In this document: positions 1 to 32,443 of the stretch, in pieces
How the letters are laid out: every line of letters starts with the position of its first letter
Position numbering within the stretch: position 1 is the stretch's first letter
Origin: Pseudobdellovibrionaceae bacterium
GTDB lineage: Bacteria > Bdellovibrionota > FAC87 > UBA2466
Assembly: GCA_023250715.1 (NCBI GenBank)
Contig: JAHFAF010000017.1
Location: forward strand, 1 to 32,443
Reading direction: 5' to 3'
DNA: 32,443 bases
The notes under the pieces: generated by a model
Database searches by the model: none
Told to the model about the DNA's origin: nothing
Seen by the model: only the letters and a program-made list of their open reading frames with translations
Position numbers and translations under genes: made by a program

Positions 1-2
1 AT

Positions 3-242
3 GTCTCTGGAATGACTTTACCTGAAGTGAACGCCAAACTCAGAGCCATGGCCGAGGCTTCGAGCGCAATCTTAATGCAGCACGTCATCGAAGACGTAAA
101 TGAGTACTTCAAAAGGAATGATGTGCAGGTTCGCTCCATTGCGATCCGAACTTGGTCGAGTTATTGGGGGGCTTGGCTCGGGACTGACACGGATTGGAAT
201 CCTTACGATCCCAACGACAACCCCTTCGGTACTCCCTATTGA
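3..242 (+). CDS. C-terminal part of an unidentified protein (5' end outside window)
   Basis: The reading frame is open from the first complete codon of the window (position 3), so the visible ATG at 12 need not be the true start and this is probably the end of a longer gene. About 80 residues are visible. They contain a helical segment (EASSAILMQHVIEDVNEYFK) followed by an aromatic, Asp/Asn/Pro-rich tail (WNPYDPNDNPFGTPY). I do not recognise the family. The next gene starts 40 bases downstream on the same strand, so the two may be co-transcribed. Confidence 0.4.
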   Translation, partial: VSGMTLPEVNAKLRAMAEASSAILMQHVIEDVNEYFKRNDVQVRSIAIRTWSSYWGAWLGTDTDWNPYDPNDNPFGTPY

Positions 243-282
243 GACTTCGATAAACCACTTCACCCTACTTGAAAGGATATTT

Positions 283-729
283 ATGTCTCGACTCTGTGTG
301 ATTCTGTTACTCACGATCCTAATCTCCGCGTGCGGGAAAACTCCAGCCCCGAGCCCTGTTGAGCTTCAGGACTTCGAGTTCGATATCACAAACTATCCTA
401 TTCAAAATGCCTGCCCCGCGGTTTCACGGACGTGCAAAGTGGGGGTGGGCCCCGTCTACACGATCAACAAATCCCAAGGGTGCGGGGTATACGTTGCGCA
501 AAATACCTGTACATCGGCGAAAATTGGTTTCGTCTCCTACAGCTACACTTGCCAAGGGGGATGCGCGGTGAAGGGAGATGCCTCGAAGTCTTGTCGAACC
601 AAGTCCTTTGTTGGAAGCGTGTTCATCAGCAAGTTGTGTACATACAATCGCTTTGCCACACCGGCTTGTCAGGCAAACGTGTCCAATAGCGATTTTCCCA
701 TGCAGTGCTCGGTAAACGCCGGGCCCTAA
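283..729 (+). CDS. Cys-rich lipoprotein of unknown function
   Basis: This is a 148-residue protein with a short hydrophobic signal and the lipobox LISAC, so it is predicted to be cleaved by signal peptidase II and lipid-anchored. The mature part has about ten further cysteines spread along its length, suggesting several disulfides in an oxidising compartment. No enzymatic motif is evident. The ATG at 283 was chosen because a purine-rich ribosome site (GAAAGGA, 271-277) precedes it and the lipoprotein signal begins there; the same frame is open further upstream, but that part does not look like protein. Function unknown. Confidence 0.7.
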   Translation: MSRLCVILLLTILISACGKTPAPSPVELQDFEFDITNYPIQNACPAVSRTCKVGVGPVYTINKSQGCGVYVAQNTCTSAKIGFVSYSYTCQGGCAVKGDASKSCRTKSFVGSVFISKLCTYNRFATPACQANVSNSDFPMQCSVNAGP

Positions 730-762
730 TTGCGCTGCGATGTGGCGGGCGTGGTGCGCGGC

Positions 763-791
763 TTGTCTGTTTTAGGTCTGGATGCGATACT
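763..791 (+). promoter_or_regulatory. Candidate sigma70-type promoter for the acylation cassette
   Basis: TTGTCT (763-768) and GATACT (786-791) are separated by exactly 17 bases, each matching the consensus at 4 of 6 positions. Transcription would begin near 798, giving a leader of about 35 bases before the ATG at 833. This is the only gap ahead of the five-gene cassette, so a promoter is expected here. The call rests on pattern matching alone. Confidence 0.35.
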
Positions 792-832
792 AGTAACTGC
801 TAACCTACCTTGTCTTTCTTAAGAGACCACTC

Positions 833-1636
833 ATGAAAACCTCTGCATTAAATTATGACGAGTTGGCTACTCACGCATGCGTTTCGCCTCGCGCATCTCT
901 TGGCAGGAACGTACGTGTCGGGGCCGGTACTGTCATTCATGATAATGTCAAAATTGAAGATGGAACGGTCATCGATGAATTCTGTGTCATTGGACAGCCG
1001 GTTACGAAAAATATCTCCAATCGTCAGTTGGTTATTGGGCCTAATAGTAGAATTCGTAGTCACACCGTGCTTTACGAAGGCTCTAACTTTTTGGGGTCAA
1101 TTGAAACGGGGCACCACACGATGGTGCGCGAAAATACAAGCGCCGGAAAGCGCCTGCGAATTGGGTCATTTTGCGATATTGAGGGCGCCTGCACTTTTGG
1201 AGATTATGTTTCTTGTCACAGCTATGTGCATGTTGGGCGTCACTCACAAATTGGAAGTTTTGTTTGGCTTTATTCTCTCGTAACCCTTACTAACGATCCT
1301 CTTCCTCCCTCTTGGCTGGAAGCCCCAGTAACGATAGAGGACGGCGCGGTAGTGTGCGTGAATTGCACGGTGTTACCCGGAACTATTTTACGCAAGGGAG
1401 CGTATGCCGCGGCCGGAACTCTTGTTTCCGGTACCATTGGTCCTGGTGAAATTGTGACGGGTCCTAACTGCGAAAAAGTGGGGCATGTCACCTCTCTTAT
1501 TCATATGGAGACTCTTACGCGGCATCCGTGGATGGGGCATCACCATGACAAATATCCAGAGAGTGCCTTTGAGGATCTAAAGCGATTGGAAACTGAGATA
1601 AAAGCTAGCCGATGGGGGGAAACTAAGAATGGATAG
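833..1636 (+). CDS. Left-handed beta-helix (hexapeptide-repeat) acyltransferase
   Basis: The 267-residue protein has many isoleucine-patch hexapeptides (for example VRVGAG, IGPNSR, IGSFCD, VHVGRH) from about residue 20 to 210, the hallmark of LbH acyltransferases. The segment VTLTNDPLPPS is typical of sugar O- or N-acyltransferases of surface-polysaccharide clusters. A helical C-terminal tail follows. Family members transfer an acyl group from acyl-CoA or acyl-ACP to a sugar hydroxyl or amine in the cytoplasm. The next gene, an acyl carrier protein, overlaps it by 8 bases, which suggests the donor is an acyl-ACP made by this cassette. The acceptor is not visible; the aminotransferase at 5530-6693 makes an amino sugar plausible. 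Confidence 0.85.
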   Translation: MKTSALNYDELATHACVSPRASLGRNVRVGAGTVIHDNVKIEDGTVIDEFCVIGQPVTKNISNRQLVIGPNSRIRSHTVLYEGSNFLGSIETGHHTMVRENTSAGKRLRIGSFCDIEGACTFGDYVSCHSYVHVGRHSQIGSFVWLYSLVTLTNDPLPPSWLEAPVTIEDGAVVCVNCTVLPGTILRKGAYAAAGTLVSGTIGPGEIVTGPNCEKVGHVTSLIHMETLTRHPWMGHHHDKYPESAFEDLKRLETEIKASRWGETKNG

Positions 1637-1910
1637 AGCTGCCGTGATTGATCTAATAGGAATGATTCTAAAGAAACAAGGGAAGCCAGTTTCAGACATT
1701 AAGGAAAAATTCACATTGAAGGAACTAGGATTCCGGAGTCTGGACTTTTCCGAACTCTGCCTGAGAGTGGAAGAGTCGATTGGAAGAGAACTTGATTTTG
1801 ACGGCGCCTTACTACGTGGATTGAAAACGGTGGAGGATGTTTGTGATTTTCTCACACGGGCTCAGGGAAGCCCCGGTGGTAATTTAAGAGTGGCCGCCGG
1901 AAAAAAATGA
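1629..1910 (+). CDS. Acyl carrier protein (dedicated)
   Basis: This 93-residue acidic helical protein has the carrier-protein signature LGFRSLDF (residues 33-40), where Ser37 would carry 4'-phosphopantetheine. The usual DSL is replaced by RSL, so Arg stands in place of Asp before the serine. Helix I-loop-helix II spacing and the length of the folded part match ACPs; the last 15 residues are a Gly/Lys-rich extension. The start has a strong purine-rich ribosome site (GGGGGGAA). It overlaps the acyltransferase before it and the ligase after it (ATGA overlap). It probably holds the acyl group between the ligase, the reductase and the acyltransferase. Confidence 0.8.
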   Translation: MDRAAVIDLIGMILKKQGKPVSDIKEKFTLKELGFRSLDFSELCLRVEESIGRELDFDGALLRGLKTVEDVCDFLTRAQGSPGGNLRVAAGKK

Positions 1911-3199
1911 ATTTGAAGGGAAATAGACTTCTTACCGGCGATGGTAGCTTCACGCCCCTCGAGCTGACACATCTCTTCTCCGCGCTCATTCGTACAAGGG
2001 GAGTCACCACAAATGATAAACTGGCCTTTGTTTCCGAGCGGCCTGACAAATTAATCGGCACTCTTGCGGGAATCGCTACCTTTGAAACTGACAGCATAGT
2101 CATTCCTTTACCTCGACTCGATGAACGGATTAGGGCACGAATTGAAAGCGATGGTTATTTCCTCATTAATCTCGATGACAAGTGTGCGCCTATTCGGGGC
2201 GCTCGAGGGTGCGCTGGAGAATCTGGGAAGGTGGTTATTCTTAGCTCAGGCACTACAGGCGTTCCCAAACTAATTCCTCATTCCTGGGATACTTTGTTTA
2301 CTTTCAAAGATGTAATGACCCCGCAAAAGCGTACTTGGTTACTTACTTACGAGGCGGGGAGTTATGCATGGTACCAGATGGCGGCCATGTGGCTTTTCCT
2401 TGAGGGGCAAGACCTTGTTGTTCCCAGCTCCTCGGATCCTCAACAGATGTGGGAGGCGGGCCTTGCCGTTCAATTTGATGCCATTAGTTCTACTCCTACG
2501 TTCTGGCGCCATCTTTTGATCACGATCGGAAAGCAGGACATCCGCCTGGCAACTCTTCGACAAATTACTCTCGGAGGAGAGCCCGTGAACCAGGATATCT
2601 TGAGCCATCTGAAAGATTTGTTTCCCGCTGCAAAGATAACGCACATTTATGCTTCATCGGAAGCTGGGGCCTCCGTTATCGTCAATGATGGAAAGGAGGG
2701 GTTTCCAATAGAGTGGCTGAGAAAACAGTCTCCCGATAGACCCTCGCTTCGAGTGGACGGAGATCGTCTTTTCGTTAGATCTCCCTTTGCTTCAACCGCG
2801 ATCACAGAGTGGCACGATACTGGAGACATAGTCGAACTCCGAAAGGGGAGAGTGGTTTTACTAGGACGTGCGGATGGCCATGTTTTGAATATCGGTGGCC
2901 GCAAAGTCTATTCAAAAACAATCGAGGACATCTTGCTCAAGAGTCCCTATGTCTCGTGGTGCAGGGTTTATGCCCGCCAGGCGTCGCTAGCGGGCAATGT
3001 CGTACAGGCAGATATCGTCGGTACGCCGGCTCTCGTTTCCCTGGCGCCTGAGGAAAGAGAGGAGAACTTGTCCTCATATTGTCGCGAGCATCTTTCGGAT
3101 ACTTGGATGGTGCCTAGAATATTTAAGATTCTTCCTAAAATACCGATGAGTAACAACTTCAAATCAAGTTTAAGAAACAGGGCGGGAAATGAAGAGTAA
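1907..3199 (+). CDS. AMP-forming acyl-CoA/acyl-ACP ligase (ANL superfamily)
   Basis: The 430-residue enzyme has the ANL core motifs in order: P-loop-like SSGTTGVPK (113-121), the A5-like YASSEAG (248-254), HDTGD (303-307), LGRAD (319-323) and a C-terminal lysine in MSNNFKSS (Lys419) at the place of the catalytic lysine. It should adenylate a carboxylic acid and pass it to a thiol. It is shorter than most family members (about 500-550), mainly in the N-terminal part, as in some ligases of antigen clusters. Between an ACP gene and a ketoreductase, the acceptor is most likely the upstream ACP. It overlaps both neighbours, so translation is probably coupled. Confidence 0.85.
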   Translation: MNLKGNRLLTGDGSFTPLELTHLFSALIRTRGVTTNDKLAFVSERPDKLIGTLAGIATFETDSIVIPLPRLDERIRARIESDGYFLINLDDKCAPIRGARGCAGESGKVVILSSGTTGVPKLIPHSWDTLFTFKDVMTPQKRTWLLTYEAGSYAWYQMAAMWLFLEGQDLVVPSSSDPQQMWEAGLAVQFDAISSTPTFWRHLLITIGKQDIRLATLRQITLGGEPVNQDILSHLKDLFPAAKITHIYASSEAGASVIVNDGKEGFPIEWLRKQSPDRPSLRVDGDRLFVRSPFASTAITEWHDTGDIVELRKGRVVLLGRADGHVLNIGGRKVYSKTIEDILLKSPYVSWCRVYARQASLAGNVVQADIVGTPALVSLAPEEREENLSSYCREHLSDTWMVPRIFKILPKIPMSNNFKSSLRNRAGNEE

Positions 3200-3926
3200 A
3201 GACCAATGCATTATTATCTCCGGGGGAAGCAAAGGACTAGGGCTTGCATTGGTACTCTCCTGTTTGGAGCGGGGGTTCCGAGTAGCGACCTTCGCAAGAA
3301 AACAGACAAACGAAATTAAAGAAGTCGTGAACCGGTACCGTGACTTACTCTACTTTACGGAGCTTGATGGCACCGATGAGCCTGGACTAGAAAAATTCAT
3401 CGATAGAGCTTCAAATTTCGGCGGTGGCTCCATTTACGCGCTTATCAATAACGCCGCAATTGGTCAGGACCACCTGCTCACGCATCTCTCTTCGGAGACC
3501 ATCAAACGAATTCTCATGACGAATGTCCATGCACCGATCGTCCTAACAAAAATGGTCATACGAAAAATGATTCTCGCCGGCCAAGGAGGGAGAATTATAA
3601 ATGTTTCTTCTATCTGTGGTTCTCGAGGATTTTCCGGTTTAACTGTTTACTCCGCAACAAAAGGAGCAATCGACGCCTTTACTCGATCTCTAGCTAGAGA
3701 GGTCGGGGCGCGGGGAATCCTCGTTAACTCTGTAGCGCCGGGTTTTTTTTCATCGGAAATGTCCGCTTCGCTTGGAGACGATCAACTACAAACCATCGAA
3801 CGAAGAACTCCCACTGGAAAACTCACAGATATTTCCCAGGTCATCCCCACTATTAATTTTCTACTCTTAGAGAACACCAATATTACGGGGCAGGTCTTAG
3901 CCGTGGATGGAGGAATGAGCACTTGA
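3189..3926 (+). CDS. SDR-family 3-oxoacyl-ACP reductase-like protein
   Basis: This is a classical 245-residue short-chain dehydrogenase. It has the NAD(P) motif SGGSKGLG (11-18), NNAA (87-90), catalytic Ser at 140-141, and Tyr154-x3-Lys158 in VYSATKGA. FabG-type reductases give the closest pattern (VAPGFF near residue 190 and C-terminal VDGGMS). The basic residue after the Gly-rich motif suggests NADPH use. It overlaps the ligase by 11 bases and likely reduces or oxidises the acyl chain while bound to the cassette's ACP. A role as a sugar dehydrogenase cannot be excluded from sequence alone. Confidence 0.85.
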   Translation: MKSKDQCIIISGGSKGLGLALVLSCLERGFRVATFARKQTNEIKEVVNRYRDLLYFTELDGTDEPGLEKFIDRASNFGGGSIYALINNAAIGQDHLLTHLSSETIKRILMTNVHAPIVLTKMVIRKMILAGQGGRIINVSSICGSRGFSGLTVYSATKGAIDAFTRSLAREVGARGILVNSVAPGFFSSEMSASLGDDQLQTIERRTPTGKLTDISQVIPTINFLLLENTNITGQVLAVDGGMST

Positions 3927-4345
3927 ACTCATCCCAACAAAACGCAATTTCCTTGCCCTTCACCTGGGGTGTCGCGACCCTTGGTCCGTGCGGGTCAGTG
4001 AATGGAGAGGTACGATCCTATGATAATCGGGCGCGAGTGTTAGCGTGGACATGCCCAAACCCTAAGATGCGGTATGCTTGTGATATCGAGCACACCGGGA
4101 CTGATGTGAGCTATCTTGCGGGTCGTTTATTTCGTCCGGAACCTAATTTTCTTCAGAGCTGGGTGTGTACAGAGGTTCTAGCCAAACTCCACGATACACC
4201 AATCCTCAAATGGTTAAAAATGCGAGGAATGGCGCGGGCAATCACTACTTCGACGGGCGCCTTTCTGGAGGCGGAAGGGGCTGAGGTATACTACTTTAGA
4301 AATGATACGCTATTTTGCTACCTTGCTTTTGGAAGAAAACGGTAG
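3923..4345 (+). CDS. Probable short Sfp-type 4'-phosphopantetheinyl transferase
   Basis: The 140-residue protein starts with TTG overlapping the previous stop (TTGA), with a good ribosome site GGAGGA at 3909-3914. Three features match the Sfp/ACPS fold in order and spacing: CDIE (Asp54, Glu56; Mg-binding GxDxE region), RLFRPE (68-73; the family's FxxE), and WVCTEVLAK (80-88), corresponding to WxxKExxxK. The first lysine of the last motif is Thr83 here, while Glu84 and Lys88 are kept. A PPTase in the same operon as an ACP makes functional sense: it would convert Ser37 of that ACP to the holo form. The assignment rests on motifs only; a hypothetical protein with chance similarity is the alternative. 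Confidence 0.6.
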   Translation: MNSSQQNAISLPFTWGVATLGPCGSVNGEVRSYDNRARVLAWTCPNPKMRYACDIEHTGTDVSYLAGRLFRPEPNFLQSWVCTEVLAKLHDTPILKWLKMRGMARAITTSTGAFLEAEGAEVYYFRNDTLFCYLAFGRKR

Positions 4346-5533
4346 TCACTTCAAAATTGCCTCGTACATCTGAATGTATCTCGCTAGAACGACATCACGG
4401 GACAGATTATTCAAAATCCACTTTCTGGTAACCATCGAAATTTCCCGTCGAGTATCCTCAGAAGAAGCCAATTTTGCTAGCCCTGCCGCAAGCATTCCCT
4501 CACCCTTCATATCGACAATGGTTGCTCTCGGCCCCGCCACCCACATGGCTCTCTTCCAATCGTGCATAACGCAGGGCAAGCCCGTCGCCGCGGCTTCCGC
4601 GGTCGAAAGACCGAAAATTCCCTCTACCGATAGATTCGCGTAAATATCCGCGGCCTGATAGATTGAAGGCATTGTTTCCCTGTCGAGATCCTCGAATATT
4701 CGGCAGTCGGAACCGATTTTTTCGAAGGCCAGCCGTTTCAGTTCTGCCGACTCTCTAGTCGAAGCACCTGCTATCACCAGAACCGCAGGCCCCTGGTAGA
4801 TTCTCTTAAACCTCGCAAATTCCTGAATCAACCAGTCCGTGCGTTTTACCTGTCGTTGGATTGCCCCGACGCCAAGAATAATAATTGCCCCTTCTGGAAG
4901 TCCCAGTTTTTTTCTAGCGTCCAAACGATTCCCTGGATGAAACTTCGTCGAATCTACAAAATTGGGGACGTTGAACCATCCAGGCTTTTGGAGCCCTTCC
5001 TTTGCTAAATCCTGCAAGCCGAATGAGTCCAGCTCCTGAAGAAAATCGAATTGCGCGAGAAAATCGTGTGACTCCTCCGTGCCATTTGCAAGAATGACAG
5101 CGGGATGGATCCTATGTCGTCGTTTTGCTTTCAAGAGATACTGTGCGACAAGCGGATCCTGCATATGGATCAGGTCGTAGTCATTCTTTAGATAAGGCAC
5201 GAGGCGTTTATAAAAAGTGTAGGACTCCAGATTGTACGGAGAACTAAGAGGTGTTCTCCAAATACCGGGAAGCTTGTGACCCGAAACTAGCTGGGTAAGG
5301 CGGGAATTACGTCTCCAGCAGGGCACGACAACCTCGTAGGAGGTAGTCTTTTTGCCGGCCCCCTTGAACAAAGTGACGTTAACTCCAACGCTGTGAAGAA
5401 GCTCGGCGAGATCTCTTGCCCATGTCTCGATTCCTCGGGCGATGTGACCTAGCCCGCAGCAGGCTATGGCAATCTTCTTTCCGACAAGTGGGACACGTGC
5501 GGAAGGCTGACACGCATTTCCAGCTCGAGTCAT
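4346..5533 (-). CDS. GT4-family glycosyltransferase
   Basis: This is a 395-residue GT-B glycosyltransferase. It has an N-terminal GxG-like segment with GIETWARDL (34-42), an inter-domain NFVDSTKFHP (191-200), a second Rossmann domain starting ILGVGAIQ (219-226), and the nucleotide-sugar motif EGIFGLSTAE (304-313). The usual spacing of the two glutamates in retaining GT4 enzymes is E-x7-E; here it is E-x8-E, an extra residue. It would add one sugar to a polysaccharide or lipid-linked chain. The start overlaps the stop of the upstream aminotransferase (ATGA) and has AGGAG. Its stop codon abuts the stop of the convergent PPTase-like gene with no spacer. Confidence 0.85.
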   Translation of the reverse strand: MTRAGNACQPSARVPLVGKKIAIACCGLGHIARGIETWARDLAELLHSVGVNVTLFKGAGKKTTSYEVVVPCWRRNSRLTQLVSGHKLPGIWRTPLSSPYNLESYTFYKRLVPYLKNDYDLIHMQDPLVAQYLLKAKRRHRIHPAVILANGTEESHDFLAQFDFLQELDSFGLQDLAKEGLQKPGWFNVPNFVDSTKFHPGNRLDARKKLGLPEGAIIILGVGAIQRQVKRTDWLIQEFARFKRIYQGPAVLVIAGASTRESAELKRLAFEKIGSDCRIFEDLDRETMPSIYQAADIYANLSVEGIFGLSTAEAAATGLPCVMHDWKRAMWVAGPRATIVDMKGEGMLAAGLAKLASSEDTRREISMVTRKWILNNLSRDVVLARYIQMYEAILK

Positions 5534-6693
5534 GTTCTCCTGTCCGGTTTCGAATTGAAATAGCTCGCAACTACTGAGGCGACATAGGCTGCGTCATCGT
5601 TACTCATCGTTGGACAGATCGGCAAAGAGACCGCGGAGCGGGCGACTCTCTCGGCGTTTGGAAAATGGCCCTTACAAATTGAAGATCCCCTGAAGGCGGG
5701 TATCTGATGAATGGCCTGTGGGTAGTGAATACCCGTTCCCACACCTTTCTCTTTTAGGTATTGGCAAAACTTTTCCCGCTCTTCTACCAACACCACGAAA
5801 AGATGATAGGTGTGGTGAGCAGAGGGGCTTTCCACCGGAAGCTCAAGTCCATCGATATTCGCCAACTTCTCAAAATAGATATTCGCGAGGCTTCTACGTA
5901 TTTCGTTCCATCGATCCACATACTTCAATTTAATATTGAGCACTGCTGCCTGAATTCCATCGAGGCGAGAGTTTCCACCGATGGCGTCGTGTTGATACTT
6001 CTCTAGCCCACCATGCTTGCCAAATGCCGAACAGCGCTTAATGAGAGCTTCATCTCTGCTAAGCACTGCACCTGCATCTCCAAAGGCCCCTAAGTTCTTT
6101 CCAGGGTAGAAGCTGAAGGAGGCCAAGTCTCCCCAAGATCCTACTGGTCGATTTTTCCAACGCGAACCGTGAGCCTGAGCAGCGTCCTCGAGAATCCTGC
6201 ATTCGAACCTATCAGCGATTTCTCGCAGTCGATCCATTTGCGCCATTTGACCGTAAAGATGAACGGGCACGAGCACTTTGGTATTCTTAGTAATTGCGTT
6301 CTCGACAGAGGCGGGGTCCATCAACCATGTGCCGGCTTCTACATCCACCAACTTAATCGTCAATCCTGCATTGAGCAGCCCTTCGCTAGTTCCGAAGAAT
6401 GTCATCGCCGGAATAATAGCCTCCGCCCCGGCTGGCAGATCCAAGGCCTTTACAGCCAGGGTGATAGCGTCCGTGCCGTTTCCGCAGCCCACGGCGTGAA
6501 ATTCTGAGCCCACCCATTCGGCGAAACTTCTCTCAAACTTTTCTACTGCGTTTCCTCCAATAAAACCCGCGCTATCGATGACGGCGGCAATCGCCTCCAA
6601 ATACTCCTCACGGTTCTGCGCTGTGAGACCTTGCAGATCCAGCAATGAAATGTTCTTGTCTTTGTGTCGAGAAACTAGTTTCAAGGTTTTCAT
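5530..6693 (-). CDS. DegT/DnrJ/EryC1 sugar aminotransferase (PLP)
   Basis: This 387-residue member of the sugar aminotransferase family has GNGTDAI (71-77), PAMTFF (95-100), ILEDAAQAHG (167-176, PLP-contacting Asp170) and the PLP lysine in SFYPGKNLG (Lys199). These enzymes convert a nucleotide keto-sugar to an amino sugar using glutamate. The gene directly upstream encodes a Gfo/Idh dehydrogenase that could supply the keto-sugar, as in WbpB/WbpE-type pairs. The product amine is a natural target for the LbH acyltransferase of the facing cassette. The substrate position (C3 or C4) cannot be told from sequence. Confidence 0.9.
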   Translation of the reverse strand: MKTLKLVSRHKDKNISLLDLQGLTAQNREEYLEAIAAVIDSAGFIGGNAVEKFERSFAEWVGSEFHAVGCGNGTDAITLAVKALDLPAGAEAIIPAMTFFGTSEGLLNAGLTIKLVDVEAGTWLMDPASVENAITKNTKVLVPVHLYGQMAQMDRLREIADRFECRILEDAAQAHGSRWKNRPVGSWGDLASFSFYPGKNLGAFGDAGAVLSRDEALIKRCSAFGKHGGLEKYQHDAIGGNSRLDGIQAAVLNIKLKYVDRWNEIRRSLANIYFEKLANIDGLELPVESPSAHHTYHLFVVLVEEREKFCQYLKEKGVGTGIHYPQAIHQIPAFRGSSICKGHFPNAERVARSAVSLPICPTMSNDDAAYVASVVASYFNSKPDRRT

Positions 6694-6714
6694 GCTTTAA
6701 TACTTTCATGCGGT

Positions 6715-7788
6715 CTAGGCCGCGCGATTCTTCTCTTTCGTGAAAATAGATTCAACGGCATCCGGTTTCACTGTTTGGCCGGTGGCCATACTATGTGTTG
6801 CCATTTCCAGCAATTGAACAACGCGCTTTCCGCACTCCCCGTCTGAAATCGTCGGCTTGTCGTATGCGACGTGACTGTAAAGATCGGCAATGAGTCCGCC
6901 GAGCGCTTCGCGATTGGGCAGTGCCGGCGATATCATTCCGCCCAAAAGATATTTCACCCTTGCATCGTTTAAGGAATCGGTATTTGGGCCGGTAATTCCA
7001 CGATCATAAACTTTGATTTTTTCCGTAGGTAAATTCTCATCGTAAATGAGCATTCGCAAAGAGCCACCTAATGTGATGGACCGCACTTTTACGGGGGCTA
7101 TCCAGTTTAGGTGAATATGAGCGATAAAATCATTGGGGTAGTTCAAGGTGACGTGACAAAGACTTTCGACGTCATGGGAAAGAAATTTCTTTCCCACTGC
7201 GAATACGGAAATTGGCATTACCCCCCGAACAATGAAATCCAAGATAGAAAGATCGTGAGGTGCGAGATCCCAGAGAACATTTACCTGCCTTTGAAACCCT
7301 CCAAAGTTCACGCGAATGGAATCATAGTACAGCGGAATTCCGAGTGAGCCGTTGAAAACTTCTGCGCCAATATACTCAATTGCGGGATGATAGAGAAAAG
7401 TATGGTCGACCATTACTTTCCGGGAAAGCTTCTTAGCCACATCCAGAATTCGATTACACTCCTCAACCGATCGAGCCAGAGGTTTTTCCACTAATACGTG
7501 GCTCCCTCGGTTCATGCACTCGATGGCTAGGTTACAGTGGGCCGCCGGTGGAGCACAGATCACCATCACCTCGGGTTTGGCCACTGAAAACATTTGAGCC
7601 AGGTCACCAAAGGTTTTGATGTAAGGAAAATGAATGGAGCATGTCTCAAGAGCGGGAGGGGAGGAGTCCACCACTCCCACGACTTCAAACCCCCGATGGG
7701 ACGTCAAATTACGCAGCATGTTTTGGCCCCAATACCCATAGCCCACCAGGCCAACGCGTAATTTTTTCGAAATAGGAAGCGGTACCAT
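6715..7788 (-). CDS. Gfo/Idh/MocA-family NAD(P)-dependent sugar oxidoreductase
   Basis: The 357-residue protein starts with the Rossmann motif VGYGYWGQN (15-23) and has the family's EKPLA (101-105), in which the Lys-Pro pair contacts the cofactor and substrate. The C-terminal half is the alpha/beta substrate domain. Similar proteins in O-antigen clusters oxidise a nucleotide sugar, often at C3, ahead of a DegT aminotransferase, which is exactly the next gene (21-base gap). The ATG at 7788 has no clear ribosome site. The 208-base gap up to the methyltransferase start is partly occupied by the methyltransferase 3' end, leaving 176 noncoding bases. Confidence 0.88.
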   Translation of the reverse strand: MVPLPISKKLRVGLVGYGYWGQNMLRNLTSHRGFEVVGVVDSSPPALETCSIHFPYIKTFGDLAQMFSVAKPEVMVICAPPAAHCNLAIECMNRGSHVLVEKPLARSVEECNRILDVAKKLSRKVMVDHTFLYHPAIEYIGAEVFNGSLGIPLYYDSIRVNFGGFQRQVNVLWDLAPHDLSILDFIVRGVMPISVFAVGKKFLSHDVESLCHVTLNYPNDFIAHIHLNWIAPVKVRSITLGGSLRMLIYDENLPTEKIKVYDRGITGPNTDSLNDARVKYLLGGMISPALPNREALGGLIADLYSHVAYDKPTISDGECGKRVVQLLEMATHSMATGQTVKPDAVESIFTKEKNRAA

Positions 7789-7821
7789 TTCATCGCTTAT
7801 CGGCTTAGAACATGAAAATCT

Positions 7822-7841
7822 TGATGTTTTGTGATGTTTTG
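7822..7841. repeat. Short tandem repeat, two copies of a 10-mer
   Basis: TGATGTTTTG occurs twice head to tail (7822-7831 and 7832-7841), followed by TGATTA. It lies in the noncoding gap upstream of the Gfo/Idh gene. It may be a protein-binding site or simple replication slippage; nothing else supports either reading. Confidence 0.5.
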
Positions 7842-7964
7842 TGATTACCGGGCGACCGCCCCATTAAACTAAGCCTTTGAATCTTAAGATGAGTCGGGGG
7901 CGACGAGTTAACTTTATGCGTTATGTTTCTTGGGAAGAGAGATTAGGTCCCGAACTTCTACCGG

Positions 7965-8756
7965 TTACTCAACTCTTTTGGCCACGAACACGATGATAGG
8001 AGCAAGATCGTCCTGAATGTCCATTCGCTCATCCCTTATGCGCAGGACGGTCGTTTCAAAACCGAACGGCCGCAGCTGAAGCGGGAGATCTCGTCCAAAA
8101 TCCGTATAGACGAGAGAATCTTCGGACCTATAGGGATCGTCATGAAAAATTTTTGGGAGAAGATAAACGTCTTCCGTTCCCGATACATCCACTCGACTCT
8201 TCGTCATGCAATCATCCCGGTAGGGAATCGTGAAAAAGTAGGTTCCCCCTGGCTTCAGAACACGGTGAATCTCACTGAAACCAACCCAAGGCTTTCGAAC
8301 ATGTTCCATCGTTTCTGATGAGATCGCAATTTCGAACGAGGCATCCGGAAAGGAAAGTCTCTGGCAGTCCTGATTGTAAACTCGCGGCTTAATTTCGATG
8401 CCGAACGGTTTATTCCAGAAATACCCACTGCAGACATAGTTCGTAAGATTGCTATACCGACGGCAGATAGGGCTCTTAGTGGTTAGCTCGTACAATTTTG
8501 CGCCGCCTGCCATGTGCTGACTGAGCGGGCGCGAGGTAGTCTCCTCCACCGCTTTAACAATAGCGCGGTACTTGGGCGTCGATCGACATCTCACGCAGCT
8601 GCGAACAAACCGTTCTCCAGGAGTAATGCATACGAACGCGGTCCAGCGCTCACAAACATTGCACCAGTTCTTCCAAGGGATGACCCGTTGATACGTGAGA
8701 TGCATGATGATGCCCTTGATCGCCTTGGCCACTCTCGAAAGAAATCGAATCATCAT
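7965..8756 (-). CDS. Class I SAM-dependent methyltransferase with N-terminal zinc-binding Cys cluster
   Basis: The 263-residue protein has two Cys pairs near the N-terminus (CNVC and CVRC), which probably bind zinc, followed by a Methyltransf_11-like domain. Recognisable parts are the motif II/III acidic loop SFPDASFEIAISSETMEHV (shown in part) and the post-motif LKPGGTYFFTIPY. The Gly-rich motif I is poorly conserved (LYELTT). I chose the ATG at 8756, followed by a second ATG at 8753, because GGAGA sits just upstream; a longer frame from TTG at 8789 would run through a TATAAT box. It could methylate a sugar or chain end in this polysaccharide operon. Confidence 0.75.
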   Translation of the reverse strand: MMIRFLSRVAKAIKGIIMHLTYQRVIPWKNWCNVCERWTAFVCITPGERFVRSCVRCRSTPKYRAIVKAVEETTSRPLSQHMAGGAKLYELTTKSPICRRYSNLTNYVCSGYFWNKPFGIEIKPRVYNQDCQRLSFPDASFEIAISSETMEHVRKPWVGFSEIHRVLKPGGTYFFTIPYRDDCMTKSRVDVSGTEDVYLLPKIFHDDPYRSEDSLVYTDFGRDLPLQLRPFGFETTVLRIRDERMDIQDDLAPIIVFVAKRVE

Positions 8757-8778
8757 GTCTCCAAGCCAACTTCTGCCT

Positions 8779-8843
8779 ATTATACCCAAATTCGCGAATT
8801 GAAAGACATTCGGAAATTATACATGCTCAGATGGCTTGGGCAA
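8779..8843 (-). promoter_or_regulatory. Candidate internal promoter with two TATAAT boxes
   Basis: Reading leftwards, TTGCCC (8843-8838) and a perfect TATAAT (8821-8816) are 16 bases apart. A second perfect TATAAT lies at 8784-8779, without a good -35. Either would drive the methyltransferase gene at 8756 and the dehydrogenase, aminotransferase and glycosyltransferase genes after it. This splits the minus-strand run into a heptose-synthesis part and a modification part. The sequence pattern is direct; activity is inferred. Confidence 0.45.
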
Positions 8844-8937
8844 AAATATTCAAATCGTTTGAGGCCTTTCTCAATTGGCAAAGGAGGTACTCAATGCTGG
8901 GAAATTTGTCGCCGGTAAACTTCGAAGTTAATTTTTC

Positions 8938-9960
8938 CTAGGCAACCTTCAAAATGCCCGTCCCACTTTCTCTTTCCCATTCATCTCCTATATAGATCGG
9001 AATCGAGCCATCGTGCTCGAAGCGAAAGCTCATTGCACGCATGGGCTTTAAGGCCTCGATAATTTTTGAGTGATTTTTCGGATCAGACAGGATCAGGAGG
9101 AAGCCTCCTCCCCCGGCTCCCAGAAGTTTGCCGCCAAATGCCCCGTTTTCCTTAGCCTTACAGTAAGCGGTATCTATTTCAGAATTACTTATCGCCTTCG
9201 CCATTTCCCTCTTAAGTGCCCAACCTCGATCAAGGATCCGGCCGAATTCCTCGATATCGCCTGAAAAGAGAGCCTGCCTGCCGCCATCTACCAAACCCAC
9301 CATCGCGTTCAGCACTTCATTTTTTTCTTGGGATATCAAATTCTTTTTCTGCTCGGAGAGTACGGAACGTGCGTCTCGCTGCTTGCCGGTGTATAGCAGG
9401 ACTAAACTCCGCTCCAATAATCTCCAATATTCTGGCCGCAGATGGATCGGTTCCACGATTACTCGGCCATTGGTTTCAAAACGAATGACATTGAGCCCCC
9501 CAAAGGCAGCCGCGTATTGATCCTGTTTCCCGATAGGCTCCTTTAGGCGCCTGATTTCAATGTCACACGCCTCACTAGCCAATTGATGTTTAGTAACGTA
9601 GATCCCGGACCTAATATAAAAGTTATGCAGTAGCCCTACGGTGTAGGCGGAAGATGAGCCCATTCCAGTTCCAGCCGAAATGCTGGCGTGTGAACTGATC
9701 TCTAACCCGCCCGTCACCTTGAACTGTTCCAAGACTTCTCGTGCGATGGGGTGCTTAAGCTGCCCCGGGCTCGATACCGTCTCCGATTGGGAATACTGTA
9801 CCCTTATTTGAGTGGGATCGAACAATGGGTGAGAGCAAAGATACATGTACTTATTGATGGAGACACTCAGAACGGCGCCAGGGTGATTCTCATAAAATTG
9901 AGGAATATCGGATCCACCACCTAAAAAGCTTATACGAAAGGGCGTACGGGTTACGATCAT
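8938..9960 (-). CDS. hddA: D-glycero-alpha-D-manno-heptose 7-phosphate kinase
   Basis: This is a GHMP-family kinase of 340 residues. Motif 1 is TPFRISFLGGGSD (6-18), motif 2 is the phosphate loop GTGMGSSSA (97-105), and motif 3 is GGKLLGAGGGGF near residue 285. The start RTPFRISFLGGGSD is characteristic of HddA-type sugar kinases. It would phosphorylate D-glycero-D-manno-heptose 7-phosphate at C1 (alpha), committing it to the GDP-heptose branch. All other enzymes of that branch are encoded immediately upstream, and it overlaps the fused HddC-GmhB gene by ATGA, which supports the heptose assignment over other GHMP sugars. Confidence 0.85.
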   Translation of the reverse strand: MIVTRTPFRISFLGGGSDIPQFYENHPGAVLSVSINKYMYLCSHPLFDPTQIRVQYSQSETVSSPGQLKHPIAREVLEQFKVTGGLEISSHASISAGTGMGSSSAYTVGLLHNFYIRSGIYVTKHQLASEACDIEIRRLKEPIGKQDQYAAAFGGLNVIRFETNGRVIVEPIHLRPEYWRLLERSLVLLYTGKQRDARSVLSEQKKNLISQEKNEVLNAMVGLVDGGRQALFSGDIEEFGRILDRGWALKREMAKAISNSEIDTAYCKAKENGAFGGKLLGAGGGGFLLILSDPKNHSKIIEALKPMRAMSFRFEHDGSIPIYIGDEWERESGTGILKVA

Positions 9961-11267
9961 TGTCGCTTCCTTCTTTCCAGGGGTAGCAGGAAATTAACTG
10001 CATCAGGCAGGTCGTTAAACATGTGATCAGGTTGTACGGAGAGATCCCCGTCCACGCATTTTCTCCCCGTTCTTACACCGACGGTCAGTAGGCCGGCACC
10101 TCTCCCACAAAGGATATCCCGAAAAGAGTCCCCAACGATCGCGGACGTAGACAAATCAATGTTAAACTCTTGGGACGCTTCCTCTATCATTCCCGTCTTG
10201 GGCTTCCTGCAGCCACAATTTATCTTCAATTGGGAATTCTCTCCCGGGTATCCTCCATCCGGGTGGTGGGGACAGAAGTAGATGCCGTCGACCCATGCGC
10301 CATTTTCGCCTAGAAGGGTTTCCATTTTATTGTGGATGGTATCAAGATCTGAAAGACTACAAGAATTCTTTGCAATGCCTGGTTGATTGGTAACGACAAT
10401 CGTAAGAAAATTCGACTCGTTAATTTGTCGTATCGCTTCCGAAACGCCAGGAATGAGATAAAAATCCTCAGATCTGTCTACTGGAGACAAAGCATCGTTG
10501 ATGACCCCGTCTCGATCCAAAAAAATAGCCCTCTGAGGCACATCCCTATTTTTCCGTGCAACTCTACCGCTTTCGAAGTCTACTCTCACCTCCTCCAATC
10601 GTTCAGGAGTGCCTGCATCCTTTAGGTATTCAAATGTTTTGTAAGCGAATACTCTCCCAGACTGAATCATGTTGGGGAGAACATCCTTGAAAAAATCGGA
10701 GGGCCTACCCGAGGGGACGTAGGATGTTGCCTCCGGTGAGAGAATGTATGCTCCCGCATTCCCCAAATTCTTCAGATACGTACCAGCCGGGTGGGGGCGA
10801 TGGTTCAGTTGAATAATTCTCGAGCTCTCATCAACCTCAACCAAATCGCTGTCAAAAATATGACTGCTAGGATGTACGACAATGGTACAAAGGGCTTCCG
10901 TCTTTTTGTGGTGTTGAAAGAGACGATTTACATTCATCTCTATCATTACGTCTCCGTAAAAAACAATAAAGGGAGTCTGAAACGACGGCCCAACAGCTTT
11001 AAGGGCGCCGGCGGAGCCCAAGGCCTCTTGTTCGCGAAAATAGGAAATCTCTAAGCCCCATTTGCGCCCATCGCCGAAGTACTCTTCGATGCATTCGGCG
11101 AGATGGTTAATCACGAGAATAATCTCGTCCGCCCCATACCTCTTTAGTAGGCGAATTTGGTGTTCAAGCAATGGGTATGGCCCGATTTCTACCATGGGCT
11201 TTGGAATGGACTTCAGGACGCTTGCGAGTCGCGTTCCCTTGCCACCTGCAACGATCACGGCTTTCAT
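9957..11267 (-). CDS. Fusion of heptose 1-phosphate nucleotidyltransferase (HddC-like) and heptose bisphosphate phosphatase (GmhB-like)
   Basis: The 436-residue protein has two enzymes in one chain. Residues 1-235 are a sugar nucleotidyltransferase with GGKGTRL (8-14), PKPM (22-25) and GSAGALK (84-90). Residues 245-436 are a HAD phosphatase with FLDRDGVIN (249-257; Asp251 nucleophile, Asp253 acid/base), VTNQPGIA (292-299), a GmhB-type zinc site formed by Cys332, His334, Cys351 and Cys353, and GDSFRD (379-384). GmhB would remove the 7-phosphate from heptose 1,7-bisphosphate and HddC would add GMP, so two consecutive steps are joined. It overlaps the genes on both sides by four bases. Confidence 0.9.
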   Translation of the reverse strand: MKAVIVAGGKGTRLASVLKSIPKPMVEIGPYPLLEHQIRLLKRYGADEIILVINHLAECIEEYFGDGRKWGLEISYFREQEALGSAGALKAVGPSFQTPFIVFYGDVMIEMNVNRLFQHHKKTEALCTIVVHPSSHIFDSDLVEVDESSRIIQLNHRPHPAGTYLKNLGNAGAYILSPEATSYVPSGRPSDFFKDVLPNMIQSGRVFAYKTFEYLKDAGTPERLEEVRVDFESGRVARKNRDVPQRAIFLDRDGVINDALSPVDRSEDFYLIPGVSEAIRQINESNFLTIVVTNQPGIAKNSCSLSDLDTIHNKMETLLGENGAWVDGIYFCPHHPDGGYPGENSQLKINCGCRKPKTGMIEEASQEFNIDLSTSAIVGDSFRDILCGRGAGLLTVGVRTGRKCVDGDLSVQPDHMFNDLPDAVNFLLPLERRKRQ

Positions 11268-12220
11268 TGCATCACGCTGCTTTGTTCAATGAGATCCTTT
11301 ACTGCAAGCCTCACCGCCTCGGTTGATGTACTGGAGGGTTTCCAACCAAGCTTTCTCATTTTGGATGAATCATACTCAAAGCGGGGCACGTCCCCCTTCC
11401 ATCCTCTGGGGCCACCCGTGTGAGAGAGAACCACGGAACCGAGTTTCATTTCCTCGATCACAATCTCGGCAATTTCATCAGGGGTAGTGAACGAATCAAC
11501 GCCGACATTGAAGCAGTTGAAGGAGCCTGTGGATTTTTTCCATCCGATCAAGATCGCTTGCACGAGATCGTGAACATGCATGTAAGGCTTCGCTTGTTTT
11601 CCGTCGCCGAGTATAGTGAGCTGCTTCGGGTTTTGTCTTAATCGAAGTATGAAATCGAATAAGACGCCGTGTGTGGCTCGAGGTCCAACTACATTTGGAA
11701 AGCGAAAAATCCAAGAGCGCAAATCAAAATTTTCAGTGTAAGCGGAAATGAAACCCTCCGCCGCTAGTTTTCCGGCGCCATATAGTGACTTCGGAAAGGC
11801 AGGTCCCGAGTTTTCATTTAATTTTCCGCTGAGATCTCCGTAAATGGCGGAGCTGGAGGAAAAAACAAGATCTCGCACGTTGTACAAACGCATGCACTCC
11901 AAAACATAGAACGTGGAGAGAAAAGTTCGATTGAGATCAAGCGACGGGTCCTTTCCGCCTCTTTGGATATCTGAGTTGGCACAAAGATGAAACACACAAT
12001 CGAACTTTTCGCGCTGAAAAAGTAATTCCATTGCAGAACGGTCGGTAACCAGATCTAGCCGGCGAAGGGAAAAATGGGAGTTCTTGGAATGGTGCTCTAA
12101 ATGTTCCTCTTTTCCTAGGCTGAAATTATCAATGCAAACAACGTGGTCGCCTTGGCGAAGAAGTGCATCAATAATATGACTGCCGATGAATCCCGCCCCT
12201 CCTGTTACCAAGATTCTCAT
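11264..12220 (-). CDS. NAD-dependent epimerase/dehydratase (extended SDR, nucleotide-sugar)
   Basis: This 318-residue extended SDR has TGGAGFIGSH (6-15) for NAD binding, an Asp contacting the adenosine ribose (CIDNFS), catalytic Ser in SSSSAIYG, and YGAGK as the Tyr-x3-Lys pair. It belongs with nucleotide-sugar 4-epimerases and 4,6-dehydratases; the absence of the Thr-Asp/Glu pair typical of 4,6-dehydratases (SSS is found instead) favours an epimerase. Set inside the heptose operon, it may act on GDP-heptose or on another nucleotide sugar. The start has TGGAG six bases upstream. The substrate is not determinable here. Confidence 0.85.
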   Translation of the reverse strand: MRILVTGGAGFIGSHIIDALLRQGDHVVCIDNFSLGKEEHLEHHSKNSHFSLRRLDLVTDRSAMELLFQREKFDCVFHLCANSDIQRGGKDPSLDLNRTFLSTFYVLECMRLYNVRDLVFSSSSAIYGDLSGKLNENSGPAFPKSLYGAGKLAAEGFISAYTENFDLRSWIFRFPNVVGPRATHGVLFDFILRLRQNPKQLTILGDGKQAKPYMHVHDLVQAILIGWKKSTGSFNCFNVGVDSFTTPDEIAEIVIEEMKLGSVVLSHTGGPRGWKGDVPRFEYDSSKMRKLGWKPSSTSTEAVRLAVKDLIEQSSVMQ

Positions 12221-12234
12221 CCAATCTCCAGAAA

Positions 12235-12954
12235 TTAGGACTTAACAGGATAGAGCTTTCCGACCGTCGCTAATTTGCTCTTTTCCTTTCGGTCGCGAGC
12301 CCGCACTAGGAACTGCGCCAGCGTGTGCATCAAGACCTGGTGGCCGTCCTCCACGACACCATAATTTGAATAGTCGATGTGAAGATTTATATCGACCAGT
12401 GACGCTAGCTTTCCCCCGGAAAACCCCGTGAGACCAACGGTTCGAACAGATAGCTTCTTTGCCACGTCGACTGCCTTGAGAATATTCGCGCTATTTCCGG
12501 AGGAAGAAATTAAAACAAGAGCATCGCCGGGTCTGGCAAACATTTCTAATTGTTTCGAGAAAACATCCTCATAAGAAAAATCATTGGCAAGGGCAGTGAA
12601 GAGCGCCGAGTTGGATACGAGTGAGTGGGTTCTGAGGCTATTTTGTCCCACGACGCAGGTTCCCTTTGTCCAATCGCATCCCAGGTGATCGGCAATCGCC
12701 GCAGATCCTCCATTTCCCGCTACGAAAATGGTGTTATTCTGCTCTATTACCTCAAGGAGGACATCTACCACCCTTTCGAGATCATTTTTCCCGACACTCC
12801 CTAGGGCTTGGTGCAAGGCATCTGCATACTGTTCAAGGTATTCCTCAATGGATTTTCCATCGAAAATGGAGTTCCTAAATCTAGGATCCGCTTTTGAGCA
12901 ATTCTTAGACTTCTCCACCATGGGTTTAGAGAATTTTTTCAGAGTGCCTCTCAA
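12235..12954 (-). CDS. gmhA: Sedoheptulose 7-phosphate isomerase
   Basis: This SIS-domain protein has GNGGSAA (80-86) and SSSGNSANI (150-158), the sugar-phosphate binding loops of GmhA, plus VEDGHQ near residue 205. It converts sedoheptulose 7-phosphate to D-glycero-D-manno-heptose 7-phosphate, the first step for the operon's GDP-heptose. The apparent start is TTG at 12954 with AGGA upstream; an ATG at 12921 is an alternative. At 239 residues it is about 40 longer than usual, from an N-terminal extension. It is the first gene of the minus-strand run, 14 bases before the epimerase gene. Confidence 0.88.
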   Translation of the reverse strand: MRGTLKKFSKPMVEKSKNCSKADPRFRNSIFDGKSIEEYLEQYADALHQALGSVGKNDLERVVDVLLEVIEQNNTIFVAGNGGSAAIADHLGCDWTKGTCVVGQNSLRTHSLVSNSALFTALANDFSYEDVFSKQLEMFARPGDALVLISSSGNSANILKAVDVAKKLSVRTVGLTGFSGGKLASLVDINLHIDYSNYGVVEDGHQVLMHTLAQFLVRARDRKEKSKLATVGKLYPVKS

Positions 12955-13358
12955 GATTCCTGCCCAAATTCCCTTCGGCTAAAGTCGCGAAAACATTTAG
13001 GTGCAAACTCAGGAACATCGGAGGGTTTACGCTTTTTCAAGCGAGCGCTTTTTTTTGGAAAAGAAATGCCGAAATGGCAGGAATCGCCGCACACGGAAAA
13101 GTCCGTTCATTCGCACAGGCTATACCGGCGTTACTAAACTGTATTTTTGTGACGCGTTCCAATGAGCCTCTTAAATGCTCTAGGATACTTTGCTTGCCTT
13201 TTTACAAAAATTGACGTGAGTGCTCGCGTCTCATACGATTAGGCACTACGAATCCAAGTACCCGATCAAAACCGTTTGTACCTGATAACAAGTCCCGCCT
13301 TTGGCTACGCTCCATTTATGAGCTCAATCAAATACTCTCGCCGCTAAATCGTCTAGTA
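12955..13358. other. Divergent intergenic region, about 400 bases
   Basis: No convincing gene is visible on either strand. The region separates gmhA (leftward) from the kinase/methyltransferase fusion (rightward), so it should hold promoters for both. One rightward promoter candidate is listed separately at 13211-13239. I could not find a good leftward -35/-10 pair. A 4-base stem followed by a T-run (AAGC at 13039, GCTT at 13047, T-run to 13056) is too weak to call a terminator. Confidence 0.6.
13211..13239 (+). promoter_or_regulatory. Candidate sigma70-type promoter
   Basis: TTGACG (13211-13216; 5 of 6 consensus bases) and TACGAT (13234-13239; 4 of 6) are 17 bases apart. It would start transcription near 13246, giving a leader of about 110 bases before the kinase/methyltransferase gene at 13359. 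It is the best-spaced pair in the divergent gap. Confidence 0.45.
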
Positions 13359-14801
13359 ATGAGATTGGTTTGGAGGACGGGGCTCCAAGGACTTTTGAAT
13401 TATTTTGCGGCGCGAGGGGAGGTCCGAAGAGCGCTCAAGAACGGGGTGCTCAATGAAAATAGGATAGGGCACTTGCGCACCCTACCCGCCAATGGCCTGC
13501 CCTCATTCTCGACTGAAGGCAAAATCGACCGGAAGCTTGCGGACATAGATCAGGATGGGTATCTGTTCGCCTCAAATCCAGTGGATATTCCCTTTTTCAA
13601 TTCGCGCATAGCGAGAGTTCCACGAGGCCGAGATCGAGTATCCATCGTTCTAAAAGATGGAAAAATTCAATTCAAAAAGCAGTTTTCCCACGTTTCCGAT
13701 CTTCCCGGAATCTGGAAAAAGACCCAGGGCCTTCTGGGCGTGGGCTTTTACAACGAGGCGGCTGCTCTTATTCGGCTTCGTGAAAAAGGGTTTGTTCCCA
13801 GAATTCTTTCCGTCAATCCCACTGATCTGTCCATTCATTGCGAATATATCCCCAGCAAAACGCTTTATGAGCATTTTATGGAATCGACGGTAACGCGGGA
13901 AGATAAAGATGAACCTAGCATCTTCAAATCGAATGCTAGCACTGAACACCGAATGCGTATCAGGGACAATGTTCTTGAAATGGTGGCGTGTGGACTAATG
14001 CCGATCGGCGCTTCCTTGAGAAACATTCTCGTCGAAAAGAGTGAGGGTTCCCTCTACTGGGTTGACTTCGAACTTGCTGCCCTAACATCACAACCTCGCT
14101 GGAACGATCGACTCGAGGAAGGATTTCAACACTTAAAACATTTATTCGATGTGAATTTTATCACCCGAGATGACATTCGATCTTTCCAGGCACAAAACGA
14201 AATCTACTCGCCCGCGGATCTTGGGTACCTCGGACAAATCGGTGATGTCTCCCAGGTAGGTTCGGGAGAGGGAAGGTGGGGTTGGCTATTAAGAAACCAA
14301 GCCGATTGGAGGAATCTGAAAATATTGGACCTTGGTTCGAATAACTGCCTTTATGGAATCAGGCAGCTTCAAGAAGGGGCGGCCGAAGTTCATTGCGTCG
14401 AAAGAAATCCGGAAAGCCTTCGTCAGGCCTCGATCCTTCTTTCGGCGAATGAACAAAACTTAGGAAGGAGACTAAACCTCAAGCCACATCTGAGCGAGAT
14501 GGTAGCCTTTCTAGAATCGCAGAATTTCCCGGTGGAATATTTCGATATTACTACGGCACTTTGCAGTATTTACTATCTCGAACCTGAGCCATTAGAAAGA
14601 TCCTTGAAGATTATTCACCGCATTTCGAAAGAGTGTTGGCTTCAGGCGAACATGACTACACCGCGCGAAGATCCTGCGCTCGCCTTACGCGCCCGTGTCG
14701 ATTATCTGACAACGAAACTCAAGGAGTCTGGTTTCCACTACGTACAGGTAATTTCACCCAAGGGTTACTCCCGGCCTCTTCTCATCGGGAAAAAGTTCTG
14801 A
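13359..14801 (+). CDS. Kinase-like / SAM methyltransferase fusion protein
   Basis: The 480-residue protein has an N-terminal protein-kinase-like or LPS-kinase-like domain (about 55-270). It shows a candidate beta3 lysine (KKQF, 107-110), a helix-C glutamate (Glu133), Asn222 in RNIL and a DFE motif (Asp236). The HxD of the catalytic loop is absent: the position five before Asn222 is Gly217. From about 300, a class I methyltransferase follows, with KILDLGSNN (321-329) and acidic VERNP (347-351). Kinase plus methyltransferase in one chain recalls WbdD, which caps polymannose O-antigen, but the order is reversed. The start lacks a clear ribosome site. A chain-capping or modifying role in the adjacent polysaccharide pathway is an inference. 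Confidence 0.65.
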   Translation: MRLVWRTGLQGLLNYFAARGEVRRALKNGVLNENRIGHLRTLPANGLPSFSTEGKIDRKLADIDQDGYLFASNPVDIPFFNSRIARVPRGRDRVSIVLKDGKIQFKKQFSHVSDLPGIWKKTQGLLGVGFYNEAAALIRLREKGFVPRILSVNPTDLSIHCEYIPSKTLYEHFMESTVTREDKDEPSIFKSNASTEHRMRIRDNVLEMVACGLMPIGASLRNILVEKSEGSLYWVDFELAALTSQPRWNDRLEEGFQHLKHLFDVNFITRDDIRSFQAQNEIYSPADLGYLGQIGDVSQVGSGEGRWGWLLRNQADWRNLKILDLGSNNCLYGIRQLQEGAAEVHCVERNPESLRQASILLSANEQNLGRRLNLKPHLSEMVAFLESQNFPVEYFDITTALCSIYYLEPEPLERSLKIIHRISKECWLQANMTTPREDPALALRARVDYLTTKLKESGFHYVQVISPKGYSRPLLIGKKF

Positions 14802-14937
14802 GGGCTCGTAAAGGGAGGGGGCTCACTCGCCACCACCACTCGTCGTTCGAACCATACAGAGGGAGAACTGCTTTACGGTATTATTGAAATACATATCGAC
14901 GCGAGCGAGGGCCGTGGATGGATTGAAATCTCAAGGG

Positions 14938-15396
14938 TCAGACCAAAATCATTCCAATCGTAATTCCGAACAGAGTCATTTTCCCTCTACTTTTCCGTAT
15001 CGCGAAAAGCAGCATGCCGGCTAGCATCGACCCCGAAAATATTAGTGGTTCCCTATGTAGGGAGATCATCGACGTCAATGCGGGACCGGGGCAGAAGCCG
15101 GCGAGTCCCCAGCCGGTTCCGAAAAGGGCCGAGCCCAAGACAAGTGGACGATCCACCTCACTCCGTTTCGGCAAATGGAAAGCTTCCGAGAGAAGAGGCT
15201 TCGATCTCTTGGTGACCAGCCGGTATCCAATGAAATAAACGAGAATCGCGCCCACCATCACAAATAGAAGACTCGGGTCCCACGCCCCGAAGAAATCCAG
15301 AAAGGCAGTGACTCTCCCAGGCTGGGTCATGCCAGAGACGCCAAGACCGAAAGCAAATAGAATCCCACAAAAAAAAGAGAGAGCATTCTCTTTCAT
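14938..15396 (-). CDS. YeeE/YedE-type membrane protein, DUF6691-like subunit
   Basis: This 152-residue membrane protein has four hydrophobic segments. The conserved Gly/Cys motif GTGWGLAGFCPGPAL (about 93-107) and the N-terminal GLGVSGMTQPGRV are typical of the smaller partner in split YeeE/YedE (sulfur-transport domain) systems. Such proteins are thought to move thiosulfate-like or other sulfur compounds across the inner membrane, with the conserved Cys in the pathway. It overlaps its partner gene by four bases (ATGA). No rhodanese or persulfide dioxygenase, the frequent companions, is visible nearby. Confidence 0.85.
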   Translation of the reverse strand: MKENALSFFCGILFAFGLGVSGMTQPGRVTAFLDFFGAWDPSLLFVMVGAILVYFIGYRLVTKRSKPLLSEAFHLPKRSEVDRPLVLGSALFGTGWGLAGFCPGPALTSMISLHREPLIFSGSMLAGMLLFAIRKSRGKMTLFGITIGMILV

Positions 15397-15824
15397 ATAC
15401 GGCCTCCCAGTACATGGTTGATGAGAAAGACCGTGAGTGCACCAAAAGACATGAAGAGAAGAGTGGCAAGAAGGGATCGGGGTGATAGGCGGCTGATTCC
15501 ACAGATTCCATGTCCGCTCGTGCAGCCTCCCCCTAGGCGAGTTCCATACCCAACTAAAAGTCCTGCCACGATCAAAGAAGCGTTGGATCGCGATAGGGAG
15601 TTGTTAAAGGCCCCAGGCAAAAGGGAAAGGCTCAGCAATCCCCCGATCAAAAGTCCGAAGAGAAAAAAAGTGCGCCAGGCATCGCGACTGGAATCCTTTT
15701 GAAAAATGCCACCGACGATCCCGCTGATTCCAAGAATCTTTCCGTTGAAAAGAAGCATGAGAACGGAGGCGAAACCGATGAGTGCTCCCCCAGCAAGGGG
15801 TGCAAGAATGTGGTGCATTCTCAC
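15393..15824 (-). CDS. YeeE/YedE-family membrane protein (sulfur-transport domain)
   Basis: The 143-residue protein has about four transmembrane segments and the family motif GYGTRLGGGCTSGHGICG (shown within residues 92-109), whose cysteines mark the transport path in YeeE/TsuA-like proteins. It forms a pair with the downstream DUF6691-like gene; together they equal one full-length YeeE. The start is GTG at 15824 or ATG at 15818; neither has a strong ribosome site. It is divergent from the host-attachment-family gene, with 172 noncoding bases between. Confidence 0.88.
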   Translation of the reverse strand: MRMHHILAPLAGGALIGFASVLMLLFNGKILGISGIVGGIFQKDSSRDAWRTFFLFGLLIGGLLSLSLLPGAFNNSLSRSNASLIVAGLLVGYGTRLGGGCTSGHGICGISRLSPRSLLATLLFMSFGALTVFLINHVLGGRI

Positions 15825-15996
15825 TTTATAGTCGATTGGAGGGCAGTTGGCGATGACGCGACAAGCTTCGGGACATTAAATCCCGTGAAAGTGTTTCCCT
15901 GGGCGAAAGTGTCCCGCGGTTTTGTTTGGGTAGATGCGGAATGACTGGGCGTAGGTTTTGCACAACCGAAGGGTCTAAGAAGAAGCGGAGAGAACA

Positions 15997-16512
15997 ATGT
16001 ATCAAGGTAAGACAAAAAGCGGAGTAGACATTAAGAGCCTAAATGGCGTCGAATCAACGGGAAAGGTTCGTACCTGGATCATGGTGGCGGATAGTTCACG
16101 CATTCGGTTCTTCGAGCGTGAAGTGAAAGAGAAGCGAGTGAGCCTCCTGCCGATTACAGAGATCGTCTCAGAAAGACAGAAGTTAGAAGAGAGCGATCGG
16201 CCGGGGCGTGCTTTTTCGAGTCATACCCAGGCTCATCATGGCCAGACGGGCGCTCCGAGACACGCCTTAGAGGGTCGTGAGACCCCGGCTGAACATGAGG
16301 TGAATGATCTTGTGCGCCGTGGATCGGAATTTTTGGATTGTTCACTTAAAAAGGGCAAGTTCGAATCTCTTGATGTGTTTGCCGGACCTCATCTCTTGGG
16401 TATCATTCGGGCCGAGCTGAAGAAGGCCGTGGAGAAGAAGCTGAATCGCGTGGAAGAAAAGGATCTTTCCTGGATTTCGGGCGCCGACCTCGAAAAGAGA
16501 ATCCTGGAATGA
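15997..16512 (+). CDS. Host-attachment-family protein
   Basis: The 171-residue protein matches the bacterial family named for a protein required for attachment to host cells. It has TWIMVADSSRIRFFE (26-40), a His/Gly-rich central linker, HEVNDLVRRGSEFL in the middle, and the conserved FAGPHLLGIIRAEL and SWISGADLEKRI near the end. No signal peptide is seen, so it is likely cytoplasmic; the real biochemical role of the family is unclear and it is often found with stress genes. GGAGAG lies just before the ATG. The next gene overlaps its stop (ATGA). Confidence 0.85.
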   Translation: MYQGKTKSGVDIKSLNGVESTGKVRTWIMVADSSRIRFFEREVKEKRVSLLPITEIVSERQKLEESDRPGRAFSSHTQAHHGQTGAPRHALEGRETPAEHEVNDLVRRGSEFLDCSLKKGKFESLDVFAGPHLLGIIRAELKKAVEKKLNRVEEKDLSWISGADLEKRILE

Positions 16513-17045
16513 AAAAGGTAGCGACTATTCTTTTAATTTTTGGCGCTTTCACTTTGTTTGCGAAGGGGCTCGAGACGGAGGAAGAACGAAAGGCCATCGA
16601 GAGGGCCCACGTTTCTATCACGGAAATCCAAGCCAACTTTCAAAAAACGATGGCAGAGACCTTAAGGCGTTCCGGTCCTGGTAAATCTCTGCCCTCGTGC
16701 CGTGTGGACGCCACAGGAAATGCGAAGGGGATTGTTGTGGGTCGGACCAGCCTTCGGTTGAGAAATCCAAAAAATGCTCCTCCAGAGTGGGTTAAGCCCT
16801 ATTTGGAAGAGTTTTCCACTTTGAAGCCTGAGAGAGTTCCCTCCCGTAAACTTGTGAACTTGGGAAAGAATCATTACGGCTATCTCGAGCCCATTTTCGT
16901 GGAACCCATTTGCTTGAACTGCCACGGTACCCAGATCAACCCGGAAGTCCACGAGAGCCTGCGCCAGCAATATCCCGCCGACAAAGCGGTTGGCTTTAGC
17001 GAGGGAGATTTGCGCGGAGTGATCTGGCTGGAAATGAACCAGTAG
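16509..17045 (+). CDS. Periplasmic c-type haem protein, Tll0287-like (DUF3365)
   Basis: This 178-residue protein has a Sec signal (VATILLIFGAFTLFAKG), a helical N-terminal part, the segment RLRNPKNAPPEW (about 76-87) typical of DUF3365, and one haem-attachment site CLNCH near residue 137, followed by GFSEGDLRGVIWLEM at the end. The same order is found in Tll0287-like domains that serve as haem-based redox or ligand sensors, usually attached to signalling proteins. Here it stands alone as a soluble exported protein. Its ATG overlaps the stop of the host-attachment-family gene, so the two are co-transcribed. Confidence 0.88.
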   Translation: MKKVATILLIFGAFTLFAKGLETEEERKAIERAHVSITEIQANFQKTMAETLRRSGPGKSLPSCRVDATGNAKGIVVGRTSLRLRNPKNAPPEWVKPYLEEFSTLKPERVPSRKLVNLGKNHYGYLEPIFVEPICLNCHGTQINPEVHESLRQQYPADKAVGFSEGDLRGVIWLEMNQ

Positions 17046-17063
17046 AGTTTGGTGAGACAGTCT

Positions 17064-17088
17064 GACTCGTGCGAAGAGCCGCAGAGTC
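17064..17088 (+). other. Hairpin-forming inverted repeat in intergenic gap
   Basis: GACTC (17064-17068) and TGCG (17070-17073) pair with CGCA (17080-17083) and GAGTC (17084-17088), leaving a 6-base loop and one bulged G. No T-run follows, so it is not a classical terminator. It lies between the haem-protein stop and the transglutaminase start and could act as a weak terminator or leader structure. Confidence 0.35.
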
Positions 17089-17178
17089 TCAAACTTCTCT
17101 CAAAGAAAAATATCAGGCCTTGCCCATTAACGGTACGCCCGTTGCAGTGTTTTCTGCGCGTATCACTGGGAGGGGAAG

Positions 17179-18846
17179 ATGCAAAATTGGGCTGGGATGT
17201 TTTTTGTCTTTGCGTGTCAGTTATTACGCTGCTCGAGTGCAGGGGCCGCGCTTTCATCGGCAGAACATAAAGAGATCGAAAGCCGCTTAAAAAACTTTTA
17301 TCAGATTCCGGTAAAGCCTGAAGTCATGGACAGGGCCTTTTCGAGGTTTAACGCCATCACTGGAGAGATCGAATCTCCGAATACTCAACTTCTCTGGAAG
17401 GGCCAGATTTCTCCCGATGCCTTACTCCAACAAGCGCAGGCGAAATCGACCAAGGCGTATCAAGCGGATCGTTGCAAAAATTTCCTAAACCCGAAATTTC
17501 CGCAATTGAAATGCGGGGGGGAACACAAGCTGTGGGAGACTGCAAAAGCGCACGACCAGGTGAAGGACTTGGCGACGACCTGGATAGCTCCCGCGCAAGT
17601 TGCCTACTCCCTGGATGAGGTTCCCGTCACCGGAGAAGTCCAAAATAAATATTGGTCGGGAGATTATTGGAGCATGCGATTGGGACTTACTTCGCACCGC
17701 TATTCGGACGCAACTTATTATTCAGACTATAAGACAGCCGTGGCCTCCTATGTCCAACCCGCCGAGTGGGAGAAGCTTCTCTCCCCGTTAGATTTAGAGC
17801 AAATCGCCCGACATGTTCTCGATTGGTCGCCGTCAGAAAAGTATGATCTTCTAGCGGGAGATGAATCATTTGCCCTGACGAACCAGCAGAAAAATGAAGG
17901 GGCGAATTACCTTGGGGAGGACGGAAACGTGGAGAGCTGGTTTGGGATTTGCCACGGCTGGGCACCGGCTTCGGTTTTCGTGCCGCCTCCGCTCCATCCT
18001 GTCGATAGCGTGGGCGCACGAGGAGTAAAGGTGAGGTGGTATCCCGATGACATTCGCGCCATAGTCACACTCGCTTGGGCGAATGGGAATTTTCGGAGTA
18101 ATTTCATCGGCGGCAGATGCAATGCCAAGAAAATAGAGAGATATGAGAACGGCCGAATAAATCAGCCAGAGTGTTTCGATAATAATCCGGCGACTTTTCA
18201 TCTGGCTTTGGGAAACATGATCGGAAGGGAAAAAGTGCCATTCGTCATGGACGCTGCTTACGACTACACAGTTTGGAATCAGCCCGTAGTCAAATACGAG
18301 TTCGAGTATTTCAATCCGTTGAATGAGAATGAAAGGAGTAAGAAATGGCAGGAGGTTTCCGTTGCCTATGACAGCAAATTCAAAAAGAAGGATCGTTTCC
18401 AGAAACCTAAGACCCGCGGCGTGAAAAGGGAAACTGAAAATTATGATGACTCCGGGATCGAGGAAGTGGTGGGAGTGATTGCTTCGGTGACCTACCTCGG
18501 GGAAACGGGTGCCAGGCATACAGAAGAGCCCAGGGAAAACCACGAAATCCGCGTTTCCTACATCTATGATTTAGAATTGCACGAGAAAGAGGGGAAGTTG
18601 GTCCCGCTTGGGGGGGAATGGCATGAAAATACCCACCCAGATTTTCTTTGGGCACCCCAACGCGATTCCTTGGCTCAAACTTATCACGACTTAGCAGCGC
18701 CCAAATTGGATCTCAAGGTCGGCCCGACGGATGGCCTGTCGAAACTTTCCAAGACCGCCAGCGAAGACGGGTACCCACTTTGCAATGTAATTTCGCCGTT
18801 GATCGAGGCGTCGGCCGAGGAAGGAGCAACCTATCCCTGCCGCTAA
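17179..18846 (+). CDS. Secreted transglutaminase of the oomycete-elicitor (GP42/TGase_elicitor) type
   Basis: The 555-residue protein has a hydrophobic signal ending near AGA-A (residues 22-24). The catalytic segment WFGICHGWAPAS (254-265) places the nucleophile at Cys258, and the later HLALGN (His341) and FVMDAAYD (Asp358) are candidates for the rest of the triad. Directly after comes VWNQPV (365-370), identical to the first six residues of Pep-13 (VWNQPVRGFKVYE), the surface-exposed elicitor peptide of Phytophthora GP42 transglutaminase. Such enzymes crosslink glutamine to lysine or amines. The start has GGGAGGGG just upstream. The gene stands alone, and its stop overlaps that of the convergent metallo-hydrolase gene. 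Confidence 0.8.
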   Translation: MQNWAGMFFVFACQLLRCSSAGAALSSAEHKEIESRLKNFYQIPVKPEVMDRAFSRFNAITGEIESPNTQLLWKGQISPDALLQQAQAKSTKAYQADRCKNFLNPKFPQLKCGGEHKLWETAKAHDQVKDLATTWIAPAQVAYSLDEVPVTGEVQNKYWSGDYWSMRLGLTSHRYSDATYYSDYKTAVASYVQPAEWEKLLSPLDLEQIARHVLDWSPSEKYDLLAGDESFALTNQQKNEGANYLGEDGNVESWFGICHGWAPASVFVPPPLHPVDSVGARGVKVRWYPDDIRAIVTLAWANGNFRSNFIGGRCNAKKIERYENGRINQPECFDNNPATFHLALGNMIGREKVPFVMDAAYDYTVWNQPVVKYEFEYFNPLNENERSKKWQEVSVAYDSKFKKKDRFQKPKTRGVKRETENYDDSGIEEVVGVIASVTYLGETGARHTEEPRENHEIRVSYIYDLELHEKEGKLVPLGGEWHENTHPDFLWAPQRDSLAQTYHDLAAPKLDLKVGPTDGLSKLSKTASEDGYPLCNVISPLIEASAEEGATYPCR

Positions 18847-20207
18847 CGGGAGCTGAGAGGTACCCTCTCTCCCAATTGGGGAAAACGACATTTCCATCCG
18901 AATTGTTTCTCGATGGCGGTTTTTAGGGCGGCAGATTGTTCCGGTTCTCCGTGAGTGATGAAGACCTCCTCTGGTTCTCGAGGCGCTGTTGCAAGCCAGG
19001 CTAGAATTTCGGCTTGGTCGGCGTGGGCGGAAAAGGCGTCCAGGTTCATGACTTCCGCTCGAACAGGGACCATTTCGCCGTGAATCTTTAGAAAGCGTTC
19101 CCCCTTCATCAAGGATGCCCCTCGAGTACCCTCGGCTTGAAAGCCCGTCAGCAAGATTAGGTTCTTTTCATCCGGTCCAAAGGCCTTTAGGTGATGAAGC
19201 ACTCGGCCTCCTGTTGCCATTCCACTCGCCGACAAAATGATCATCGGTCCTGTGCGCGCGTTGAGCGCGATGGATTCCTCTTGGGTGTGGATGTACCTGG
19301 CAACGCTACAAGCTCCGCGACATTCCTCCGGAGTAAGGCGGAGTTCGCCAGCATGTTCTTTAAAAATGCGCGTGGCATTCATGGAAAGGGGGCTATTCAA
19401 ATAAATCGGAACCTCAGGAATTCTTCGCCCTTTTTTCAGAACATGGAGGCAATGAAGTATGGCTTGAGTTCTTCCTACGGAAAAAGCGGGAATGATGATG
19501 ACACCGTTTCGGTTTATGACACGATTCGCACATTTTTCTAGCTCCGCCACTAGATCGACTCTTGGATGAAGCCTCCCTCCATAGGTGGATTCGACCACAA
19601 GATAGTCCGTATCCTCGAGCGGGACGGGAGGGAGAAGGACAGGATCGTTCGGTCTGCCGAGGTCACCGGAAAAGACAATCTTTCGCCCTGCGTTCACCAG
19701 TGTGACGAAAGCAGCGCCCAAAATATGTCCGGCACGGGTAAAACGAAACGTGAAATCAGAGTCTAAGTGAAAGGGAACATCCCAGCCGACGCTTGAGAAA
19801 TGACGAAGCGATCGAATTGCATCGTCTTCTGTGTATAGCGGGAGAGCCGGATGGTGCTTGGAGAAACCCTTTCGGTTAGCATATTCGGCCTCCTCCTCGT
19901 GGAGTTTTCCGCTATCCGGAAGTAGAATTTTGCAAAGGTCCAAAGTGGCGGGGGTGCAGTACACCGGTCCGCCAAATCCCTTTTTTATGAGCAGTGGAAT
20001 GAAGCCACTGTGATCGATGTGAGCGTGGGTAAGCACCACCGCATCCAGAGTTCTCGGATCGAAAGGAAGGGCTCCCCAGTTTCTGAGCCTCAACTCTTTC
20101 AACCCCTGAAACAATCCGCAATCGACGAGGATGCGCCGGTTTCCTGTTTCGACTAAGTACTTTGATCCGGTGACGGTGGCGGTAGCGCCCCAAAAGGTGA
20201 GGTTCAT
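18843..20207 (-). CDS. Beta-CASP metallo-beta-lactamase-fold RNA hydrolase
   Basis: The 454-residue protein has the MBL zinc motif THAHIDH (60-66), a metal-binding His in GHILGA, an Asp in FSGDLGR, the beta-CASP region with PAFSVGRTQ, SGMATGGR, and the C-terminal RMMBL part with FSAHAD and FITHGEPEQ. This domain order is shared with CPSF73-like bacterial nucleases acting on RNA. I chose the second methionine (20207): the family normally starts just before the LTFWGA strand, and GGGGG is close upstream; ATG 20225 is the alternative. It converges on the transglutaminase gene with a 4-base overlap of stop codons. Confidence 0.9.
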   Translation of the reverse strand: MNLTFWGATATVTGSKYLVETGNRRILVDCGLFQGLKELRLRNWGALPFDPRTLDAVVLTHAHIDHSGFIPLLIKKGFGGPVYCTPATLDLCKILLPDSGKLHEEEAEYANRKGFSKHHPALPLYTEDDAIRSLRHFSSVGWDVPFHLDSDFTFRFTRAGHILGAAFVTLVNAGRKIVFSGDLGRPNDPVLLPPVPLEDTDYLVVESTYGGRLHPRVDLVAELEKCANRVINRNGVIIIPAFSVGRTQAILHCLHVLKKGRRIPEVPIYLNSPLSMNATRIFKEHAGELRLTPEECRGACSVARYIHTQEESIALNARTGPMIILSASGMATGGRVLHHLKAFGPDEKNLILLTGFQAEGTRGASLMKGERFLKIHGEMVPVRAEVMNLDAFSAHADQAEILAWLATAPREPEEVFITHGEPEQSAALKTAIEKQFGWKCRFPQLGERVPLSSR

Positions 20208-20370
20208 TATCCCCCAAAAGTGCATTTCAAGTGCCAGCGCCCAGCCTGGAAGGAAGGTAGAGTAAGTCCCATGCTGACCCTTGAGGGGGCATTATGTCTC
20301 GCGGAAGCCCTCTTAGCGAGCGTTGAGGGTTGGTAATGGAATTGCACTGTTAGGGGGAAAAGGAGTCTTT

Positions 20371-20694
20371 ATGAAGCACCGTTCAAAGGAAACAGATTTT
20401 ACGGATTTCTCTGCGTCTCTCTCGGAAATTCGAGATGGAATTGGAAAACTCACTGAGGGCTTAAAGAATCTTACGCGCGAGGAGTCCAATGAATGGAAGG
20501 CTACACTTCAAGAAAAATGTGAAGGAGAATTGAAGCACATCAGTCATCTTTTCGAAGAAGGGGCTGCAAAGCTCAACCAAACTTCTGAAATGGCCGGTGA
20601 AAGAATCAAGGAAAATCCATTGAAGAGTCTCGCACTTGCTTTCGGCTTGGGCTACGTGGCGGGAAAAATTCTAGAAACGAAGGAAAAGGAATAA
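20371..20694 (+). CDS. YqjD/ElaB-like (DUF883) tail-anchored membrane protein
   Basis: The 107-residue protein is a long charged helix followed by a C-terminal hydrophobic stretch, ENPLKSLALAFGLGYVAGKI, the typical DUF883 end. In E. coli, YqjD and ElaB are stationary-phase inner-membrane proteins reported to bind ribosomes. The start at 20371 has AAAGGAG upstream; the frame is open upstream but has no ribosome site. It heads a compact four-gene operon with two small membrane-associated proteins and a cytochrome c. Confidence 0.8.
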   Translation: MKHRSKETDFTDFSASLSEIRDGIGKLTEGLKNLTREESNEWKATLQEKCEGELKHISHLFEEGAAKLNQTSEMAGERIKENPLKSLALAFGLGYVAGKILETKEKE

Positions 20695-20696
20695 AC

Positions 20697-20975
20697 TTGA
20701 AGGCAGTCGCGGAGCTGATCATCGCTGTCGCCGATCTCGTGGAAGCGGAATCGCGCCAGATGAGAAAGGTATATATCCAAACGAGAGTGTTCAATTTCGC
20801 CCTTGCCGTCTTAGCAATGTTTTCCGCGGCAGGAGTTGGATTGGTATTTTGGGCTACCTATCGGGTCTTGAATGAATCCGCCGGCCCCGTTTTAGGAAGC
20901 TTTTTAACCGGGGTTGTTATTTTAATGACTAGTGGAGGTCTTCTATGGGCCATCAAACGCGTCACCCAAAAATAA
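20697..20975 (+). CDS. Small two-helix membrane protein (YqjE/holin-superfamily-like)
   Basis: This 92-residue protein starts with TTG two bases after the previous stop, with AAGGA ahead of it. An amphipathic N-terminal helix is followed by two transmembrane segments (about residues 31-53 and 63-85) with a short loop. The layout is that of YqjE-like proteins, which often follow YqjD-like genes. Its 3' end overlaps the next gene by 31 bases in another frame. No enzymatic motif is present. Confidence 0.75.
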   Translation: MKAVAELIIAVADLVEAESRQMRKVYIQTRVFNFALAVLAMFSAAGVGLVFWATYRVLNESAGPVLGSFLTGVVILMTSGGLLWAIKRVTQK

Positions 20976-21151
20976 CGATTGAAGAAGCGAAGGCAAGGCT
21001 CCGTGAATTGGCTAATTGCGAACCGGATCTCCGTCTTGTGAAAAGCCATCCTTATGCCACGGTGCTTGCGGCATTCGCAGTCGGAGCGATTTCGGGTTAT
21101 TCACCTCGTGCGAGAAAAATTTTGGCTCATATCCTCAAGGAGATAATGTGA
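20945..21151 (+). CDS. Small membrane-associated protein, third gene of the YqjD-like operon
   Basis: This 68-residue protein begins inside the end of the previous gene. Its C-terminal half, SHPYATVLAAFAVGAISGYS, resembles the DUF883 anchor, while the N-terminal half is a short charged helix (ITIEEAKARLRELA). The overlap with the upstream gene by 31 bases and with the downstream GTG by GTGA indicates translational coupling. It may associate with the YqjD-like protein in the membrane; this is an inference from the shared anchor and gene order. Confidence 0.65.
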   Translation: MGHQTRHPKITIEEAKARLRELANCEPDLRLVKSHPYATVLAAFAVGAISGYSPRARKILAHILKEIM

Positions 21152-21477
21152 GATTACTCAACAGGAAAGTGTTTTGGGTGCTGTATTTTGGAATTCTGTC
21201 GTCGGTAGTTCAGGCGGCGGAAAAAAAGGATCCCTATATGGAGGCGCTTACGATTCTCACTCGAAACTGCGCCGGCTGTCATCAGGCTGCGGATCATCCC
21301 GGAGCTCTTTTTCTAAATCGAGAAAGCTTATCTGAAGTCGCAACTCTTTCTCTGGTGATTAAGCTCATCAAAACGAGTCAAATGCCACCTGCCCACAAGG
21401 ATTTTGCTAAGACTCCCGATGGAAAGAAGCTTTTGAAATGGCTCGAAACGGAACTCACCACAAAAGAAAAGAAGTAG
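21148..21477 (+). CDS. Small mono-haem cytochrome c
   Basis: This 109-residue exported protein starts with GTG, overlapping the previous stop as GTGA, with AAGGAGA at 21138-21144. A Sec signal (VFWVLYFGILSSVVQA) precedes the mature part, which has one haem site CAGCH and a candidate methionine ligand in SQMPPAH. The short cytochrome domain resembles single haem-binding modules found alone or attached to larger oxidoreductases. It is the last gene of the YqjD-like operon and converges with the hibernation-factor gene, 2 bases separating the stops. Confidence 0.8.
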   Translation: MRLLNRKVFWVLYFGILSSVVQAAEKKDPYMEALTILTRNCAGCHQAADHPGALFLNRESLSEVATLSLVIKLIKTSQMPPAHKDFAKTPDGKKLLKWLETELTTKEKK

Positions 21478-21479
21478 CG

Positions 21480-21851
21480 CTATAGACCGGAGCTCTCCCG
21501 AGGGAGTGCCTCGTGATGTTTTACCTGTCCGCGTCGCTCCCGAACATAGTCTTCCAGTTGGCGAGTGGCCGCGCTAAAGGCATCTCGAATTGTCACATAA
21601 ATATCTTGATGGGATTCCCTAATCCCATGATTGTGGCTCACTACGATCTTATGGCCAGGCACGCACATCTCAATTACGACGTGGTAGTCGTGAACGCGGT
21701 GGTGATTCTGTTGCGCGGCCTCAAGAACTACGTGGCAGCCGGTAATTCTGGGGAAGAAGCGCTCTAGTCGGTCTAAATTCTTTTGGACGGCTTCCCGTAC
21801 GGCTTCGGACTCAGGAAAATTTCTAAACGTGACTTGCGGCATGGATTTCAT
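21480..21851 (-). CDS. Ribosome hibernation promoting factor (HPF/RaiA family)
   Basis: The 123-residue protein matches the ribosome-associated sigma-54 modulation fold: VTFRNFPESEAVREAVQ at the start, LERFFPRITGCHVVLE in the middle, a basic/His-rich second half, and DAFSAATRQLEDYVR at the end. These proteins bind the 30S subunit in starved or low-energy cells and silence translation. It is a short form without the long C-terminal dimerisation domain. GAAGGGG lies 6 bases before the ATG. Its neighbours (YqjD-like, phosphoribosyltransferase) fit a dormancy or stress gene set. Confidence 0.88.
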   Translation of the reverse strand: MKSMPQVTFRNFPESEAVREAVQKNLDRLERFFPRITGCHVVLEAAQQNHHRVHDYHVVIEMCVPGHKIVVSHNHGIRESHQDIYVTIRDAFSAATRQLEDYVRERRGQVKHHEALPRESSGL

Positions 21852-22021
21852 GAATTACCCCTTCTTTCTCCTTTTTTCCTCGCAATTGCGGTGCCAATTT
21901 TTCAAGGCTGAAAGAGAGGGATGGCTTGGACAAAATAAGCCGTTCGGGGGATTTTCTGTCTCACGTTGTTGGCCAGCTTCACACAGCTTTCATGGCATCG
22001 ACGTTGCACATGTAGTTTGCC

Positions 22022-22699
22022 GTGAGAGATCAATTTCAAGATCGCGTGGATGCGGGGCAAAGGCTTGCCGCTCAATTGAAGGGCTTTGCCAATGACCCGC
22101 ACACCGTGGTGCTGGGGCTGCCGAGGGGGGGAGTTCCCGTCGCTTATCAGGTCGCCCAAGCACTGAACCTCCCCTTGGATATTTTTGTAGTGCGAAAAAT
22201 GGGGGCTCCGAAACAGCCCGAGCTTGCCATTGGGGCAATGGCCTCTGGCGGAAGCTATCATTTGAACGAGGAGCTCATCCGTCGGTTGGAGGTGAGTCCG
22301 AGTGACATACAAGCTGTAATGGAGTCAGAGAGCCGCGAGGTGTTACGGCGAGAAGAAGCTTACCGCGGGGGAAGGGCTCCACTGAATCTGAAGGGCCAGA
22401 GCGTGATTCTGGTCGACGACGGAATCGCAACGGGAGCTTCTATGCTCGTGGCCTTACAGGCCATCCGAGGCCTTGGCCCAAGGGAAATTCTTGTAGCGGT
22501 CCCCGTGATTGCGGTCTCCTCAATTCCCGACATGGAAAGAAATGCGGATGGGCTGATTTACGTGACGGCCCCCTACGAATTTCGTGCTGTCGGGCAATGG
22601 TATTCGAATTTCGATGCGACAAGTGATGAGGAAGTGCGCCGGCTTCTCAAGAACGCTACAAAATATTCACCGACGAAAAATTTTGAGGAACGCTTATGA
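22022..22699 (+). CDS. Phosphoribosyltransferase-family protein
   Basis: This 225-residue type I PRTase-fold protein begins with FQDRVDAGQRLAAQL, shared by a family often found beside stress genes. It has LPRGGVPVAYQVA (33-45) and the PRPP-binding loop VILVDDGIATGAS (128-140). No purine, pyrimidine or uracil-specific hood can be recognised, so its substrate is unknown. The GTG at 22022 is preceded in frame by a stop at 22013 and has no clear ribosome site. The next gene overlaps its stop by ATGA. Confidence 0.85.
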   Translation: MRDQFQDRVDAGQRLAAQLKGFANDPHTVVLGLPRGGVPVAYQVAQALNLPLDIFVVRKMGAPKQPELAIGAMASGGSYHLNEELIRRLEVSPSDIQAVMESESREVLRREEAYRGGRAPLNLKGQSVILVDDGIATGASMLVALQAIRGLGPREILVAVPVIAVSSIPDMERNADGLIYVTAPYEFRAVGQWYSNFDATSDEEVRRLLKNATKYSPTKNFEERL

Positions 22700-23130
22700 A
22701 AATACAAGTGAAGATACTCATCACCCTCCTGCTTGGTACCATGGTCTCAGTGAGTCCGGGTGAGTCCGTGATTCGCAAGGGAGGCAAATGGAATCCCACT
22801 CACCGGCGAACCTCAACGGAGAAGGCCCAAGAGTTTACGGGAAAGATTCTCTCGACGGAAGACGAAGGGGGAAAGGAAAACCCCGGAATACAGCTTAAGC
22901 TCGCGACCTCTACCGGCACACTGCTCGTTCACGTGGGGCCGCGCTGGATCCTCGATGAAAATAATTTCAAGTTCAATAATGGCGAACCCATCACCGTGGT
23001 GGGTTTTACTTTTTCGCTCCAAGGGCACGATGAGGTGCTAGCGTCCGAAATTCGACGGGGAGATACAAAGATCCAATTGCCCCCTCCGGAGAAGCGCGGT
23101 GTCGCGGACCAAAGCGGCCGCGACCGTTAA
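22696..23130 (+). CDS. Exported small protein, probable OB-like beta fold
   Basis: This 144-residue protein has a Sec signal (VKILITLLLGTMVSVSPGES). The mature part reads as alternating beta strands: FTGKILSTED, IQLKLATSTGTLLVHVG, EPITVVGFTFSL, EVLASEI. This recalls OB-fold periplasmic domains such as those near MamS-like or cytochrome-linked proteins, but I cannot name a family. It overlaps the phosphoribosyltransferase gene (ATGA) and ends 11 bases from a convergent gene. Confidence 0.6.
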   Translation: MKIQVKILITLLLGTMVSVSPGESVIRKGGKWNPTHRRTSTEKAQEFTGKILSTEDEGGKENPGIQLKLATSTGTLLVHVGPRWILDENNFKFNNGEPITVVGFTFSLQGHDEVLASEIRRGDTKIQLPPPEKRGVADQSGRDR

Positions 23131-23141
23131 ACCGCTGTAGT

Positions 23142-23888
23142 CTACTCCGCAAAAATTGCGGCAACTAGAAGTAGTGCCGATGCATTTTCCAAAGTCATTT
23201 CTAATTGGAAATGCGCTCTGAAAAGCTGAGGGGGCACCTTTTCAACAATGCGCAGGCTGGTTCCTCGGTAGACTGAGGTGCCCGTGGCCGATGCATAATC
23301 CACTTCCATCTTTCCGACGGTAAATAACTCTTGGCCTGCCTTGGTGAGGCCTTTGGCTGTTAAGGCATCATTCAACGTTTTTTGGAATTGTGTCTGAAGC
23401 TCTGCCACGATTTTACGGTAGTCGGCTTGACGCAGCTCTTGAGCGATCGTCTTGGAGGCATCGGTCAATACAAGCGCCACTTCATCCCCGTTCTCGTAGG
23501 CTTGCCAGTTGCCTTCCAAAAAGCGCACTTCGAGGAGATTGGTTTCCGTTTCGCCCTTAGTGTGGGTTTCTGTTTTCAGGTAAGTCCGCTCTCCCCTTTT
23601 CGTTAAGGTGATGAGTACTTCCGATAAATCGGGAAGCGTTTTTAGCGAATCGCTGATATCGAGCGAAACTTCCGGAAAATACCACTGAAACACGCCCGAA
23701 GCGCCAGCGCTCAATTTTCCCGTTCCGTCATAGAGTTTAAGCTTGAGCGCGTCTGCCTCACCGGTCGCAAGGTAAGTGCTCTGCGAGGCACTTAAATCCA
23801 AAATGAAATCCATCTTTTCGACGTGGGGCTTTTTCGCTGCGAACGCCGAAACTGACAACAATAAGGCAAAGACAATAGAAAATTTCAT
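23142..23888 (-). CDS. Exported protein of unknown function
   Basis: This 248-residue protein has a clear Sec signal, FSIVFALLLSVSAFA-AKK. The mature part is beta-rich with one helical section (about 150-180: IAQELRQADYRKIVAELQ). No cysteine, lipobox or catalytic motif is seen. It is transcribed alone; GGAGGG precedes the ATG. The family is not recognised; a periplasmic or outer-membrane-associated structural protein is possible. Confidence 0.55.
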   Translation of the reverse strand: MKFSIVFALLLSVSAFAAKKPHVEKMDFILDLSASQSTYLATGEADALKLKLYDGTGKLSAGASGVFQWYFPEVSLDISDSLKTLPDLSEVLITLTKRGERTYLKTETHTKGETETNLLEVRFLEGNWQAYENGDEVALVLTDASKTIAQELRQADYRKIVAELQTQFQKTLNDALTAKGLTKAGQELFTVGKMEVDYASATGTSVYRGTSLRIVEKVPPQLFRAHFQLEMTLENASALLLVAAIFAE

Positions 23889-23957
23889 GGTAAGGACCCT
23901 CCTCAGAGTAAAAAATACTGCAATGTGTCTAGCATGGAATTGGCGGGCGGATTTCAG

Positions 23958-24001
23958 CCTGCGAATCGCAGGTTGAATATTTAGTTGGCAGTCCTGCCAA
24001 C
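23958..24001 (-). terminator. Two adjacent perfect hairpins downstream of the lipoprotein gene
   Basis: CCTGCG-AAT-CGCAGG (23958-23972) and GTTGGCA-GTCC-TGCCAAC (23984-24001) are perfect stems of 6 and 7 base pairs within 44 bases. They lie just after the stop of the leftward lipoprotein gene (24011) and before the start of the next leftward gene (23888). Read leftwards, the 7-bp hairpin is followed by an A/T-rich TAAATATT but no long T-run. Termination is the simplest role; a processing or regulatory site is the alternative. Confidence 0.45.
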
Positions 24002-24010
24002 GGAAGGGGC

Positions 24011-24559
24011 CTATTTCTCGGCTTTTCGCGAGTGTTGAACGAGGTAGTGGGCGATGCGATCGGCGGCCTCTTCCATGGCGGTCTCAGTGTAGTCCGTCGC
24101 TTCGGTGACACCGATTCCTCCGACTGTGGAACGGCCTCGTTGTTTGGAATTTCCGGTGACAGTGAGGGAAGAAAGCTTGCGAATAGCGGGTGTGCTTTCA
24201 GCCAGGATGGCGGTGACCTCTATTTCGGAATTTGCGAGGCTATTAGCAAAGACGGAGGTGAGGTCATTGGGCTCTGAGATTTTGTTGAATTGCACGAGAA
24301 GCTTGAGCGTAGCGCCACTTAATTTATTGACTCCGACATGGTCGAAGAGCTCGGTCTTGGCGATGGCTTTAGCTAGAATTCTCCCGAACCTCTCTCGGTA
24401 CTGGTTATCCTTTTCCACTTTGGAGTTGGCCTTCAATAGAATGACGACCTTCTTATGCTGGTCGACAGTCCCAGAGAATTTTTGTAGCTCGGTGATTTCC
24501 CCGGTACTGGCACAGCCCGCCAAAGAGCTAAGAAATAGGAAGAGAAGCGACGTTTTCAT
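24011..24559 (-). CDS. Lipoprotein of unknown function (DUF4410-like)
   Basis: The 182-residue protein has a lipoprotein signal ending in the lipobox LAGC, and is therefore likely lipid-anchored. The mature domain alternates strands and helices (VVILLKANSKVE, RFGRILAKAIAKTELF, LKLLVQFNKI, TAMEEAADRIAHYLVQH), similar in layout to small lipoproteins of the DUF4410 type, which contain a helix after a 'F...L...L' strand pattern. I chose the ATG at 24559, as the frame upstream only adds a non-signal stretch. Function unknown. Confidence 0.6.
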   Translation of the reverse strand: MKTSLLFLFLSSLAGCASTGEITELQKFSGTVDQHKKVVILLKANSKVEKDNQYRERFGRILAKAIAKTELFDHVGVNKLSGATLKLLVQFNKISEPNDLTSVFANSLANSEIEVTAILAESTPAIRKLSSLTVTGNSKQRGRSTVGGIGVTEATDYTETAMEEAADRIAHYLVQHSRKAEK

Positions 24560-24676
24560 TCCTCTATTATGAACCAAATTCGAAGAACTATCTCGCCAGT
24601 TTCGTTACGTGAATGAACGTCTTCATTAATGTAATATTGAGGTAATGGCGTTACGCAATTGGATTGAAGGCTGTTA

Positions 24677-25753
24677 ATGCACCTGCGAATAGCTCTTGCA
24701 CTTGTCTTTTCCCAGCCTGCATTGGGATTCCTTAACGACACTTGCGCCTGTCTCACCAAGCAAGGCCCCAGCGGGTTGGAATGCAAGTTAGCTCCTGGCT
24801 ACCTCCAGCAGGCGGTAAGTAGTCGTCTCTTGAAACCAGGTGAGAAATGCACGGAAGAAATTTGTGCCGAGCTTTACAAAGAGCATCGAGAGCTGAACTC
24901 AGACAATTTTCACTCGCTCACCTGCAGCCGTCTGGTAGTCGATCCCGATAAGATATCCGACGTCGTCAGCTGCGACCCAACCCGACCCACGATGCTTTCC
25001 TTAAGTCTCACCGCGGAATTTGATAAGACCAGCTCCGTGAATATACCCGCCCCGTATCAGTCTCTTCGCTATGATGCGAACGTGTGCAACATCGACAATA
25101 TCGTCAAGAGCGTCGGCGGCTATATCGGAGCTTTGGTGAACCTCAGGTGCAGCTGCAAGAATCTGCTTTTTAATATTAATAGCCACGGAGATGGGGAGGG
25201 AGAACAACATTACACTCTTTGCAATCACACCGTTGATGGCAAGAAGCAGCAGGCCGTGAGGTTCTCTACCCGGGAATTGATGGATAAGCTTCAAGCCGAG
25301 GTTCAAGCCCAAGGTTGCGAGCAGCCCACCTTCGCCATCGACAGCTGTTTCTCTACGAAAGCAGTTGAGGATTTAAAGCAGACGAAGCTTCGCTTCCCAG
25401 TGGTAACTTCCTCTCACTCAAATTGTCTCGCACCTGGGGAATCAAACCTCTGGTCCAAGTACGAAACTTGGTGCCATCGTTGCGATCAAAACTCCGACGA
25501 CAAAGTAGAATTGAGTGAGCTCTCTTCCTGTATTTTGACGAGTAACCCCACCTTTTCTAAAGTTCAATCGCAAGTGACTGGAAAGATTTATTCGATTTCA
25601 AACAACGTAGGGCCTTGGTCGGTCACGAGCGCCAAGGATGCCGATCCCCATACGATTCTCTTCCTTTGCCCGCCAAGGGCCTCGGACCCAGCGGCTAATG
25701 GCCCCGCAATTATCCCCACAAATGATCCCGCGGTAAAAGGACGCTCGCACTGA
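24677..25753 (+). CDS. Secreted caspase-fold (clan CD) cysteine peptidase candidate with an EF-hand loop
   Basis: This 358-residue protein has a short Sec signal (IALALVFSQPALG). The core shows the clan CD layout: a hydrophobic strand leading to a His-Gly pair, LLFNINSHGD (His170), then about 50 residues on, a second strand leading to the cysteine, FAIDSCFST (Cys224), as in caspases and metacaspases (DSCHSG-like). After it comes an EF-hand-type loop, DQNSDDKVELSE (270-281), with Asp, Asn, Asp and the last Glu at the calcium positions. Eighteen cysteines suggest disulfides in the exported protein. GAAGG lies 6 bases before the ATG. Proteolytic activity is inferred, not shown. Confidence 0.6.
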   Translation: MHLRIALALVFSQPALGFLNDTCACLTKQGPSGLECKLAPGYLQQAVSSRLLKPGEKCTEEICAELYKEHRELNSDNFHSLTCSRLVVDPDKISDVVSCDPTRPTMLSLSLTAEFDKTSSVNIPAPYQSLRYDANVCNIDNIVKSVGGYIGALVNLRCSCKNLLFNINSHGDGEGEQHYTLCNHTVDGKKQQAVRFSTRELMDKLQAEVQAQGCEQPTFAIDSCFSTKAVEDLKQTKLRFPVVTSSHSNCLAPGESNLWSKYETWCHRCDQNSDDKVELSELSSCILTSNPTFSKVQSQVTGKIYSISNNVGPWSVTSAKDADPHTILFLCPPRASDPAANGPAIIPTNDPAVKGRSH

Positions 25754-25817
25754 GTTTTATTTCGTACCTTCAAATTGAGGACAATGGGCTTTTTCCGCAA
25801 AATCGGAAGTCAAAATA

Positions 25818-25823
25818 TATAAT
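25818..25823 (+). promoter_or_regulatory. Candidate -10 element for the small secreted protein genes
   Basis: A perfect TATAAT (25818-25823) lies in the gap after the caspase-like gene, with no good -35 at the standard spacing. Transcription would begin near 25830, about 60 bases before the GTG at 25890. Weak evidence. Confidence 0.3.
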
Positions 25824-25889
25824 CCCCATGTTTTTTTGGCGTGATGTGCTAACAGCAGGTCGTAACAAATATTTGAGGAGAGATTAAAA

Positions 25890-26147
25890 GTGAAAAGCTT
25901 CCTGTTACTAATAGTGTCTGCGTTCTGTTTCTTAGCCAGCTCAGCCTATGCGAACCCCAACCCAACTGAATCTGACGGCCCTCGCGCGATTGGTTACACC
26001 TGCACCTGGAAAGATGGGAGCGGAACTCGTAAATACCAGGCTACTAACGGCGAATTAAATGCGGCCTATTTCAAGTCAAAGAACCTCTGCCTTGAAGATA
26101 ATGGATATGATGAAATGGAATGCCGCTTTCAGGGCTGCACAACTTGA
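25890..26147 (+). CDS. Small secreted Cys-containing protein
   Basis: This 85-residue protein starts with GTG, preceded by GAGGAGAG. It has a Sec signal (FLLLIVSAFCFLASSAYA) and a mature part of about 64 residues with four cysteines (TCTW, LCLE, ECRF, GCTT), enough for two disulfides. The sequence is polar, with no repeat or known motif. It is followed 37 bases later by the decapeptide-repeat protein gene on the same strand; the two may be co-expressed. Confidence 0.65.
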   Translation: MKSFLLLIVSAFCFLASSAYANPNPTESDGPRAIGYTCTWKDGSGTRKYQATNGELNAAYFKSKNLCLEDNGYDEMECRFQGCTT

Positions 26148-26184
26148 TTTTAGATACTCAATACCTATGCACAGGAGGCTCCTC

Positions 26185-26526
26185 GTGAAGTTTTCTATTT
26201 TTTTCCTAGGATTACTGTTCTGTCCCTACGGGCATGGATTTGATGGCGGCTACTATCGCTCGTCCGGTCCGATCTATGTTCGTCCCGCTAGTCCAAGTAT
26301 TTTCAGCTCGGGCCGTTCGACCACTTATTCCTATGGAACGACTCGCACGACGACGAACCACTACGGAACGAGTTACAACACTTCGAACTATTATGGCCCC
26401 AGCTACAACACGATCAACAACTATGGCAGTGGCGGTACAACGTTAAATAGTTTTGGAAGCGGTGACATCACAGTCAATCACAACGGCACGGGCCGCGTGA
26501 ACGTGAACTACGGCAACCGACGTTAA
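26185..26526 (+). CDS. Secreted protein with tandem decapeptide repeats
   Basis: The 113-residue protein has a Sec signal (FSIFFLGLLFCPYGHG) and then Tyr/Ser/Pro-rich sequence leading into an unbroken array of 10-residue repeats. The GTG at 26185 was chosen because AGGAGG (26173-26178) sits at ideal distance; an in-frame ATG at 26167 lies ahead of that site. Six repeats run from residue 50, each beginning Tyr/Phe/Asn-Gly and having Thr or Val at position 7 and Asn at position 9. Such regular Asn/Gly/aromatic spacing suggests a beta-solenoid or amyloid-like surface protein. No family recognised. Confidence 0.65.
   Translation: MKFSIFFLGLLFCPYGHGFDGGYYRSSGPIYVRPASPSIFSSGRSTTYSYGTTRTTTNHYGTSYNTSNYYGPSYNTINNYGSGGTTLNSFGSGDITVNHNGTGRVNVNYGNRR
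26332..26508 (+). repeat. Six in-frame 30-base protein-coding repeats
   Basis: Units start at 26332, 26362, 26392, 26422, 26452 and 26482; the first five are 30 bases and the last is 27. Encoded units include YGTTRTTTNH, YGTSYNTSNY, YGPSYNTINN, YGSGGTTLNS and FGSGDITVNH. A residual YGNRR follows the last. Conservation is at protein level; the DNA units differ at many third positions, so the array is old or selected rather than a recent duplication. Confidence 0.8.
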
Positions 26527-26545
26527 TTCCCCCCATTCCCTCTAT

Positions 26546-26575
26546 GGCCTGCTCGTGTACTTATGCGAGCGGGCC
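26546..26575 (+). terminator. Strong hairpin, probable terminator
   Basis: GGCCTGCTCG (26546-26555) pairs with CGAGCGGGCC (26566-26575) over 10 base pairs including one G-U, with a 10-base loop. It lies 20 bases after the stop of the repeat-protein gene. The tail (TCTTCAATTATT) is only moderately T-rich, so termination efficiency is uncertain. Its position argues against a methyltransferase start at the ATG inside the hairpin. Confidence 0.5.
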
Positions 26576-26622
26576 TCTTCAATTATTGGGCTCTTCTTTC
26601 TTCTTCTGATATCTTTAGGTTC

Positions 26623-27285
26623 ATGGAGAAAAAGGGAACGCGGACTCTACACCACCAAGATGCCATTACTTGGTTAGAATCCTCCCCAATTCTTTCGGCC
26701 TCTTCTTTCGTGACCTCATTGCCCGATGTCTCTGAATTTCCCGCGCTCAGTCTCGAGGAATGGAAGAGTTGGTTTTCCCGTGCGGTTTCTCTCATTCTGA
26801 GCCGCTGCCCCGACGAGGGGGTCGCAATTTTTTATCAAACGGACGTGAAGCGGGAAGGTACCTGGGTGGACAAGGGTTATCTCTGTCAGAATGCCGCGGA
26901 CCGGGCCGGAAGTTCCTTGCTCTGGCACAAAGTGGTCTGCAGGATACCGCCCGGAAAAATCTCTTTCGGTCGTCCGGCCTATTCTCATCTGCTTTGTTTT
27001 TCAAAAGGGGTGAAGGCGGAAGTTCCTCGATCCACCCAAGACGTTTTGGTGTCGGCCGGCGAGGCGACTTGGACGAGGGGAATGGGAGTGGATGCCTGTC
27101 TTTTGGCATGCCGGTTTATTCTCAGTGAAACCACTACACGCACTGTCGTAGATCCTTTTTGTGGGCATGGAACCGTTCTCGCCGTTGCGAATGAGCTTGG
27201 TCTCGATGCCATCGGGGTGGAGTTGAGCTCCAAGCGGGTGAAAAAAGCGAAGGCCCTTCAATGTCTTAACTTCCAGTTGGCTTAG
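26623..27285 (+). CDS. Permuted (beta-class-like) SAM methyltransferase, DNA/RNA amino-methylase type
   Basis: The 220-residue protein has the SAM site near its C-terminus, VVDPFCGHGTVLAVANE, followed by IGVELSSKR, as in beta-class N4/N6 amino-methyltransferases, where the catalytic motif comes first. At the expected N-terminal place of DPPY there is TSLPD, so the usual catalytic motif is changed. I start it at ATG 26623; an ATG at 26563 lies inside a hairpin. No restriction enzyme gene is nearby, so it is likely an orphan nucleic-acid methyltransferase, perhaps acting on RNA. It converges on the next gene, with overlapping stop codons. Confidence 0.7.
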   Translation: MEKKGTRTLHHQDAITWLESSPILSASSFVTSLPDVSEFPALSLEEWKSWFSRAVSLILSRCPDEGVAIFYQTDVKREGTWVDKGYLCQNAADRAGSSLLWHKVVCRIPPGKISFGRPAYSHLLCFSKGVKAEVPRSTQDVLVSAGEATWTRGMGVDACLLACRFILSETTTRTVVDPFCGHGTVLAVANELGLDAIGVELSSKRVKKAKALQCLNFQLA

Positions 27286-28358
27286 CTCTTAGCTTCCGTC
27301 CAAAGGCGGGCCATCAGAGTACGGATGGGGCCTAGGTCGCCGAAGAATTTCAACCGCATCAGAACTTCGGGGGACGGGTAGGTAACGGGGGACCGCTGTT
27401 CCTCGAACGGCAATTTTTTACGAGCTGTTAGGTTTGGGCTCGCCATACCGTTAAACTCAATCACCTTTAAGGCGATTTCTGGCCTCAGGAAAAAGTCGAT
27501 AAATGCGTGGGCCTCTTTTACTTTCTGTGAGGTGATGGGAATCGCAAAATTGTCCGTCCAGATAACACCTCCTTCCTTTGGAATATAGAATTTCATCAAA
27601 GGATTTTCTTGATGTGCCTGAAGGCCGTGTGTGGAAAAGGCGTGCGCGATATTCACTTCCCCTCGGGCCATCATCGGAAAGGGCTCCGAGGTAAATAGCG
27701 CGATTCTTTCTTTGATACGTGTAATTTCCTGCCGCGCTTCGACCAGATCCGTAGGGGTGGGATTATTTGGATCCCGCCCCTTCCAGTAGAGAACGCCTGT
27801 GAAAACTTCTCTCATGTCGTCAAGAAGCGAGGTGTGCTTGGGATCGGGGGATTGAAAGAGAAGATCCCAACCGACATTTTCTGAAGCTAGTTTCACTTTT
27901 TCCGTGTTTACGATGATTCCCGTGATCCCCCGAACAAAAGGTATCGTATAGGAGAGTCCCGGGTCGTAGGGGAGGTCTTTGTAATACGGATCGAGGTGTT
28001 TGAAATGAGGTAGGTCCGTTGGAACGAGCTTTGTGAGCATCCCCAGGTGAATCATTTGCCCCACCATGTAATCGGAGGGCTGGATAATGTCATAGCCGGA
28101 GGCTCCCGCTTTCAATTTAGAAAAGAGCTCCTCGTTATTCGAGATATAACTCATCTCGACGGGAACTCCGGTCTCGTCGGTAAAAGCTTTTAAGAGATCA
28201 TCCGGGAAATAATTGCTCCACGTGCAAAGTCTCAAGACAGGAGTTCGGGGAATGTGGGTGAGGCCCCACCATCCTCCGCCAAAAAGGGCGATCACCAGAA
28301 TCAATTGGAGAGTTTTTTTCAGGCCAACCACCTCATTATGACGCATGACACTAGTCAT
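27282..28358 (-). CDS. PotD-like extracellular solute-binding protein
   Basis: This 358-residue periplasmic binding protein is of the spermidine/putrescine type. It has LRLCTWSNYFPDDLLKAF after an N-terminal hydrophobic anchor, GYDIIQPSDYMV, the hinge-region VRGITGIIVNTEKV, and IDFFLRPEIALKVIEFNG near the C-terminus. No lipobox follows the hydrophobic segment, so it is either cleaved or membrane-anchored. No permease or ATPase gene is next to it; it sits at the end of a leftward run after a lipase-like lipoprotein and an unknown exported protein. The start is uncertain: ATG 28358, ATG 28346 or a later codon. Confidence 0.85.
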   Translation of the reverse strand: MTSVMRHNEVVGLKKTLQLILVIALFGGGWWGLTHIPRTPVLRLCTWSNYFPDDLLKAFTDETGVPVEMSYISNNEELFSKLKAGASGYDIIQPSDYMVGQMIHLGMLTKLVPTDLPHFKHLDPYYKDLPYDPGLSYTIPFVRGITGIIVNTEKVKLASENVGWDLLFQSPDPKHTSLLDDMREVFTGVLYWKGRDPNNPTPTDLVEARQEITRIKERIALFTSEPFPMMARGEVNIAHAFSTHGLQAHQENPLMKFYIPKEGGVIWTDNFAIPITSQKVKEAHAFIDFFLRPEIALKVIEFNGMASPNLTARKKLPFEEQRSPVTYPSPEVLMRLKFFGDLGPIRTLMARLWTEAKS

Positions 28359-28378
28359 CTAATTGGGGAAGGGCAACG

Positions 28379-29236
28379 TCATTCAGGGATTCCGAGCTCT
28401 TTTCTCAGGGGCAAATCTTTGTTCCCGTTCTTTTCCCAATAGGGAAGATGAAGCGTTTTCTTTCTCTCTCCTTTTTCTCCATCACTTCCTTCCCACCTTA
28501 AAATATAATGAGGGTACTCATTGGCCACCCAATAGGTTTCCGATCGTTGTCCCACCTGCCATTGCCATCGAGTTTCCCTCTTATCCCGCGATTTTGTCAG
28601 TGTCGCTTTTTCCCAACTGGGCGTCCGGTGGCTAATTCGGGTCGACCAAAGCGACGGAAAAAGGGGGAAGGATCGGGCTTCTCCTTCCTTTTGCCACTCC
28701 CCCTGCAGCTCTCGAATTAATATGGGCAAGGCGTCTTCATAAATTCCTCCGGTAGGACTTGAGAGAAAGTCTTGACGATCCCCTTCCTTTTCAAAATAGG
28801 AGTGTTGCATGCGTCGGGCGCCCTTTTGATCAGGGAGAAGTTGCACGAAAAAATTTCCACACCATTCGATTCCGGATAAAGAAAGTTTCAGAGGGAAAAA
28901 GGAGATTCCAAACTTTTCGTTAATACTCGCAAAGACGGAAGTCATGACGGAGTAATTATAAATTCCCGTCGAGAATTGAATGTTTCTGTTTAGCTTCAGA
29001 ACCGGGACTCTGAATTTTTCGGGTGTCGCGGAGTAGTCTTCGATTTTGATCCGTGTATCTGCGTGTATGTCCTCAGGCACGAAGATGAGAACCGAATACC
29101 CCTTTCTCAGTTCGCCATAACGGGGCTGAGTGAATTGATAAGAAGAGATTTCCGCTTTGCCATTTCCGAATGTGTCCCAAAACGGGGACGAGGCTTCGGC
29201 CAGGGTAACGAGGGAATACAAAAATAAGGCCCACAT
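28379..29236 (-). CDS. Exported protein of unknown function
   Basis: This 285-residue protein has an N-terminal signal (WALFLYSLVTLAEA). It begins with FWDTFGNGKAEISSYQFTQPRYG, of which the FGNGKAE-YxxxQPRYG segment looks like a conserved domain start, and continues beta-rich with many aromatic residues. Two cysteines at most, and no catalytic motif I recognise. It lies 4 bases after the lipase-like gene and 20 bases before the PotD-like gene, so these three are one transcription unit. An envelope role is plausible. Confidence 0.6.
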   Translation of the reverse strand: MWALFLYSLVTLAEASSPFWDTFGNGKAEISSYQFTQPRYGELRKGYSVLIFVPEDIHADTRIKIEDYSATPEKFRVPVLKLNRNIQFSTGIYNYSVMTSVFASINEKFGISFFPLKLSLSGIEWCGNFFVQLLPDQKGARRMQHSYFEKEGDRQDFLSSPTGGIYEDALPILIRELQGEWQKEGEARSFPLFPSLWSTRISHRTPSWEKATLTKSRDKRETRWQWQVGQRSETYWVANEYPHYILRWEGSDGEKGERKKTLHLPYWEKNGNKDLPLRKELGIPE

Positions 29237-29240
29237 GGGC

Positions 29241-30638
29241 CTAATTCTTCAACGAATCGATGATATGAGCACGGGCCTCCGCGGCGCCGCCGGCACTTGC
29301 CTGATGGTTGAGGTTGGAGAACGTCTTACAAGATCGGACGGCGGAGCCAGGAACATCCAGCCCCTTCAAACAAGGTCCGAGCGCCAAATGGTAGTCCGCA
29401 AAGCCGTCTCCTACTTGGTATTGGCTCCAGCTTAGTGCGTTTTCTAGAAAGTCCGTGGACCCATTCTCCGGGCGTAAGTCATTTTGGAGAAGAGCAATTT
29501 TATGAAGACCAGCCACTCCCTTTTCGAAAACCGATTCCAAGTTTTCTGCGTGAATGCCTCCCAGGGATTCGCCGAAAGCCCTACATAACTCTTCATGGGC
29601 AAAATGGCGTGTCGCCTCGAGCTTGCCCCGAGGGGCCGGAGCGCGTGTGCCGCAGCCCACTCCTGTGGTGAGTCTGCCGTCGAATTGAAATTGTGTTCCA
29701 CTTGCCGAGTAGTCCGCCACGAGCCAGTTTTTCTTTTCTAAAACGATGTCGTTGACGAGATAAATGGGACGATTGTTTTCCATGGGCGCTAGCGGGCTTA
29801 AGTCGAACCAGGTGGGATTTGTATTGCTTGTCTTATTCGACTTTAAGTCCCAAACGGAATTTCCCAAATTGAGAAGAAGTTTAGAATAAGCACCGGAGCA
29901 GCCGTCCAAAGCGTCAAATACCCTATTGGCAAGTCCGTGGTGCCCCTCTTCGGCGAGAAGTTTTGCTCCGAGAACGAGGGCTGGGGCTCCGGCCCCTTGA
30001 ACGGTGCCAGTAGCGGAATAAATTTTTCCTAATTGACGGCAACCGGCCTCGCCGATTGTGGAGGTTTTTTCCATGCAGCGACGGGCGATGTTGAACGCCA
30101 CGGCTCCCCCCTTTGAATGTCCGATGAGCGCGCAGCCTATCTGATTTGGCTTTGAGCTAACTTTGCAAACCTCGTCCCGAAGAAACATCTCCGTGCGCTT
30201 CGTCATTTCAAAGACGGTCGTGTTATTGCTTTCTTGTACGGGGACGTAAACTGTTTCGCAGGTGCTTGCGAGGAGTTCGTCGATGATTACGCGACCAAAG
30301 TAAATGGCGGCAAACCCGTCAATTGCGGAATACCCCTCCTTCACCGTTCCCACTGTTTTGTTCAGATTCAAGACCGCATCGAGAAGCCCTTGGTTCACCC
30401 CGTACCCGTGCTGAAGGACACAATTTTGAATGGGATGGGAAATGGGAGTGGCTGGCCTGCGAAAGACGCCAAAGTAAACGTAGCCGGAAACTTTTCCCCG
30501 GTAGGTGGCCATGGCCGGAAGGGCGTGGTCAGTCGCTCCTACTTCATTTTTGCTTCCGAAATTTTGGACTGCAGATCTGCAGGAGAGAAAAGTCAGTGAG
30601 ATCAAGATCCAAGGAACAATAGAGGTATTAACGCGCAT
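29241..30638 (-). CDS. Alpha/beta-hydrolase (lipase/esterase-like) lipoprotein
   Basis: The 465-residue protein has a lipoprotein signal ending LTFLSC. The oxyanion-type segment LQHGYGVNQG is followed later by the nucleophile elbow IGHSKGGA (Ser175 from ATG 30638), the layout of a lipase or esterase. A His such as the one in ADYHLAL near the C-terminus could complete the triad. Extra cysteines suggest disulfides. I use ATG 30638 because the basic residue and hydrophobic core follow directly; no start has a well-spaced ribosome site. It heads the three-gene run ending in the PotD-like gene. Confidence 0.75.
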   Translation of the reverse strand: MRVNTSIVPWILISLTFLSCRSAVQNFGSKNEVGATDHALPAMATYRGKVSGYVYFGVFRRPATPISHPIQNCVLQHGYGVNQGLLDAVLNLNKTVGTVKEGYSAIDGFAAIYFGRVIIDELLASTCETVYVPVQESNNTTVFEMTKRTEMFLRDEVCKVSSKPNQIGCALIGHSKGGAVAFNIARRCMEKTSTIGEAGCRQLGKIYSATGTVQGAGAPALVLGAKLLAEEGHHGLANRVFDALDGCSGAYSKLLLNLGNSVWDLKSNKTSNTNPTWFDLSPLAPMENNRPIYLVNDIVLEKKNWLVADYSASGTQFQFDGRLTTGVGCGTRAPAPRGKLEATRHFAHEELCRAFGESLGGIHAENLESVFEKGVAGLHKIALLQNDLRPENGSTDFLENALSWSQYQVGDGFADYHLALGPCLKGLDVPGSAVRSCKTFSNLNHQASAGGAAEARAHIIDSLKN

Positions 30639-30685
30639 CCTGCCCATATAGCACAATGCGTTAGTTTTGTGGAGAGTGGACCGGC

Positions 30686-30979
30686 TTAGTTGTCCTTGCG
30701 GTCGTGGTGGCCGCGACGGTGGTAGTAGATTTCCTCAACCTGTGAAACGACTTCGCCTGTCTGAGGTCCCGGATTAATGGGCGACAACTCAGGGGCCGAT
30801 TCCGATTCGGAGCTCGAATCATTCCCGTATCCACTTTCCGATTTCGTTTGACTACTCCCACCTTGATTATTGCTCACCACAAAATCGGATAGACTGGGAA
30901 TCTTATTTATTCCACATCCGACGAGGGAAAGAAGAAAAATAGCAACAAACACGTACGACAGAGAATTGAGGTTCTTCAT
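30686..30979 (-). CDS. Small Ser/Glu-rich lipoprotein
   Basis: This 97-residue protein has a typical lipoprotein signal ending in LVGC. The mature 75 residues are low complexity, rich in Ser, Glu, Asn, Gly and Pro, with a basic/His C-terminus (HRRGHHDRKDN). It is likely disordered and surface- or periplasm-exposed, possibly a spacer or metal-binding tail. AGGAG precedes the ATG. No family recognised. Confidence 0.6.
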   Translation of the reverse strand: MKNLNSLSYVFVAIFLLSLVGCGINKIPSLSDFVVSNNQGGSSQTKSESGYGNDSSSESESAPELSPINPGPQTGEVVSQVEEIYYHRRGHHDRKDN

Positions 30980-31093
30980 TTTTCTTTGCTCCTACAGAGC
31001 GCGGGAGGAGCGAAGGGAGGAATGTTACAGAATGCAAACCGGATTCCACTAATTTAGGCATGAGGATTTCTAGATTGTGTCTAGATTCCAGTC

Positions 31094-31106
31094 AGGCCAT
31101 CGGCCT
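31094..31106 (-). other. Short perfect hairpin and local repeats downstream of the aminotransferase gene
   Basis: AGGCC-ATC-GGCCT (31094-31106) is a 5-bp stem with a 3-base loop just after the leftward aminotransferase stop at 31115. GATTCCA occurs three times around it (31042, 31084, 31108) and TCTAGA twice nearby. No T-run follows, so termination is only possible. Confidence 0.3.
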
Positions 31107-31114
31107 TGATTCCA

Positions 31115-32263
31115 TTAAGTTTGCGGAGTTTCAATCAAAGGGCTGTCCAAGTCTTGTTCACTTACCCATTCAGCGAGCTTAGAAAGTGCCTCAGGGAGGT
31201 TTTTCCTTCCGAAGCCTAAACGGAAGTGGTGATTTCCAAACCCAAATTGAGTGCTCGGGGCAAGCAGCACTCCCGTGTCTCGCAAAAGCGTTGAACAAAA
31301 ATTATCCGCAGAGAGATCGTTTAGGAGCTTCGGAAAGGCGAGGCAGCTTGCTTTGGGCCGGACCCACTCGAAGTGTCGAGAATATTGTGCAAAGAAAGAA
31401 TCCAGAGAATGAAGGTTCTCCTGGATAATGGCCCGGTTCCTATCCAAGAGAGCTTTCTGATGGCGAAGAGCCAATGCGGCGAGAAATTCCCCAGGCGCAC
31501 TATTGCAAATGGTGGTGTAGTCCTTGAACTCGGCCATGCGGCGATAAATTTCCCGGTTTTTTGTTGCCACCCATCCAATGCGCAGGCCCGCTAGACCATA
31601 GCTTTTTGACAGCACTCCAAGGCTTATCGCATTTTCACAAAGATCGACCGCGGAGGGAAGAGTGGAAGAGGAATCGTATTCGAGTCCTCGATATACTTCG
31701 TCGGAAAAAACCCAAGCCCCGGATTTATTAACGAGCTCCACCGCCTTGAGGTAAGTCTTCTTTTCCATCAGATACCCTGTGGGGTTATGGGGGAGATTGA
31801 AGACGACTAATTTAGTTCCATTCTTCAGCGCGGTTTCAAGAAAGTTGAGATCGAGTTCCCATCCTTTAAGCGGATTGGCTTCCCACCGAATGACTTCGCA
31901 TCCAATGCTCTGGGGAATTTGTGCTAGCGATTGGTAGCAAGGCCAGTGGACGAGCACTTTATCGCCTTTGGAAAGGCAGCTATTCATGAAGTTGAAAATC
32001 GCTTCTTCCGCACCCGTATGGACGAGCACCTCCTCCTTTGAAATAGTCTGGTAGAGAGTCGCGATAATTTGCCTCAATTTCGGATGGCCTGCGGAATCGG
32101 AATAACCCAGCCACAGTTTCTCGAACTGCACGCGGGATTCCGGTTCCAGATCGAGCAGGTCCTTCAACGAGATCGACTCGCAATCGGAACAACATAAAAG
32201 GTGAGGGGCATTGAATTCGTGTTTCGCGAAAAAACGTTCTAACTCGAACGGAGGAACTTGCAT
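31115..32263 (-). CDS. Class I/II PLP-dependent aminotransferase
   Basis: The 382-residue protein has the fold-type I pattern: LWLGYSDSAGHPKLRQII, HTGAEEAIF, NLPHNPTGYL (Asn of the PLP site), FSDEVYRGLEY (Asp/Tyr) and the PLP lysine in VLSKSYGLAGLRIGW, with the carboxylate-binding Arg in FRLGFGRK. It transaminates an amino acid or similar; the substrate is not clear, and it is not a typical AspC. A Rieske gene ends 25 bases upstream on the same strand, so the two may be co-transcribed. Confidence 0.85.
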   Translation of the reverse strand: MQVPPFELERFFAKHEFNAPHLLCCSDCESISLKDLLDLEPESRVQFEKLWLGYSDSAGHPKLRQIIATLYQTISKEEVLVHTGAEEAIFNFMNSCLSKGDKVLVHWPCYQSLAQIPQSIGCEVIRWEANPLKGWELDLNFLETALKNGTKLVVFNLPHNPTGYLMEKKTYLKAVELVNKSGAWVFSDEVYRGLEYDSSSTLPSAVDLCENAISLGVLSKSYGLAGLRIGWVATKNREIYRRMAEFKDYTTICNSAPGEFLAALALRHQKALLDRNRAIIQENLHSLDSFFAQYSRHFEWVRPKASCLAFPKLLNDLSADNFCSTLLRDTGVLLAPSTQFGFGNHHFRLGFGRKNLPEALSKLAEWVSEQDLDSPLIETPQT

Positions 32264-32288
32264 CTTATCTACCAGCGTTTTTCAAACT

Positions 32289-32443
32289 TTAGCCCACGGT
32301 GATTTCTACACCCGTCGCGGTGACGCTCGTCGTGAACGAGGTCAAAGCGGAAGGGGCCGGGCCCCCAGTTACCGCGCCGGTCGCATTGTAAGTCGATCCA
32401 TGACAAGGGCAATTTAAGCTCGAGCCATTCCATTTGGCGACGG
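32289..32443 (-). CDS. C-terminal part of a Rieske [2Fe-2S] protein (5' end outside window)
   Basis: Reading leftwards from the window edge, a frame of about 51 residues ends with TAA at 32289-32291. It contains CPCHGSTY, the second cluster-binding motif of Rieske proteins (Cys and His), followed by the usual Gly/Pro-rich GAVTGGPAP and a short beta tail. The first motif (CxH) would lie beyond the window. Such small Rieske proteins are part of cytochrome bc complexes or stand-alone periplasmic carriers; which one is not visible. It is not picked up by a plain start-to-stop scan because it has no start here. Confidence 0.8.
   Translation of the reverse strand, partial: VAKWNGSSLNCPCHGSTYNATGAVTGGPAPSALTSFTTSVTATGVEITVG

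Follow-up and report, generated by a model that had tools for sequence, protein, structure and literature searches.

Does a run of five overlapping genes in the genome of a Pseudobdellovibrionaceae bacterium form an acylation pathway for a surface sugar, and does it bring along an enzyme that activates its own acyl carrier protein (ACP)? The window, meaning the whole stretch of DNA that was analysed, comprises 32,443 nt on the forward strand of contig JAHFAF010000017.1 (assembly GCA_023250715.1). The five overlapping genes reported at 833-4345 by the first-pass annotation were borne out by the open reading frames; all lie on the plus strand, and the overlaps measure 8, 4, 11 and 4 bases in order (Table 1).

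Table 1. Features of the cassette and of the facing neighbourhood, with positions in the window
Feature	Position	Strand	Assignment
Gene 1	833-1636	+	Left-handed beta-helix (hexapeptide) N-acyltransferase, QdtC-like; PF00132, 7e-15
Gene 2	1629-1910	+	Dedicated ACP, Arg before the attachment Ser (FRSLDFSE); PF00550, NCBIfam ACP
Gene 3	1907-3199	+	AMP-forming acid:ACP (or CoA) ligase; PF00501 and PF13193
Gene 4	3189-3926	+	FabG-like short-chain dehydrogenase (SDR); PF00106, 5.7e-44
Gene 5 (g5)	3923-4345	+	140 residues, divergent one-lobe PPTase-superfamily protein; TTG start overlaps the gene 4 stop
GT4 glycosyltransferase	4346-5533	-	PF00534; convergent with the cassette
DegT-type sugar aminotransferase	5530-6693	-	PF01041, 2e-103
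Gfo/Idh/MocA sugar dehydrogenase	6715-7788	-	PF01408; NF040723, 1.4e-32
Heptose-type genes	8938-12954	-	HddA-like kinase, nucleotidyltransferase-HAD fusion, epimerase, SIS-domain isomerase

Gene order and neighbourhood

The exact five-gene order also occurs in L021, L025 and L080, which represent two other genomes, one of them belonging to another phylum, and one IMG/VR contig. A further copy, L002, carries ligase-SDR-g5; a contig end cuts it off within the ligase. The first four genes are 37-59% identical between cassettes (L021, L025, L080 and partly L002), and a tree of ligase plus SDR split the five g5 cassettes from g5-less ones with a support of 100. Conservation of the order between phyla rules out a chance neighbourhood. 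This recurrence supports the earlier proposal of an acylation cassette in which a PPTase-like gene accompanies those for acyltransferase, ACP, ligase and reductase; the gene-neighbourhood search suggested for it could have returned homologues with no conserved order, and it returned the exact order in other genomes. An ACP-ligase-SDR core is a frequent feature of loci for surface and flagellar glycans, while g5 is rare; g5 was not found in plasmid records or in a pattern scan of viral_contigs, and a denser sample around G102 yielded no additional copy.

A facing minus-strand locus with a sugar aminotransferase is present as described, with a glycosyltransferase gene standing between the aminotransferase gene and the cassette. 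The nearest solved relatives of the aminotransferase are 2oga, which we take to be the transaminase DesV, and then QdtB (3frk). Together with a QdtC-like acyltransferase and the Gfo/Idh dehydrogenase, this QdtB/DesV-like enzyme agrees with the amino-sugar context that had been proposed. A 36% identical Gfo/Idh homologue lies directly upstream of the L021 cassette; in the DNA fetched for L021 and L025, neither cassette had the aminotransferase next to it.

Acyltransferase, ligase, reductase and carrier

The best PDB relative of gene 1 is QdtC (3fs8), far ahead of other solved relatives (E 1.2e-33 with the single sequence and 8.2e-53 with a 4-member profile). The similarity covers the hexapeptide beta-helix at near full length (231 profile positions), and gene 1 is 48-59% identical to its counterparts in three other cassettes. 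Acyl transfer onto a sugar amino group is its predicted role. The ligase encoded by gene 3 (AMP-binding match, E 6e-17) is predicted to activate an acid and then load the ACP; its SSGTTG loop (first position T/S) and the A10-type Lys419 are kept in five homologues, and its acid specificity is not readable from the sequence. Gene 4 has FabG as its best NCBIfam match (8.5e-50), and Asn112, Ser140, Tyr154 and Lys158 are invariant in the homologue alignment. It is predicted to be a 3-oxoacyl-ACP reductase, which fits the ketoacyl synthase III gene found directly after the SDR in a homologous Azospirillum module. No ketosynthase or acid-producing gene lies within the five-gene cassette. The statement that the cassette encodes each step needed therefore goes too far.

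Gene 2 falls just short of the cut-off for PF00550 (E 0.0014) and matches the NCBIfam ACP model with 7e-6. Its attachment serine, Ser37, sits in FRSLDF after Arg36, and FRSLDFSE is invariant across four cassettes. All four ACPs accompanied by g5 have Arg before this serine; where g5 is missing, the residue is Asp in 17 of 18 ACPs, and the housekeeping ACP of the same genome reads ADSLD at the attachment site. L026 has an Arg-ACP without g5, with a genuine PPTase at a distance of about 2.5 kb. Since the g5 cassettes form one clade, the association of Arg-ACP with g5 may be a single event.

Gene 5, a remote relative of carrier-activating enzymes

Searched with HMMER, g5 had no useful match in Pfam, NCBIfam or the PDB. 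Profile comparison by hhalign with Sfp-type phosphopantetheinyl transferases (PPTases) gave a probability of 92.6% and a score of 47, compared with 20 for the best of 300 column shuffles and less than 13 against five unrelated families, and the PPTase alignment was stable in leave-one-out runs. Support came only from sets that include Sfp-type enzymes; hhalign against a small AcpS-type set gave none. An AF2 model built from five sequences reached a pLDDT of 88, whereas one from three sequences was poor (pLDDT 40). Foldseek ranked a PPTase as the top match of the g5 model in both the PDB (E 0.21) and BFVD (E 0.015), both E-values being weak. The metal-binding Asp-x-Glu...Glu triad (D54, E56 and E84) aligns to the PPTase positions and is invariant in five homologues, as is K88 four residues after E84. 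The P3 motif (W..KE...K) is only partly kept: W...E...K is retained and the Lys before the Glu is replaced by T, T, T, L and L in the five proteins. The N-terminal SHS (P1) motif is absent from all five, and g5 has one lobe of 140 residues compared with about 220 in two-lobed Sfp-type enzymes, the profile alignment starting only at residue 36-37. The profile comparison and, weakly, the fold search indicate a remote one-lobe relative of Sfp-type PPTases; g5 is a small, previously unnamed relative of carrier-activating enzymes. The cassette's 'own PPTase' of the first-pass annotation stands as a PPTase-like gene, but the label was too strong for a protein that has no N-terminal lobe, no P1 motif and no Lys in the KE motif.

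Does g5 act as an enzyme? It could be a non-catalytic protein of PPTase fold that serves the ACP as chaperone or docking partner, while an ordinary PPTase of the genome activates the carrier and the surface amino sugar is acylated all the same. The replaced KE Lys in all five homologues, the single lobe and the missing P1 motif favour this view; four further PPTase-family genes are present in the same genome, and g5-less modules must rely on other PPTases. A pure binding protein, however, would have no need of three invariant metal acids and an invariant Lys four residues on, and the first and third of these acids are essential for group II PPTase activity (PMC4103896). We consider a non-catalytic g5 rather unlikely. 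The more ambitious reading would make g5 the founder of a minimal one-lobe PPTase family with a TE/LE active site, acting only on Arg-Ser carriers, so that an orthogonal PPTase/ACP pair separates glycan acylation from fatty acid synthesis; this we put forward tentatively, the balance tipping slightly against it.

A candidate acylation pathway and its known relatives

We propose, at about even chances, that the cassette is a single transferable operon whose products N-acylate a nucleotide-activated 3-amino sugar, using a group other than acetyl, with g5 and the ACP as a dedicated pair. In this scheme g5 would attach phosphopantetheine to the dedicated ACP, which presents Arg instead of the housekeeping Asp before Ser. 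The ligase would adenylate an acid and load it onto the ACP, and the SDR would act on the acyl chain carried by the ACP, reducing a keto group to yield, most likely, a short 3-hydroxyacyl product, if ligase and SDR act in this order. The QdtC-like enzyme would then move the acyl group to the amine of a sugar presumably made by the products of two facing genes, the Gfo/Idh dehydrogenase and the QdtB-like aminotransferase; once acylated, the sugar would enter a surface glycan.

The proposed operon is supported by the conserved five-gene order with the ligase/SDR tree split, by QdtC and 2oga/QdtB as nearest solved relatives and the Gfo/Idh gene adjoining the L021 cassette, by the controlled hhalign result, confident model and first-ranked PPTase folds of g5, by the Arg/Asp split before Ser with the housekeeping ADSLD site, and by known clusters with a dedicated PPTase (PMC9813960). 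Counted against it are the missing KE Lys, P1 motif and N-terminal lobe of g5 with its lack of HMMER matches and weak Foldseek E-values, the confinement of g5 cassettes to one clade and the g5-less Arg-ACP of L026, as well as the lack of a ketosynthase or acid gene in the cassette and of an aminotransferase by the L021 and L025 cassettes in the fetched DNA.

The acyl group might instead go to another target, such as a nonulosonic acid, a hydroxyl or another glycan encoded in a different part of the genome, with the facing heptose/amino-sugar locus a mere neighbour. Homologous ACP-ligase-SDR trios do occur in pseudaminic/legionaminic-type and flagellin loci, the cassette and the facing unit converge rather than forming one operon, and the fetched DNA around L021 and L025 holds no nearby aminotransferase; but the likeness of gene 1 to an enzyme of 3-amino sugar N-acylation, the QdtB-like neighbour and the Gfo/Idh gene adjoining the L021 cassette make this improbable. 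That g5 is unrelated to PPTases, with a different activity and a motif shared by convergence, would suit the HMMER and Foldseek results but is very improbable given the hhalign score relative to its controls and the first rank of a PPTase in both fold libraries.

Unusual acyl groups on surface sugars shape recognition by hosts, phages and antibodies, and few of the pathways have been worked out. The cassette is compact, intact between phyla and joins an unnamed PPTase-like family to a carrier with an altered site, so that five small proteins suffice for testing carrier specificity and the identity of the acid; if real, such a private pair of PPTase and ACP would have value as a tool too.

The locus resembles the QdtC/QdtB pathway to dTDP-3-acetamido-3,6-dideoxyglucose, since QdtC is the first nearest solved relative of gene 1 and QdtB the second of the aminotransferase. 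QdtC uses acetyl-CoA; the locus differs from the Qdt pathway in its attached ACP/ligase/SDR set and in having a Gfo/Idh dehydrogenase nearby rather than the QdtA isomerase. The Vibrio cholerae O1 tetronate genes VC0248-VC0252 make an unusual acyl group and attach it to the perosamine of the O-antigen (PMC3441752). By description they are likewise dedicated genes for an unusual acyl group on an amino sugar, but it is a 4-amino sugar that is acylated. We know of no PPTase-like gene in that set. The Shewanella sfmABCDE operon was dropped as a relative, having no ACP or AMP ligase (PMC3765264). Dedicated in-cluster PPTases are known from polyketide clusters (Gra-ORF32 and FdmW; PMC9813960) and, like g5, lie beside the ACP that they would serve; they are full active PPTases, whereas g5 has one lobe, shows TE or LE in place of KE, and belongs to a glycan cassette.

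At 1629-3926 the genes for ACP, AMP ligase and FabG-like SDR follow one another within a glycan locus and thus constitute an ACP-ligase-SDR glycan module. The FabG-like SDR had been taken as a distinguishing mark of the cassette, which it is not: such trios occur widely in the glycan loci of Pseudomonadota, and similar sets have been described in flagellar glycosylation islands, as ACP / AMP-synthetase / 3-oxoacyl-ACP reductase (orf1-3) in Aeromonas group II (PMC7874193) and as Acp-CaiC-FabG in Enterobacteriaceae (PMC4875605). The core is therefore a known kind of module, already in print, and g5 is the rare part. Flagellar islands of Aeromonas, Enterobacteriaceae and Azospirillum (L011 and L012) share the three enzyme types and the surface-glycan setting with the cassette, and in Azospirillum the genes are also adjacent and in the same order. 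Unlike the cassette, these sets are without g5 and have Asp-Ser rather than Arg-Ser at the sites read; their other flanking genes encode LuxC/LuxE, ketoacyl synthase III and an alpha/beta hydrolase.

Organization and recurrence of the cassette

The five cassette ORFs overlap successively by 8, 4, 11 and 4 bases and encode, in order, a hexapeptide acyltransferase (gene 1), a carrier protein (ACP), an AMP ligase, a FabG-like SDR and g5, whose TTG start overlaps the stop of the fourth ORF. They lie on contig C490 of a 4.5 Mb genome (542 contigs, 97.5% complete, 8.6% contamination). Lys419 and the SGTTG loop of the ligase, and Asn112, Ser140, Tyr154 and Lys158 of the SDR, are catalytic residues invariant among the cassette homologues.

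A ligase scan of GTDB contigs identified a Melioribacteraceae contig (L002), beginning within the ligase, with ligase, SDR and g5 in the same order (43, 58 and 36% identical, respectively). A g5 profile search, positive in 2 of 396 genomes including that of L002, detected the complete five-gene order at L021, whose genome is a single contig and shares the phylum of the L002 genome. With the ligase profile at 1e-45, three of 369 genomes matched: the window's own, that of L025, which has the complete order and belongs to the window's phylum, and that of L026, whose set is arranged differently. An IMG/VR contig (L080) contains one more complete copy. One order thus recurs in L021, L025 and L080, and the refuting case named in the first-pass annotation, unordered and scattered homologues, did not arise. 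Compared with the window, the other cassettes show identities of 48-59% for the acyltransferase, 41-48% for the ACP, 37-42% for the ligase, 48-58% for the SDR and 24-41% for g5.

A tree of ligase+SDR places the five cassettes with g5 apart from all g5-less ones, with a support of 100. The two cassettes of the window's phylum are not grouped together (weak support, 68-71), a split that would fit, weakly supported, cassette transfer between lineages. The L080 cassette adjoins a serine recombinase-like ORF, which could hint at mobility.

Coordinates of the cassette and related features
Source	Position	Strand	Feature
Window	833-4345	+	five-gene cassette
Window	3923-4345	+	g5, 140 residues
Window	5530-6693	-	aminotransferase
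Window	6715-7788	-	Gfo/Idh dehydrogenase
Window	8938-12954	-	heptose-type genes
Window	9957-11267	-	nucleotidyltransferase-HAD phosphatase fusion
Window	17179-18846		predicted transglutaminase-elicitor-type protein
Own genome, G000:C177 (L019, L092)	7119-7724		ACP-PPTase fusion ORF
L080 (IMG/VR 3300031704_000545)	242-5733		cassette and adjoining ORF
L080	4405-5733	-	serine recombinase-like ORF
L026	3721-10827		differently arranged set
L089 (IMG/VR 3300005935_002550)	2960-7557		SDR, ligase, QdtC-like acyltransferase

The g5-less and other related sets

Ligase homologues lacking g5 are frequent, occurring in 16 of 399 Pseudomonadota genomes at 1e-40. An SDR comes shortly after the ligase in nearly all of them, and an ACP usually comes before the ligase. 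Several adjoin synthases of the pseudaminic/legionaminic type, flagellins or further polysaccharide genes. A ketoacyl synthase III follows the ACP-ligase-SDR set in Azospirillum, and a hexapeptide acyltransferase precedes the set in Haematobacter and Qingshengfaniella. Comparable sets are on record in Aeromonas (orf1 ACP, orf2 reductase, orf3 AMP synthetase; PMC7874193) and in Enterobacteriaceae islands (PMC4875605). The FabG-like SDR, initially taken to set the unit apart, is therefore not its distinguishing feature.

The L026 set, likewise from the window's phylum, runs ligase, an unassigned ORF, SDR and a late ACP. At L089, the consecutive acylation genes (acyltransferase 36% identical) lie immediately ahead of genes resembling phage structural genes and are possibly phage-borne.

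Kinship of g5 and predicted activation of the carrier

g5 has no match in Pfam (even at E 10) or NCBIfam. The five g5 sequences share the motif x-D-[IVF]-E, followed about 20 residues later by F..xW[VT]x[TL]ExxAK. Profile-profile alignment with 21 Sfp-type phosphopantetheinyl transferases (PPTases) from the same phylum placed D54/E56 onto the PPTase D-x-E and W80/E84/K88 onto W..KE...K (score 47.2, probability 92.6%, P 4.7e-7); 300 column-shuffled controls reached at most 20.1, five unrelated families gave 10.7-12.7, and dropping any one member left the probability at 88-93%. An AlphaFold model built from the five g5 sequences, none a PPTase (pLDDT 88, pTM 0.85), had PPTases as top Foldseek hits in PDB (6rcx PptAb, E 0.21, probability 0.18) and BFVD (Megaviridae PPTase, E 0.015, probability 0.99, TM 0.47 by query), neither E-value being significant alone. 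Group II PPTases bind Mg through Sfp Asp107, Glu109 and Glu151, of which Asp107 and Glu151 are essential (PMC4103896); the g5 equivalents of all three are invariant. All five lack the Lys preceding the last Glu, the P1 (SHS) motif and the N-terminal lobe. From sequence and model we assign g5 to the PPTase superfamily as a divergent representative, with PPTase activity as a prediction.

Most likely, g5, as a putative PPTase, would activate the ACP, the ligase would load the predicted acid, the SDR would reduce it on the carrier, and gene 1 would move the acyl group onto the predicted sugar amine. Another enzyme may instead charge the ACP, as four PPTase-family genes are present elsewhere in the genome. 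The attachment site fits a carrier that would require its own activator: Arg precedes the Ser in all four g5 cassettes with an ACP present (FRSLDFSE), and Asp does so in 17 of 18 modules that lack g5 and have a recognizable ACP. The sole exception is L026, which lacks g5 and has Arg; a genuine PPTase is encoded there on the opposite strand, ∼2.5 kb from the ligase. The housekeeping ACP of the window's genome reads ADSLD. Because the g5 cassettes form one clade, the Arg-ACP/g5 association may reflect one evolutionary event. The window's genome also encodes an ACP-PPTase fusion of ∼210 residues with the attachment site GVGSS.

The predicted sugar and the facing locus

The closest solved relative of gene 1 is QdtC (8.2e-53 as profile; runner-up 1e-13), the acyltransferase of the dTDP-3-acetamido-3,6-dideoxyglucose pathway. 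The closest solved relatives of the facing-locus aminotransferase are 2oga (DesV) and QdtB, the latter of that pathway. The best NCBIfam match of the Gfo/Idh dehydrogenase is UDP-GlcNAc 3-dehydrogenase, far under its cut-off; a 36% homologue lies immediately upstream of the L021 cassette. Together, these similarities suggest a 3-oxo to 3-amino to 3-N-acyl sugar series. The acylated sugar could be a heptose, since heptose-type kinase, isomerase and nucleotidyltransferase genes come next in the facing locus.

A WbmS-like deacetylase follows the cassette in L025 and L002, and beyond it in L025 lie ORFs that, read by eye, resemble an ABC polysaccharide exporter. The nucleotidyltransferase-phosphatase fusion in the window combines two activated-heptose pathway steps in one protein. 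The window also encodes a predicted transglutaminase-elicitor-type protein (PF16683, 4e-30), here in a bacterial genome, of a family best known from oomycetes.
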